From the NCBI GenBank assembly GCA_008330645.1, contig VLTN01000066.1:62001-126000 (forward strand): a stretch of 64,000 nt of DNA, read 5' to 3'. A model generated the notes under the pieces. It searched no databases. It was not told the DNA's origin and saw only the letters and a list, made by a program, of their open reading frames with translations. Numbering within the stretch: the first letter of the stretch is position 1; every line of letters begins with the position of its first letter. Shown piece after piece: positions 1-64,000 of this stretch. Position numbers and translations under genes: made by a program. The stretch is from Cafeteria roenbergensis (Eukaryota > Sar > Bigyra > Bicosoecida > Cafeteriaceae).

Positions 1-770
1 GCCCCTGTGCCCGACGTGGAGACGCCGCGCCTCCCCAGCGCAGCGAGCAGTGCCTCGCGGGCACAGTGCATTTGCGCGTGAACCTCAGACATCCAGTCGT
101 GGAAGTGAACCCGCCGAACCGCTCCTCTGGCGACGCCCGCCGTGGAAGGTGTCGCCGGAAGGGGCGCCCCGCCCAAGCAAGCAGTGGGTCGACCCGTCTG
201 CGGGTCGCGCGGCACACCCGTCTCGGCAACCGGGCTGCCGTCCGGCTGCGGGCCTTGCCACACAAGGCGCTCCCACGCGTCGTTGGACGTTGCAAGCTTG
301 CCGCGCAGCGCAGCCTCCCCTGCCTCACCCTCGACCAGAGCGTCGTAAAAAGTGTCCATCAGGAGGCTCTTGCCAGTGCCGACCGGCCCCCAGAGGTACA
401 AGCCGCGAGCTGCAGGCGGCGGCGACGGGCAGCCTGGCGGTGGCGGGCGTGGCTCGCGCTCTGATGGTCCCTTCCCGGCCCGCGCCAGAGAGTCAGCGCG
501 CATCGCATCCACTGCCCACTTCTCAGACGCGGAGGCATGGTCCAAGAGCTGCGCCCGGAACGCCGCTGTCGTCTCGATGTGGGCGGGCACCCGCCTGAAC
601 AGCCGGTCCAGCCGGGTGGCCACCGCAGCCTGTGCCTCGTTCCGAACCATGGCGGAATCTGCCGCAACAATCCCCTCGTAACGCTCAACGACCCCAGTGG
701 TCCCCGACGCAAGCCTTGCGCCGCGCACGGGGGCAGGCCGGAGCCTTGACGCGCAGCGGCGTGCAAGCAT
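1..770 (-). CDS. AFG1: AFG1/ZapE-like AAA ATPase, mitochondrial, partial (C-terminus beyond window)
   Basis: The open frame runs without a stop from the ATG at 770 to base 1, giving about 256 residues, so the C-terminal half lies outside the window. The first 23 residues (MLARRCASRLRPAPVRGARL...) are rich in Arg and Ala and free of acidic residues, as in a mitochondrial presequence. A Walker A motif GLYLWGPVGTGKSLLMD sits near residues 120-136, and RRVHFHDWMSEVH near residue 225 matches the strand after the P-loop in the AFG1/LACE1/ZapE family. This family is known for protein quality control and respiratory-chain turnover in mitochondria. A Pro-rich stretch precedes the P-loop. No intron is needed in the visible part. 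Family assignment is firm; the organelle is inferred from the presequence. Confidence 0.85.
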   Translation of the reverse strand, partial: MLARRCASRLRPAPVRGARLASGTTGVVERYEGIVAADSAMVRNEAQAAVATRLDRLFRRVPAHIETTAAFRAQLLDHASASEKWAVDAMRADSLARAGKGPSEREPRPPPPGCPSPPPAARGLYLWGPVGTGKSLLMDTFYDALVEGEAGEAALRGKLATSNDAWERLVWQGPQPDGSPVAETGVPRDPQTGRPTACLGGAPLPATPSTAGVARGAVRRVHFHDWMSEVHAQMHCAREALLAALGRRGVSTSGTG

Positions 771-1053
771 GCTTGCTGCTGAGCTCGATGCCCTGCGCCA
801 CCGGCGATCCGGTCCCCTGCACAGTGGCGGCTGTGTCACACGTTGAGCAGTCCGGCCTGCTGTGCCGCTCGGGCAGACAGTGCGCGGCCCCTGAGCAGCT
901 CGGTGTGGCAAGCAAGCGGGGCGGCAGAGTCTGTGACGTCATTCGCAGGCAGGTGCGGACGGAGCGGTGGCGGCATGCTTGGGGTATGGGGAAGGGCAAG
1001 CGAGCGCTCCGGCAAGGCAGTGGTCTTCGTACTTGGCGCGCCTCGGCCGCTCG

Positions 1054-3757
1054 TCACAGCACCGCACTGCCCCGCATGAGCTCGGCAACCGCGGTGACGG
1101 CAGCGTTGATCCCCGGCGTCTCTGCCGCGCGCGCCCACTCGGCAGCTGACGCGCTGGGTAGCAGCCCACCCGAAGACCTGGCCAAGAGCGCTCCGCCCCG
1201 CCAGGCGACGTCGTTGTCGTCGCCTTCGGGCGTGAGGGACCACACTGTGACGGCCGCAAGCTCCGACGCCGCCGACCGCAGCTCGCGCTGCAGCCGCGCA
1301 GCCAGACCCGGCATGCGCGCCACCCCCCCCGTGAGCACCACGCCCTGCCACAGCAGCGGCGACCACGCAGGCGCTGCCTCTGCCGCTGCCGCAATGGAGT
1401 CGGCGACGCTGGCAGCAATGCCTGGACAGGAGTCCAGCCCCGACGCCGGCGCCGCGTCGCCAGGCCGGAGCAGGCTCTCCCCCAGGACGAGCCTCTCGGG
1501 GCCGAGCTCAACCACCGCCTCCTCGGCTTCGAAGCCGCCAAGTGGCGGCGGTTCCAGTGCGCGCCGGGGAGCGGAGTCTGTGGTTCTCGTTGTGGCGGCA
1601 GGTGCAGGCGCGGCCGCGGTGGCGGCAGCAGCCGCGGCCTCTGAGACCTCCGCGGCCGGCCACGCCGCAGGCAGGCTCCACCCATCGCCCCACCCGATAT
1701 CGGTTGGCGAGGGGGCGCTAGCTCCACACTTGGGCTCCGTCGCAGCTGCTTCGGAGCCGACGGGCCCCGCCGGCGGTGTCGCAACAGGCGCGGCAGACGC
1801 TTCCAGCGACCGCTTGGTCGGAGGCACAAGCGCCAGCGGCCGCCCAGTGGCCGTCGGCGCAGCGACGCAGAAGCACCCGCAGTCTACACCACCACCAGCA
1901 CCAGAGCTGCTGCTGGCAGAGCTGCTGCTGGCAGAGCTGGAGCTGGAGCTGGAGCTGGAGCTGCTTGGCGCTGCCGTGATTGCAGGCGACGGAAGCAGCG
2001 CCAGCGGTGGCTTTCCAGCGGCTGGGTCCCCTGACCCGCCGAGGACATACGGCTGAAAGCGCGATGACTTGTCGGGAAGAACGATCCATCGCCGAAGACC
2101 AACGCCTGCCCCTGGGGCTGCGATCGCGACCTCCTCCCCCGCCGCCTCCACGGCCGCAGCGTGCCATCGGCTCAGCTCTGCAAGCCCGCTGACACGCGAC
2201 AGCGCCGCCGCGGCAGCCTGCCCCGCCACCGCCGCGCGGAGCCAAGCCTCGAGCTGCTCCAGGGGGGGGACGGCAGAGCCCGCGCCCGCTGGCGGCACCG
2301 CCTCGCCACCAGCGCCGCCTCGCTCCGATGTGCGCGCGGCGATGGCCCGTCGCGCGGCCTCGGCCCTTGCGCGCGCCACTGCTGCGGCATGCTCCGCGAG
2401 CCATATTGCGGTGGCTCTGCCCGGACCGATGCCCGCACTGGCGGCACGGCCGAGCGCAGCCCCAACGATCGCGTCGCACTGCGCGGCGGAGCCGGGGGGC
2501 CCGCATGCCGTCGCCGCCAGCAGGGCCTCTTGCTGGCTGCAGGGCGCCGAGGCGGCGCGGTGAGACGCAGCCAGGGCCCGGTGCAGGAGCAGCGCCACGT
2601 CTCTCACCGTGCGGCGGGCGGTGCTGCTGCTGCACATTGCATTCGCGCGAGCGGCGGCGTCACCGTGCAGCGGAACGATGCCGGCGCGCTCAGCAACCGC
2701 TCTGGCAAGCGTGACGTCATCCGAAAGATCGACAGACCTGAACGATATCCAGTCGCGCGTGAGGCCGCCGAGCAGACGCCCGCCCACCGGACCCCTGCGA
2801 AGCCCGCTCGCCACACAGGTCGAAGCCGGGGCGGAGTCCGGGCCCCCAGCCGACCCTATGCAGTGCTCTGCCGGCAGAGCTGCCGGAGGGGTCGCGTCGT
2901 GGGCGGCCGGGGTGCCGATGGCTTCGGAGCCGAGCGCATACACGTACGGGGCTACAGTCACACCGGAGAAGCCGGCGTCCACCACCACGCAGCATCCCAT
3001 GGAGAGCGAGAAGGGGGCGCCGGCGCCCCCGAGCGCGGGATCCAGCCGCAGGCCGGCGTTCCAGAGCGGCGCGGCCGGGGAGCCGGCAGGGGCCTGCTGG
3101 CGCTGCTGGGCCCCAGCGAGGCCGCAGGCCAGCCTGCAAGCTGCCCGCGTGGGAGCCACGATGCAGAGCGACGCTGCTCCGAGCCCCGCCGTCTCGTCAT
3201 CGGCTGGGCCGTCCGGGGCGAGCGCGGCCTGAGCCAGTCCGGCGAGGGACTTGGAGGGCATCAGCGGAGGGGAGAGCAGCACCACGGGCGCGCCGCGGGC
3301 GCTGATGTCAGCCACGGAGAGGGCTCGCCGCCACACTGCGAGCTGGGTTCGCCAGTCTGTCACAATGCCACGCTCCACGGGGCAGGCCAGCACCAGCTGG
3401 GACGAGTCCTGAACGACCGCGCCCGGCTCCGTCTCGTCGCCGACGACCACTTGCAGCTGGCCCTTTAGCCGGCCAACACGGTTTGGGATTGTTCTGCACA
3501 GTGGGCGATGCGCAGGCGCTGGGCGGCAGGGCGGCTTGGTGGGGCATGGCGACCCCGCAAATCGGAGCGATCCAGGCGCGCCTCGGGGAGGCCGAGCGCG
3601 CGAGGCACACGGGGCACACCCCCAGCTCAGCGGCTGCGGCACGGGGTCCTCACGCTCGAGGGTGGCCGTCGGTGGCAAGGCCGACGCGGACGAAAGCGCC
3701 GCCATTGTCGATAACCACGGTCGGCGGCCTCGCCGCAGCGGCCGCAGACGAGGCCAT
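1054..3757 (-). CDS. ARP6: Actin-related protein 6 (ARP6-like), 2 exons
   Basis: Exons 3654-3757 and 1054-3493 (minus) give about 847 residues; the intron starts GTGAGG and ends TGCAG, and phase is kept. Exon 1 carries the actin start TVVIDNGGAFVRVGLATDGHPR and exon 2 continues ATIPNRVGRLKG. VERGIVTDWRTQLAVWRRAL fits the ARP6 segment that reads GYLVNWDVQ..VW in other species. DAGFSGVTVAPY near residue 204 is the second phosphate loop, and GVVLTGGVARMPGL near residue 754 is the C-terminal actin signature. ARP6 is a subunit of the SWR1/SRCAP complex that deposits H2A.Z. Usual length is 400-430; the extra mass is low-complexity Ala/Pro/Ser insertion, including a poly-Ser run near residue 553. 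The ATG at 3880 is a possible longer start. Another divergent actin-related protein cannot be fully excluded. Confidence 0.82.
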
Positions 3758-4324
3758 CGCCGCGGCTCCCTCCCGCTTCGCTCTATCCTGCTGCGCTCTG
3801 GGCCAGGCTGCAGCGAGGCCTTGGGCCGGAATGGGAGCCCGAGTGCGCGCCCTGCAGAGCTCGCCGCCGAGGGCAATCAAGCAGCCCGCAGATTACGCAT
3901 CGATGGCCGACCTCGCCAGACCCGCCGCCCCCGGCACGTGGCCCAGCCACCCCGAATCCAGCACCAGCCGCCCGTGACGCCGTAACCTCTCTCTTCAGTG
4001 CTCCTGTTCCCCTGGTCCAGACTCAGCCTCAGGCGCCGCCCATGCTCGACCTGGCGTTGCTCGCCGAGCTCTGCGGTGGTCCGGCTTGACACCATGTGGG
4101 CGGTCACCGAGGCAGCCTTCTCCTCGCATTATCTGAACGTGAAACAGCGCTGCTCCGACGCGACCTCGCGATGCTGCGGAGTGGCGTTTTCACAGGCGAA
4201 CGGAGGCAGTAAACAGGCCACATTCATCTGTTCGACTCAAGATGCTCGAGGTCGTGAGTGCAGAGGCGCGTGTCGAGGCAAGCGCAGGGTTCAGTGGGTG
4301 ATAAGCCAGCAGATCGATTCGGGC
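3758..4324. other. Intergenic, no gene seen
   Basis: This lies between the ARP6 start and the 3' end of the TspO-like gene, both on the minus strand. It should hold the ARP6 promoter and the terminator of the upstream gene. Short open frames exist on both strands, but none has splice partners or a recognisable motif. It is locally less GC-rich around 4110-4230. Confidence 0.4.
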
Positions 4325-5373
4325 TCAGGACGTTGCGCCGACGACCCACGCATCACCGCGGTACAGCGTCATGCCGAAGACGGCAACCGCTGCCGCCGAG
4401 CAGACGTAGCCGGCCGCAGTGGCGAGGGACGCAACGGAAGCGTCGCCGGGGTACGTCTTGTCCTGGCGCTGCTTGATCCCGATGGCGAAAAGAGCCCAGG
4501 CGGCCACGGCGGGCATGGTGGCATCGTGGCGCACGGCGCCCAGGGTCACGGTGATGGCCGCAACGGCGGGCACGATGGCCTTCGCCCAGGTGCTGGGCTC
4601 GGCGCCAAGGAACTTGTCGAACGGGCGGTCGCGCTTGGTAAGCGCGGAGGCGGTGGCGACAGTGCAAGCCACCGCAAGCCAGGAGGTGTAAAGGCTGGTG
4701 AAGGGGCGCACGGCGAGCCACTCGCCAATGGATGCGGCGGGGCCCGAGGGCGCGCCCACCTGCTGCCACACAGCCGTCGAGGTGCCCAGCATAGCCCAAA
4801 TCACGGCAAGTGACGGGATCTGGTACTCGGCGCAGAACATCGGGATCCAAATGGCGTTCATGGCGAGGTTGGCAGTCATCATCGGCCCGACCTTGGCCGC
4901 AAACTCGGGGTTCATCGCACAGTACCCAGCAAAGCCAGCGCCCGCCAGGTAGATAGGGCCCCAAATGGCAAACGCATACCCAGCAGGGGTGATTGCCGTG
5001 CTGCGGCTTCCAGGCGCAGCGGGTAGGCGGACGGGCGGGCGTTGCGGGCGGCGCTGACGTTGCAGGACGTGGCGCGGCGGCACACACGACTCGGCGCCTC
5101 GCCCAGGTACCCCCCTCACCGGTACAAGTGCGACACGTCGGCCACGCTCAAGCCGCCAAGAACCTGCAGGGAAGGGGCGGAGGCGGCGCAGCGTGCCGCT
5201 GTGGCTCGGTTCGATTGCCGCGGTCGTTCGATCTGATGCGCTTGTCAAGCCGGCAGACACCGTCCCCCGGGGATGCTGGGGCGCACCTTGTTCCCAATGA
5301 TCCCGTTGCTGACGATGGTGAGAGCAAACGTTGCTGGGACGAACACCTCATAGCCGATTCCCTTGTCTGCCAT
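4325..5373 (-). CDS. TspO/MBR-related multi-pass membrane protein, 2 exons
   Basis: Exon 1 is 5287-5373 (MADKGIGYEVFVPATFALTI...NK) and exon 2 is 4325-5053, joined in phase with donor GTGCGC and acceptor CGTCAG, giving about 271 residues. The core ITPAGYAFAIWGPIYLAG matches the signature PAG..F.IW..IY of the tryptophan-rich sensory (TspO/MBR-like) family, and VRPFTSLYTSWLAVACTVA matches its second conserved stretch. About seven hydrophobic segments alternate with short loops. The first hydrophobic helix is encoded by exon 1, which supports this start. Relatives are membrane proteins of uncertain ligand, with porphyrin or sterol binding known for classical TspO. The exact compartment is not visible: no clear presequence is seen. 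The donor is weaker than the usual GTGAG of this genome. Confidence 0.65.
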
Positions 5374-5542
5374 CGCGACAGGGTGCGAGGGGTGTTTGTT
5401 CCGCGGTCCGGATCGATGGCTCTGCCAGCCCGGAAAAATTATCTCAGCCAGCGACCCGGTGGGGTCCGTCAGCTTCCCGGACCCGACGTGTGCGGGGCGC
5501 GGGTGAGGCGTGCAGACGCGGCGTTTCGTAGTGGGCGGGCCG

Positions 5543-6217
5543 CTATTGCGCGGGCGACGCGCTTGCCGCTGCCGGAGGAAAGGGGAAACTCGTCGCTTGC
5601 GCAACGCCTGCCACCAGCACCCGCCAACGCAGCCGTGCGCCCATACCGAGCGTGAGGTGCCGCACGCCCGACAGCTCGCCGCGCACGGTCACCGTTGAGT
5701 CGTTGCGCAGCCACACCGCCCACGCCAGCATCAGCCGTCCGTGCTCCGCCACGGTCAGCGACCGCAGGCCCAGCGCGAAGGGGTCCGCGGCCGAGGACTG
5801 CGCCGGGCCCACGGTCCAGTCGGTGCCGGCCGCCACGGCGAAGCTCGAGGCGGACACGCCGGGTCCGGAGACGTTGCCCAGCACGATGCTGGACCTGTCG
5901 TCGGGCATGGTCTCGGGGTGGAAGGCCGAGGGGGCGCGGACGGAGAAGCTGGTCGGCGACCCCAGGTACAGGTGGTCGATCACGAACCGCGCCCGGGGCC
6001 GTACGGCGTTGAGCTGTGAGAAGTAGGGCGTGGCGGGGATGTCGCCGCTGTCGATCTCCAGACGACGCGTGCCGCACCCGTGCGGGTTCGGCTCCGATTC
6101 CGACTCCGACCCCGGCGCCGCCCGGCCGTCGCACCACAGCGTCGTGCCGGCCGCGGCCTGTGCGGACGACGCTCGGGCTGACACCACCGCGGCCCGTGCG
6201 GGCGCGAGCTCTCTCAC
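5543..6217 (-). CDS. Coding block of unknown function, start not found
   Basis: A frame of 224 codons with almost only G or C at third positions and sensible composition, for example SLTVAEHGRLMLAWAVW and RARFVIDHLYLG, so it is very likely real coding sequence. The frame has a stop just upstream and no ATG before codon 104 (5908). It may therefore be an internal or terminal exon whose first exon I could not find, or an eroded gene. A good acceptor (CGTCCGCACAG) lies about 20 codons in, which fits the exon idea. The C-terminal 70 residues look like beta strands with alternating hydrophobics. No family is recognised. The neighbours are the TspO-like gene downstream and the MGNCC gene upstream, all on the minus strand. 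Confidence 0.45.
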   Translation of the reverse strand: MRELAPARAAVVSARASSAQAAAGTTLWCDGRAAPGSESESEPNPHGCGTRRLEIDSGDIPATPYFSQLNAVRPRARFVIDHLYLGSPTSFSVRAPSAFHPETMPDDRSSIVLGNVSGPGVSASSFAVAAGTDWTVGPAQSSAADPFALGLRSLTVAEHGRLMLAWAVWLRNDSTVTVRGELSGVRHLTLGMGARLRWRVLVAGVAQATSFPFPPAAASASPAQ

Positions 6218-6320
6218 AGAAGCCTAGGCGGGCTGGCCGGGGGCGAAGCGAGGAGGCCTACCCTCCCCGTCTCCCCTCCTGCCCAGGTGCACGCGCTGCT
6301 CGAGCGCGGCCTCGATGCCG

Positions 6321-6647
6321 TCAAGAGCGCCGGTCCTTGATCCTCGCAGCAAGTTTTGCCTCAAGGCGCCGCGCCTTGTCCAGCTGCAAGGACCGCAACC
6401 CGATCGGGGGCTGCTCTCCCAGAGTGCGGTAGTGTGCCTCGCACTTGCCGATCAGCTCCGTGCGCAAGCGCTCGTCGGCCACGGCGGCAGCACGCGACGC
6501 AGAAATGCCGCCGTTGCCCTGCTCCAGCCGAGCAGCGATCATCGCGGCGCGCTCCTCGCGGCTAGCCTCCGCGCTCTGTCCGCCGACTCGCTGCCCGCTG
6601 TCCGGCCTGGCCGCTGCCGGGCTGTCGCCCGCGCAACAGTTGCCCAT
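6321..6647 (-). CDS. Small protein with N-terminal MGNCC acylation signal
   Basis: This 108-residue protein starts at 6647 with MGNCCAGDSPAAARPDS. Gly2 followed by Asn and two Cys is a typical N-myristoylation plus palmitoylation signal, so it is probably anchored on the inner face of a membrane, possibly the flagellar or plasma membrane. The frame stays open upstream to 6941, but the upstream part is Cys-rich junk over a microsatellite, so MGNCC is the better start. The rest is a helix-rich, charged stretch (EASREERAAMIAARLEQ) and a C-terminal segment PPIGLRSLQLDKARRLEAKL. No catalytic motif is seen and I do not recognise the family. The gene is intronless and lies between two minus-strand genes. 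Confidence 0.6.
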   Translation of the reverse strand: MGNCCAGDSPAAARPDSGQRVGGQSAEASREERAAMIAARLEQGNGGISASRAAAVADERLRTELIGKCEAHYRTLGEQPPIGLRSLQLDKARRLEAKLAARIKDRRS

Positions 6648-6961
6648 TTGGCACTCTACGTCCTCGCGGCCGAGAGCTGCGTGGCTCGCCCGGCTCTCGG
6701 CCTCGGCCTGCAGCTGGCAGGGGGACCGGCTTGTTTGCTGGCTGCCTGGTGCCGCCGTCGGCTTCGGCACGCGTCGTTCGCCGAGGGTGCTCGGCGGCGC
6801 AAGCCAGCGTTCGAAGGCAGAGCAGCTGCCGCTCTGCCCGGGAATGTTCACTTGTTGCGAGACGCAATCGCGCGTAGCCGCATGCACGCACGCACCAGCG
6901 AACGCACGCACGCACGCACACACAGCAATGCGCTCAGGCACAGGGGGGCTGGCGCTCCGCC
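6648..6961. other. Intergenic with a CACG-rich microsatellite
   Basis: This spans from the MGNCC start to the stop of the next minus-strand gene. It holds the tetranucleotide repeat at about 6882-6925 and otherwise no supported gene. The core of the MGNCC promoter should lie here. Confidence 0.4.
6882..6925. repeat. Microsatellite, CACG-like tetranucleotide
   Basis: Runs of the unit cgca/cacg are interrupted once near 6896-6903, and the tract ends in a short CA run. It lies in the 5' flank of the MGNCC gene. Confidence 0.8.
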
Positions 6962-9017
6962 CTAGCGCTCCACAAACTTGCGGGTCGAGGCGAGAGAGGG
7001 GTGCGCCTCGCGCTGGCTACGGCCCATTCCAGGCGCAGCCCCAGGCGCAATGCTTGCCGACTCCCCGGCGCCTCGGGTCGCTCTCGCGGATCGCGAGGGA
7101 GCCAAGGTCCCCGCCACGGCCTGGCCAGTCACAATGTCGAAGTCCCTTCCTCGAGTTCGCTCATCCACCAGCCGCTGCGTGCGGGCCAGCCGCGCGCTTG
7201 TCTTGTCCGCAGGCGCTGGAAAGAGGCGTTCGTGGGTGTCGCGGTGCGCGGTCCAAGGCTCAGCTACGCGCCCCTTGGCGGGCAGGACCTTCACTCCGCC
7301 CTCCTGCGGCGGCGCTTCCACGGCAGCTGCTGAAACGGCTGCCGCGGCGCGGTAGTCGCCCGATGCCTGCAGCGCAGCGAGCGGGGCGGCGGGGCGGCTG
7401 GCGCCCGCCGCAATGGCCGCGCCGCCCGCTCTCAGCGACCGCCCTAGGCTGTCTGCCTCCGGGTGCATGGCCCCGGCCGTGGCAGCGCCCCTGCTCGGCG
7501 CCAGGAAGTCATAGCCGCGCCGAGCAACGCTGTTCTGCGACTGCATCAGGGCAACGCGCCGGGCGGCGGCGTGCGACGCCGCGGCAGCCGCCGCCCTGCC
7601 CCTGGCTCCACGCAGCTCCGCGTAGCTGCTCGGCTCCGACCCTGCGATGCCGGCGCCAGCCGCTGCATCCGCACTGGCACCGGCGTCCGCCTTGCTCTCC
7701 GCGTCGCCTGCCGCCGCCGCCCCCACCGTCGCGGGGTCGGTTGCAGCGCGGTCCGTTTCGGTCACAGCCGAGCCCAGACCCAGCGCCCCCACGGGGTGCC
7801 TGGCTCGCAGCAGCGCTTCCCGCCGCGCCCGGGCTCCCAGCACCTTGCGCCGCAGGCGCAGGGCCTTCCCCTGCGCCACTTCCAGCTCCAACATGCGCCG
7901 GCGCTCGGCAGGCGTGAGCAGCCCCGGCACGCGCTGCACCACGGTGGGCGCGCGCCCATCTGCCCCCGGGAGGAGCTCGAAGCCGGCGAGCCGTGCCTGC
8001 GCCGGCAGCGACCGCGTCGCCCGCAGAGTGGCGGCGGCACTCAGGTCCGCGCCGACCAGGCCCAGCCGGGCGGCGGCGCTGGCGCCCGACTCCCCGCCCG
8101 GGCCGCCCCGAGCGCCGCCCTCCTCGTCGCCGACGCCGTCCTCCCCCTCGCTGTCCGACTCAACGGGGGCGGCTCGCGGGCGGGCGGCAGCGGGCATGTC
8201 GGCGCGGTGGAGCCTGTGCGGGCGCGGGCGGCCCACGGCGGCCCCGCAGCCGGCCGCCAAGTGGTCGTCGCCGATGGCCCCTGCCCCGTAACGGGAGCCC
8301 AGCGCGTCCAGCAGGTCCTCGTCGTCGGCTCTGCGGACAGTCGCGGGCGGTCGCGGGCGAGTGTGTCGGTGGCCTTGGGGCGAAGGGCACGGCCGAGGCG
8401 GGGTGCGCGGCGAGGCGACGGCCGAGGACGGCTGATAGCCGGTGGCAGCGCAGCGCACGTGCCCACACGCCACGGGGGGGCGCGGCATGAGGGCCGATGT
8501 GACCCGCTTGCGGTTGCCGAGCGTGCTCACGGTGGAAGGCCTCCCGATCGAGGGGCACCGACGGCGGGTCCTGTCGCTCGGTCCGACACCCCGAACCCGG
8601 TACCAAGGCCCACCGGGTCGTGGAGGCGGCCCACGGCACGCGCCTCGTCGAACTTTTCAAAGGCCAGGCCCTTGCGCGTCGAGTGCTGCAGCGCGAGGCG
8701 CGCCTTGTAGTCAAGGGATGGCATCTGCAGGGAGTGGGGGAACCAGCAGCCGCGCCACGCCGCGTTCAGTTAACTCACGCGAGGCGATGCGCGCTCGCCG
8801 CCGTCAAAGCCTGCCAGCAGCGCCGCGAGCGGGGGGGAGGGTGCGGGGGGGGAGGGGGCGAGGCAAGCAAACGCGGCGCGCTCCAACGAGCTGTGGCCAG
8901 CCCCGCAGGCAGACGCAGGCTCACCGGTGGCCGCTCGACCGCCATTCGCTCTTTGCCCATCACTCTGTAGTGAGCCTGGTCGGCGTAGCGAGTCAGGCGG
9001 AGGGGGTCCACTGCCAT
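6962..9017 (-). CDS. Unknown 551-aa protein, 3 exons, possible flagellar protein
   Basis: Exons 8925-9017, 8531-8724 and 6962-8330 join in phase; both introns are 200 nt with GTGAGC donors and CTGCAG or CCGCAG acceptors. The N-terminus MAVDPLRLTRYADQAHYRVM and the stretch DYKARLALQHSTRKGLAFEKF look well ordered. The middle is Ala- and acid-rich and probably disordered. The C-terminus has RTQRLVDERTRGRDFDIVTG followed later by PSLASTRKFVER. A motif like TRG..(F/Y)DI(V/I)(T/N)G recurs, from memory, in basic flagellar proteins of protists. That is my only hint of function and it is weak. No enzyme motif is present. The gene model itself is well supported by phase and splice sites; the function is unknown. 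Confidence 0.65.
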
Positions 9018-9641
9018 GGCGTGATGACCAATCCGTTGCTGCAAGCTCCGGCGGCGCAACGCAGGACCAAGTTCGTGACCAAGCGGACCGGCGCGCCTCG
9101 CGCGAGCCTTGCGAGTCCGCCCAGCACCACGGTGCTGGCGTCACAGGCCAGCCTGTGAGCTGTGCGCCGTGCAGTGGCGATGAGCGCCTCGAGTTTGGCA
9201 GAGCCGCCGGCGAGGGCGCGCACACGGGGCAACTGCTCGGCAGCTGGCAGCACTCCGCTGTGTGGTAGGCACACAGCCAGCTTGGGTTGTGGCTTTGCAT
9301 GGCGCCTGGCGATCGGATGCCCCCCCCCATCCCGTCGACAAATTAGGGCAGGGGTGGGCCAGGAAGGCTGGCATTGCGCCACCTGCCGAGCAGCCAGAAG
9401 GCGCGCGGGACGAGTCGAGGCTGGAGGGCGGCTGGGCCCAGCACGGCCAAATTAGGGCCACGCAGGCGCACCGCACAGGCCGCACACGCACATATGCACG
9501 CGGACGCAGGAGCACGTCCGAACGAAATCACACCACGCACAAAAGCAAAGCCGACTCCCCGGAGAGCTGCGCGATTGAACCTTCCCGCAGGCCAACTGGC
9601 CCTGCCCAGCCAGGCCCCAGCAGCTCTGCGCCCGCTCCCCC
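9018..9641. other. Intergenic, no gene seen
   Basis: This region lies between the start of the 551-aa gene and the 3' end of TMEM216. Open frames are present on the minus strand (8993-9382) and the plus strand, but they lack splice partners and motifs and read as low-quality Ala/Arg/Pro text. Confidence 0.4.
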
Positions 9642-10534
9642 TTAGAACTGCGTGGCGGCCGAGAGGAAGGCCGGCACGGTGAGCGCGCCGAGGATGAACT
9701 CGATGCCGACCATCACCAGCGCGATGCCGTGCACGATTTGGTCGAGCCTGAGGACGTACGTCTGCAGCTGCAGGCAGTACACGTGCATCAAGATGGAGAG
9801 GACGGCCAGCCCCAAGCCCCACAGGGTGGGGCCGGCAAGCTCGGTGAGGTTCCCTGTCGACACTGCGAGCGAGGGTGCCGGCCGGGGCAGGGGGGGTGGG
9901 CATGGGCGGGCAGGCGAGGCGCAGGGCGAGGGGCGATTGGCCAGGCGCGGGGCGCGCGACGCATACGCCCCACCCATCCCGCCAGCGCTGGCATTGTGCA
10001 GCTGTCACTGCAGCAAGACACGGGCTGGCGTGGGAAGGCGGCAGTGCCCGTGGGCGACGCAGGCGCAGGCGGCCGAGGCAGCCAGCAGGCCTCTGCGTGC
10101 TCACCCAGGAAGAGCCTTCCCTGCTCAACCACAAGCAGCGCCACCAACACGCAGATCTCAAGGCCCAGAACCGCGTTGGGGTAGGGCAGCGTCATGCCTG
10201 CGAGTCGCGGGGCGGGGAGGAGAAGGTGCTAGGGCTGAACATCACGGCAGCGTTTCCCTGGTGCGAGGCGCGGGCCTGGCCGAGGCCGCGGCCCCAAACC
10301 AGGCGACAGCCAGCCCCTCTGCGAAGCCAGGCGTCTTCTGGCCAGCGCGCAAGGCGGGGTGCCACACTTGGCCGCTGCGCTTGCTTGCGCTGCGGCGGCG
10401 GCGGGCGGAAGCAAGGCTTGCTCACCCTTGTAGACGAATGCCAAAAGCGAGATCACGACGGCCGCAGTCACGTAGTACCTATGGTTGAACACAAGGACCT
10501 GCAGCGGGAGGGAGCCCCTGATTCCTGCCACCAT
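9642..10534 (-). CDS. TMEM216: TMEM216-like ciliary transition-zone membrane protein, 3 exons
   Basis: Exons 10426-10534, 10105-10197 and 9642-9862 join in phase to 140 residues, close to the 145 of the human protein. Both donors are GTGAGC and both acceptors CGCAG. Key matches to the family are SLLAFVYKG at the end of helix 1, MTLPYPNAVLGLEICVL at the start of helix 2, a GNL turn, and LQLQTYVLRLDQIVHGI before the last helix. Four membrane helices are visible. TMEM216 belongs to the MKS/B9 module at the base of the cilium, where it helps form the transition-zone diffusion barrier. The start MVAGIRGSLPLQVL was chosen because it opens just before helix 1; a longer frame upstream runs into the promoter of the divergent gene. 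The family call is strong. Confidence 0.88.
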
Positions 10535-10745
10535 GGCGCCCGCCGCGGCGCCGGTGCCGCCGTTGGGGTTGGTTGCCTTGCCGCGCGCTGGCTCTGCCAG
10601 CGGTCGGTGGTGGAGTCCTTGCGGAAGCAATACATTCCCCGGGGCCCGCGCGGCGCGGAGCCGCGGACGGCTTGCCCGGCACAGCGCGCCCGCGTGCGCT
10701 CGCCCTGAGCCGGAGTCGAGTGGGCCCGCGGGAGGCACGGCACTC
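10535..10745. promoter_or_regulatory. Short shared promoter region, TMEM216 / TBC gene
   Basis: The two start codons face away from each other 211 bp apart, so both promoters must lie here or overlap the first codons. No TATA-like or other known box stands out. Confidence 0.45.
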
Positions 10746-12650
10746 ATGGCGAGCTCGGACTTCTTCGGCACGCTGTCAAAGCTGGGCGTAGCGCTCGGAA
10801 TTCACGGAGTGTTCGAGGCTGCCCCGGTGGCGGTGTCCGCGGCCTCCAAGAGGCCAGAGCCGGTGGAAGACAGCGCGCGCACGCTCGAAATCGTCAAGGC
10901 CGGGGCCAAGCGGCGGGTCGGGGCGTGGCTTGCCCTTGCGGCAATGCACCGCGACGGCGAGAGTGCCGCGCCTTGGTCCGGCCTGAGCTCCGTTCCAGAC
11001 CCCGCCGAGGACCCGTTCGCGTTGAAGTACGTCGAGCTGGTGCGGAGCGGGGTGCTGGACACGGGTCTGGACTCTCAAATGGCGGACGTGATTGACCGGT
11101 GAGGCTCCCCCGCCTGACAGTGGCGCACATTCGCAAACTTCAGCCGAGCGGGCGGCGGCGGCGCCTCGCCGAGCAGCGCCCCCCTCCCCTCCCCCACAGC
11201 GGCCACCCCGGTTCCCGCCGCCTCCCATCGTGGCAGCCGAGGGCGCGCCCGCCCCGACACGCGACCCGCCCACCGCTGCCCGCTGCTCGCTTCTCCCCGC
11301 AGCGACCTCGCGCGCACGCTGCCCGATTTCGAGGAGTTTCGCTCCAGCTCCGGGCTGGACGCCCTGCGCCGCCTGCTCCGCGCCTATGCCCTGGTGGACA
11401 AGGAGGTGTCCTACGTGCAAGGCATGAACTTCCTCGCGGCGCACTCCTACCTCGCGGCGGACAGGGCAGAGCCGGACGCGTTTGCTCTGCTCGTGGCCAT
11501 CATGGGCCCGTCAGAAGAGGATCTCCTGGAGAAGGGCCCCGCCGGCGGTACAAGCCCAACCAGCTCGAGCGAGAGCTCCAGCCTCATCGACGACGACGCA
11601 CCGGCACGTGCCGGAGGGGCTGCGGCGAGCGCCCGGGCCGCCGCTGGGGCGGACAGCGGCTGGGTGATGGTGGCGGCGCAGCGCCGCTTTGGGCTCCGGA
11701 AGCTCTACCTGGACACTTCGCACGGCCTTGCCGTCACGTCGCACATGATGCTGTCCGTGATCAGGCGGTTCCTGCCGCGGCTCTCCGCGTTTCTGGCTGA
11801 GAGCGAGGTGCTGCCAGTGCACTTTTTCGAGCCCCTGCTCACGCTCTTCAGCCTGCAGCTCCCTAAGGCGTCGCTCTGGAAGGTGTGGACCGCCTACTTC
11901 GAAGACGGCGACGCCGCGCTGCTTCGCACCCTGGTCTGCCTCCTCTCCGACCTGGAGCCGTACGTCCTGGGGGAGGCGGGGCCCGACCTTGTCGAGGTGG
12001 AGCATGCTGTGGCTGGCGGCTCGGGCGAAGGCTCGGCTGGCGCTGCAGAGGCTGCTGCTGCGGTCGGCGCGGGGGCGGCGTCGCGTCGCGGCTGGAAGGA
12101 GCGCAAGCCGCCATCTCGCCCGGATTTTTCCCGGACCGTGACGATCCTCAAGGCGTTCTCCGCGTACATGCAGGAGGACTCGAGCGCGCTGGCGGCCTTG
12201 CTCTCGGCGGCGGAGGAGGCTGCGGCGAGCGGGCGGCCCTTCGCCGGCGGGCTCACCACCTCGAGGGGCAGCGTCCCCCCAGCCCCCGAGCGCCCGTCGT
12301 CCGAGGCCGTCGCCAAGGGGTGGCGGCGCCCGTGCGGGCAGCTCCGGTTCGTGGCTGGGGGCCGCGCGCTGCTGAGGCCCAGGGCCGACGTCGCTGCCCG
12401 GGCTGCGCGGGTGCGCCTCAGCCGGGAGGACTCGCTGCGGCTGCGGATGGCGGCGGAGGAGGCGGTGAGGGCAGGGTACTCGGGGCTGTCGGGGGCGAGG
12501 CTGCCGGACCGGGAGCCCGACACGAGCGTCTCTGCGCTGCTGTGGTCCTTGGTCGAGCAGTCGGCCGAGGCGGGCACGCAGCTGCTTCGGCAGGCGCACG
12601 AGCAGGGTGCCGTGGTGGTGAGGGACATTGGTGCAGGCCTTTCCGTTTGA
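10746..12650 (+). CDS. TBC-domain Rab GTPase-activating protein, 2 exons
   Basis: Exons 10746-11098 and 11303-12650 give 566 residues; donor GTGAGG and acceptor CCCCGCAG, phase 2. The splice restores MADVIDRDLARTLPDFEEF, which contains the IxxDxxR arginine-finger motif, and YALVDKEVSYVQGMNF follows with the YxQ glutamine-finger motif. Both catalytic fingers are therefore present and the protein should speed GTP hydrolysis by a Rab. The domain continues through LLVAIMGPSEEDL..., a Gly/Ser insertion, then YLDTSHGLAVTSHMMLSVIRRF and FFEPLLTLFSLQLP. The C-terminal 200 residues are Ala-rich with charged helices and no further domain. MASSDFFGTLSKLGVALGIH is a natural start. The Rab partner cannot be told from sequence. 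Confidence 0.85.
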
Positions 12651-13172
12651 TCGCCCAGCGTGTTTGTGAGAGCTCGTCTGTGAGCGGTGCTTGTCGATGC
12701 GTGCGTGCGTGCGTGTGCGGGAAGGACGGGGCTTGGGGGGGGGAAGCAGCCGTGGCTGGACGCCCGCGAGAGTGGCGACATGGGGGCCAATTGCCAGTGC
12801 GATTGCGTGGCGAGGGTATTCACGTGGGAAAACAATGCTTGCGAAATGCACGGCGCGCTCGGCAGAGCACCCACACCAATGACGGCAGCCTGTTGTCGCG
12901 GGCCAGCGCGGGGAAGGCGCCCGCGGGCGCGACACCTTGGAGGGACCTCCTCCATCGGCGCGAAGGAGGCGTGCGCAGCCGGCGTTCCACTCTCGCTGGG
13001 ACGTCGGCTGGCTGGTGCGGACCGCCGGGCGTGGCGTTGGGCACGGGCTCAGGCCAGGGCGACGTTGGCGCTCGCTCGCTTGCAGCGCTGCGCACAAATG
13101 AACCACCTTGTGGATGGTTGGCGGTGGTGGACGGGGGCGGAGGGGGGAGGTGAAGCAGCCGCGGGGAGCTGC
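12651..13172. other. Convergent intergenic region, no gene seen
   Basis: This lies between the stop codons of the TBC gene (plus) and the hydroxylase gene (minus), so it should hold both 3' ends. A short GCGT repeat occurs near 12698-12716 and a G-run near 12735. A long plus-strand frame crosses it but is a shadow. Confidence 0.45.
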
Positions 13173-14404
13173 TCACCTGAACTCCCTCTGGCGAATCCAG
13201 ACCTGGCAGACCCACTTGGGGGACGTGGCCTCGAGGCCGCTGTGCAGGGCCAGCGTGTCGAGCCTGCCGTCGAGGGTGCACGGGAAGAAAACCAGCGCCG
13301 TGCCGCGCTTCGGGAAGAAGCGCTTGGAGAGCTTGGGGAAGTCGGTCCCGCCTCCGCCGTCTTCCACCGTGTTGAGGTAGATGAGCACGGTCGCAACCCT
13401 CTGCCCACCGGTGCGGGCACAGGCGCGCCCCGGCTCGTTGGTAAGGTCGAACGCGTCAAAGTGGGAGGCGTAGCGCTGCCCGTGGAGGTAGCGGCACACC
13501 TGGGCGGGCTCCTGGGTTGGCGATGGCTTGCCGGTGAGGGCGGCAATCTTCTCAGCCAGCCAGACGGTACCAGACTTGCGCAGGAACGTCGACGACGAGG
13601 TGCGGGTCGGGGCGCTTGTCTTGCCCTCGCTGCCGTCCACAACGATGGAGCGCTTCAGCCCGGGCGTGCCGAGCTCCATGAGACGGCTGCGGTCAGACAC
13701 CGGGGTCGCGAAGGAACAGCACGAGGCGGCAGCGCGCGTCACGCGACGCGAGAAGCGGCCAATTCGCCCGTGCGAAGGGAATGGCGAGTCCTGCATGCCT
13801 TGGCGTTGTTGCCGGCAAGGTGGAGAGAAGCGCAGTGCGGCTGGCGGCGGCGAGCGCAGCGTGGCGAGCGTGGTCGTGCGCCGCCAATCGACTCACTCGC
13901 ATTCCTCGCCGGTCAGGAAGTCGTCCACCGTGTAGATGGGCGGAAGGTCGTGGACCTTCGTGACCCCAGGGTAGTCTGCGGGCGCATGCGCTCCGAGTGC
14001 GAAGTGGATGTGCGATTGGGGGTGAGCTCGCACGGGGCAATCAAAACCGGGCCATGACGCCTGCGAGTCGCCACGCTCCTCCCCGGACGACCCGCCCAGG
14101 GGCCCGCCCGAGAGCCGTGCGGCGAGGGGGTCCCAGGCGTGGGATGCTCGTCTCATGGCCGCCTCGGGGGCGGCCTCAGGGTCTCCGGCAGTGACCGCGC
14201 GCGACAGTTCCAACGAGGCTAGCGTGTGTTGCCAGATGGGCTCGAGATGGAGCCGGCCAGGTCGGTCTCTCGGGCCGACACGCGCTTCGGCTCACCGGGG
14301 GTGAGCGGCAGGTAGAACTCTGGCTTTCGCTCCTCGTCGTCGAGATAGCGGGGCTCGAGTTCCGGGTCGATAGGGGCCGCTGCGGGCTCGGCGGCAGCTG
14401 CCAT
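13173..14404 (-). CDS. Prolyl 4-hydroxylase-like 2OG-Fe(II) dioxygenase, 3 exons
   Basis: Exons 14296-14404, 13897-13975 and 13173-13686 join in phase to 233 residues. The first intron (320 nt) runs GTGAGC to GCCCGCAG and the second GTGAGT to GACCGCAG. The P4H alpha-subunit pattern is complete: IYTVDDFLTGEEC at the start of the domain, RTSSSTFLRK, the iron ligands in ASHFDAFD, the third ligand in LALHSGLEA, and the 2-oxoglutarate lysine in SPKWVCQVWIRQ near the C-terminus. The enzyme should hydroxylate peptidyl proline. There is no signal peptide: the N-terminus MAAAAEPAAAPIDPELEP is Ala/Pro and acid-rich, so it may act in the cytosol or nucleus. An alternative start at 14156 would skip exon 1 but reads junk. 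Confidence 0.85.
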
Positions 14405-14654
14405 GGTTCCGACTTGCGAACGCTGAGGCGAGACTCGAAGGGTGGGGGCGAGCTTGCCCGAGCTCGTCAGGCAACGAGTGCCGCGGAAGAGCAAGCGCAC
14501 AGGCGCTGGATCACGCCCCCCGCGAAGGAGGTGCGAGGAGTGCTGGGCATGCGCGGGACGACTGGCAATCCAGCGTTGCCGGCAACGACGCTGCGATCGA
14601 ATGTTTGCTGCGCTTCCGAAGATGTCCCGGCGAATCACACTCGGCGCGACCGCT

Positions 14655-15964
14655 TCAGGGCCCCGCCGTGCTCGCGCTGCGCACACACAGGTCCCATCGC
14701 CAGCACAGACGCTCTCCCGCGGCCAAACGCGCGCACCCGATGCCCGTATTGAGCGAGTCGGGAAGCCCAACCCAGGGCTCGGGGCAAACGAACCCAACCC
14801 CAGCCTCGTCGCTCGCCTTCCGCCCCCAAAACACAAATGCACAACCCCGCGCAAGCTCCAGGGAACGGGCCGTGTCGGTCACGTACTCGCCGCCTGTTGC
14901 TCCCGGGCCCGCAGGCTTCTGGATAGTGGGGCAAAATTGCCGGACCGTGGCACACAGGGAGCCGTCCTCGCCCGCCCCCCCCACTTGGACCTCGCCCACC
15001 ACCGAATCGCAGAGTGCCCTCGCGGCACCATCCGCGCTACTCGCTGGCAGTGGTGGCGCAAAGGGGTCGCCGAACGCAGCCACAGCGTCCAGCCCTCCAG
15101 CTTCGTCCGTCTCAGGGCGCCCGCTGCATCCCTCGCCTCCAGCCGTGCCGGGGGCTCGCATCCAGGGAGGGAGCTCAGCCACGCGCTCTACTTGCGCACC
15201 GGGGAGCAGGGGGATGCCGACGGGAGAGCCCCGAGCGGCGGGTCCGGCCCTGAGGAGGAGGCTTGGAGCCGGCCCGCCTGCTGCCTTCCCAGCCCACGGC
15301 ACTGCCAGAGAGAGGTGATTCCCAATCGATACGGGGGCCACCTGCCCGTCTGCTGCCGCCGGGCCAGCGTCCACAGTGTACTCCACGCTGAGGGTGTCGC
15401 CGTGTACCGAGAAGCGAGCCGCCAGCTGAGCCTCGAACGGCCAGTCCGCCCCGTCAGGGACGCGGCAGCCGCCTTTGCCGCTCGACCAGGTTGCTGTGAC
15501 CACGCCGTGCTCCGTGTCCAACGCGAGAGGGGTGTGGCAGCCGGAGAGGAAGCCGTGCGTGGGCATGCTGAGCCCGCGCGCCGACCCCGCGCTGTAGACA
15601 CCGCCTCGCTGGCGCCCGACCGCCGGGAACAGCTGCATGCCTGTTGTCACGAGCACGCGGGAGCAAAGGCGCTCACAGCAGCCATCACGAGACGCACAGG
15701 TCGCGATTGCCCTGCCCAGTTTCCGGCTCCGTTGCGAGGCCCACCGACGAGCCCTGGCTCACATCCCCCTTGCCATCCCAGAGGCGGTTCCGTCCCATCG
15801 TCGTGGGGCCCCGAGCCAGTCTCCCTCCCGCGCGGGTTGTGAAGCAGTTCAACTCCGCCAAAGCGCAAGCTTAGCACGTCCGCTCCGGAGGACGACACCA
15901 CCGCCTCAAGCCCGTCCGCAGCGCCAATGACCGCAAGGGCCTCATCGCCAACGGCCATCGCCAT
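14655..15964 (-). CDS. Aldose 1-epimerase (mutarotase) family protein, 2 exons
   Basis: Exons 15763-15964 and 14655-15640 give 395 residues; donor GTGAGC and acceptor ACAACAG, phase 1. The splice yields GWQGGCMQLFPAVGRQRGGV, matching the GG..(L)FP.(V/F)GR core of galactose-mutarotase-like enzymes. The catalytic His is likely in SMPTHGFLSG and the catalytic Glu in VCPEPWVGLPDSLNTG near the C-terminus. These enzymes interconvert alpha and beta anomers of free or phosphorylated sugars. The overall pattern resembles the LacX or hexose-6-phosphate mutarotase branch more than classical GalM. There is no targeting signal; MAMAVGDEALAVIGAADG is a natural start, with a second ATG two codons on. An Ala/Gly-rich insertion of about 60 residues lies in the middle. 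Confidence 0.82.
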
Positions 15965-16176
15965 CGGGTCGCGTCGTTTTGCCCGCAGCCCCGGGATCTG
16001 TGCAGCCGCCGCGCGTGGCCAGTCGAATATTTGTCGGGCTCCGGTGATATGATTTCGGATTGCGAACCGAGGCACAGCAACGTATGAACGCACAGACACA
16101 CGCACCGCTCTCACAGCACAGAGTGCGACACAGGAGGGCATCGATCAGGCCGGTGCGGGGCAAGGCGCGCTGCGAC

Positions 16177-19100
16177 TCATGCACGGCCGCGCTTGGGGTT
16201 GCGCTTTCCCGCAGGCGACGCCTTCCTTGCCGCCGGGGCAGCCTTCTTGGCCGCAGGCGACGCCTTCTTGGCCGCAGGCGACGCCTTCTTGGCCGCAGGC
16301 GACGCCTTCTTGGCCGCAGGCGACGCCTTCTTTGCCGCGGCGGGCTTCTTGGCCGCCTTCTTCGACGCCGTCTTGGCTGCCTCATCCTGCTCCTCGATGG
16401 CATCGCGCTTGGCCTCCATGCGACGAACCCAGTTCTTCTGCTTGCTCTGGCCGCGCACCACCAGCTTGAGGTCCTTGCGCTTCCGGTTGCTCAGCAGCAT
16501 GGACTGCATCTCGATCTCCTCCTGGCGCGCGCGCTCGCTGGCCTCCGTGGCCGCACGGGCCTTGGCACGCTTGGCGCGCAGCTTCGACTGCGCGGACGCG
16601 GCAGCAGCAGGCTTGGTCTCCTCCTCTTCTTCGTCGTCCTCGTCCTCGTCGTCCTCCTCGTCGTCGTTCTCATCATCGCCACTGTCCTCCTCAGCCTCCT
16701 CCTCCTCGTCGCTGCTGTCGCCCTCGAGGTCCTCGTCATCCTCGTCGGCCTCCGGAGCACCGGCACCCTTGAGGAAGCCGCGAGCGATGAGCGCCTCGGC
16801 AGCCGCAACAGCCTCCTCCTCCTCCTCCTCCTCGGAGTCCATCTCCTTGTCCTCCTCATCGGCGTCCCCCGCAACGGGGGCCGCGTCACCGCTCGCGACG
16901 CCGTCGCGCACCTCCACCGCGCTGCGAAGGCGATCAAGCTCCAGACGGTAGTCCGGGACGTAGCCCTCCTTCTCGTCCTCGATGAAGGGCGAAAGGTGGG
17001 GGGGCAGGGAAGCGCCCGGGCGGTAGCGCTCCAGGGGCAGCAGGATGCGGTTGTTGGCAGAGTCAAAGATCCACTGCGGCTGCACGTACTCGCGGCCCGG
17101 AACGGGCGCACGCTGCGAGAGGTCGGGGCAGGGGCAGCACACACCGAAGGGGGAGCGGTCGAGCAGGCGCTCGCCATGCAGAGCATCATGGGCTGCGATG
17201 GGGGCCTCCGCAGCGACCACTTGCTTGCTCTCGCACGCTATGCAAACTCACAACGGTGACACGGTCGATGACGTGGTGGGTGATGCGAGGGTCGTCGGCC
17301 TCGATGGTCGAGCCGGGGCCGTCCCAGCCGACGCGGCCAGCAAAGGCGCGGACGACGAGCTCAAACGGCTCGCGGGGGACCTGGAATGGGGGGGGGGTGA
17401 GCCACACACGGGATGGACGAGGGTTGGGGCAAATGCAACACTTGCAGGGCAATGCGGGCACGGCCGAACGAGGGGGGGGTGCGCAAGCAGCAGGGGCGTC
17501 AGGGCGTTCTCACCTCGCGGTTCAGGAAGACCACCAGGCCGCGGAAGAGACGGCGGCCACGGCGCTCGCGGAGCACGGCCTGGCGGCGGCGCTCGGCAGA
17601 AGCGGCAGCCTGTGCCTCGTCCTCCTCTTCACCGTCCACCTCAGGCACGAGCACGCGGCCAAGCTCCTCCGCCTCGGCGTCCTCCATTTCCTCGTCCCCG
17701 TCCAGCGAGCCGACACTGCCTGCGACGGAGTCGTCGTCGGCATCCTCGTTGTCGCCGTCGACGGAGGCACCGGCCATGACCCGCAGGCCGGCCTTTCCCT
17801 CCACGCCGCCGGAGCGGGCAGCCTCGCGCAGCACGGCGCCCATGCCGCGGCGAGCGGCGGCCGTCACAGCGGCCTCGCGCGCCTCGGCGGAGTCGGCGGT
17901 ATCAGCGGCACGAGCGCGCTTTGCCGCGCCCTGGCCCTCCTCCTCAGTGTCAGCGTCGTCCGACTCGACGTCGCTGTCCTCATCAGCGTCCTCCGGCTTC
18001 TCGTCAGAGACGGCGTTGGACGAGGCGGCGGCCGCAGCCATAGCGCCGCGGTCCAGGCGGGCGGAGCGCACAGCTCCCTGCGAGAAAGGCATCAATTTGA
18101 GGCAAGGGGGGCAGCGAAGGCATGACAGGTCTCGCGACAGCGCAGGCGCCGCCCGGCGATGGCTGGTGTGGCCACCAATGTGCAACTGCCGCGGCCGGCA
18201 CCGATTGCCTTGGGGGACTCACGAGCATCACACCGGCCATGTCAGCGCCCTCGTCGAGCACGGGAGGGTATGCGAGACCGTGGTCGTTGTAGAGCTTGAA
18301 GAGCACAAACTTGAGCTGCACCTCGTACAGCTCGAGGAACGTGAGGAGGATGCGGTAGTCAACGTCGTCGGGCATAGGCACCGAGAAGCGGTGCGGCATC
18401 GTCCAGGTCACTGGCACGCCGTGGAATGAGGCCTGTGGGGAGGGGCAAGGTCGCGCATTGCGAAGAGGGCAGGGGGGTGGGGGGCAGGCTCGATTCGTTT
18501 TGGACGTGGCGAAGATCTCGGAAGCAAGAAAGGAGCCGCCGGGCACGCAGCTGCGCTGCGCAACGGAGGGAGGAGCGCGGAGGAGGCTGGAGGGCTCACC
18601 TGGAAGTAGTAGCCCTTGACGCTGATGAACGCCTTGCGAAGGGAGCGAGCGCGCACCGTGATGTGCTGCCACTCGCGCACGAGGCGCGTGGCCGTGTGCA
18701 CGCGCTCGGCCTCGATGGGCTTGTCGGCGGGCAGCGTGGCGAAGAGGTGCACCATGCAGAGAGCGTCGTCGATGTCGGCAAGCGCGTCGAGGAACCGGGG
18801 GTACCGCTCGCGGATGAGGTGGTCGATGCGGTAGACGGGCCGGTTGGCCGCCAGGTGGCGGGCCTCGGTGAGCTCGTCCTTGCCAGCGGCGCGGCGGACC
18901 TTCTTCATGAAGGACTTGAGCTCGCGGAACTTGTGCAGCACCGGCTCGTGGGCGAGGAAGCCCACGTCCTTGACGTGGTAGTAGGTCTGGCGGTGGGACG
19001 ACCCGGCGGGCATCTTCGGGGGCGCGCGGGGGTAGATGCCCTTGAGGATGCAGAGGCGCCTGCAGAGCGCAATACGGAAAGACGGGAGAGACGAGCGGAG

Positions 19101-19574
19101 GGAGTGGGGCGGGCGGGCATGCAGTGGGCGCGGCAGCGGCGGTTGCAACAACAGCAGCGCGACCGACACCGCTCCCCTTGGCGCAATCGAGCTCGCGGCA
19201 AGCCCGTCGCCGCCCCGCATCGAACCACGGCTCACCTGAAATCACGAAGCGAAATCTGCAGGCGCTTCACGGCCTGGGTGCGCGTGACGTAGTTGGCGGT
19301 CTCTGCGAGGCCAGCGACAGCAGCGAAGAAGGGTGCGAAGGCGTCGGCGATGCAAACAAGCCCGCCTCGACCGAAGGCCGCGCTTCAGCCACCCCCCCGC
19401 GGCCCGCTCAGGCACGTTCGTACAGCACTGCGCGCCAAGCTCACCTGCCAGCTCTCCCTTCTTGACCTTCTTGCCGAAGCGGGTCATGAGCTGCTTCTGG
19501 CTCATCTTCGAAGGCGCCAACTGGTGGCCCTTCTGCCGCGCCTTGCTGTCGCGCGAGTACTTGGCCTTGGGCAT
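16177..19574 (-). CDS. PES1: Pescadillo (PES1/Nop7) ribosome-biogenesis factor, 7 exons
   Basis: Exons (minus): 19445-19574, 19236-19302, 18600-19059, 18223-18432, 17514-18077, 17252-17380, 16177-17112; all six junctions keep phase, total 831 residues. Family matches run in order: [112 protein letters not shown], and [20 protein letters not shown] in the BRCT domain. PES1 works with BOP1 and WDR12 in the nucleolus to process 27S/32S pre-rRNA for the 60S subunit. Acidic runs follow the BRCT domain, as usual. The last 90 residues are unusual: an Ala/Lys tail with repeated KKASPAA, like a linker-histone tail. Known relatives are about 580-600 residues. Confidence 0.92.
16209..16340. repeat. 21-bp minisatellite in the 3' end of PES1
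   Basis: About five near-identical copies of a 21-bp unit (plus strand gccgcaggcgacgccttctt and one g) stand in tandem and encode the heptad KKASPAA of the PES1 tail. The ends of the array are diverged. Confidence 0.85.
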
Positions 19575-19963
19575 GATAAAAAGGCGAGGGCACGGAGTCC
19601 TAGCTCGTCAGCCGCCACCTTCCGGCCTGGCGTGCTTCGCTTCGTTGGCGCGAGGCGGCCGCAGAGCAGAGCCAGTGACGACACTGACAGAGCCAGCAGC
19701 CACGCGCTGATTTGGCGGCGCTCCCGCGGCCGCAGGCGGCCCACCACCGCTAACACAGCGGGGGGATTGCTTTCGACCGGTGCATGCGTGTGGCGCGGCG
19801 GATGCCAGGGGCGGTCAGGGAGCTTCGGCCTTGGCACGCGCCCAGTGCGCGAAATTGGCGAGTGCTGCAACTGGCACAACACCCAATTTCGAGGCGTTCA
19901 CAAAGCCCATGGGGCAGCAGCTCGACACAGGGGTGCAAGCAGACTGACGGAGGGCCCCTGCTG
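19575..19963. other. Intergenic, no gene seen
   Basis: This lies between the PES1 start and the stop of the next minus-strand gene. It includes the PES1 promoter and 5' leader. No supported open frame and no recognised box were seen. Confidence 0.4.
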
Positions 19964-22900
19964 TCAGGCAGGGGCGAATTTGGCGTCTGGGCTAGCCGAG
20001 GCTCGCACGCCCTTTCCGAGGCGCTCCGAGCTGCCCCACGAGCCCGACGAACGCCCGCCCGCCGGCCGCACAGCTTGCTGGGGAGTGAGAGACGCCGAAA
20101 TAGGGTCGGGCCAGCTGCCCGCGGGCATCGGCTCCTCGTCACCGGCCATGTCATCGGCGCCCCAAGCCGGCTGCGGGAACTGTCCCGCTGCTGCCGCCGC
20201 CTCCGCCGCCGCTGCCGCCGCGCCAGCTGTCGTTGCGGGCGCCCCGGCGAACGAGCCGACCCCGGCGGCGTACCCCCCCTGCCAGTTCTGTCCCTCCCCG
20301 GCTGCGTCATAGCCCGCGTAGTGGCTGCCGTCGGCAGCGTAGCCAGCGTACCCGTCCGCGCCTGCAAACCCTCCGGAGTGGCTGCCTGCGTAGCCGCCAC
20401 CGCCCCCTCCATACCCACCATCGCCGCCGTAGCCCTGGTCTGCGGTTGCGTACGCACCGTATCCGTCGCCAGCGTCCCCCTGCGCATACTGCGCCTCCGG
20501 CTCGAAGGCTGCCGCCCCAGACTGAGGTCCGTACGCGCCAGCGGGCAGGGCTGCCGGATCGTAGAACCCCTGGCCGTATGCCTGTGCGGCGTATGGGTCC
20601 TGGTACTGTCCCCACGCACCGGCGTCAGGTCCGGCGGGCTCGAAGCCGCCCCCTGCGCCGCCCCCGACTGCGTGGTCGAACGCCTCCACCGCGCTTGCAG
20701 CGTCACCACTGTTCGACGGACGGGCGGCTTGCGAGGCGGCGACATGTTGCTCTCGCATGAGGCGACGCACACCAACAGCGTCGCGTGCTCGAGACCTGGT
20801 CAGGCCGGTGACTGCGTCGTGGGCGCGCACGCTGCCGTAGCCCCAGTCCCGCTCGACCTCGTCCTCGCTGGTGCTCCCCTCGCCGTCGTCGTCCGAGTCG
20901 CGATCATGGCCCCTTCGTCCCGACCGCACGTCCGAGTTGGACCCCGCTCCGACGGCTCGGCGGGCCGCCTCCACCAGGAGCCCCATCACGCCGCCATCAT
21001 CGCGAAAACCGCTGCCACCCTTGCCCCTGCCGCGGCCACGCCCGCCCCGGTCGCCTGCCTCGCTCCCGCTGCTGTCCGCCTCCCTCACCATCCGCGGCGG
21101 CCGCGATCCGCCCGCCAGCGACACGGACTCGAGCGGGCCGCCGATGGGCCGCGGCTCGCCTCGCCGCCGGGCGAGCAGGGCTGCCTCGCGGTCTCGCCGC
21201 CGCCGCATTCCCTGGATCAGGAGCCCCCAGCTGTCCATCTTCCCCGTTCCCTGGGCTGGCAAGCCTTCCGGAACCCTGCCCGCGGCAATGTCCTCCTCTG
21301 CCCGCCGGGCCGACTCGGCAAGCTCAGCCTCCTGCCTCGCCCGGGCAGCGTCCACCAGCGCCTGCGCCACCTCGCGCCGCAAGGCGGTGGGGTCAATGTC
21401 GGGCATGTCACCGGCATCGGCCCCGGCACCTGCGCCCTCGCCGGCCTCGCCGTCGTCCGTGCCCGCGCGCGCCGATGACCTCTGCCTGCGGCGCTCGCTG
21501 CGCACCTGCCGGAGCGTTTGCGACACTGCCTGCGCAGCCGCGTCCACCTCCTCCGCCGACACCGTCACGTCCGGCCCCCGGGCAATGTTGCCCAGCACGC
21601 GAAGAAACTCTCTCCGCGGCGTGTTCCCGAACGGGCCGATGTTGGACTCCATGTACCCGGCTATCACGCCCAGCAGGCCCATTCCCGCAAGCGTGGCCAC
21701 GGCTAGCTGCACTGCCGGCGGAATCTCCCCCGGCCAGATCCGCCACCCGGCCCAGCGCAGCAGCATCGCCGATGACGCCCCCCCGGCGAGGGACACGAGA
21801 ATCTGGTGCGGAAAGAGCGCCATCGAGTAGAGCCGCAGCGCCAGCAGCAGCAGCAGGTACACCCAGGCGCCAGCCACGGCCCACCCGCCTCCGAGCGTGA
21901 GCGCGGCCGAGGTCAGCGCCCACGGCCCCACCCACAGGTCGAGCGCAGGGAGGGCGTGAACCGAAGCGCGCGGCATGAGGGCCAGCGAGGGGAGCACCCT
22001 TCCGGGCGACGCCGCCGCCCAGGTGCCCCGGAGGAGGGCACCAAGCAGCAGGCCCCAGAGGATGAGGCTGGCCGCCGTCACGAAGAAGTGGAACTTGAGC
22101 CACGGCAGAGCCGCCACAGGGAGGATCCACACGAGGAGGCCGATGTCCTCCAGGGGCCGCCGGGAGAGCAGCGAGTCGAGCACCCGGCGCCATCGGCGCG
22201 GCAGGCCGGCGCGGTAGGCGCGTACCCTGAGGAGGAGCCGCAGCTGGGAGCGGAGCCAGGGGGCCACTTGGTCCAGCCGCTCGGCGTCTGGGCCGGCGGG
22301 GTCGGCAGCGTCGCGTCCGGCGTGGCCGGCGGTCGCGTCGCTCGGGCGGCTGCGGTGGCGGCTGCGGTGGCGGCTTCGGCGGCTGCGGGAACCGGAGGCG
22401 GGGGGCCTTCCCGCGGCGTTCCCACCGCGGCGGCGCCGGGCGCCTGCCGCCGTGACTGGGTTGCTGTCGTCGTCGCCTTCATCAGCAGAGCTGCTGGCCG
22501 CCGCAGCGCCGCCCGTGCCGCCTCGGGCGAGTCCCCGGCCCTGGTTCCACCAAGACCCCGGGCCGCCAGAGGCGCCGCCGACCCGCCGCCTGGAGGCGGT
22601 AGGGCGGCTGCGAGGGCGAGGGAGGGGCCCACTTGGCAGCTCCGGCTTGGGGGCCGAGCCAAGCAGAGACTCCTGCTCCGTGGCAGAGCCCTCGCCCACC
22701 CCCGCAGCTGACGCGGCTGCCGGGGTGGCGGCCTGTGCGGGCCGGGAAGCCTGCCGGTGCGGCGTCGCCGGGAGCTGTGGCGGGCCTGGCGAGGGGCCAG
22801 GGGCACTGTCGATAGGCTTGGGCAGAGGGTGGCGCTCAGCACGGGGCTTCGCCGCCTGGGGCACGGGCACCGAGGCGCGATCGGCCCCTCCCGCAGGCTT

Positions 22901-23197
22901 GACAGGCGTGGCCGCCTGAGCTGGATCCGGCGGAGCAGGCTGCTTGCTGCTGGAGGGAGGGCGGGACCGCCCCCACGACTCGCTGGCTCGGGCCCGCATC
23001 GGCTTTGCGCCCGCCAGGGGATCAAACACGACAGGCTTCAAGAGTGGGGAGGAACCCCTCTCGCCTGAAGGCGGCGGAGAGCCCCCGTCATCCTGCTCCA
23101 GCGGCTCCTGCGGCTCGGGCTTTGCCGCCGCGGCCGAAGCCTCGTCCGGACTGGTTGCCGCGCTGGCTATGGCCGGCGCCGGGGCCGCCGTGGCCAT
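19964..23197 (-). CDS. Multi-pass membrane protein with Gly/Tyr-rich C-terminal tail, intronless
   Basis: A single 1077-codon exon starting MATAAPAPAIASAATSPDEA. Residues 1-330 are Pro/Ser/Arg-rich and look disordered, with an Arg/Ser run SRHRSRHRSRPS. Residues 330-520 hold about five or six hydrophobic helices, such as LLVWILPVAALPWL and AVAGAWVYLLLLLA. Within them RLYSMALFPHQILVSLAGG resembles the third motif of glucose-6-phosphatase/PAP2 phosphatases (SR.Y...HFPHQ), but the Ser and the nucleophile His are replaced by Leu, so it would not be active by that mechanism. A charged helical part follows (EVDAAAQAVSQTLRQV, RREVAQALVDAARARQE). The last 200 residues are Gly/Tyr/Ala-rich, like prion-like domains. 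The function is unknown; the PAP2 link is tentative. Confidence 0.65.
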   Translation of the reverse strand: MATAAPAPAIASAATSPDEASAAAAKPEPQEPLEQDDGGSPPPSGERGSSPLLKPVVFDPLAGAKPMRARASESWGRSRPPSSSKQPAPPDPAQAATPVKPAGGADRASVPVPQAAKPRAERHPLPKPIDSAPGPSPGPPQLPATPHRQASRPAQAATPAAASAAGVGEGSATEQESLLGSAPKPELPSGPLPRPRSRPTASRRRVGGASGGPGSWWNQGRGLARGGTGGAAAASSSADEGDDDSNPVTAAGARRRRGGNAAGRPPASGSRSRRSRHRSRHRSRPSDATAGHAGRDAADPAGPDAERLDQVAPWLRSQLRLLLRVRAYRAGLPRRWRRVLDSLLSRRPLEDIGLLVWILPVAALPWLKFHFFVTAASLILWGLLLGALLRGTWAAASPGRVLPSLALMPRASVHALPALDLWVGPWALTSAALTLGGGWAVAGAWVYLLLLLALRLYSMALFPHQILVSLAGGASSAMLLRWAGWRIWPGEIPPAVQLAVATLAGMGLLGVIAGYMESNIGPFGNTPRREFLRVLGNIARGPDVTVSAEEVDAAAQAVSQTLRQVRSERRRQRSSARAGTDDGEAGEGAGAGADAGDMPDIDPTALRREVAQALVDAARARQEAELAESARRAEEDIAAGRVPEGLPAQGTGKMDSWGLLIQGMRRRRDREAALLARRRGEPRPIGGPLESVSLAGGSRPPRMVREADSSGSEAGDRGGRGRGRGKGGSGFRDDGGVMGLLVEAARRAVGAGSNSDVRSGRRGHDRDSDDDGEGSTSEDEVERDWGYGSVRAHDAVTGLTRSRARDAVGVRRLMREQHVAASQAARPSNSGDAASAVEAFDHAVGGGAGGGFEPAGPDAGAWGQYQDPYAAQAYGQGFYDPAALPAGAYGPQSGAAAFEPEAQYAQGDAGDGYGAYATADQGYGGDGGYGGGGGGYAGSHSGGFAGADGYAGYAADGSHYAGYDAAGEGQNWQGGYAAGVGSFAGAPATTAGAAAAAAEAAAAAGQFPQPAWGADDMAGDEEPMPAGSWPDPISASLTPQQAVRPAGGRSSGSWGSSERLGKGVRASASPDAKFAPA

Positions 23198-23573
23198 CTA
23201 CCGCCCAGCAACCAGCTACCTGCAGTAGCAGTGCGACGCCGGGCGGCGAAGTCCGATCAGCGGCAGTGCCGGGCGAGCCTGAGCGCGGTCGGGCCGGAGC
23301 GAGGCGACAGGGCACTCCACAACGCCGACTCGGAACGCGCGACCTTGGGCGCAGCTTGCTCGGGGCGCTCAGCGGCGCTCGCAGCCAGTGCAAGGCCGAG
23401 CCAGCACGGCTTTGCAGCCGCACGCGGTCACCCGCCGAGGCGTGTGCGGCACAACGGCGGCTGCGGCGCCGAGGAGCACGCCGTGCCCTTGCCGCTCACG
23501 TGGATGCCACGGAGCGGCAGAGCGCAGGAGCTGGTTGTGCCTCAGCTCCAGCACACTCGACACCGGTCCGGAG
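23198..23573. promoter_or_regulatory. Divergent promoter region, 376 bp
   Basis: This separates the divergent starts of the Gly/Tyr-rich membrane protein (minus) and the gankyrin-like gene (plus). Frames on either side run into it without motifs. No specific box is recognised. Confidence 0.4.
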
Positions 23574-24896
23574 ATGGCGCACCAGGCCTCAGCTGCTGGG
23601 GCAGGTGCACCCCATCCCGCGGAAGCGAGCGCGGGCGCGGCGGCCCGGCCCCGGGCTGCCTCGGGCGACGCGACCGTGGACGCTGACGGCACTCGCTGGG
23701 TTCCCGCCGGAACGAGCCTGCCCGGGGTGTACGTTCTTTCGCGAGAGGGTGCAAGCGCGCCTTCGGCGGCCAAGGCGCGCGAGGCAGACGGGGCGATTCG
23801 AGGCCTTCCGCCGCTGTTCGACGACGGAGCCGACCCCATCCATAGGCTCGCCAAGGTGAGGCTCCTCCCACGCGACGCAGGGCGCTGCGGGACGCGGTGG
23901 GGCAAGTGGCCGCATCACGCCGTGCTTCTTGTTGCCGTTGCGCCGGCCTGTTTCGGTGAGCGCCCGCAGGACGGCGACGTGGACGGGCTGAAGCTTGCGG
24001 CCTCGCAAGCAGTGGCCGCCCCGGCAGACGCTGCGGGCACCGCGCGCAGCTTCACAGCGCAGGACGAGGACGGAAGAACCCCGTGAGACGCCTCCCGCGC
24101 GCGCGGCGCGTCCCTCGCGGGGCGTGAGGGGAGCTGGCAGGGAATGGCGACCGCGGGGCGGGCGGCTCGTCAGCACCAGGGCGCTGCGGAGGCAGGGCGC
24201 GCTGCGCTGCCGCCGGCCCGCACCGCGCGACTGTGCCCTTGCGTGTCCGTGTGTGCGCTGCGTGGCCGTGCCCGCCGCAGGCTGCACTGGGCCGCGGCGA
24301 TGGGTCGGGACGCAGCCGTGGCCTGGCTGCTGGCGCGGGAGGACGTGTCGCCGCGAACCGCGGACAAGGCGGGGTGGACCCCGCTCCACAGCGCCGTGTC
24401 CGCAGGGCACACCGCTGTGGTGGCCAGGCTGCTGGCGGCGGGCGCTGACGCGGCTGCGAGGACGTCGCAGGGGCGCACCCCCCTCCACTACTGCAAGGGA
24501 CGCGCGCTCATGGTGGAGACGCTTCTGGGGGGCGAGCCAGACTTGGACGCCGCCGACGAAACGGGAACGACCGCGCTGATGCGCTGCGCGGCCAGCGGGG
24601 CGGCGGAGGCGTGCAGGCTGCTGGTCGAGGCAGGCGCGGCGGTCGACGCCACCGACAGCGAGGGCTGGACTGCGCTGCTGCACGCTGCGGAGAGCTCGCA
24701 GCTGGGCGCAGCCAGCGTGCTCATCCTCGAAGGCTCGGCCAACTTCAAGGCCCAGACGCGCGACGGCAAGACCGCTGGGGACCTCATCGACCGCTCCAAG
24801 CTCCAGGCGCTGGCAGACATTGTGCGGACACGGATGGCTCGCGACGGATCGGGAGCCGGCGCTGCGGCAGCAGCCAGCGCTGCCGCGGATGCGTGA
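23574..24896 (+). CDS. Gankyrin-like (PSMD10/Nas6) ankyrin-repeat protein, 3 exons
   Basis: Exons 23574-23855, 23970-24082 and 24281-24896 join in phase to 336 residues; donors GTGAGG and GTGAGA, acceptors CCGCAG. The junctions recreate DPIHRLAKDGDVDGLKLAAS and DEDGRTPLHWAAAMGRD. Six or so ankyrin units follow: RTADKAGWTPLHSAVSAGHT, ARTSQGRTPLHYCKGRAL, AADETGTTALMRCAASG, ATDSEGWTALLHAAESS and QTRDGKTAGDLIDRSKLQ. Order, number and the ending resemble gankyrin/Nas6, a chaperone of the proteasome regulatory particle. An N-terminal extension of about 80 Ala/Pro-rich residues makes it longer than the usual 226. Ankyrin proteins are easy to misassign, so the proteasome role is a guess; the ankyrin fold is sure. 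Confidence 0.7.
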
Positions 24897-25146
24897 GCGG
24901 CAGCGGCCTCCTGGGGGCGGGTGGGTGGGGGCAGCGTTGCGGTGTGTGGGATGGAGCAGCAGAGAGCCTGTCGGTGCCAAATGAAGCAAGCAGCAAAGAT
25001 GATTTATGGCCGCAACGCCCGGTTGCCTGAGCGCGACGGCAAACGGAGCACACACAACCAGGGCACTGCGCCCTTGCCGCGCAGGCCTGCCGCCGCGCCG
25101 CGCCCTCAGGCTCGGTGCTTGGCCCGTGCACGGGCCACCGGCGGCC

Positions 25147-28100
25147 ATGAGCGCCATGGGGGCGCAGACGGTGGACCAGGCCACGGTGCTGAGCGTGCCG
25201 GCGGACGTGGAAATCGCGTCACTTTTGGTGGGCCCCGGCGCGGTCGCGCGCGGGCAGCCCATCGCCTCCGTCCGCAGGAAGGCGAGCGCCCCGTTGGCCG
25301 AGTCCCCCACAGGCGAGCCTGCCGGGGGCCACGTCGTGCGCGCGCCCGACAACGGGATCCTCCTTCAGTGGCTCTGCAACGACGATGCTTTGCGGCTCAG
25401 TGCTGGCCGCCTCGCCGTCTTTGCGGTGTGCTCGCATCGCATGCTCCACGGAGGAGTCTGTGCGGTGTGCAATGTGGACATGTCCAAGGTCGGCGCGATC
25501 CCTGGGAGGCCAATTCCCAGCGCTGACTCACGCTTGCCCCTCAGCGTCACTCGGCAGCTGCGGTCCTCTAGCTCGCCAGCGCCCGCGGTTCCAGAGGGGG
25601 ACACGCCCGGGTTCGGACCGCTGCCAGCAGCGGCTGCGTTCTTGACCCCGGAGCGGGTCGCGGGGCTGGCGTCATGGTGGCTTGGCAACAGGCCCGCGGC
25701 GGCTGCGGGCTCCTCAGCCCCCGCTGCCAAGCTGTCGGGCCGCAACTCGTACCACGACGTCAAGGCTGTCTCGGGCTTTCAGCTGCAGGTGGCGTCCCAC
25801 GAGGCTGAGCAGGCCGACCTGCGAACGCAGTCTCGCCTGTTGCGCGCGCGCCGCCTCCGGCTGGTCCTCGACATCGACCACACGCTCCTTCACGCCACGT
25901 GCGACGAGCGCGCCGCTGTCATCGTGTCCAGCTGCGGCCTGCACACCTTTGAGGGGGAGGGCGTCCCTTACTTTGTCAAGCTTCGGCCCGCTGTCCGCAC
26001 GTTTCTCCGGCTCTGCCAGCCATTCTTCGAGCTCAGCGTGGACACGGCGGGAACGCGTGCGTACGCCCGCCGTGTCGTGGCAGTGCTGGACCCGACCGGG
26101 GACCTGTTCGGCCAGCGCATCGTCACTCGCAGCGACCACAACTACATGCAGACGCAGCAGAAGTCGGCTCATTGGCTTCACCGCTCGCTGGGAGACGCCT
26201 CCATGATGGTGGTGCTGGACGACACGGCCGCCGTCTGGGGCAGAACGGCTCCGGCGAACCTGGTTCAGATCGAGCCGTACAAATTCTTTGGATCCTTCCA
26301 GGACGTCAACAACAGCGCAGGCGTGTCGGCAACTGCCCTGGACGCCGCGCCGAGCGCACCCGGCGCCGCGGCTAGTCCGGGGCAAGCTGGCAGGACCACG
26401 ACTCCGGCGCCGACCCCGGCGCTGCGCGCCGCGAAGCGGTCGAGGCTGGCTGCGCTGGCTACGGTGGCGCAGGGCGCGGACGCAACGGCGCCGGACGCCG
26501 TCGCCGCACAGACCGGGGCCCAGGTGGGAGAGGAGGAGCCAGTGTCCACGGCGGATCTTTACGCCGAAATGACCGAGGTTCTTGGCAGCAACGGCAGCAG
26601 CAGCGGCAGCAGCAACACCAATAGCAGCAGCAGCGGCAAGCCACGCGCGGGGGAGGCGGTCGTCGGACCCGCGACGGGAGACCGTTCGCCGGCGGGCGCA
26701 GTCCCCCTTGGGGTGGGGGACGAGCGACCCCGCGGCAGGAACGGCGCTGCATGGGCCGGGGCCGCAGCTCCTCTCCAGCCTGGGTACCTGGATGCGCCGT
26801 TCGAGCAGGCCGCCAGAGTGGCTGTGGGCGCGGGCGACGAGGCGGCTGCTGCCGCGCAGCAGGGGCGCACCAGGCCCAAGCCGGAGCGGCGGGCCACGGG
26901 CCGCCGCCCTTCGGCAGCAGCAGCGGCTGAGCGCGCCGACGGGCCGTCTGCCAAGCGAGTGCGCTGGTCGGCAGCGACGGCGCCGGCCCCTGCAGGTGCA
27001 ACAGAATGCGCGGCGGAGCCGCTGCGGGCGGCTCCCAGCGAGACGTCCGTCGCGCTCGCGGCAGCCCTTGCCGCTGGGCCACAGCAGCAAGTTGAGCAGA
27101 CGCCGCGCCCATCGGCCCCCGCCGCGCCAGCCGCGCCAGCCGCGCCAGCAGCAGCCCCGACTGCACCGCAGGCGGCCCCGCCAGCGGGAGCTGCTGCAGC
27201 GCGGCCCGGGGTGCCCGCCCGTTCATCCGGCGCCCCGCCGCCCATTCCGATGAGGAGGCGACCGACTGCCGTTGCAGCAGCGCGCTCAGGTCCTCCCGCT
27301 CAGCCTCCAGCCGTCGCTCCAGCCGCCCCATCAGCCGCTCCCGTCTCCGCCGCCGACCCCTCTCCTCGGCCTGCCCCCGCCCCCGCCCCTTCCCCTTCGC
27401 CCGCCGCCGCCTCAGCACCAGCTCCAGCTCCAGCTCCGCCCGCTGCGTCCTCCGCCCCGTTTCAGCCGCCGCCGCCTCCGCCTGCCGCCGAGCGAGCTGC
27501 AGCCGCAGCGGGAGCCCCACCACCGGGAAGCACCCGCGCAGGTGTTGCGCTCGTTCGCCGAGTGCTGGCCACCACCACTGAGGAGCAGCTGCCCATCCTG
27601 GCAGACGCCTTCGCCGTCCTGCTCTGGACGCACCACGCGTTCTACTCGCTCCCACCGCCCCCTTCCCCGGAGCGGCTCGCACAGCTCTTTCTCATGGAGG
27701 CAGTGCGGGCGGGGGACTGGCCGCACCGCGCGCATGACCTCTGCGCGTCGCCCGCGCTCCTCAGGGGCCCGCCGCCCGAGTCACCGGCCCCGCAGCGGCC
27801 CGCTAGCGGCTCGTCCTCGTCCTCGTCTTCGTCAACTTCCTCAGCTGCGCAGGCACCGGCGCCACAAGGCGCTGCAGGTTCGGAATCGGGCCCTGCCAGC
27901 GGGGGCGGTGCCGCGCCTCGCGCGGGCTCAGCGCCCGCTCACCTCACAATGGCGCCGACCCACAGCAGCGACTGGCGAGGCCGCGTGGCGAGGGGCATCG
28001 CTCGTGTCGCTGCCGGTGCCCCGCCTTCCGCGCGCAACCCGACGTCCCCCGCCGACTCGGCCGTGCTGTCCATGGCGGCGCCTCAGCCTGCATCGCCCCA

Positions 28101-29376
28101 AGAGGCCGCTCTCTTCATGCCGTGTCCCGCTTCGCCTCGAAGCGTGGCGGCCGTGGCGCCTCACGACGCCCGGCCGTGCCTCGCCCAGCGCCTCAGCTGG
28201 CCGCTGTACGGCTGCCGCCTGCTGCTCTCTGGCGTGTTCCCGAGGGAGGTGGACGCCCGGGCGCACCCGCTGGTGCAGCGAGCGCGCATGTTCGGGGCGG
28301 AGATCCTCCCGTTCGGGGCTCAGGCCAGCGGCCCGCAGGCCGCCGGCGTGCTGGCAGCGGCCACCCACGTCGTCGCCGGTCGAGGCGTCACAGGCAAGGT
28401 GCAGGAGGCGGCAGCAGCGAACACCGCGGCATGGTCCGCCCTCCACGCCGCAGACGATTCTCCCAGGGTGCCTGTTCTGGCCATCGTGACGTTCGAGTGG
28501 CTTCAGGAATCGCTCAGACGGTATCGCCGCATGCCAGAGCCGCTCTTTGCGCTGCCGGGGATGGCGCTCCATGCCGCCCCCCCGTCTCGATGCCCGGCGC
28601 CGCCACTGCTGGTCCCCCCGCCCGCTGACCCGGCCGCGCCCGCACCAAGCGAGGCCCCGGATGCCGACGGCGGGGAAGCCAGCAGCGTCGGCAGCGGCGC
28701 CCGCGCGGCCCCGGGCGCTCCTGCCTCCGGGGAGGAGGACGAGAGCGACGAGGACGACCTGTCCATCAGCTCCGTCAGCTCTGTCAGCGACAGCGACGAG
28801 GGCAAGGATGACGGGGGTGGCGCGGGTCCCCGAGCGGGCAGCGCGCAGGCGGAGCAGGCGAAGCAGAAGCAGCAGCAGCAGCAGCAGCAGCAGTGGCTCG
28901 ACACTGGCGCAAACGGTGCTGCTGCGCCGGGCGGCAACCCCTCGGTGCGACAGCAGCGGGCGCAGGGCCACGCAGGAGGCCCTTTCCGGCCGCCCGCGGC
29001 GGCTGCTGGAGATGGCGCAGGTGCTTCTGCAACAGCTCCCGGCGAGGCCTACTCGTCCGCCGCAGCAGCCGCCCCCGCTGCGAAGCAGGGGCCGTTGAGC
29101 GCGAGGCAGCGTCTCGCGGCAGCGCTCGCGGCGCGGAGAGAGCGGCTTGGTGCCCCTGGGGCAGAGCCGCCGCGCCGTGTCTGCGTGCTGGACCAGGCGC
29201 AGCAGACTCAGCACGAGGCTGCCGTGGCTGCGTTCCGGTCGGCGGGCTGGGACGCCGAGGGGGACGGGGACGAGGATGGCGGGGAGCGAGAGGACTGGGA
29301 GATGGGCGACGATCGCGCTGGCGAGGATGACGACTTTGACGACGATGGGGGCGGCGAAGGCATCGACTATGATTAA
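25147..29376 (+). CDS. FCP1-like RNA polymerase II CTD phosphatase with BRCT domain, intronless
   Basis: One exon of 1409 residues if the ATG at 25147 (MSAMGAQTVDQATVLSVPAD) is used; 25006 is an upstream in-frame ATG. The N-terminal part has a lipoyl-like hairpin, as in FCP1. The catalytic motif LVLDIDHTLLHAT lies near residue 240 and the second Asp pair VVLDDTAAVWGRTAPANLV near residue 355, both typical of FCPH phosphatases. A BRCT domain spans about residues 1010-1130 (YGCRLLLSGVFPREV ... VLAIVTFEWLQESL). The C-terminus is acidic (DDFDDDGGGEGIDYD), like the TFIIF-binding tail of FCP1. FCP1 removes phosphates from the polymerase II CTD for recycling. Unusual: about 600 residues of Ala/Pro/Gln-rich linker between catalytic and BRCT domains, plus an eight-Gln run. 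Confidence 0.85.
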   Translation: MSAMGAQTVDQATVLSVPADVEIASLLVGPGAVARGQPIASVRRKASAPLAESPTGEPAGGHVVRAPDNGILLQWLCNDDALRLSAGRLAVFAVCSHRMLHGGVCAVCNVDMSKVGAIPGRPIPSADSRLPLSVTRQLRSSSSPAPAVPEGDTPGFGPLPAAAAFLTPERVAGLASWWLGNRPAAAAGSSAPAAKLSGRNSYHDVKAVSGFQLQVASHEAEQADLRTQSRLLRARRLRLVLDIDHTLLHATCDERAAVIVSSCGLHTFEGEGVPYFVKLRPAVRTFLRLCQPFFELSVDTAGTRAYARRVVAVLDPTGDLFGQRIVTRSDHNYMQTQQKSAHWLHRSLGDASMMVVLDDTAAVWGRTAPANLVQIEPYKFFGSFQDVNNSAGVSATALDAAPSAPGAAASPGQAGRTTTPAPTPALRAAKRSRLAALATVAQGADATAPDAVAAQTGAQVGEEEPVSTADLYAEMTEVLGSNGSSSGSSNTNSSSSGKPRAGEAVVGPATGDRSPAGAVPLGVGDERPRGRNGAAWAGAAAPLQPGYLDAPFEQAARVAVGAGDEAAAAAQQGRTRPKPERRATGRRPSAAAAAERADGPSAKRVRWSAATAPAPAGATECAAEPLRAAPSETSVALAAALAAGPQQQVEQTPRPSAPAAPAAPAAPAAAPTAPQAAPPAGAAAARPGVPARSSGAPPPIPMRRRPTAVAAARSGPPAQPPAVAPAAPSAAPVSAADPSPRPAPAPAPSPSPAAASAPAPAPAPPAASSAPFQPPPPPPAAERAAAAAGAPPPGSTRAGVALVRRVLATTTEEQLPILADAFAVLLWTHHAFYSLPPPPSPERLAQLFLMEAVRAGDWPHRAHDLCASPALLRGPPPESPAPQRPASGSSSSSSSSTSSAAQAPAPQGAAGSESGPASGGGAAPRAGSAPAHLTMAPTHSSDWRGRVARGIARVAAGAPPSARNPTSPADSAVLSMAAPQPASPQEAALFMPCPASPRSVAAVAPHDARPCLAQRLSWPLYGCRLLLSGVFPREVDARAHPLVQRARMFGAEILPFGAQASGPQAAGVLAAATHVVAGRGVTGKVQEAAAANTAAWSALHAADDSPRVPVLAIVTFEWLQESLRRYRRMPEPLFALPGMALHAAPPSRCPAPPLLVPPPADPAAPAPSEAPDADGGEASSVGSGARAAPGAPASGEEDESDEDDLSISSVSSVSDSDEGKDDGGGAGPRAGSAQAEQAKQKQQQQQQQQWLDTGANGAAAPGGNPSVRQQRAQGHAGGPFRPPAAAAGDGAGASATAPGEAYSSAAAAAPAAKQGPLSARQRLAAALAARRERLGAPGAEPPRRVCVLDQAQQTQHEAAVAAFRSAGWDAEGDGDEDGGEREDWEMGDDRAGEDDDFDDDGGGEGIDYD
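28870..28893 (+). repeat. CAG trinucleotide run (eight Gln) in FCP1-like gene
   Basis: Eight CAG codons in a row, preceded by mixed CAG/AAG codons, encode a poly-Gln stretch just before the C-terminal part. Pure codon repetition suggests length variation by slippage. Confidence 0.9.
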
Positions 29377-29687
29377 CACAGGCCTCTGAGTTGAAAGTCG
29401 GCCCGTGCACGGTTCCGCCACCACTGTCGGGGCGCTCCAGGCCCGCGATCGCGCCAGGCCTGCAAGCCACCAACGCGCAGCCGCACGCGCCGCGATGCGC
29501 ACACATTCACACAAGGCAGCTGCCCGCATGCCCCGCGCCCGCCGGGCCACGGCGTCGCCCTGGCCGCGGCAGAGCCGCCGCGGGGAACGGCAACCGACCT
29601 GCCAGAGCGTTGCGCAACGGGGCTGGCGGGCAGCAGCATTCCTCCCCCGAGGCCAGCAGGGGCTGGCGCGGCGGGCGGAGGCACGGA
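29377..29687. other. Intergenic, no gene seen
   Basis: This short gap separates the FCP1-like stop from the start of the giant IQ protein on the same strand. The giant frame stays open through it, but that part is Pro/Arg-rich and starts with a non-conserved ATG-free stretch, so I treat it as leader. Confidence 0.4.
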
Positions 29688-32600
29688 ATGGCAGTCAATT
29701 TCGGCAAAGTCGAGTCGTTCAAGCGCGAAACTCGGGGCGTGGCGACGGAGGCCGAGGCGGCGGAGCTGGCTGAAAAACGAGCGCGGGAGCTTGCGGCGCT
29801 CGAAGTCCAAAACTACGCCCGGCAGCTCAAGGCCTACCGCGATGGCGCGGCGCAGGTTGTGCAGCGGGCGTTTCGTGGCTACTTCGCGCGGCGCTACACG
29901 CTGCCCGGTCTTCGCGAGGAGCTGCGGCAGCTCTCTCGCTGGAGTCTCGATGCCGTGTTTGAGGCCGTTGTTCGCCGGCAAAACGAGTTCGGGCTGGCCA
30001 TTGACGACGCTTTGCGGCGCAAGCAGATCCAGAAGGAGCGGCGCGTGGAGCTTCGGACGACGCTGAAGCACGCAGCCAGGCGCGTGGGCGAGGCGGCGGT
30101 TGCGATGAAGGCCACAGTCGACACGCCCGCCACGTCGTTCCTGGCAGTTGTGGCTGCAGCACGTGACCGTGCGGCAACGCAGGCCGTCCTCTCCGGGTCT
30201 GGTGGCGCCTCTCGCCACAAGGCGCGGCCTGGGGACGATGGCGCGGACTCAGAGGAGCTGGAGGCGCTGCACAAGAGCCGGACGCGAGTTGACCTGGCCG
30301 CCATGCTGCGCGCGCTGGACGCCTGCCCGCCGCCGAAAGCGCACGCCACCGACGGCAACGCCGCGCCAGCCGGCGCGAGCGGGGGAAAGCGCGCCCGGCG
30401 CGCCAGCGGCCTCCCCACCCTTGGCGTGGGCATGCTCAGCGGCCGCCAGGCCGTGCCGCCCCCCCCCAGCGCGGGGTCGCGGACCGCGCGCAGCGGCGCG
30501 TCGTCCCAGCGGAGCCCCCGCCACGCAGCCTCGTCTCCCAGGGGCAGCCAGCGAGTGGGGTTTGAGGACTCTGACGACGACGACGAGACCGCGACGGCGC
30601 TGGGAGACGACGACGACATCACGTCTGTGGTCGAGCGAATGGACGAGGACGACGACCTGGGCCTGGGAACCGGCGACGGGCCGGCCTCGGGGCAGGCGGC
30701 GGGTGCTCGTGGCGCGGGCGGGGCGTCCGGGGACGACTTCGAGGCGGGAACGATGCGCGTGGCGGCGGCGCTGCGGGACGCGGCGGAGCTGGGCGTGCTG
30801 CTGGATCCCGAGGTGGCAAGGCTTTCTGCAGCTGGTGCAAGCGTGGCACTGGTGGAAGACCGCGGCTTTTATTTCCGCCGAGGCGTGAGCGAAGGTGCCT
30901 TTGTGTCCTTCGTGAGGGACTGCGGCCTGTGGGGGAACAGGGCGAGCTTGGGGCTTCTCCGCACGATCTTTGTGCGGCGCTGCACGCTGGCCACCGACCA
31001 AGCCGCCACTGTCCACGCGCGGAGGCAGTTCTTTGCAAACTGCGGCAGCTCGGGCCGCCTGCCCCGGGAGCGAATCTGGGCTGTGGTCGCGGCCACTGGG
31101 CTGCCAGTTCCAGCCGCGGAGGCTGCTGACTGGGCTGGGCGCCAGGCGTCCAGCATCACGGTGGAGGCCTTCACCTCCTGGTTCCAGGAGCGCCGGGCCC
31201 AGGCAAAGTCCGCTGCGATTGTGGCGGCAGGCGGCCGCGGCGGTGCCAGGGGCCTCTCGGGGGCCTCTGCGTCCTTCCGGCGTCAGCGCAAGCCGGCGAG
31301 CGCGGCAAAGAGGTCCGACAAGCTGGCGGTGCCGTCGTTCCGAGTGGCGAATGCGCTCGAGGCCGCCGGGCAGGCCGTTGCGAGCGCAGCCGGCGGCAGA
31401 GAGGACGCCCTCTTCGGGGCCCTGGTGGATGGCCAGCCGCCGCCGCTGGAGGCGCTGGTGCCGCTCTGCTGCCTGACCCGCGACGGCTTCGAGCGGGCGC
31501 TGGCGGACCTGGCGGTGGTGCTGCTGCCGGAGACGGTGACCGGGCAGCGACCGCCGCTGGACTTTGACGACGCGCTGGAGATCGCAGGGCAGGACCCCGA
31601 CGGGGCACCGCAGGCCGAGCAAGGCCGTGCTCGCGGCGCAGCGGCGGGGAGGGCGGCGGGCGGCTATGCGGGCAGCGGCTTGCTGGGGGTCGGGGGCGGC
31701 AGGGCCACCAAGGCCCCCGCGAGGCGCGGGCGTCTGTCACCCCGCAGCGCCTCGTACAGCTTCGGGCCGGAGCCGCCCTCGGCCGTTGCGCTGATGCACA
31801 TGGCGGGATCGTCCGCCCGGCGCGAGGCCCTGGAGCGTATCCTGAGGGAGCGCATCGCGCCGGCCGTGCACCAGATGGAGGTCCTGGGCTGCTGGGGCCT
31901 CGCGTCCCCCGCGGGCGCGCTGCTCCAGTCAGAGGGCGTGCGGATGGTGCTGCGCGAGTACGAGTCCGGCCTCCTCACCATATTCGCGCGGTACGCAGAG
32001 GCGCCGGTGCTGGCCAACTCGCAGGCGGGCAAGGGCGTGGCCAGGAGGCCCCAGCCTCGCGGGGGGCCGATGAACACGACCATGGGCGCCGGCACCATGC
32101 TGCAGAGCCAGGAGGGCGGTGCCGGGGTGCTCGACTCCGCGGCCAGGTTCGGCTGGCTGCCGTCGTCCGGCGCGGGCGCAGACGACTTGCACGTGCCTGG
32201 AGGCCACGCGCGGCACTCGTGGAACCAGTCTCACTCGCGCCACGGTGGCGGGTCAGATCATTCGGGCAGCGGGTCGGCCTCGGCGAGCTCGACCGGGGCT
32301 GGCACCGACGGCAGCAGCGGCAAGGGCGGCGGCGACGCGGGGCAGGGCCCGTTCGGAGGCGCCAACGCTCTCCTCGCTGCGCCCTCCTTCCTGATGCGGT
32401 CCGAGGTCCAGACGGACGACCCGGCCGCCCAGCTCGCCCAGGACATGGAGAAGGCGGGGCAGGGCAAGCCGCAGGGCGGCGCGCGCTTCAGCCAGGCCTC
32501 AACGCGGACGGCGATGAGCGGCCCGGCGGGAGGCCGCGGGCCCGCCGCAACGGACACGTCCATCGGCGAGGCGGCGGGTCTGCTGCGGACGTCGGGGAGG

Positions 32601-35600
32601 GTCCGGTACGGGGGGTGGCGCCGGCTCTGCTCCGACTTTGGCCTGCACCCCGGGCTCCTCGCCAACGGGGTGGAGGACGGCTTTGAGCTGCTCTCCTGCC
32701 TGCTGTCGGCCCGCGCGCGAGACCGCGTGGGCATGGCCCACGAGTGCGTGTACCCTCCCGTCGCGCTCTTCGGGGCCCTGCGCCGGCGGTGCGCCAAGTG
32801 CGGCCGCGCCGAGTACAGATGGGCCTACGACGAGCAGGTGGCCACGCGCGCCGCGTTCCGCAGCTGGACCAAGGAGCGGGGCACGCCCGGCCGGCTCCCC
32901 AAGTCCGAGGTCAGGGCGCTCCTGGCCTCCCTGGGCCGGCAGGTCCCGCCCGCGTCGGCGGCCTTCCGGCTGATGCTGGCCGTGATGAACGAGGACAGGC
33001 GAGGCGTGGTTGGGATGGACGACTTCATGGAGGGCCTCGAGGCCGCGGAAACCATGGCGCAGACGGCCCGGGGCGCCGCGGTCAACTTCCCGGAGCTCTG
33101 CGTCTCCATGGCAGTTGCCGCTCGCATGTGCATGAGCAAGCCGGCCATGAGGGAGCACCTCCCGCCCTCCCCGCCCCCGGCGACGCAGCTCCGCTTCCTT
33201 CTCTCGCACGTCATGGAGCCGGTGTTCCGCGCGGCCACCGGGGAAGCGATGCGCCGCTGCGTCGCCGCCACGCTGGCAAACGCCTCCGACCCGGGCCTGC
33301 CCGCTGTCGAGGTGGCCCTGGCGCGGGAGCTGAGCCGGGCTCACTTCCTCTACTCTCGGCTTGACGGCGAGGTGACCGGGGAGCGGCTGGACGCGGGCCG
33401 CTTCCTGCTCTTCGCGAGGGACCTGGGCCTGTTTCGGAGCCTCCCGGTGCAGGATATCATGCGAGTCTTCGTCGCTGCGGCCACGGAGCGGCTGCGGGCC
33501 GGGGACGTCCTTGACATCGCGCTCTCGTCCCTCGCAGACGCGCGCGCGGCCAAGGCGGCCGCGGCCGACGGGCAGCCGAGCGATGGCGTGCAGGCAGTGA
33601 AGCGAAAGGCCCCCCCGGCTCCGATTCGGCGCGCCGGCTCTGACGGCCTTTCGGCGCCCCGTCCGCCCGCCGTGCCGTCCTCGCCGCGCCCGCCCGCGCG
33701 CAGGGCCGGCGACGCGAGCGGAGGCGGCGACGACGACGCGGCGGGCGCGCGGCAGAGGCTGCGCGCGGCGGACTCGTTCCGGGTCATGTCCCAGTCTGAG
33801 GACGCGGCTGGCAGGCTGCTCCGCGGCACGAAGGCCACCATCGGCACGGCCAGCCCGGCGGGCGTGGCAAACTTTCGTGAGCGGGATGTCAAAATTGCCG
33901 AGGCGCTGGCTGCACTGCCGCCGGCCCGCCGAACCTTCAATGGCGCGCAGCTCGTTCGCGCCGGCGGCTCGCCCACGGCCGGCGGGGCGGACGGCGGCGC
34001 TATCGCCCCCTTCTCTGGCGCGACCGGCCGCCGGCACCCCGCGGCGGGGCTGAACCCTGCGGAGACGGCCGCCTCCTCCGCGCGACCCGCCGAGGCCCCC
34101 CCCAAGGGGGACCTGTCGTCGCTGGTCTCGTTCCACGCCTCGGTCGTGGGCGGCACGGGGCCGAGCGGCCGGGCGCCTCCCGGAAGGCCGGGCCAGCCTC
34201 ACCGGCCGGCAGCCGGCCCCACGGGGGACAGGCCGGCGCAGGGATCGCTTGCCGCGTCGCGCCGGCGCCAGTTTGCCGGGATCGAGGTGCAAACCGGGCA
34301 GGCGTCGGCGCAGGACGGCGCGGCCGCGCACCGGGCCGCAGTGGAGGCTGCCCAGTCGGACCTTGACACGAGGGGCTTGCCCGTCCTCACGGGCGCCGAC
34401 GGGGCTGGCGACGCGGATGCTGCCGAGCGCCGCACGGCGGAGGAGCACGCCGACGCGGTGTCTCTGGCGCAGCGGGTGGGGACCCTCTCTGAGGGAGCGT
34501 TCAGGCTGGCGGCCGTCCTGCTGCTGAGGGAGGCCTTCCTGATGGGGCAGCGCTCCGTTGGGCAGCGGGACCCGCGCGCGTGGACCCTGCCGGTGTCGGT
34601 TAGCTCCCAGCTGACGCCGGAGGGGCTCGCGAAGCGGGCGCTGCTGTTGCGGCTGCGAACCCTCCTTCGCGTGTACAGGCTGCCGGCTCGCGCGGGGGGG
34701 CGCCTGACTGCCGGGCGGTTTCGCGTCAGGCTGGACGCGGACGGTCGGAAGCTGCGGGCAGGGATGGCGGAGGCGACGAAGCGACGAGGGGCGCGCGTGG
34801 CTGCTGCCGTGGCGAGCGTGCGCCACTCCCCGGCGGCCCTGCCCAGGGGGGCGTGGCGAGCGGCGCGAGTGGCAGGGGCGCGCGTCGATGACGCGGCCGA
34901 GCGCCGGGCGCAGCGGCGCAAGGCGCTGGAGACCGTGAAAGCGGCGGCGGAGGGCGTGCCGCTCCCCGCCGATCCCGACCCCGACCAGGTGACGCATCGC
35001 CGAGCGTCCGTCCGAGGGCTGCGTGCCGGGCCGCGGCGGGGATCCGTGGTGGGCGCCGGGGGCACGCTGGCGGGGACTGCGGGCGGGGACGGGTCGGCAG
35101 CCGGCACGCTGGTGTGGGAGGGGTCGTCGCTGGCCGGGGCGCGGCAGCCGACGCTCGCGGAGGAGCTGGTGGCGGCCGGGAGCGCGGCTGGGGGCAGGGC
35201 AGGCGCGGAGCCAGGCGGTGGTGCTGGCGACCCCTGCGCGGCGTCGGATGCGGCGGTGGCGGGACGAGAGCGGAGCTGGAAGGACCAGGCGTCTCAGCTG
35301 GCAGAGCGGTCGCTTCTCGCCAGCCCGGTGCCCTCCGGGATCACTGCGGACGCCACTGCAGGGAAGACCAGCCGAGCGCAGTTCGGCGGCAGCACCCGTG
35401 GCGCCAGGGCCCCAGTCGACGAGGGGTGGGCCATGGCGGACGTGCCCGCAGTGAATGCGGGGGCGACCGGCACTGCGCCGCGCTCTGAGGGGGGCGGAGC
35501 GGGCGGTAAGCCGGCGTCTCCCCGTTCCGGTGTGGACAGAGGCGCGCCGCCGCCGCCGCCGCCGCCATCGCCATCGCCAGCGCGCAAGGCGACGGCGCAG

Positions 35601-37976
35601 CAGCAGCAGCACCCGGCTGCCGCGGCAGCGGCCGAGGCGGTCCATCGCTACGCGGCGACCAAGCCGAAGAAGCCAGCCGGCCAGGGCCGCCCCAGCGCCC
35701 GCGAGCGCGCCGACGCAATCGTCACTCGCATCCGGGAGGAGCGCGAGGCGCTCGAGGCCCAGCGACGTCAGCAGGCGGCCCACGAGGAGACCAGGAGACG
35801 CGCGGAGGCTTCTGCAAGGCTGCTCTCGTCGGAAGGAGGCGGCGTCGAGGCCAAGGCCCCTGCGGACGCTGACAGGGAAGATGCCGACTCCGCGTCTGGG
35901 TCCTCCCCGCCGGGGCTCTCTCCGCGGTCCTCGGCGCAGACGCGCTCGCCCCGCTCGCCCCGCTCGCCCCGCTCGCCCCGCTCGCCCCGCTCGCCGCGAA
36001 GCATGGGCGGCGAGGCGTCCTCGCCCCGTGTCCGCACAGGCGGCCGCCGCGGGCTGTCGCCAGCGCAGCGCAGGCGGAAGCGGCACCTCGAGATGGATTT
36101 CACACCGGCGGCGCTCGAGGTGGCTGGATCCGAGAGACAAGACGCCGGGGACGGCGAGTCAGGCGCAGACAGCCGCCCAGATGCTGGCGGCACAGGCGGC
36201 GGCCCCGGCAGCAGCAATCTCGGCCAGCTTGCTGGCAGCAGCGGGCAGCACGGTGCCGGCGCGGCAGGTGGCGACCCGGAAGCGAGCTTCGCGGCGTCGC
36301 TGGCGGAGCAGACGTCGGGGTCGGGCCGCTACGGCAAGGGGAGCGCGGCTGGCCGAAGGCCGATCGGCGGCCGCGCAGCCAGGGGGGGCGCTGCCCAGAT
36401 CTCGATCAGCGACGATTCCGGCCGGGCTCAGGGGTTCCTCCACGCTACGCCGCGCGCCCCCGCTGCTGGCGCAGCTGCGCGAAGCAGAGGCAAGTTCGGG
36501 ATCGGCCAGTCAGGCACTGGTGCGGGCGGCATTCGCGGCCAGCTCGTGCTGACTGAGGCTGCGCTAGCCATTGCCGCCGCCTCGTCGCTCTCTGCCACGA
36601 TGCCAGCCCTTCCCAGCAACTCCTCGGCCCGCAGGGCGTCCCTGCCCGCGGCAGGCACCGTGGGCCAGCCGGCAATCACACGCGAGTTGGCACTTGAGGC
36701 CGAGATGTCGGCCACGGCCAGCGGCTTTGCGCCGTCGTTGCTGTCGAAGCACGTCCAGCAGCGCATCCGCCGGGCATCCGCGTGGCAGCGAGACGAAGCG
36801 GTGCTCCGGTCCGCGGAGGAGGAGGCTGCTCGTGAGCAGGCTGCCAAGGAGGCCAGGGAGGCGTCACGGGCCACTGCGGCGGCAAGGGCGCGAGCCTTGC
36901 GGCAGTCGGAGGAGGCGGCCTCGGCGGCGCAGTCGGGCGCGGGCCAATCGCCCGATCGGGCCTCGGGGTCGTTCCGCTTAGGAGCAGGCGTGGGACTTGC
37001 GGACGCTGCGGCGCCTTCCAGCCCCGGCGACGGTGAGCCGGACGCTGCCGCGGCGTCTAGTGACGGCAAGGGCGGGGGTGGGGCTGCGCGTGGAGGCCAC
37101 ACGGCGCTGGAGCGGCGGCAGTTGCAGCGGCAGCTCGCTGCCCAGAAGCGAAAGCTGGCCGCTGCAGAGGCTGCAAGAGCAGGTGCCCCGCGCCCCGATG
37201 GCGCCGGGCCAGAGGCCGGCGCGGACAAGCCGAGCCCGATTTCGATCAGCGCGCGCCGGCACCCGTCGGGGGCGGCGTCCGGTGCCAGCCGTCGAGCCGG
37301 CGCGTCGACACCGTCTGCTGGGCCACGGGCCACACCCAAGAGCCCAGCTGCGGCGCTGACGAGGGGCGCGGGCTCGCCGCTTCCGCGGGGAGCGCGGCCC
37401 AAGGAGAGCGGCGGGGCCGCTCCGCGGGCGTCTGCGTCGCAGGAGGACGAGAGCTTGCCGAAGCGCGGGGCCGAGCGAGACCCGGCGGCAGCGTTGCTGA
37501 CGGAGCAGGAGGCTCTGCGGGGACAGCTGTCAACCGTGACGTCATCGCCCGATCGGTTGCTGAAGCTGCTCACGCGAAGGCCCGGCGGCGGCGGCCTGCC
37601 GATGAAGCGGTTGCTGTTGCAGCAGGAGCGCATTGCGGCCGCACACGGGCTGGCAGCGACTGCGCGAGTGGAGAGGACAACGCTCGCCGCTGCGGGCAGC
37701 GCCAACGTTCGAGCCAGGCCCGGCGGGCTCAGCCAGTCGACGCTGCGCCCCAGCCGCGGCATCGCGGGTAGCAGCGCGCAGCTGCTGGCCCGCGCGCACC
37801 AGGACCACGGCGGGCACGGCAAGGGGTCCGCGCTTGGAACAGTTCGTCGCGGAACAGCTGCCGCCGATTGGGCAACGTCCCGTCGGGCTGGGCACTCGCA
37901 GGACGCCGCCCTTCACGAGTCGATGACGGCGCTCCTCCGCCAGTCCGAAGCGATACCCAAGACTGCCCGGTTTTAA
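29688..37976 (+). CDS. Giant 2762-aa IQ-motif protein, intronless, unknown function
   Basis: A single uninterrupted frame starting MAVNFGKVESFKRETRGV. Near residue 56, AAQVVQRAFRGYFARRYTL is a good IQ calmodulin-binding motif, followed by charged helices. Three stretches resemble EF-hand pairs without clear calcium ligands: SSGRLPRERIWAVVAATGLP, TPGRLPKSEVRALLASLGRQ with RRGVVGMDDFMEGLEAAETM, and TGERLDAGRFLLFARDLGLF. Between them lie long Ala/Gly/Ser/Arg-rich segments, a Pro-run with PPPPPPPSPSPA, an RSP repeat near residue 2090, and late coiled-coil text (EEEAAREQAAKEAREASRA). The architecture suggests a cytoskeletal or flagellar scaffold under calmodulin control, but that is inference. Four neighbouring genes have introns; this 8.3-kb gene has none. 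No known family is recognised over the whole length. Confidence 0.7.
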   Translation: MAVNFGKVESFKRETRGVATEAEAAELAEKRARELAALEVQNYARQLKAYRDGAAQVVQRAFRGYFARRYTLPGLREELRQLSRWSLDAVFEAVVRRQNEFGLAIDDALRRKQIQKERRVELRTTLKHAARRVGEAAVAMKATVDTPATSFLAVVAAARDRAATQAVLSGSGGASRHKARPGDDGADSEELEALHKSRTRVDLAAMLRALDACPPPKAHATDGNAAPAGASGGKRARRASGLPTLGVGMLSGRQAVPPPPSAGSRTARSGASSQRSPRHAASSPRGSQRVGFEDSDDDDETATALGDDDDITSVVERMDEDDDLGLGTGDGPASGQAAGARGAGGASGDDFEAGTMRVAAALRDAAELGVLLDPEVARLSAAGASVALVEDRGFYFRRGVSEGAFVSFVRDCGLWGNRASLGLLRTIFVRRCTLATDQAATVHARRQFFANCGSSGRLPRERIWAVVAATGLPVPAAEAADWAGRQASSITVEAFTSWFQERRAQAKSAAIVAAGGRGGARGLSGASASFRRQRKPASAAKRSDKLAVPSFRVANALEAAGQAVASAAGGREDALFGALVDGQPPPLEALVPLCCLTRDGFERALADLAVVLLPETVTGQRPPLDFDDALEIAGQDPDGAPQAEQGRARGAAAGRAAGGYAGSGLLGVGGGRATKAPARRGRLSPRSASYSFGPEPPSAVALMHMAGSSARREALERILRERIAPAVHQMEVLGCWGLASPAGALLQSEGVRMVLREYESGLLTIFARYAEAPVLANSQAGKGVARRPQPRGGPMNTTMGAGTMLQSQEGGAGVLDSAARFGWLPSSGAGADDLHVPGGHARHSWNQSHSRHGGGSDHSGSGSASASSTGAGTDGSSGKGGGDAGQGPFGGANALLAAPSFLMRSEVQTDDPAAQLAQDMEKAGQGKPQGGARFSQASTRTAMSGPAGGRGPAATDTSIGEAAGLLRTSGRVRYGGWRRLCSDFGLHPGLLANGVEDGFELLSCLLSARARDRVGMAHECVYPPVALFGALRRRCAKCGRAEYRWAYDEQVATRAAFRSWTKERGTPGRLPKSEVRALLASLGRQVPPASAAFRLMLAVMNEDRRGVVGMDDFMEGLEAAETMAQTARGAAVNFPELCVSMAVAARMCMSKPAMREHLPPSPPPATQLRFLLSHVMEPVFRAATGEAMRRCVAATLANASDPGLPAVEVALARELSRAHFLYSRLDGEVTGERLDAGRFLLFARDLGLFRSLPVQDIMRVFVAAATERLRAGDVLDIALSSLADARAAKAAAADGQPSDGVQAVKRKAPPAPIRRAGSDGLSAPRPPAVPSSPRPPARRAGDASGGGDDDAAGARQRLRAADSFRVMSQSEDAAGRLLRGTKATIGTASPAGVANFRERDVKIAEALAALPPARRTFNGAQLVRAGGSPTAGGADGGAIAPFSGATGRRHPAAGLNPAETAASSARPAEAPPKGDLSSLVSFHASVVGGTGPSGRAPPGRPGQPHRPAAGPTGDRPAQGSLAASRRRQFAGIEVQTGQASAQDGAAAHRAAVEAAQSDLDTRGLPVLTGADGAGDADAAERRTAEEHADAVSLAQRVGTLSEGAFRLAAVLLLREAFLMGQRSVGQRDPRAWTLPVSVSSQLTPEGLAKRALLLRLRTLLRVYRLPARAGGRLTAGRFRVRLDADGRKLRAGMAEATKRRGARVAAAVASVRHSPAALPRGAWRAARVAGARVDDAAERRAQRRKALETVKAAAEGVPLPADPDPDQVTHRRASVRGLRAGPRRGSVVGAGGTLAGTAGGDGSAAGTLVWEGSSLAGARQPTLAEELVAAGSAAGGRAGAEPGGGAGDPCAASDAAVAGRERSWKDQASQLAERSLLASPVPSGITADATAGKTSRAQFGGSTRGARAPVDEGWAMADVPAVNAGATGTAPRSEGGGAGGKPASPRSGVDRGAPPPPPPPSPSPARKATAQQQQHPAAAAAAEAVHRYAATKPKKPAGQGRPSARERADAIVTRIREEREALEAQRRQQAAHEETRRRAEASARLLSSEGGGVEAKAPADADREDADSASGSSPPGLSPRSSAQTRSPRSPRSPRSPRSPRSPRSMGGEASSPRVRTGGRRGLSPAQRRRKRHLEMDFTPAALEVAGSERQDAGDGESGADSRPDAGGTGGGPGSSNLGQLAGSSGQHGAGAAGGDPEASFAASLAEQTSGSGRYGKGSAAGRRPIGGRAARGGAAQISISDDSGRAQGFLHATPRAPAAGAAARSRGKFGIGQSGTGAGGIRGQLVLTEAALAIAAASSLSATMPALPSNSSARRASLPAAGTVGQPAITRELALEAEMSATASGFAPSLLSKHVQQRIRRASAWQRDEAVLRSAEEEAAREQAAKEAREASRATAAARARALRQSEEAASAAQSGAGQSPDRASGSFRLGAGVGLADAAAPSSPGDGEPDAAAASSDGKGGGGAARGGHTALERRQLQRQLAAQKRKLAAAEAARAGAPRPDGAGPEAGADKPSPISISARRHPSGAASGASRRAGASTPSAGPRATPKSPAAALTRGAGSPLPRGARPKESGGAAPRASASQEDESLPKRGAERDPAAALLTEQEALRGQLSTVTSSPDRLLKLLTRRPGGGGLPMKRLLLQQERIAAAHGLAATARVERTTLAAAGSANVRARPGGLSQSTLRPSRGIAGSSAQLLARAHQDHGGHGKGSALGTVRRGTAAADWATSRRAGHSQDAALHESMTALLRQSEAIPKTARF
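35941..35999 (+). repeat. 9-bp minisatellite encoding RSP repeats
   Basis: Six tandem copies of the unit cgctcgccc, the last diverged, encode (RSP)n in the giant protein. Such Arg-Ser-Pro arrays are common kinase targets. Confidence 0.85.
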
Positions 37977-38276
37977 CTCTGCACGCATCTCTGTTGTGTG
38001 AATAGCGGCCCGCATTTGCAGCGTTGGCAGACGCAGAAAACGCTCCGCAATGCCGCCCGCCGATGCCCTCTCGAGCACACGTTGCACAGCGCGAGCATTA
38101 GCAGCGGAGTGCACCAGCAGCCGCGGTTCACTCAAGCGAAAGCAGCGCCAGACGCGTGGCAGCCAGGCCAGGGTCGGCGGCAAGCAAAGTATGCTCTGCC
38201 CTCATGGGCCAGCGCCGCCAAGCGGGCCACTCCACCCAGGCTGTCGACGCGAGGCCAGGGCGGGGAGCGCGCAGCC
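37977..38276. other. Intergenic, no gene seen
   Basis: This lies between the giant gene and the 1360-aa gene, both plus. It holds the 3' end of one and the promoter of the other. No box or RNA gene is recognised. Confidence 0.4.
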
Positions 38277-41200
38277 ATGTCGGTGGCAATCGAGCTGGAC
38301 CATCACAATGGCCTGGACCTGTGCCCGAAGGGCGACGCCGTGGCCAAGGCTCGTCTCGACTCCCAAAAGCACGCCCAGTACATAAAGGAGCAAATGGACT
38401 GCCTGCGCAACGACAAGCAGTACATTCACGACAGCCTGAACTTGGTAAGACTCCCAGCGCGTGCCCTGGGCCAACACCTCGGCGCTGGAGGCGCTGCGTG
38501 GCAGTGCTTCGCCCAAGCAGCCTTTTCGCCGTTTGGCAAGCTTCGTGCGCCCTTGCGCAGTTCCTTCTCCGCCTCGGCCACGGAAAGAAGCTGCCCTCGT
38601 TGCTCGCATCCGCTGCGGGCGTGGACTCCTGGGCGGCTGACATCAAGGCGAACGCCAAGCAAGAATTGTGAGCAGACTGCGCGAGCGTGCGCCACCATTG
38701 CATTTGCCCGCGCTGCGCCCTTGGCCGGCTGCGCTCGCCCAAGAGCTCTCGCCTTCCCGCTATTCGACCACATCACAGGAAGCACCCGAACAAGACCATC
38801 AGCTCGCGGGCGAAGGCCACTCTGGATCAGCTCAGGGCCCGCAAGTTGCTGCTCGGCATGCTGACGCCGCCCGAGGTGTGCTCATCCTTGGCTCGCATCC
38901 CCAACATCGGCGAGGTGGCAAGCAAGGTCGAGGCAACCTTTGCGCTGAGGGCTGAGCTGCTGCCCCAGGGCACGGCCAAGCTGCTGTGCAAGCTGACCCG
39001 TCGCGAGGCCAGGAGCCGAGACCCGCTGCTCGCGGCGCTGGCGGCAAGTGCGGAGCGGGCAGACGAGGGCTCGCCGGACATGAGCGACGTGGACAGCGAC
39101 GACTCGTGGGTGGTGCCCATGCGTGCGTCGCACGGCGCCATGTGCGCCGTGATCGAGTTCCTCGTAAACAGTGAACGGCAGTGGCTTGGCAGCACCGACC
39201 AGGGCGCCCGCCTCAGGGAGGTGGCCGCCCCGGTCGAGGAGGGGTGGCGTGCCTCGGCCAGCACCTCCGAGCCAGCCTCGTCCGCGAGCGATCCGAGCGC
39301 AGGCAAGCACCAGCCGCCCCAGCTCGACTTCAGCCCTACCCTGCAGAGCGCCCTTGGCCGCACCCACTCGTGGCTCTTCGGGCCGGAGCTGCGCAGGGCC
39401 TTGGCGAGGGAAGCCATCCGCACGCTTCCCATGGTGTACAAGCCCGCGGCCCATCGCTCTGCCGACTCGCTTCTGTACTGGTCCCCTGTCTCCGAGCTCT
39501 TCGCGAACTACTTCAGCGCCTATCTCTCCAAGTCCAAGGTGAGAGCCGCTGCGAGCGGCTCAAGAGGAGGCCTTGCCAGGCCGTGTGCGCACCATGCTCT
39601 GGCTCTCCGCCGCGCTTGCGCGCTGTCGCGCTGACGACCGCTCCCCCCCCTCGGCCGGCCACGCGCCTGGCCCCCGCCCGCCCGCCTGCCTGCGCTGGTC
39701 CGATGCAGACTGGCCAGCTGGACCTAGAGCAGCCCTCTGCCGACGCCCTTGTGTTTGTTCTGGCCACCGTTCGCTATGTGCTGCACATGAACGACCCCGA
39801 CGTGTTCGGCCTCACTGACGAGCCGCTCGTGGTTGGAGACGACGCCCCCGTGCTCACCTTCCATGCGCTTGACGAGAAGGACCGCCCTACTCGGGAAGTC
39901 GGCATCGCCGTGGCGGGGATGGCGGGCTCCTCCGTGGCTCTCGAGGCGCGTCACGCCAAGTACGACAAGGTGCCTGCCTCGATCAAGCTGCCGGCCCGCC
40001 GCCGCTCCGGCGTTGCCAGCAAGGACGCGTACCGCCGCCCCAGCACCGAGGCCATCGAGACAGTCACGCGCCTCATCCTCACCGTAGGCTCAACGCCGTA
40101 TCTGCTCGACGCCGTGGCGGCCATGGGCCCCGCCAGCCGCATCAGCGACCTGCCTTGCTGGCCATCCACGCTCTTCATGGGCATCACCGAGGGACTCACC
40201 TCGTCAAGGCTCGCTGCGGAGCTGGAGCGCTTCAACGCCACGCCCATGGGCGCGCTGCCTCCGCTGCACCGCGCCTTGGCGCCCGGCCTGTTCGACTTCT
40301 TCCGGATCCACATGCGGGGCATCCCTGCGCCGACGTCGGCCACCATGTCCCGCTTTCGTTGCCTCACTGGGGCGTGGATCTCCCACCTCACGCCCTGGCG
40401 CAGCCGCAGCCGCACTCTGCAGAGCGAGCGCATCTCTGAGTCGGGCTCCCGCAGCCTGCTGCCGCCGCCCCGTGAGCTCATCGATGTGGATTCGGCCGCA
40501 ATCAACCTCCAGCCTTCCCTCAGGGCCTGGTTCCGCAGCCACACCCTTGCCAGCGTCTGGAGCGTGACCTCCTTGGCGACCCTGCCGTACTTGGTTCGTG
40601 CCATTGTGGGCGCGGCCATCGCGCTGTGCCTCTCGGCGCTCCCGCGCCTTGCACTCCGCCTCCTCTGCATCGCGGCCAACCTCGTCGACGCCCTCAGCTT
40701 TGCTCGCGCCCCCGAGCTCGCTGCTTGTCTCAAGTCGCTCCTGGCGACTGGGCAGTTTGCCAAGTCCTTCATGCCGCTGGCCGGCAAGTTCTCGCTCAGC
40801 GTTCCGGACACCGCCGACGCTGATGACTCTCCGGAGTGCGCTGGGCACAGGCGCAACGTCTGTGATGGCAGAGGCACGCAGTGGGCTGCCGAGCGCGCGG
40901 CTGCCTTCTCCGACTTCCCCACCGTCGAGCTCCGAGGGCCCGGCGGCAAGGGAGTGTCCGTGCCCAAGTTTCCGTCGACCTTCGTCTGGGCTGACGCCGT
41001 CACCACTGCCCAGGACCCCGCGGACGAGCGTGAGCCACATGCAATGTTGCCGCTCGCCAAACGCGCGCCTTGAATGCCTCCACCCACCTCGCCCCGCTCC
41101 CTCGCCCTTTCCCTCTCTCGCTCTCCCTCTGCTTCCCTCGCTTCCAACCCGCGCGCAATCGCGAACACGCCGCTCCGACTGACTGACACGCGCAGCGGAG

Positions 41201-43257
41201 CCTTACATTTGCACCCGCACCCGGTACGCTGACTGGGAGCCCTACGTCGTCCAGCACTTCCACACCATTGTGCACCCGCTGCACTGCCTGCTCCGCCGTC
41301 TGGAGCGTCTGCCCATGTTGGACAGCCCGCACGATGGCCGTCTGGACGCGCTTCTCGACGTGGTCGACTTCCTCGACGACCAGGTGGCGGAGACCCTCTG
41401 GCTCTGCTCGGACCTGGCGGTCAAGCGGGCGCTCGCCACGCCGACGGGCAAGGCCACGCTGCACGCGCAGAAGGTCGACCCCGCTGAGCACTCCCGCGCC
41501 GGCCGGGCTGGTCGCCGGTACGCATGCATTCCGCTCGCGGAAGGCGACGAGCCGGTGGTGGGAGCGGAGGTGCCGTTCGAGGAGCGATCGCGCCTCCAGC
41601 GACTGCTGCGCATGGGGGAGGCGGCAGTGTGCCTTGCCTCGGACACGGAAAGCGGCCGCATTGTTCACAGCCTCTACCATCTGCGGCCCGCCGCCACCAG
41701 GCTTTGCCAGCGGCTTGTGGAGCACATCAGGGCGGCAAAGGTTCACACGGCCATTTACGGCGACGTCCAGCGCGACTTGGCAACGTTCCGCCGCCAGGTG
41801 CTCGCAGCCAATGAGTCCGACCTGCTCGAGGAGGAGGACGGCTCGTGGTGGAACAGGCTGCTGTTCAACGCGTCAACACATTGTGCCGCGCTGAGCGAGT
41901 CCTTCGCACAACTCGGCGACGCGCAGTGGTTCGGCCTTGGCTCCGGTTCGCGGTACTGCGGGCCCAACGTAGGCAGGCTGCAGTTCTGCCTGTTGCGGCT
42001 CATCACTGTGTTCGAGCTGGACGAAGCGGACATCTTCAAGGCTCCCAGTGAGCCCGAGGTGGCTGAGCGCGAACAGATGCCAGGGCTTGAGGCGTCAGCC
42101 GAAGCTCTCGGGTCAGAAGGCCTGAGGGCTCGGACGCATTGCGTCGCATCCCTCGCGCAGGCAGCCCCCTCACCACAATTATCGCCCCCGCCGCCCCCTG
42201 ACTTGAATCGCAGAAGCCAAGCGGGGCCCAGGCGGCCGCTCGCTGCGCGACACCATGCTCGGCTCGGTCCAGTTCAAGTGGGGCTCCGCGGAGGTGCTGA
42301 GCTTCGATAGGGAGGACGCCGCAACGCGCTCCCAGCAGCTGCAGCATATGCACGAGTAAGGCCCCTGGCAGCTTGTGTCCGCAGCGCTCAGCCATCTCCC
42401 GCCCGCGCCTCGCCGAGCTGCGTCCAGTTCGTGTGTCGTTCACCGGGCGTGGGTGTTGGGGTGGCGCGCCATTTGCCTCTCCGTCGACTGCCGCCGCCCC
42501 GCTGTTGGCCGCTCTTCTGCGCAGATCGGCGCTAGGCGGCACCTTGCGGGCAGGGTCCGCCCCCCCGCCCCTGCAAGGGCACCCCTCACACGCCCCGCTG
42601 CGCCCCACCGAGCTCGGCCCCGTGAAGGACCTCACGCAACGGATCTGCATCGCGGGCATGTGGCTTGTTTCCCCCATCGTGGGCACGCCCGACCTCGACA
42701 TCTTCGATAGCAGGTCTACCCGCAGGCGCACCGCCCGCCGCATTCTGGACGTGGGGCGCGCCGCTGGAAGCTACTGCCGCGAGGTGTCCGACTCCGTCGT
42801 TGCAAGGCGCGTCCTTGTCACCCAGCGCATGGTTCCGAACTGGCTCCGGCCACTCTCCGACGTGCGCGTGCTGGGCTCGCTGCTGGCGGCGTCGCTGATC
42901 CTGACCGAGTACTGGGGGTGCACTGGCGCGGCCATGGTGTGGGGCGTCTTTGCCGTCGCGCTCCTTTGGATGCTGCTGCCCCAGCTGCAGCCGCAGTACC
43001 GCATTGAAAACTTTGCAAGGCTGCCCACAGACCTCGCTGCCGAGGTTTGGGAGATGTGGACAAGCAAAGCCAGTGGCGGCAGGGGGCTGGACGAAAGCAG
43101 GCAGTCGAGGGCGGACGAGGACGAGGACGACCCGGAGGAGGAGGAGTTCGTCGACGACCCGCTAGACTTCGCGCCGCTGGGCCACTCTCACGCCGGCCTC
43201 GGAGACTCACAGGCCACAGTGCTGGGAGGGCCTCTTCGAGCCAGCCATTTTGATTAA
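38277..43257 (+). CDS. Unknown 1360-aa protein with membrane segments, 7 exons
   Basis: Exons 38277-38444, 38561-38667, 38779-39538, 39709-41029, 41196-42047, 42214-42355 and 42525-43257 join in phase with no stop. Donors are GTGAG except the first (GTAAGA) and sixth (GTAAGG); acceptors all CAG. The start MSVAIELDHHNGLDLCPKGD is followed by a helical region (ARLDSQKHAQYIKEQMDCL). A hydrophobic stretch lies near residue 640 (LVRAIVGAAIALCLSALPRL) and another near residues 1230-1270 (TEYWGCTGAAMVWGVFAVAL), so it is probably membrane-bound. The middle has many helical Leu-rich segments (HPLHCLLRRLERLPML; GRLQFCLLRLITVFELD). The C-terminus is acidic (DEDEDDPEEEEFVDDPLDF). I do not recognise the family. 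Seven phase-compatible exons make the gene itself very likely. Confidence 0.7.
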
Positions 43258-43492
43258 GCACGTGCGTGTAGCTGAGCTCGCGTTCTGGCGAGCTGTGCGC
43301 GGCGGGAGGCGACGCAGGCCACTTCGCCAAGAGTTCCCCGCCTCGACCCGCACAGACAAAACGCACAAGACATGGCACTTCGGCCCGCTGCAATGAATTG
43401 CCCGCCCAGAGCGCTTGTCATGAGCAACCGATCAGCCGAAGGGCAGGGACGCGCTGCGAGCACTCCCATCACGCACCAATCGCGATGCACGC

Positions 43493-46400
43493 CTAGCCGG
43501 AACCATCGCCCTCGGAGATGAGGGCCATGCTCGGCAGAACGCCGCGGGGGGCGATGGACTTGCGACCGCGCCGCCAGCGGTCGGACTGCAGCACGCTGCG
43601 GCGGCGGCTCCTGCTGCCGCTGGCCTCTCCGGCGCCGGTGGGACCCGCGGTTGGGGACCTGGCACTCTCGTCCTCGTCCTCCTGCTCGTCTTCGGCCTGG
43701 CGACGCCGGCGGCGCGCGTTGAGCTCGTCAGCAAGCTTCTTGCTGATGGACATTGCAGACGGCACCGGCGCGTGAGCAGTCGCTTTGGAGCCAGCCGCAC
43801 CCCCCTTGGTTCCTGGCTTTTCTGTCGCTGCGGCGCCCGCCTTCGAAGCTCCTCCCTTTGCGGCGCCAGATGCCTTTGCGGCGTCCTCAAGCGCCTTTGT
43901 GGCCTTGGCCAGGGCGCGGCCAAAGTCACTCGAGAAGGTTGCCCACTGCGTGAAGAAGGCGATGCTGTCCTTGCCAGGGTCCTCCGCGAAGGCGGCCAGC
44001 ACCTCGTCGAACCGCTTCCTGGTCTTCGCGCCGGCCTCGACGAGCTGTTCGATGGTAGCTTGCTCCTTCTCGATGAAGGCGCCCATCACCTCGGCAAACC
44101 GGTCGCCGGCTGAAGTTGCATCGTCGTCGTCGTGGGCCGCCGCCACTGCAGCCTTGATGGCGTTGAACTTGGACTGCAGCTTTCGGAGCTCGTTGCTGAC
44201 CTCGTTGAGAGACGTGTCCTTGGCCAGAGCAACGCCCTCCATGCGCTGCGCTTGCATTGCCAACGATGGCGCGAAGAAGAGACAGCGGGGTCGGAGCAAC
44301 CATTCCCCGCATGTGCGCGCGCGCTCGGTTCGGGCGGGCAGGCGTCCAGCAAGCCGCCGCCTCCGACACACCACATGCCCTCCGCGATGCCAACCTCAGA
44401 ACTCACCTCTGGAACGCGGAAGATGCCCCATGCACGCATGCCAGCCTTGCTGTCGACGGCCACACGCGCCATGTACTCGAGCAGGTTGGACTTGCCGTCG
44501 CTGGTGCGCACGTCACGGAGTTTGCCGAGGCTGTCCAGCTTGAAGCCGTAGGCGCCGCCGCGCTTGGTGCCTGTGTTGAGGTAGTTGCCGATTGCTGCGG
44601 GGGCAGAGGCAACAGGACGGAGGACGGGTTCAATTGGGCGGCCGGCGTGGCCCTCCGCGGTGGGCGCCGCGGTCGCATCCGGAGCACGCTCGCAAGCGCG
44701 CCTCCAGAGGCTCGGCGCAACAGCAGGCCCCAGCTGCACCCAAACACTTGCGTGCAAAGGCGTCCCTGCTCACCCAGGGTAAACCGAAGCAGCGACTGCA
44801 GCTCCTGGCACCCATCGACAATGTCCATGGCAGCATCCACGGTGCTCAGCTGACGCTTAAGCTCGGACACCATCTCGCCGAACTTGAGCCGGAACGCCGC
44901 CGACTCGAGGCGCTGCTGGATGTTGGGCACGTCCTTGATGCCGAGGACGAACTGCTCCAGAGCGCCGAGTCGCTCGGTCTCGCCGTCGAAGCTGGTGACC
45001 ATCTCAATCTCCTCGGCAGTCGGCTGCAAGGACTCCAGCATGCGGACCTGGTCGAACGACAGGCTCTCAATGTCCATCAGCTGCGCACGACGCGGAGGGG
45101 GGGGGGGGCGGGGGGGAGTGGGGTTGACAACCCCGAGAGCGCGGGCATGGGGGGAGTGGGCGGGGGGTGGTGCGAGCATTGCGGGATGCGGGGGGGAAGG
45201 GGGGGGGGGAGCGAGGCAACGGGGACACGCGCACGGGCAAGGGCAGGCCCTGGCAGGCCGCACCTTGGTCACAATCTCGGATGTCGGCATGCGTAAGCGC
45301 GCAAGGGCGATGCCAGCGTTTTGCTGGCGCTTGGGGTCGAAGAGGAGGATGGGGCCCGTCTTCTTGGCCGCGGACGCTTCCTTGGCTCCTCCGCCGCTGC
45401 CGCTGGCTTTGGACTTGGAAGCGAACATGGCCTCAATCTCTTTGGTGTTCACGTTGATGCCCGTGTCCGGCAAGTCCTTCCACTTGGACTCGGCCGCCAA
45501 GCGGTCGGGCAGCTTGGACCAGAAGAAGCCGCGCATGGCCACGCCGGACTCGGGCTTGTTGTTGGGCTTCTTGGGGAGCACGGACGACGACGGGGCGCCG
45601 CCTCTGCCGCCGGGGCCACCAGGGCGAGCGCTTCCAGGGCGCGCGGCGCCAGGGCGCCCACCCGGGCGGGCGCCTCCAGGGCGAGCACCACCAGGACCGC
45701 GTGGGCGGGCCCCAGGCCCTGCCGGACCGCGTGGGCGGGCCCCAGGCCCTGCCGGACCGCGTGGGCGGGCCCCAGGCCCTGCCGGACCGCGTGGGCGGGC
45801 CCCAGGCCCTGCCGGACCGCGTGGGCGGGCCCCAGGCCCTGCCGGACCCCGTGGGCGAGGGCCTCCCGCTGTGACTGGTCCAGCGGGGCGTCCGGGTCCA
45901 GCGGGGCGTCCGGGTCCAGCGGGGCGTCCGGGTCCGGCGGGGCGTCCGGGTCCGGCGGGGCGTCCGGGTCCGGCGGGGCGTCCGGGTCCGGCGGGGCGTC
46001 CGGGTCCGGCGGGGCGTCCGGGTCCGGCGGGGCGTCCGGGTCCGGCGGGGCGTCCGGGTCCGGCGGGGCGTCCGGGTCCGGCGGGGCGTCCGGGTCCGGC
46101 GGGGCGTCCGGGTCCGGCGGGGCGTCCGGGCCGGGCGGGCGATGCGGGGTTGACTGGCCCCGCTTGGGCTTCGCCCGAGCCTGCATACGCTTCTGACTCA
46201 AGGCTGGTACCTGTGGACCCTGTTCCACTGGAGGGGACTGGCGCGGCGGCAACAGCCTCGCGCAGCTCACGCTCTGAGGCCTGCAAGACGGCCACCTGGT
46301 CTCGAGCGGCCGCAAGCTCAGAACGGAGCGCGTCCACCTCTGCTCGGGTGCCCGCTAGCTCACGCTCCATGCGCTCAACAGCCTCGGAGGACGCGGTTTC

Positions 46401-48870
46401 GGCAGCGGTGGCAAGCTCCTGCTTGAGGCGCTTGAGCTCTGCGTGAAGCGCGTCGGCCTCGGCCCTTGCCTCAGCAGCCGTTGCCGCAGCCGCGCGCAGG
46501 CGGTCCAGCTCGGCGCGGGAGGAAGCTGCTGCCGCGGCCTTGGTCGCTGCGGCGACGGCGCTGAGAAGCTTGGGCGGGGCCTTCTGCTTGGCCACCCAGA
46601 GGCCGTCTTTCACAGCGGGGGCGGCCAGCTTCGGCCCCCCGCCCACCGCCTTGCTCACGGCGTCCTTCCCCGCTGCCTCTGTCAGGGCCTCAGCGAGGGC
46701 GGCGTGCTCGGCCTGCAGCCCAAGCAGCACGCCCAAGTCATCGTATCCCAGGCGCTCGTCCGCCTCGGCGCCCATCACCGCGGAGTGCAAGCCGTCGAGA
46801 GCGCGCCCCCACGCCGCTCGGCCGGCAGACGTGTCGCCGGCCGGGAGCACAAGGAGGTGGTGGAGGGCGGAGAGGAGCTCCGGGCCGCGCCCCTGCGCGC
46901 CCGCTCTCGAGAGCAGTGCAGAGAACACGGCGAAGGGGTCCGTCACGTTGAAGCCCGCCGACGCGGCCGCGGCCGTGGCGTCCTCGTCCATCTGCGCGAA
47001 GAAGGACTGCGTGTAGGCCGCCACCTCAGCCAGCGCGGCGCTGCCGTCCGGCCCCAGGAAGAAGAGGAGCTCGAGCTGCGCGGGCGTCGCGCTGCCGTCG
47101 CGGGACGCTGCATCGGCTGCTGCCGCGTCGCTGGCGAGCGTGCGCATCGCGCCGAACACCTCGGCCGTGCCAGCGTGAAGGAGGGTCACGCGGGTTTCGC
47201 ACCGCTCCTCGAGAACGGAGCTACCGCCCGCCAGCTCGGTGAGCAGGGCCACCGCCGCCACCTTGAGGCTCCAGTCGATGAGCGGCGGCGGCGCGGGGGA
47301 GCTTGCGGGGGGCGCCGGGGGGGTGGCGGCCGCAGGCGCAGCGCCGGCTGCCGATGCCGCGCCTCCGGCGGCCGCGGCGGCTGCGGCACCAGCGGCGGAG
47401 CCCGAATCGACCCCGAGGGCGGAACTCGCAGCGGGAGTCAAGGGCGGCGGCGAGGCCTTGGCTGCAGCAGCGAACCGCTCCGGGTCGACGTCGCTGGTCA
47501 GTCGCACGGCGAGGCGGTCGCGGATCCCGGCAGTGATGTCAGAGAGAATGCCCGTGTAAGGCAGCGCGTCGCCCGCTGCGTCAAATGTGGCCGCCAGGCT
47601 GTCGAGCACGAGGCTGCGCAGAGGTCCGCAGGTTCGGAGAGCGGGGAGCACAGAAAAAGAATGAAAATTAGAATAAGAAGTCACAAAAACAAGTCTTTGG
47701 AACGCGCGACCCGGCGCAGGTTGGGTGAGGCTCGGCCATTGCCGCGGACAGGCTAGCAAAGGCGGGCGTGAAACGCGCCGCAACGGAGAACAGTGGGCGC
47801 ACGTGAATCGCGAGGGTCCGCCCGCCTGGCTGAGAGCGCAGCGACCAGCCCGCCAGAGGACGAAAAGCAAACTCACGCGTGCGACTGAGACGTGGCCGAC
47901 GCCACGTCGTTGAGCACTTGCAGGGCGCGCCGGCGCAGCTCTGGGGTTCTCGAGGCAAGCGTTCCAGCGACGGCGTTGATCAATGCGTCGTGGCGCCGCA
48001 CAGCCTTGGCCAAGGACCGGCTGTTGGTGTTGTGGAACGCGGCCGCGACGGCATCCAAGGCCGCGATGGTTGTCCGCGTCCTGCGCTTCGAGGTGGAGAA
48101 CACAAGGCCGCTCGCAAGGTTCCGGAGGCCGCCGGCCTTCACAAACTCCCTGACCCACGCGACGGAGGCGGACCCGATCTTCGCCGCGAGCGTAGCCGCG
48201 AGCTCCTCGGTGAGCGCTGCCCCCTCGATTGCCTTTGCAAGCGTCGACGGGCGAACATCTGAAACGGTCGCAGCCTGCGGGCGAGAGGCGACGCGGGGGA
48301 GCGGTTTTCGAGCCGGTGGGCCACGACCACGGACCAGCTAGCCGCAGCGCAGGCTGTAGCCTCGGGGCCCTTGGTCAGTGCATGGGGCCACGTGCGCGTG
48401 GTGCTGGGCCTGCGAGGGCCCTGGGGCGCGCCCAGGAGCCAGCTCCGGACTGGGGCGCTCCAGATAGCGCTGGCGTCGGCGGCGCCGAACCGGCAGCCGC
48501 ACTCAGCCTGCCCCGGGCTCGGGCACGGTGCCCATGCTTCGAGCCGCATACTGCACGCAGCTCGCTGCACCTTCGCTGCGGAGGTGCGCCAGTGCCGCAG
48601 CGGGCCGCTCACCTCGCGCGCGTGGTAGCTGACGATGAACGCCCATTTTTCCTCCAGCGAGTAGGATGCCTCCATCGAGGCGCGCGTTCCAGCGGGCATG
48701 TTGGCCGCATCAAGGACCGACCTGAAGCGTGCGTTGACCTCGGAGGCCTCGACCTCGACGCTCTTCTTCCCGGTCGACGCAGCGGAGGCGAACAGCGGGC
48801 CCGAGGTCTCGGCTTCGGCGTCCTGCTCCGCCTCTGGCTTTCCGCCTTGGCGCCGCAGCATGCGGAACAT
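43493..48870 (-). CDS. Formin (GBD/FH3-FH1-FH2), 6 exons
   Basis: Exons (minus) 48613-48870, 47877-48274, 45264-47613, 44774-45080, 44407-44594 and 43493-44245 join in phase to 1417 residues. Five introns: four GTGAG donors and one GTGCGG. The N-terminal [14 protein letters not shown] opens an FH3-like armadillo region (exons 1-3). A coiled coil follows, then an FH1-like region made of repeats (GRPAGP)n and ([10 protein letters not shown])n, then FH2 from [13 protein letters not shown] to about residue 1330, with [40 protein letters not shown] and the hallmark [20 protein letters not shown]. The tail has a basic [19 protein letters not shown] that could act as an autoregulatory DAD. Formins nucleate and elongate straight actin filaments and respond to Rho GTPases. 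FH1 lacks long proline runs, which is odd. Confidence 0.92.
45693..45858. repeat. 30-bp minisatellite in formin FH1 region
   Basis: Five to six tandem copies of a 30-bp unit (plus strand begins gccggaccgcgtgggcgggc) are almost identical, with the last copy changed. It encodes the decapeptide [10 protein letters not shown] in the minus-strand formin. Confidence 0.9.
45879..46130. repeat. 18-bp minisatellite in formin FH1 region
   Basis: About fourteen tandem copies of an 18-bp unit (plus strand ggtccggcggggcgtccg). The first three carry ccagcg in place of ccggcg. It encodes the hexapeptide GRPAGP in the minus-strand formin. Such near-perfect arrays are prone to copy-number change and to assembly error. 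Confidence 0.92.
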
Positions 48871-49213
48871 GGCGCCACCTGCGCGGGTGCTGGAGCCCTG
48901 CGCTTGCTGTGGGCCAGCAGTCACCCAGCAGCACCGAGCCCAAGCGCGGCAAGTGGGGTGGTCGCGCTGGCGTCAGCAGGCTTGTGCCCCGAGCCCCTCT
49001 GCCGACTCCGATGCAAATTGCCCGATTGGCATTCTGACGCGCTGGGCGGCGCGGGGGTGTCTGTGCCCGCGTGTTGTGTGGTCGTCGTGCACGCTGAGGC
49101 CTGTTGAGCTGGGTGTGACCAATCCTGCACGGCTTGTTCGCTGCATTGCCTCGATGGCAACCCCTGGCGCCAAGCGACAGCCTTGGTGCCCGCGTGCGCA
49201 GCCGGCGCGCCCA
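48871..49213. other. Intergenic, no gene seen
   Basis: This separates the formin start from the stop of the upstream ankyrin gene, both minus. It should hold the formin promoter. No motif stands out. Confidence 0.4.
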
Positions 49214-50040
49214 TCACGACGAGGCGGCCTCCAGCAGCGCCTCGGCAACTTGGTTGTTGCCGCACACAATCGCAAGGTCTGCCGGGGCCAGGCGAGCGAC
49301 GTTGAGGGTCGTGAGCAGCTCCGGCCGCAGCCGCGCCAGCAGCTGTGCACAGGGCACGACGCTGCCGGCCTTGCCCGCACCAGAGGCGGAGGCATAGTGA
49401 AGGGCGGTGTTTCCCTCGGCATCGGCCAGCGTCAGCGAGACGGCAGCCTCCTCCGACAGCGCAATCGGCGCGGCGGCTTCGCCGGATTCCGGACTGGCCT
49501 CCACGCCGTCCTCCAGCGAGAGCAGCGCCCGCACGACGGCGATCTTGCCCGACGACACAGCGAGGGAGATCGGCGGCGATCCGGTCTGCGGCATGCACCC
49601 CCAGCACCTCGGGCCGCAAGCGGTTGGGAAAGCTGCTGTTCTGCAACCCTGCACGGCGCACTCTCGGCGTTCCCCGGGCTCACCTTGTCGCAGACGGTCA
49701 CGGCTGCGGGGACAAGCTTGACGATTTGCCTGGCGGCTTTCGCGTTCCCCGTCATCGCAGCGTAGTGGAGCGCCGTGAACCCTGCATTGTCTGCCAGAAG
49801 GAAATCGCTGCCGATGGACCGCAAGAGCTCGATGCACTCGGCCGCGCTGTCCGCGCCCGGATTGCGCACCAAAGCCATCAAGGCAGTCATGCCTGTTCCA
49901 TCTGTGACATCTGGGGACGGCGAGGCTCCCGCCGCGCCAGCAAGCTGCTCGGCCGAGCCGAGCATTGCCGCGCGAATCAAGACCGGGACATCCACCGACG
50001 GCACCCGCGAAGGCGGCTGGCTGCCAAACATGCCGAACAT
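49214..50040 (-). CDS. Ankyrin-repeat protein, 2 exons
   Basis: Exons 49684-50040 and 49214-49585 (98-nt intron, GTGAGC to GCCGCAG, phase 0) give 242 residues starting MFGMFGSQPPSRVPSVDVPV. Ankyrin units are DVPVLIRAAMLGSAEQLAGA, DGTGMTALMALVRNPGADSA, DNAGFTALHYAAMTGNAKAA, PPISLAVSSGKIAVVRALL, DAEGNTALHYASASGAG and LAPADLAIVCGNNQVAEALL. The splice falls inside a repeat and restores its helix. The partner and role are unknown. It is divergent from NAT9 with 170 bp between starts. It is unrelated in detail to the gankyrin-like gene at 23.6 kb beyond the shared repeat. Confidence 0.75.
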
Positions 50041-50210
50041 AGCTGCGCAGCTGGACCCCTCCCAGGGAGGCGCGAGCGGGGTGTTAACTGGGCCGCGCTG
50101 GCGAGCACCAGCAGGCGATACGGTGTGGTTGCGGCAGAGGCCTCGGGTTGCCCTGCCGGCCAGCGACGCTGCTGCGATCGAGAGTGTGTGCACACCGGAG
50201 AGCGGCAGGC
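50041..50210. promoter_or_regulatory. Compact divergent promoter, ankyrin gene / NAT9
   Basis: Two start codons face apart over 170 bp, so regulation must be shared or overlapping. No recognised element. Confidence 0.45.
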
Positions 50211-51329
50211 ATGCGGGACAATTGGAACTGCCAGGTCGTGAGCTCACTTCGACTGGCGCGCGCTTCGGTCGGCCCGCGTGTTCTGCAGTCGGACGACGCG
50301 CGCCCGAGAGGTGCTCCACCACTTTCCGCTCGCAGACTGGCGGCTCGGGAGTGCTTCTCAGGCCCTACATGCGGTCGCTCGTCGAGAAGTACCACTCGTG
50401 GATGGAAGACGAGTGGCTGCGAGGTGAGCGGCAAGCTGAGCATGCCTCAGGCTGCCTGGGGGAGCGGGTATCGCAGGCCGAGCCAGCGCGTCCCGTCCGG
50501 GCGCTTCCCTGCGCAACGCAGAGTGCACGGCGTCGGAGCAGTTGACAATGGACGAGGAGCTGGCCATGCAGGCCGAGTGGCGGGACGACGCGCAGAGTGA
50601 GCCGGGGACAGCGCAGCGCGGTCGGTGCCGCGCATCACGGCGGGAGGCTGGTGCGGAGTGAACGCGAGCCACGGCCCACTCCTGCTTCGCCCTGCCCGCG
50701 CAGAGGCCACGTTCATTGTGTTTGACAGGGCCTCGGCCGACCCCCGCACCCTTCCCGGGGCCGCGGCGGCCGAGAAGCCTGCGGCGGGAGACGTGGCTTG
50801 GTCTGAGGGCATGGTCGGCGACGTCAACCTGTTCCTGCTTGACGACGACGAGGGGGCCACGGAGGGGAGCGACGCCTTTCCGGAGTGCCGCACGGCTGAG
50901 GTCATGGTGATGACGGCAGAGCCGGGGCTGCGGCGCTCCGGGGTCGCCACGGAGGCTGTCGCGCTGATGCTGCGCTTCGGGGCCGAGCGGCTGGGGGTGC
51001 GCCGGTTCGTGGCCAAGATCTCGCAGAGCAACACCGCGTCGCTCAGGCTCTTCACGGAGCGCCTCGGCTTCGAGGTCTATCGCGAGGTGGAGGCCTTTGA
51101 GGAAACACACCTCAGGCTGCAGGTGACCGACGTCGCGAGGCCGCTCTCGAGGGCAGTGGAGGCGGCGGCGGAGGGCGGCGCTGGACCCGGCGCCGGCCCC
51201 AGCGGCGGCGCGGCCGAAGCTCCGTGCAAGCCCGCTGAGGCAGAGCCGTCCGCTTGGGAGGGGCGCGTGATGGCCCGGACTGGAGGCTGGGAAGTGGCTC
51301 CCTTCGAGAACCCCGAACCCTTTGAGTGA
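50211..51329 (+). CDS. NAT9: NAT9-like GNAT N-acetyltransferase, 4 exons
   Basis: Exons 50211-50237, 50336-50423, 50522-50596 and 50704-51329 join in phase to 271 residues; introns of 98, 98 and 107 nt, all GTGAG to GCAG. Matches to NAT9 in order: GVLLRPYMRSLVEKYHSWM, ECTASEQLTMDEELAMQAEW, KATFIVFDRA, MVGDVNLFLLDDD, the GNAT motif A region AEPGLRRSGVATEAVALML (acetyl-CoA phosphate loop RRSGVA), and FVAKISQSNTASLRLFTERL with GFEVYREVEAFEETHL. NAT9 relatives are linked to tubulin or microtubule stability in animals; substrate is not settled. The first exon is only 27 nt (MRDNWNCQV) and fits the family N-terminus MR.N.N. The C-terminal 70 residues are a Gly/Pro/Ala extension. Confidence 0.9.
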
Positions 51330-51597
51330 TCGCCGGCGGCGGCCAGGCTGACCCCGGACGTCGTGGGCTCCTGCGTGTGGTTGTCTGTGCGCGCGGGGAG
51401 CTCACGCGGCGCGCGGTGCGTGCTTGCATGGGCGCGGTGTAATATCCCAAGTGTTTCGAATCCACTCGGCCCGGCCAACGCTGGCAGGGGCCTCGCCCAC
51501 ACGGGAGCGCGCAGGCGGGCCCGGTATTCTTCAGCGCCTGGGGGTGGGGTGGGGTGTGGTGCGATGGCCGGCGGCGGCGGCGGCGGCGGCGGCTACG

Positions 51598-54500
51598 CTA
51601 GCCTTCCTCAGCGGGCGGCTGGTCCTTGGCCACGTCCTCCCAGCCCGACCGCAGCGACGTGAGCTCCACGCGCCAGCGGTGCTCCGCCTCCTCCGCAGCG
51701 GCCATTTGGTCCCTCAGCGCGGCGATGAGCCTGTCCTTGCGCGCGACCACTCTCCGCGCCTCCTCGGCCGCCTGCTCGGCGGCGAGCCTAGCGGACTCCC
51801 GCGCCGCCTCCAGCTCCGCCCGGGCGGCCTTGGCGTCGGCTCGCGCCGCGGCCGCCCGCTCCTCGGCGCCCCTCATCGCCGCAGCGGCGTCCTCCCGGGC
51901 CTCCCGCGCCTGCCTCGCGGCGTCCTGCTGCAGTTTCGTCTGCGCCTCGCTGGCTGCGGACTCCGCTGCCCGCGCTGCCGCCCTTGCCTCTCGCGCGTCG
52001 TCCCCCGCGGCGCGAAGCCGCTCCCGCAGGTCCGCCTGCACCCCATCGGCCGCTGCCGACGCGGCGCGACTCGCCTCCTCGGCAGCCTCCGCGCGCTTCT
52101 CCGCCCGCTCCGCCCGCGACCGCCACTCTGCAGCCTCGTCGCGCAGCGACTCCGCCTCCCGCTCCCACTTGGCGCGAGCCTCCCTTACAGCCTCGGCCGC
52201 CTGCTCGCGGGCGCGGGACCCCTCCGCCTCGGCCTCGGCCGACATCCTCGTCATGGCGGCTGCCAGCTCGGCGTCGCGCTCGCGCACCAGCTCGGCCCGC
52301 ACTCCGGCCGCCATGCGCTGACGCTCCTGCTGCAGCCGCGCCTCCATGTCCGCCCGGATGCGGGCCACCTCGTCCTGGACCCGCCGCCGTGCCTCCGCCG
52401 CCGCTGCGTCCCCCTTGGCCGCTGCTGTCGCCTCCGCCGCGCCCGCCGCCCGCTGCGCGTCCGCCACTCGGGCCGCTGCCTCGCTGCGCGCCGCTGCCAG
52501 CTCTGCCGCGTGCCGCTCGGCGTCTTCCCGCCTGGCTCGAGCGAGCCTCGCCGTCTCCTCCTCGTGCTCCGCGCGAAGGCGCCGTCTCGCCTCGGCGATC
52601 TCGCGCTCCGCTGTCGCCTCGGCCGAACGCACCCGCTCTCGCCAAACGGCCGCCTCCGCCTCTTTGGCGCGAGCCGCGGCCTCCTCGGCCTGCCTGGCTG
52701 CCGTCTCGGTGCGGAGCACGCCGCCAAGGCTTCCATCCTCGGCCTGGCGAAGCACGCGCGCCTCGTGTTCGGCCATTTGCTTCGCCGCCTCCTCCCGCAC
52801 TCTGGAGAGGTCTGACCTGCGGCGTCAAGCAAACTCGCGGGGCACGGCGCGGGGGGGGGGAGGCGCCGGGGACTTGCGAAGGGGCCAGGCGCTGCAAGAC
52901 CAGGCGCGCCGCCGCGGCGGCGGGCGGCTAGCTTGCTTGGGCGCGCGCGTTGCAGTTGCGGTTTCTCGTTGCGGCTGCGGCTGCGGTTTTGTCTGCAGCC
53001 AGCAGTGGGCCAGCAACGCACCTGTGCTTGTCCATAAGGCGGCGCACTTCGGGCTCCAGGCCGCGAATGGTGGCCTCCCGGACAGCGGCCTCCCGCTCCT
53101 TGATCGCCTTGTCCCTCCTGGCGCGCTCGCCGCTCGCCCACGCCTCCTTGGCCGCGCGAAGGGCGCGCTCCTGCCCCTCGGCTAGCTCGCGAACGCGCCG
53201 CTCCACGGCACTCGAAGCGGCCTCTGCACGGCGGGTCATCTCTGCGGCACCGGCAACACGCGCGCGGGGGACGGGTGAGGGGAACAGGGGTGTGAAGGGG
53301 GGGTGGCTGTCGACCAAATTGAACGCGCTTCCCGCCAGCGGGTGAGGGCCTTGCGGGCTGCTCAAGCAAGCCAGTTGAGGCGGCTCCGGAATCCAGCCAA
53401 CTTCCGCGGCTTGCGCCGGGCATCCCGGCAGCTAGCTGTCCGCTCACCGTCCGCCCGGGTCGAGAGTGCTTGCTTGTCCGCAAGAAGCTCGTCGATGAAG
53501 GCCAGATGTCGCTCGGCCGCGCTGTCAAACTCGGCCTTTTGCTTCCGCAGCGCCTCCTGCTGCTCTTGCTGCATTGCGCTGCGAAACGGCGCCGGAAAAT
53601 CGCACGGCGGGACGGAGGATCGAATACACAGAGCGGGGGGGGAGGGGGTGATGCGCAGTCAGCGCAGCAGCCAAATGCGCGCGGGCGGGGACCAAGACCC
53701 CACCCGACACTCGCAATCAAAGACCCTGTTCGCACCCGCCGCCCCCCCCCCCCCGAGTTCCACCGGCAGCGGCCCCGGCAGCGGCCCCGGCAGCGGCCCC
53801 CGCAGCTGCACTCACCTCGCCTGCGCCTGCATGGCCCGCTTGGCCTCCGCCAGCTGCGACCGCGCAACGGCTAGCTGCTTGCCCTTGTCGCGCGCCTCCC
53901 GCGTCAGCGTCTCCAGCTTGCTCTTGACTCCGCGGAGCAGGCTCGCGGGGTCCGCCGCGCCCAACGCCGGCGCTGCCTTGCTCGAGCCGCGGCCACTCCG
54001 GCTGACCGAGCCAGGGGTGCCCCCCACCGACGAGCCGGGAGGGGCCTCTCCGCGGCGCGAGGGGGGGCCGGCCTGGCTCCGATGCCGCTCTGCGTCTCCG
54101 CTTGCAAAGTGAGGCCAGCTGTCGCCGCTGCTTGGCGGGGATGCCGCTGGCCCCGCCCCGCCTCGCGACCGGCGCCTGGCCGCCAGCCGCGCGAGCTCCG
54201 CCTCCTCCGCAGCCGCGGCCTCGTCGTCGTCGATGGTCCAATGACTGCCCTGAGATTGGGCCGACCCACGATCAGGTGCGGGGCGCCTGTTCCCCGGCGG
54301 AGTCGTTGCGGCCCCCGCGTCCGCCTCGCTCGCGCCAGCGCCCACCGCCCTCTCGACTGCGGCTGCTGCGGGCTGCGCGCCGCCGCGCCACGCGCCCCCA
54401 GCGTGCGCCGCTCGCGCCTCAGGGACCGGAGCCGGGGCGGGTTCCGGGGCAGTGGCGTGGGGGGGACTCGGCGCGACTCTCTGGCTGCCTTCGCCCGTCC

Positions 54501-55325
54501 CCTGGCGCTCCACAGCGGCTTGGTGCGGCGGGCTCTGAGCCGCCCGTGGGCGGGGCTCCGAGCGCTGCGGCGAGCCTCGCGAACGCGCCGGAGAAGGGGA
54601 GGGCGGGGGCGCGCCACCGCTCGACTCTGCTGGGCGGGGCTGCTCCGCCGCGGACGACGCCTCCGCATCCGCCACGGCCTGCAAAAGGGCGTCGGCCTCG
54701 GCGCTGCAGCGGCGCGGCGGCGCCTCGACGGAGCGTGACCCGCCCTCCGTGTGCGGCGCTGGGGAGGTCCCGGAGGCAGGGGCTGGGGCGGCGTCTGCCG
54801 ATTGCGCTTGGCGTGCTGGGGAGAGCCTGTCGGCCGCCTTGGCGCTGCCCGGTGCTCGAGGGCCGGCTGCAAAGCCTGCGTCGCCCTCGTCGCCTGCTGC
54901 GCCCCGCGAGCTTTGGCCGCCCTTCCGCCTGCGGGATGGCGTGACCGGCGACCTGGGGCGGCTTAGGCGAGCAGGGGAGCCCCGCGCCGCCCCAGCCTCG
55001 CGCACAGCAGTCGCAATTGCCTTGTCGGGCGTGCCCTGGGCGCCTCCGCGAGGCGATCTGGCTGGCAGGGAGGGAGCGCGCACAGGCGCCGCTCCAGGCA
55101 CAGCCGCAGCAGAAGGAAGCCCCAGCGGCGCCTGCAGGAGCTGCTGCATCTCGGCGCGCCTGGCAGCCTGCGAGCCGAGCGAATGCACGGGCAACGGCGA
55201 GCGCATCACACGCACACACTCACAAAAGCACTGCATCGGAGCCGAAGGGGCTCCCGCGGAGGCGCGTGCGCGGTCGGCCGCCTCACCAGGTACTGCCGGC
55301 GCATCCGCACAGACGCGGAGTCCAT
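51598..55325 (-). CDS. CEP131: CEP131/AZI1-like centriolar satellite and ciliary protein, 5 exons
   Basis: Exons (minus) 55287-55325, 53816-55167, 53448-53578, 53022-53241 and 51598-52816 join in phase to 986 residues, near the 1083 of human CEP131. The first exon (MDSASVRMRRQYL) is 39 nt. The N-terminal 450 residues are Pro/Ser/Arg-rich and disordered. Conserved blocks are ERHLAFIDELLADKQALSTR, the signature ATIRGLEPEVRRLMDKHRSD, and REEAAKQMAEHEARVLRQAE, followed by about 350 residues of continuous Ala/Glu/Arg coiled coil to RWRVELTSLRSGWEDVAKDQ. CEP131 sits at centriolar satellites and the transition zone and is needed for ciliogenesis. Donors are GTGAG except one GTGCG. Assignment rests on the two signature blocks and gene layout. 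Confidence 0.87.
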
Positions 55326-55473
55326 CCTCGCGCAGCTCGCCGCGAGAGGACGCGTGGTCGCGAGGCCGCGGTCGAGCCGGGCCGGCAGAGCCGGCGGCCG
55401 CCGCAAGCGCAAACGGGCGGGTGCAGCGCGGAGCCGCCTGGCCCACACTGGGGTCCCTCGGGTGGCGCGACCC
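55326..55473. promoter_or_regulatory. 148-bp divergent promoter between two ciliary genes
   Basis: This separates the start codons of CEP131-like (minus) and RIB43A-like (plus). I searched by eye for an RFX X-box (GTNRCC..RGYAAC) and found none. The sequence is GC-rich with no TATA. Confidence 0.5.
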
Positions 55474-56991
55474 ATGGCCCACTCGTCGTCCATCCGCTTC
55501 GGCGGGACGGTGTCAATGGGAATCACGTCTAAGCAGGCCGGAATCAAGCAGCGCGAGCAGGGCAACATTCCCCGCATGCTGGAGAGCAAGAAGCGCACCA
55601 TCGGCGTGAGAACGCGCGCGCAAGCGCAGCGGCAGAAGCACGCCGGGTCGGTCTTAAATTTGCAGCGCCTCCCTGCGCGGCGCGCTGGCACGGGGCTCAG
55701 GCCGCAGACTGCTTGGGCCGGCGTTCGCGCAAGAGAAGCCCGTTGCAGTGCTGCGGCGGAGCGCGCGGAGCAAGCGAGTCCTGCGTGCCGTCGAGGCCAT
55801 TCCTGACCCCCGCAGATTGACAGGTCGGCGCTTGACGATGCTGTCGCGATGCACGGGGCTGACGCCGAGGCGAGGGCGGCCCGCGACGCCGCAATGGGTG
55901 AGCGAGCTGTTTGCAGGTGCCACGCTGGCGCCAGTGCCGCGGAATTGGCTTGCCCGCACACCAGCACTGCGCCTTGTGCGTGTCCGCCAGTCGCGTTTGG
56001 TGTGCGCGCGTCCCTCCCAACACCCCTGTGGCGGCGATGCGCAGTGGCGGCGATGCAGGCTGCGGCGGCAGAGGCCGACGCGCGCGAGGCCGAGGAGGCC
56101 GAGCGGGCGCGCTCCGAGCTGGAAGCCCTGCGCGGGGCGTGGGAAGCGCAGCGCGACCGAGGGTCGAGGGCGGAGTGGGATCTCTCGGACCCCTCGGCTC
56201 TGAGCCGCGACCTCCCTCCGCGGGATGCCGACGGCACGCCGCTGCCGGGCGTGGGCCCGTCCAGCGGCCAGGTGTTCGAGGGCGAGCGGCTCGAGGACCC
56301 CTCTATCGACCAGGAGGCCCGCCGTCAGCTGATCGAGGCGAATGACGCGCTGCTTCGGGCCAAGGCGGCTCATGCGGCCAGCGAGCGGGCGGCGGAGGCT
56401 GCCGCTGCCGCCGCGGCAGCAGCTGCCGCCGCGGATGCGGACGCGAGGGAGGAGGACGAGGCTGCTGCGCGGCGGCGGGAGCTGGCTCGCATTGCGCAGG
56501 AGAACCGCGCGCTTGCGCGGGCGCGCGCTCTGGAGCGGGAGGCAGAGAAGCGCAGAGACGAGGAGGAGCGACTCGCGTCTCTCAAGGCGGCCAGGGAGAG
56601 TGCGATGCTGGCCGAAACCCACGGCGTGGCGGCCGGAGCTGGCGGCCGCATCCGGCGGGACCACTTCAAGGGCATGTCCCAGGAGCAGATGGAGCGCCTG
56701 CGGGCGGTGCAAGCCAGCCAGATGGCCCAGCTGCAGGCGCAGCGCGAGGCGGAGAAGGCGGCCGAGGCTGCGGCAGCGGCCACGGCCGCCGCGGTGGCGG
56801 CGGACGCCGATGCAAGGGACGCAGCGGAGGCCGAGAGGCGGCAGCAGGAGCAGCGGCAGTACCTGGCCGAGATCAAGGCTCAGCAGCGGGCCGACCGCTT
56901 GCGCAGGCAGCGGGAGGAGCACGGCCGCCGTGAGAGGTTCGATGAAACCGCCGACGGCGTCCTCTCCTGCTTCGGGAAGTCTCTTCGCTGA
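55474..56991 (+). CDS. RIB43A-domain flagellar microtubule inner protein, 3 exons
   Basis: Exons 55474-55605, 55816-55897 and 56045-56991 join in phase to 386 residues, the usual RIB43A length. Donors GTGAGA and GTGAGC; acceptors CCGCAG and GCGCAG. Family matches: AGIKQREQGNIPRMLESKKR and IDRSALDDAVAMHGADAEAR near the N-terminus, SRAEWDLSDPSALSRDLPPR, GPSSGQVFEGERLEDPS, and GGRIRRDHFKGMSQEQMERL. Nearly the whole protein is alpha-helical coiled coil rich in Ala, Glu and Arg. The end, GVLSCFGKSLR, takes the place of the usual C-terminus. RIB43A proteins line the inner wall of axonemal doublet microtubules and stabilise them. It is divergent from the CEP131-like gene. Confidence 0.9.
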
Positions 56992-57438
56992 GTTGCAGAG
57001 CCTTCCCTGCGCGCGGCGCCGCTGGCAGAGCCTGCCCTGCGCGCGCGATTGAGGGAGAAATGCGCGAAATCGGCAGGCAGAAGCGCGCCCTCGCTCGTGG
57101 ACGGCTGGACGTGTGAGTGCATGGAGTGATTTGCGTGAGGTGGAGACGGGGGGCGTTGCAGGCTGTGGCGGCTGCACGCGGTGTTTGTGTGTGCGTGTGT
57201 GGGGGGGGACGGGAGGAAGGCCAGTGCACAGCAATCCCACGCCGACACAGCCGGCTTATTCGGGCCATCAGTGTTGCTGCTGGGTGCCCCAGCCAACACG
57301 GCTGCGACGCCCGCCACACAACCCGGTGTCACGCGCGCCGCATGCATGGGATGGCGGGGGGCCTCTGGCTGAGGCTGCAGCGGACCAAGGCGCTCGCTCT
57401 GCGCGACGGCTGCGCGGGGGCGAGCGGCCCGCCACGCG
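56992..57438. other. Convergent intergenic region, no gene seen
   Basis: This lies between the stop codons of RIB43A (plus) and the triple FABP-like gene (minus). It contains an imperfect direct repeat near 56998-57050 (agagccttccctgcgcgcg and agagcctgccctgcgcgcg) and a GT/G-rich run near 57180-57215. No gene is supported. Confidence 0.5.
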
Positions 57439-60400
57439 CTACTGCCTCGAGGGCGGCAGACGGCTTCCGGCCGCGGCGGCGCCCCACGGGTCCTTGGCCG
57501 CCTCGTCCGCCTGGGAGGGGCGCCGGCGCCTGAGGCCGGGGGCGGGCGCTGCGCTGGAGGCTGCCCGCTCCGAGGCCCGGGCGGCCATCGTCCGCTCCAG
57601 GGTGCGCGCCGCCGCCTCGGCCAGCAACGCCTCCGTGGCGCCCTCGTCGTCGCCGGCCTCGACCCTCTCGCGAACCGTCCGCAGCATGGTCTGGCGGTGG
57701 CCCTCGCCACGGTGCCGGATGCATGGCGTGGCCGCCGTGACGGCGTAGACGACCATGGCGCACACCATCACGATGACCGCCTCCGCCTTGCTCAGCGCTG
57801 GGGACATGGTCACCATCAGTGCCATGGCCAGAATGCCCAGCAGCAGCCCTGCCTCGCCCGTGAACTGCCGAAGGCACGCGGATTCCATCGCAGCGGCCTC
57901 CTTGGCGTCGCGCGGCGGCAGGTTCAGCACCGCCCTGCCGCCCTCCAGGGACACAGAGGCGCCCTCCCCGAAGAAGTCGGTCACAGCGGCCTGGAGGAGG
58001 CTCTCCACTCCTTGCCGCGTCTCCGGCCGGAGGCGGCGCCCAGAGGGTCCCCCGGCGCCAGAGGCGGCCCTGCCACCGGCTCCGGCCCGGCCCTCAAGCA
58101 TGGCGGCGAGGGCCTCGCTCTCCATCCGAGCGGCGGCGTCGCCACCCACCCATCCCTCCTCGCCGTCCGCCTCCTCCTCTGCCCGCTCCAGCGCTGCCGC
58201 AGCCTCCTCTGCCGCCCGCCGCGCCGCCTCCGCCTCCGCCCGGCGCCTCGCCTGCGCCTCAGCCAGCATGCGCTCCTCCGCCGACTCCACCCGCAGGAGC
58301 CGCCGCTGGGCGGACCCGACGGCCTCGCCGCCCTCCGTCACCAGCGTGAGCATGTGCGCCACGGAGCTGCGATCGTCGCCCCGCTGGCAAATGTCCTCCC
58401 GCAGCGTGGGGCCCAGCGGGGGCTCGATTCCCCCGCCGGCAGCTTCCGGGACAGAGGACGCCTTGGCAACGGCCACAAGGCGGGTCTCCGTCTCAACGGC
58501 CCCGGAGGGCGCCTGTCGGGCCCGCACGGCAAAGAAGGGCGCGCTCTTGCCGGCGTCGCCGTGGGGAACGAGGCGCCAGTTGCCGTCGAGCATCACGCGC
58601 CACTGGTGGGCCAAGGCTGCGCCAGATGCGGGCCCCCGCATGTCCCAGCGCAGGCTCCACGCCGTGTGGTGCATGGTGATACTGCCCCCCCGCGGGGGGG
58701 AGAGGCGTGCCCGCAGGAGCGCCGCCAGCCGCGGCGAGACGCCCTCCAGCGCCGCCTCGATCGGCTGCGATCGACCGGCGTCCACCTGCCAGCGACCCGA
58801 CAGGTCCAGCAGGTCCAGCGAGGTCCGGGCTCTGCCAGCGCCGGCCCCCACGACAGAGCTGAGCTTGCTGGAGAGGCGGGACGGCGCGAGCGAGCGGGCA
58901 CCCTCGTCGGTGCCGGGGCTCCCCACGCTGCTGGCGGCTGCTGCGCCGCTGGTGTCGGACCCGGCCGCGTCGGCGGCCGCTGCCTCCGTGGGCGCCGCCG
59001 AGGCCTCGGACGCCGCACTGACCGTGCCCTCCGCTCGGCGGAGCGCCTCCGCCTCCGCCTTCTCCAGGCCCTCCAGCGCGGAGTTGTCCAGGAACCGCAG
59101 CTGGTGCGCCGCCGGTGTGCTCCCGTACTCCCCGGGTCCGAAGCCCCTGCGCTTCGACTTGGCCCCTGAGGAGACGGGCTTGAACACGCGAACGGTCGAA
59201 CGGGCCCGCCGGCCGTCGTTCACCGACTCTCGCACCTCCACCACCACCACCTGGCTTGGGAGGAGCGACTCCGTCACGATGGCACCCTCAGGGCTCTCAG
59301 CCAGAATGCCCTTTGTAGCCTCGCAGGCCGTGACGGCAGACGACAAGTCCTCCGTGTCGGCCTCGTTGGCTGAAGCGGAGGACGCGGCTGCAGCCGCGCC
59401 GCCCCCCCGGTCGGACCCGCCGCCACCGCCGCCACCGCCGCCGCCGCCGCCGCCGCCACCGCCGCCGCCACCGCCGCCGCCGTGGCTGGCCTCGCGGATG
59501 GCCTTCATCGCCCTCGCCCGGGCCCCGACCTGCCAGCCGCGAACGGCCACCTCGCCCTTGTCGGACGGCTTGCACCGGCAGCGCCCGTCCAGGATGACCA
59601 TAGACCGCGAGTCGCCGTAGGAGGTGCGGTCCACGGTGCACCACACGCCGCCGGCCCACTCCCCAGCAGGCCGTTCGTCGACGTCCTCGCCCGCCTCCTC
59701 CAGCTCCTGGTCGGTGGGAGGCCCCACCGGCCGGTGGTGGGCCTCAGTCGTGACCTCCAGGTTCGCCACGGTGCTCCTTGCAATCCCTGCGGACGGGGGC
59801 GCGCGGCACTAACGGCTGGGGGCGATGGTGAGCCGATGGGGGTCTCGTGGGGGGAGGGGGGAAGTGCGGGAACGGCTGGCGGCTCTGCTCGCAGCTCTGC
59901 TCGCGGCTGGCCGGCGGGGTCAATCGACCGGCTCACAGGGCACTCCCAGCGCCTCCAGCACGCCGTGGGGCGGGTCTCCCGCCTTCTTGTCGACCTTCCA
60001 GGTCCCGGACTGGTCCCACTTCGCCCTGGGCATGTGCTTCGAGGCGGCAAGTGTCCGGCGCGCTGCTGCGACGTCGGCCTCCGACGGGGCCTCGCCGCGG
60101 GGGGCCGCCGGGCTGCTCTGGCGGCCAGGAGCGCCGGCCCCTGCGGGAGCCGCCTCCCCGGGCGCCGTGGCGACCGTGCGGCCGAGCGATGCCCACTGCG
60201 CTGCGAGCGACTCCCTGGCCGCCTGCTCTGCGGCCTCGGCGGCAAGGCGCTCCCCCTCGTCCTCCAGCTTCGTGTAGAAGATTACGGCCTCGTGACGCGT
60301 GTCGCCTGCCTTGAGGACGCGCGTAGTCTGCGAAGCGGGTGCGCTTGCAAGCGAGCGAGCGAGCGTGCCGGCGGGAGGGGCGGTTGCGGCAACCGCGGCA

Positions 60401-61005
60401 GCCCCAGCGGCGAACCGAGCACGAGGAGCAGAGCGTGGCGCGCCACCACGACACCAGCAGCGCTCTCGCCACGACCGGGGCGGAGCCGGGCGCCTGCGCG
60501 CGCGCCAGCCGGGACTCCGGTGCGCCCCGCCGATGACGCTTCGGGGCGCAGCGGCCGACGCGGCGATGCGCCCCGAAGCCAACTGCTGCAGACTCACTTG
60601 CTTCATCCGGGTCCGGGACACGAGCTCGCGGCGGTCAACGCTGGTCAAAGCGCGCTTTTGCCAGGCAGTTTCCACAACCACGGCCTCGTCCTCCTCTTCC
60701 CACGCCTTCACTAGCACCTGCTCGCCCGAGTTGACCTTCTCACGGACGATTCCGTCAAGCAAGTGCGTCTCTGTCAGGGTCCCCATGCTGGCAATGGTCT
60801 CAATCATGAGGCGGGTGCGCGAGTGCTCAACTTGGAGCGTCGTGACCACGTTGCCCATCAGGAAACGCGCGAAGCCGCCAACTCCCAACGCCTCCATCAG
60901 CGCCGCGCGATCGCTGCTCGTCGAGGTGTCCATGACCCACCTGCCGGACAGGTTGCGAATGGCGGGAACGTCGTCGTCATGGTCCTCGCCGTGCTTGGCG
61001 GCCAT
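57439..61005 (-). CDS. Protein with three FABP/lipocalin-like domains and C-terminal membrane segment, 3 exons
   Basis: Exons (minus) 60598-61005, 59937-60327 and 57439-59786 join in phase to 1048 residues. Each domain opens with the calycin-type signature G.W..D: LSGRWVMDTSTSSDRAALME (residue 19), QSGTWKVDKKAGDPPHGVLE (about 243) and LSGRWQVDAGRSQPIEAALE (about 595). They are followed by ALGV and a basic residue, as in fatty-acid-binding proteins. Domain 1 goes on with VEHSRTRLMIETIASMGTLT and VVVETAWQKRALTSVDRREL in FABP strand order. Domain 2 is interrupted by a run of about 24 Gly. After domain 3 come an Ala/Glu helix and a hydrophobic pair (GLLLGILAMALMVTMSPALS, AVIVMVCAMVVYAVTAA) near residues 905-950. 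Likely a lipid or hydrophobic-ligand binder held at a membrane; this role is inferred. Confidence 0.75.
59416..59485. repeat. GGC/CCG trinucleotide run encoding poly-Gly
   Basis: About 24 nearly pure ccg/cca triplets on the plus strand encode a run of glycines in the minus-strand FABP-like protein. It lies inside the second ligand-binding domain as a loop insertion. Confidence 0.9.
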
Positions 61006-61547
61006 CTGGCTCTCGAACACCTGTTCGCTGCTCCCCGCTGTATCCACGGCAGCGATGCCCCCGCAGCGCGATACGCAAGCGCCCGCGCGTGCTCCAACCG
61101 AACTGGGCTGGCTGCAGCCCAGGGGGAGGGTGCGACGAGCGGCCGCCAGCGCGGCTTTCCCTGATCCTGCAGCGCGGCAAATATTTGCGCGGCGTTTTGT
61201 GCCGTTGACATGATCTGGCGGGCTCGCCCGCGCAGCGCCCTGGGATCCCGACGCCAAAAACCAGAGCTCAATCTGACAGGGGCAAGCCAGCGACCTGCGC
61301 CCGCCAGGCCACGCGTCTCGGGAAGCTACAGCCGCGCGCGCGCCGGAACACCCCACAGTCACGATGCGGCGGTGCCAGGGGCAGCTCTGTCCCACCGGCA
61401 CGCGCTGCAACCACTGCCTCGTTGCCGCCGCCTTTTCCAGCCGCTTCGGCACGGCTCCCAGGCGCGCACACCAAGAGGGCGGCAGCCTAGCGGGCAGGTT
61501 GCCAGGCCCAGAGGCCACGCCGGGCCGGCTCCCCCGCGCTGCGCAGG
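61006..61547. promoter_or_regulatory. Divergent intergenic region, 542 bp
   Basis: This separates the FABP-like gene (minus) from the RGS membrane protein (plus) and should hold both promoters. An AT-rich palindrome caaatatttg stands out at about 61178-61187 in otherwise GC-rich DNA, about 175 bp before the minus-strand start. A similar gaatatttg lies about 65 bp upstream of the mutarotase start at 16 kb, so it may be a TATA-like element. Confidence 0.4.
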
Positions 61548-64000
61548 ATGGACGGCAGTCCCTCGCCCGGGTATTTCGCGGTTAGCGACATGTTCGCGGC
61601 ACGAGAGTGGCTCCCCGCCGGCAACGTCGACAACCAGGTGTCTACGGCCTTTGCCGTGCTGCTCTTTCTGGTGTGGAGCGCAACTTGCTTCGCTCGCCGG
61701 CGCAACTCTGCGTTCCTCAAGGTGAGACACCCCGGCGCAGGCCAGGTCGCTTGCGCTGCCGCCGCCGCCGTGCCGGTGCGGACGCCCCTGTCTGGCCGCG
61801 CAGTCCACGCGTAGTGCAAGGGGGCTGCGCGTGAGCGGAGATCCCCACTGGCGTGCGGGTGCCACGCAGCGCGGGCTGAAGCGCTTGCCCGGCGCTTCAC
61901 GCGTCGCTGAGCAGGAGCTGCCTCTTGCGTTGGTGCGCGCAGGCCCGCATGTGGCAGCTCGTCCTCCTCCAGACGTTCGCCCTCTACATGAACATGGCCG
62001 TGTCCGTGCGCAAGGAGCTGGTCGCATTTTGGTTCTGCTCGACCGAGGCGCCGGCGCCGGGGCTTGAAGGAGCGATGGCAGCCATCTCAAGCCAGCTGCG
62101 CCTGCCGTGGGAGACCGTGCTGTCCGTAGACGAGTGCACCTCCGAGGCAGGCCTGTACACCACGCATGGGGACTCGTGGACCACGTACAGACCGCCAGAG
62201 ACGGCCAAGACCTTGTCCCTAAAGTCCTCGCAATGGCAAGCGCCGTTGTCTTGCGCCTCCCGTGTCATCACGCCAGAGCTCAGCCTCGCGAACTCCAGCG
62301 TTGCGCACGCGATCGGGCAGTTTCGGCCCTTTTCAGCGCTGTTTTTGCGAACCCGGAACGAGGACGAGGCCGCGCGTTTGACCGAGGCAGCGGTGCAGAT
62401 TCGCACGGCCGACGAGAACGGGGTGACGGCGCTGCGCTTCGACCACCAGCCAACGCAGACGACGTCGTCTACGCGCTTTGCGCTCTTCGCGGACAACCCG
62501 ATGCAGGCAACGGCCGGGCTGGTGGACGGGGTGTTCTACAGGCCGACGTGGTTCCACTGCGCGTCGCGCCAAGGCCTCGACGTGCGCCGGGCGGAGCAGG
62601 ACTGCCGCGTCGACATCGTCATGTCTACGGCGTGCGCGGGGCTCATCTTCTCCGTCATTCTCATGCGAATGATGCGGCTTGCGGACCTGGCCGAGATCCA
62701 GGGGAGCGCCAGCGAGGAATGGACGTCGCGTGCGGACGCTGAGCGAACCCGCGTCCTGCGCAAGCGAAGCGGGGGCTCACTCTGGATGCAGCTTCGCCGG
62801 TTTTTGCACCTGCAAATCGGCCCCTTCATCCTGAACATGACCTTTCTGGGCACAAGCTACTTGCGCGGCAGCTCTCCCTGCGACGCTGGAGAGCTCGCCA
62901 CGTGGTTCTCCTTCGCCGTGGTGCTCTGGTTCCTCCCCTCAATCATCTCCAAGGGCGTGATGCGAATATCGAGCTTCCGGGAGTCGCTGGGCATGCGCAC
63001 CGAGGTGCTCGCTCTCTCGGCGGTGTCCACAGTGTCCGTCTTTGCGCCGTCGGCCGCGCGCCAATTGCTGTTTGAGTTCGCAGTGGGGGTGGCCTTCGTG
63101 CGAGCGCTGCTGTGCGCCATGGGCATTTTCGCCTCTGCTGCTCTGCCAGCGCATTGGGCGGCCGTGGAGGTGTGGCAGCGGCGTGGTCGGTGGGGCGACG
63201 GACGGCAGCATCGGGGCCGCGGCAGCGGCCGCCGAGGCGCTGGCCGGTGTGTTTGGCAGGCCGCGGCCACCGTGACGATTCATGTCCTTGCCTTCCTGGA
63301 CAACTGCCTCTCCCCCTTCGTCTTGCTCTTCGGCTGCTCCGTGTCCCTGCTGCGCTGCTGCTTCTCGGCTGGGAGTCGTGCAGCGTCGGCTCGCGGCGGA
63401 AAAGCACCCTCCGTCGAGTTTGACCTTGGGACAGACTCCGTCGCGCATGCTGGAGCCCGTTTGTCCCCAAGCAACCGCCCCCGACAGACAGCGGCCGACG
63501 GCGGCGACTCGTCGCTGTGGGGACGGATAGCGACCGGCGGCGCAGCGGCGGGCTCCCCCACCCCCGGTTCGGTCAACCAGGGAGCTGCCTCCCAGGCGCT
63601 GCTGCTCGAGTCGGTGCTCAGGCACCCCAGTGCCCGGACGCACCTGCTGCAGGTAAGCCCTCCGCTCCGTCGCGCGCCTCGCGTCCCAGGCCCCTCGCGC
63701 GCTGCCTCTGCGATGATCCGTGCCGCCAGCCGCGCGACCGCTCTCGCCGCGAGAGGCGCCTTCCACCGCCCTCGCAGCACCTCCGTCAGGAGTTTTGCGT
63801 GGAAACGGCCCTGTTCGTGCTGGACGTGTGGCGTCTCAACGACGACGTGGAGGTCCACGATGACGACGTGCCCGAGGCGGCAGCTCGCATCTGGACGACC
63901 TACATTCGGGCCGGGTCCGAGCGGTGGGTCAACCTCAGCTCCATGGCGGTCAGCCGCGTGTCACGGGAGCTTCAGGCTCTCAACGAGGCCGGGCTTGCGC
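61548..64000 (+). CDS. Multi-pass membrane protein with RGS domain, partial (runs off right edge)
   Basis: Exons 61548-61721, 61943-63652 and 63790 onward join in phase with no stop; donors GTGAGA and GTAAGC, acceptors GCGCAG and CGTCAG. The N-terminus MDGSPSPGYFAVSDMFAARE precedes helix 1 (STAFAVLLFLVWSATCFA). A helix MWQLVLLQTFALYMNMAVSV follows, then a 180-residue Cys-containing region probably outside the membrane, then five or six helices, such as VMSTACAGLIFSVILM and WFSFAVVLWFLPSIISKGV. After the last helix LLLESVLRHPSARTHLLQEF begins an RGS domain, continuing ETALFVLDVWRLNDDV and AARIWTTYIRAGSERWVNLS. RGS domains speed GTP hydrolysis by G-alpha, so this is a receptor-like regulator similar in plan to plant AtRGS1. 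Bases 63165-63260 read as basic text and may hide a further intron. Confidence 0.75.

Follow-up and report, generated by a model that had tools for sequence, protein, structure and literature searches.

Candidate Triple-Domain, Membrane-Tethered FABP-Type Protein Encoded in the Genome of Cafeteria roenbergensis

FABPs are well-known cytosolic fatty-acid carriers. The known members have one cytosolic domain each, about 130 residues long, a trait of these members and not of the fold; the fold itself is a barrel of ten strands, in which a pair of short helices lies between strands A and B. Does the stretch at positions 57439 to 61005 (minus strand) of a 64,000-nucleotide window of Cafeteria roenbergensis DNA (the whole stretch analyzed; contig VLTN01000066.1) encode several such domains in one membrane-anchored protein, or two genes wrongly joined? 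Here, we report the predicted gene, the family to which its domains were assigned, and its probable role.

Gene model

The predicted coding sequence spans exactly 57439 to 61005, with the start ATG at 61005 and the stop at 57439. As the sequence-only reading had proposed, three exons (61005-60598, 60327-59937, and 59786-57439) form one reading path, which translates into 1,048 residues with no internal stop. Both introns (270 and 150 nt) have the form GTGAG...CGCAG. The predicted features, all on the minus strand, are as follows.

60598..61005, minus strand, exon 1 (aa 1-136), from ATG to donor GTGAGT; short acidic N-terminus, then most of W1
60259..60957, minus strand, predicted FABP-type domain W1 (aa 17-159), which intron 1 splits; Arg126 falls in line with a FABP strand-H Arg, and Ile152/Tyr154 occupy the C-terminal R-x-Y positions
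60328..60597, minus strand, intron 1 (270 nt, GTGAGT...CGCAG, phase 0), a multiple of 3 with no in-frame stops
59937..60327, minus strand, exon 2, ending at the first base of codon 267; encodes the final strands of W1, an Ala/Glu linker, and the start of W2 (..SGTWKVD..LEALGVP)
59167..60018, minus strand, predicted FABP-type domain W2 (aa 240-473), split by intron 2 and carrying a poly-Gly/Ala-rich insert; Arg466-x-Phe468 occupies the R-x-Y positions
59787..59936, minus strand, intron 2 (150 nt, GTGAGC...CGCAG, phase 1), splitting W2 between P and W of LGVPW
57439..59786, minus strand, exon 3 with stop; encodes the remainder of W2, then W3, an Ala/Glu-rich stretch, the hydrophobic hairpin, and a basic tail
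59416..59481, minus strand, poly-glycine run in W2 (aa 369-390; 22 Gly)
58282..58809, minus strand, predicted FABP-type domain W3 (aa 593-768), with the greatest divergence; Arg761-x-Leu763 occupies the R-x-Y positions, Arg762 likewise Arg
58156..58278, minus strand, presumed helix rich in Ala/Glu/Arg (aa 770-810), judged by eye
57730..57849, minus strand, pair of hydrophobic segments (aa 913-927 and 936-952) predicted to form a membrane hairpin; Kyte-Doolittle maxima over 19 residues 2.04 and 2.19
57442..57729, minus strand, C-terminal tail (aa 953-1048); 17 K/R and 13 D/E in aa 957-1048

GC content by codon position was coding-like in the exons (0.64/0.43/0.82, 0.76/0.62/0.86, and 0.75/0.62/0.88) and not coding-like in the introns read in the exon frame (0.76/0.83/0.71 and 0.70/0.82/0.74). 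Because the length of intron 1 is divisible by 3 and no stop lies in frame, the reading frame alone cannot exclude its retention; W1 scored 41.7 bits spliced versus 34.1 bits with intron 1 read through. Exon 1 has no hydrophobic signal at its N-terminus and matched the domain profile at 154.8 bits (profile including W1 itself). The hydrophobic hairpin claimed near the C-terminus was borne out, as 19-residue Kyte-Doolittle windows above 1.6 occur only within aa 907-957 of the protein. The C-terminal 203 residues, searched against the organism's own genome, matched only themselves.

The join of exon 2 to exon 3 decides whether there is one gene. Two separate genes (exons 1 and 2; exon 3) would leave no triple-domain protein, and the exon-2 frame does end soon past the donor, exon 3 does sit in a long open reading frame of its own, and the gene model is a prediction from sequence. 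Against this, the join restores a single domain: the exon-2 piece covers domain-model positions 1 to 27, and the first exon-3 match begins at position 27 (profile including W2). With W2 left out of the profile, the spliced domain scored 46.2 bits, versus 18.8 and 17.9 bits for its halves. A paralogue on contig C4 reads unbroken through the stretch matching the intron 2 site (MGVPWFLR), its domain C3 matching W2 across the junction. Donor and acceptor are good, and the intron lacks a coding-like codon-position GC pattern. We therefore rejected the two-gene reading, which we find scarcely credible, on the complementarity of the domain across the junction; the join, as first proposed, is backed by homology.

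Domains and family assignment

The protein has three instances of the pattern G.W..[DE], each of them the claimed G.W..D (aa 21, 244, and 597). Six-frame open reading frames of at least 100 aa across the whole window hold 9 G.W..D in 93,885 aa, so that 3 in 1,048 aa is well above background. An ALGV-type turn had been described after each opening; this did not hold for the third copy, in which the turn is LEGVSPRL. The domains are separated by linkers of about 80 and 120 residues. When the segments were compared with one another, as the sequence-only reading had proposed, shuffles scored equally well in 0/500 (W1-W2), 5/500 (W1-W3), and 9/500 (W2-W3) cases, with the low-complexity insert of W2 shortened. 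Leave-one-out profiles gave 41.7, 46.2, and 16.3 bits for W1, W2, and W3 (best among 200 shuffles each, 5.6, 10.0, and 5.7 bits). By sequence comparison, the predicted protein thus contains three mutually related domains.

At least four FABP-type genes, together holding at least eight such domains, are predicted in the genome. The C4 paralogue (ORF C4:138226-145086, 2,287 aa, given as the extent of the ORF) resembles the window protein in having three domains of the same family (C1 to C3). It differs in lacking a comparably hydrophobic hairpin (best Kyte-Doolittle value, 1.65) and in a weak START-like stretch that precedes the domains. This stretch scored 16.7 bits (E, 0.0049), under the PF01852 cutoff of 22, and had two PDB matches at an E value of 0.46, neither a START protein; it would fit the lipid theme. 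Window and C4 domains pair best by Z score in noncollinear order (W1-C1, W2-C3, and W3-C2, each 0/500 shuffles with the low-complexity inserts of W2 and C1 shortened), W2 being nearest to C1 by raw score. Two tandem genes on contig C67 (paralogues A and B; 153 and 155 aa) share the family and have comparable introns (GTGAG..CGCAG or GTGCG..CGCAG); unlike the window gene, they encode one barrel each in three predicted exons, and inspection by eye showed no membrane segment.

When built from the three C4 domains alone, a profile recovered W1, W2, and W3 (46.1, 47.2, and 16.1 bits; 0/500 shuffles each), and one of W1 to W3 alone recovered C1, C2, C3, A, and B (29.0, 21.6, 36.5, 12.0, and 7.9 bits; 0/500 shuffles each). 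The A+B profile did not recover W1 and W3 (35/500 and 25/500 shuffles as good) and found C2 marginally (4/500); pairwise W1-B (97/300) and W3-A (121/300) were at chance level. Joint profile A11, built from W1, W2, C1, C3, and the two single-domain paralogues (W3 and C2 left out), matched FABP/CRABP chains in PDB (best E, 6.2e-11), the best 60 of 231 sequences at E ≤1 all being FABP-family. With the six-domain profile, the best E value was 2.2e-5, and the best 60 of 126 sequences at E ≤10 were again all FABP-family. Among the matches, ReP1-NCXSQ, Der f 13, myelin P2, and "Lipid Binding Protein" were counted as members, which we take them to be.

The window domains made no such match by themselves. 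The profile of W1 to W3 alone had no PDB match at E ≤10, and W1 alone had two (best E, 0.033), neither an FABP. In Pfam, neither the window protein nor any of the six domains matched the FABP/lipocalin family (PF00061), and NCBIfam gave nothing for the six domains; paralogue A passes the PF00061 cutoff of 23 bits (24.3 bits), and B falls below it (17.9 bits). Pfam also identified no enzyme or known output domain in the window protein, which is neutral for a sensing role. Since Pfam and the window-only PDB searches gave no match, membership is transitive: W1 to W3 belong, as judged through paralogues in their own genome, to the FABP (intracellular lipid-binding) branch.

The original assignment to FABP/lipocalin-like domains was narrowed to the FABP branch, as against classical lipocalins. 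PF00061, passed by paralogue A, spans lipocalins as well as cytosolic FABPs, which would allow the domains to be classical lipocalins or another calycin family. However, the best 60 matches in each of five profile searches were FABP-family, none named a lipocalin, and structure models of low confidence place two helices directly after the G-x-W strand, as in FABPs. With no chain so named among the matches listed, classical lipocalin identity was rejected, and we regard it as highly improbable.

Searches for close relatives, the only kind that the scan detects, gave pattern matches but no confirmed relative in viral contigs (3 with W1; 48 with A10) or in bacterial and archaeal contigs (96 with paralogue A). 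Weak own-genome matches at C59, C18, C35, and C4:597660 (the last viewed as DNA only) were not taken as relatives, and L006 (contig C66) had no domain-profile match.

Predicted structure and ligand-anchoring residues

Structure prediction (AF2), as the sequence-only reading had proposed, covered W3 and the exon-1 part of W1; both models are of low confidence and were taken as weak support. In the W3 model (mean pLDDT, 39.9), the elements follow the order expected of the family (one strand, two helices, and then nine strands), and the model matches CRABP-II weakly (best E, 0.088; TM, about 0.3). The W1 model (mean pLDDT, 43.4) shows a helix pair after the G-x-W strand, and Foldseek returned unrelated folds for it, with nothing below an E value of 1.5 and no FABP.

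FABPs bind carboxylates with an Arg/Arg/Tyr triad. The strand-H Arg, its column tied to FABPs via the joint-profile alignment, is present in four of the eight domains (W1, C1, C2, and C3) and replaced in W2 (Ser440), W3 (Gln beside an insertion), A (Thr), and B (Ser). The C-terminal Arg is found in 7/8 (all except W1), in a column that rests on alignments among own-genome domains. Two residues past this position, half of the domains have an aromatic residue (W1, W2, C1, and C2) and the other four Leu. The anchoring residues are thus incomplete in every window domain: W1 is without the C-terminal Arg, and W2 and W3 have Ser and Gln for the strand-H Arg.

Proposed function

With moderate confidence, we propose that the gene encodes three consecutive FABP-type barrels, joined by long linkers and anchored in a membrane through the C-terminal hairpin, which act as a tethered carrier of fatty acids or other lipids. 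A single fatty acid or similar lipid would sit in each barrel. All three barrels probably face the cytosol, because there is no N-terminal hydrophobic signal and the tail after the hairpin is basic. Because they are tethered, they may take up lipids and pass them on locally, either on a single membrane or over a short gap, without free diffusion; fatty acids from digested bacterial prey would be a plausible cargo.

Two other roles were weighed. The barrels could be FABP-derived modules with a structural or protein-binding role in a membrane protein, some or all of the copies having lost the ability to bind ligand. The incomplete triads (Ile152 in W1, Ser440 in W2, and Gln with an insertion in W3), the strong divergence of W3 (16 bits), and the large poly-Gly/Ala insert of W2 all speak for such a loss, but the retention of the C-terminal Arg position in 7/8 domains argues for retained ligand anchoring, and the possible START domain of the C4 paralogue also weighs against a loss; we consider the loss unlikely. 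The protein might instead be a membrane-tethered sensor in which barrel occupancy alters the interactions of the hairpin or tail, signaling lipid state rather than moving lipid. Several barrels with different residues on one anchor could report several ligands, yet no signaling domain was found, and a sensor seems quite unlikely. The tethered-carrier reading suggests a mode of lipid transport open to reconstitution in vitro, and the single-domain paralogues are an easy entry point for binding assays.

Comparison with known FABPs

Passages on family range in PMC6646235 give FABPs as animal only, with no reports from protists as of 2019, and passages in PMC3483278 and PMC3796463 date their origin to after the split of animals from plants and fungi. 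The finding matters because descriptions of the family restrict it to animals. On balance, we think that it is not an animal invention: it appears to be present in stramenopiles, by inheritance from early eukaryotes or by gene transfer, and built there into multibarrel, membrane-tethered lipid-handling chains beside free single-domain carriers. The presence of at least eight such domains, spread over four predicted genes, in a marine, single-celled, bacterivorous flagellate makes the question of FABP origin directly testable. Narrowly worded searches of the open-access literature found no description of a tandem or multidomain architecture for animal FABPs and, for stramenopile FABPs, only papers that appear unrelated.

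Animal FABP/CRABP proteins share with the window domains a profile match that covers the greater part of the barrel (E, 6.2e-11; model positions 3 to 126 of 147), the G-x-W opening, the GV turn followed by Arg, and the strand-H Arg (4/8 copies here). The window protein differs in its three barrels per chain, 1,048 aa, predicted membrane hairpin, poly-Gly insert, and protist host. Nematode FABPs such as As-p18, in passages of PMC6646235, are likewise a departure from the plain cytosolic form, as an extended-loop subfamily, but are single domain and secreted. Outside animals, a precedent is the kinase LdBPK_281800.1 of Leishmania donovani, described in passages of PMC10341546 as combining PX, FYVE, lipocalin (FABP2-type), and AGC kinase domains. 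Compared by this description, it is also a multidomain protist protein with an FABP2-type domain beside membrane-targeting modules, and it differs in having one such domain together with kinase and phosphoinositide-binding domains.

The coordinates 57439-61005 match exactly a single minus-strand coding sequence, whose three joined exons comprise 1048 codons plus a stop.

Exons (joined translation) and introns of the gene
61005-60598, minus strand, exon 1
60328-60597, minus strand, intron 1 (GTGAGT..CGCAG, 270 nt, phase 0)
60327-59937, minus strand, exon 2
Between exons 2 and 3, minus strand, intron 2 (GTGAGC..CGCAG, 150 nt, phase 1)
59786-57439, minus strand, exon 3

Overall GC content is ~0.67-0.77 across the window. 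Codon-position GC followed a coding pattern in the exons and a non-coding one in the introns. There is no further in-frame Met between 61005 and the preceding upstream stop. Intron 1 keeps the reading frame and contains no stop codon; if retained, it would insert 90 residues into W1, the first of three domains (W1 to W3) of the fatty-acid-binding protein (FABP/CRABP) type; W1 scored 41.7 bits spliced versus 34.1 bits with the intron read through.

Intron 2 splits W2 between P and W of LGVPW. Exon 2 supplied model positions 1-27 and exon-3 matches began at 27 (profile including W2). When the profile was built without W2, the spliced domain scored 46.2 bits versus 18.8 and 17.9 for its halves, and shuffled W2 reached 10.0 bits at best (n = 200). 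A paralogue on contig C4 (domains C1 to C3) carries an unbroken MGVPWFLR in C3 at the spot matching the junction. Homology across W2, rather than transcripts, thus bears out the exon 2-exon 3 link of the sequence-only reading and makes two unrelated genes very unlikely.

On the plus strand, the convergent neighbor (55807-56991) encodes RIB43A, a flagellar microtubule protein (PF05914, 7e-31). A divergent reading path (61548-64000, plus strand), with a possible ATG at 61548, 543 bases from that of the gene, contains several hydrophobic segments and looks channel-like by eye; its long open frame had no Pfam match.

G.W..D motifs lie at residues 21, 244, and 597 of the protein, against 9 occurrences in 93,885 aa of background (all six-frame open reading frames of ≥100 aa in the window). 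Pairwise similarity was strong for W1-W2 (0/500 shuffles as good) and modest for W1-W3 (5/500) and W2-W3 (9/500). Searches of the organism's own assembly (36,303,456 bases, 167 contigs) identified the C4 paralogue (C4:138226-145086, minus strand, an open frame of 2287 aa), in which a weakly START-like stretch (below cut-off; E, 0.0049) precedes C1 to C3; no START protein was among the PDB matches of that stretch. The N-terminal part of the paralogue matched Arb2 weakly (below cut-off; E, 0.0036). W1-C1, W2-C3, and W3-C2 each gave 0/500 shuffles as good. A C1-C3 profile recovered W1, W2, and W3 at 46.1, 47.2, and 16.1 bits (0/500 shuffles each), and a W1-W3 profile gave C1, C2, and C3 29.0, 21.6, and 36.5 bits. 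The matching copies in the paralogue tie the three window domains together as related parts of one predicted protein. The W2 Gly run and one C1 insert were shortened for pairwise shuffles and for the W2-left-out, C1-C3, W1-W3, and A+B profile tests.

The own-genome search also found two tandem single-domain FABP-type genes, A and B, on contig C67 (L020:5420-7254, minus strand; 153 and 155 aa, modelled with three exons each); their domains share 52% identity. They are the simplest family members found in this genome.

Pfam gave no lipocalin/FABP match in the window protein or in W1-W3 plus C1-C3, and W1 alone found no lipocalin/FABP in the PDB. The six-domain profile (W1-W3, C1-C3) matched 126 PDB sequences at E of ≤10 (top E, 2.2e-5), and its trimmed version matched 135 (top E, 1.6e-4); the best 60 of each set were all FABP/CRABP family. 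Gene A passed the PF00061 cut-off of 23 (24.3), gene B fell below it (17.9), and A alone matched 108 PDB sequences (top, liver FABP, 8.2e-5; best 60 of 108 all FABP family). A joint profile combining A, B, W1, W2, C1, and C3 (W3 and C2 left out) reached a top E of 6.2e-11, with 231 sequences at E of ≤1, the best 60 of which were all FABP family. For all of these PDB lists, the few entries named ReP1-NCXSQ, Der f 13, myelin P2, or "Lipid Binding Protein" are taken to be family members. The A+B profile recovered W2, C1, and C3 (0/500 shuffles as good) and was marginal on C2 (4/500); it failed to recover W1 (35/500) or W3 (25/500). W1-B and W3-A pairs were at chance level (97/300 and 121/300), and a profile from W1-W3 only found nothing in the PDB at E of ≤10. 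The assignment is therefore transitive; judged from sequence, it is good and very probably correct, appearing weakest for W3 among the window domains. Overall, the structural part of the sequence-only reading was right.

AlphaFold2 models were built from two-row alignments of the window sequence for W3 (mean pLDDT, 39.9) and the exon-1 part of W1, without its last strands (43.4). The W3 model showed the FABP order (strand, helix, helix, nine strands), and Foldseek placed CRABP-II at ranks 1-13 (best E, 0.088; TM, about 0.3); no meaningful match was obtained for the W1 model (best E, 1.5). The models may lend weak support to a FABP fold.

The FABP ligand triad is Arg106, Arg126, and Tyr128. The strand-H Arg column of the joint profile aligns with Arg in a 14-kDa FABP chain (1vyf). 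In this column, W1 (aa 126), C1, and C3 have Arg, W2 and B have Ser, and A has Thr; in a separate alignment, C2 has Arg there and W3 has Gln. Arg at strand H in 4/8 domains and at the C-terminal strand in 7/8 (all except W1, Ile152) suggests that anionic-ligand binding may be kept in at least some copies. Two residues past the latter position, W1, W2, C1, and C2 have an aromatic residue, and the other four domains (W3, C3, A, and B) have Leu; none of W1, W2, and W3 has the complete triad.

Kyte-Doolittle 19-residue windows exceeded 1.6 only within aa 907-957, as two peaks around a short polar turn, and membrane attachment is predicted with fair confidence. A mildly basic tail after this hairpin (17 K/R, 13 D/E) and the lack of a hydrophobic signal at the N-terminus make it probable that both ends are cytosolic. 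No stretch of the C4 paralogue is as hydrophobic as this hairpin (maximum, 1.65). Lipid carriage is the putative main role, favored slightly over even chances, and a membrane-tethered lipid carrier or sensor, as originally proposed, is a reasonable putative function.

PMC3483278 and PMC3796463 date the origin of the FABP family after the split of animals from plants and, in the latter, from plants and fungi. In PMC10341546, a FABP2-type lipocalin domain is reported from a single Leishmania protein, where it accompanies PX, FYVE, and kinase domains; FABP-like domains in protists are thus not wholly unrecorded.
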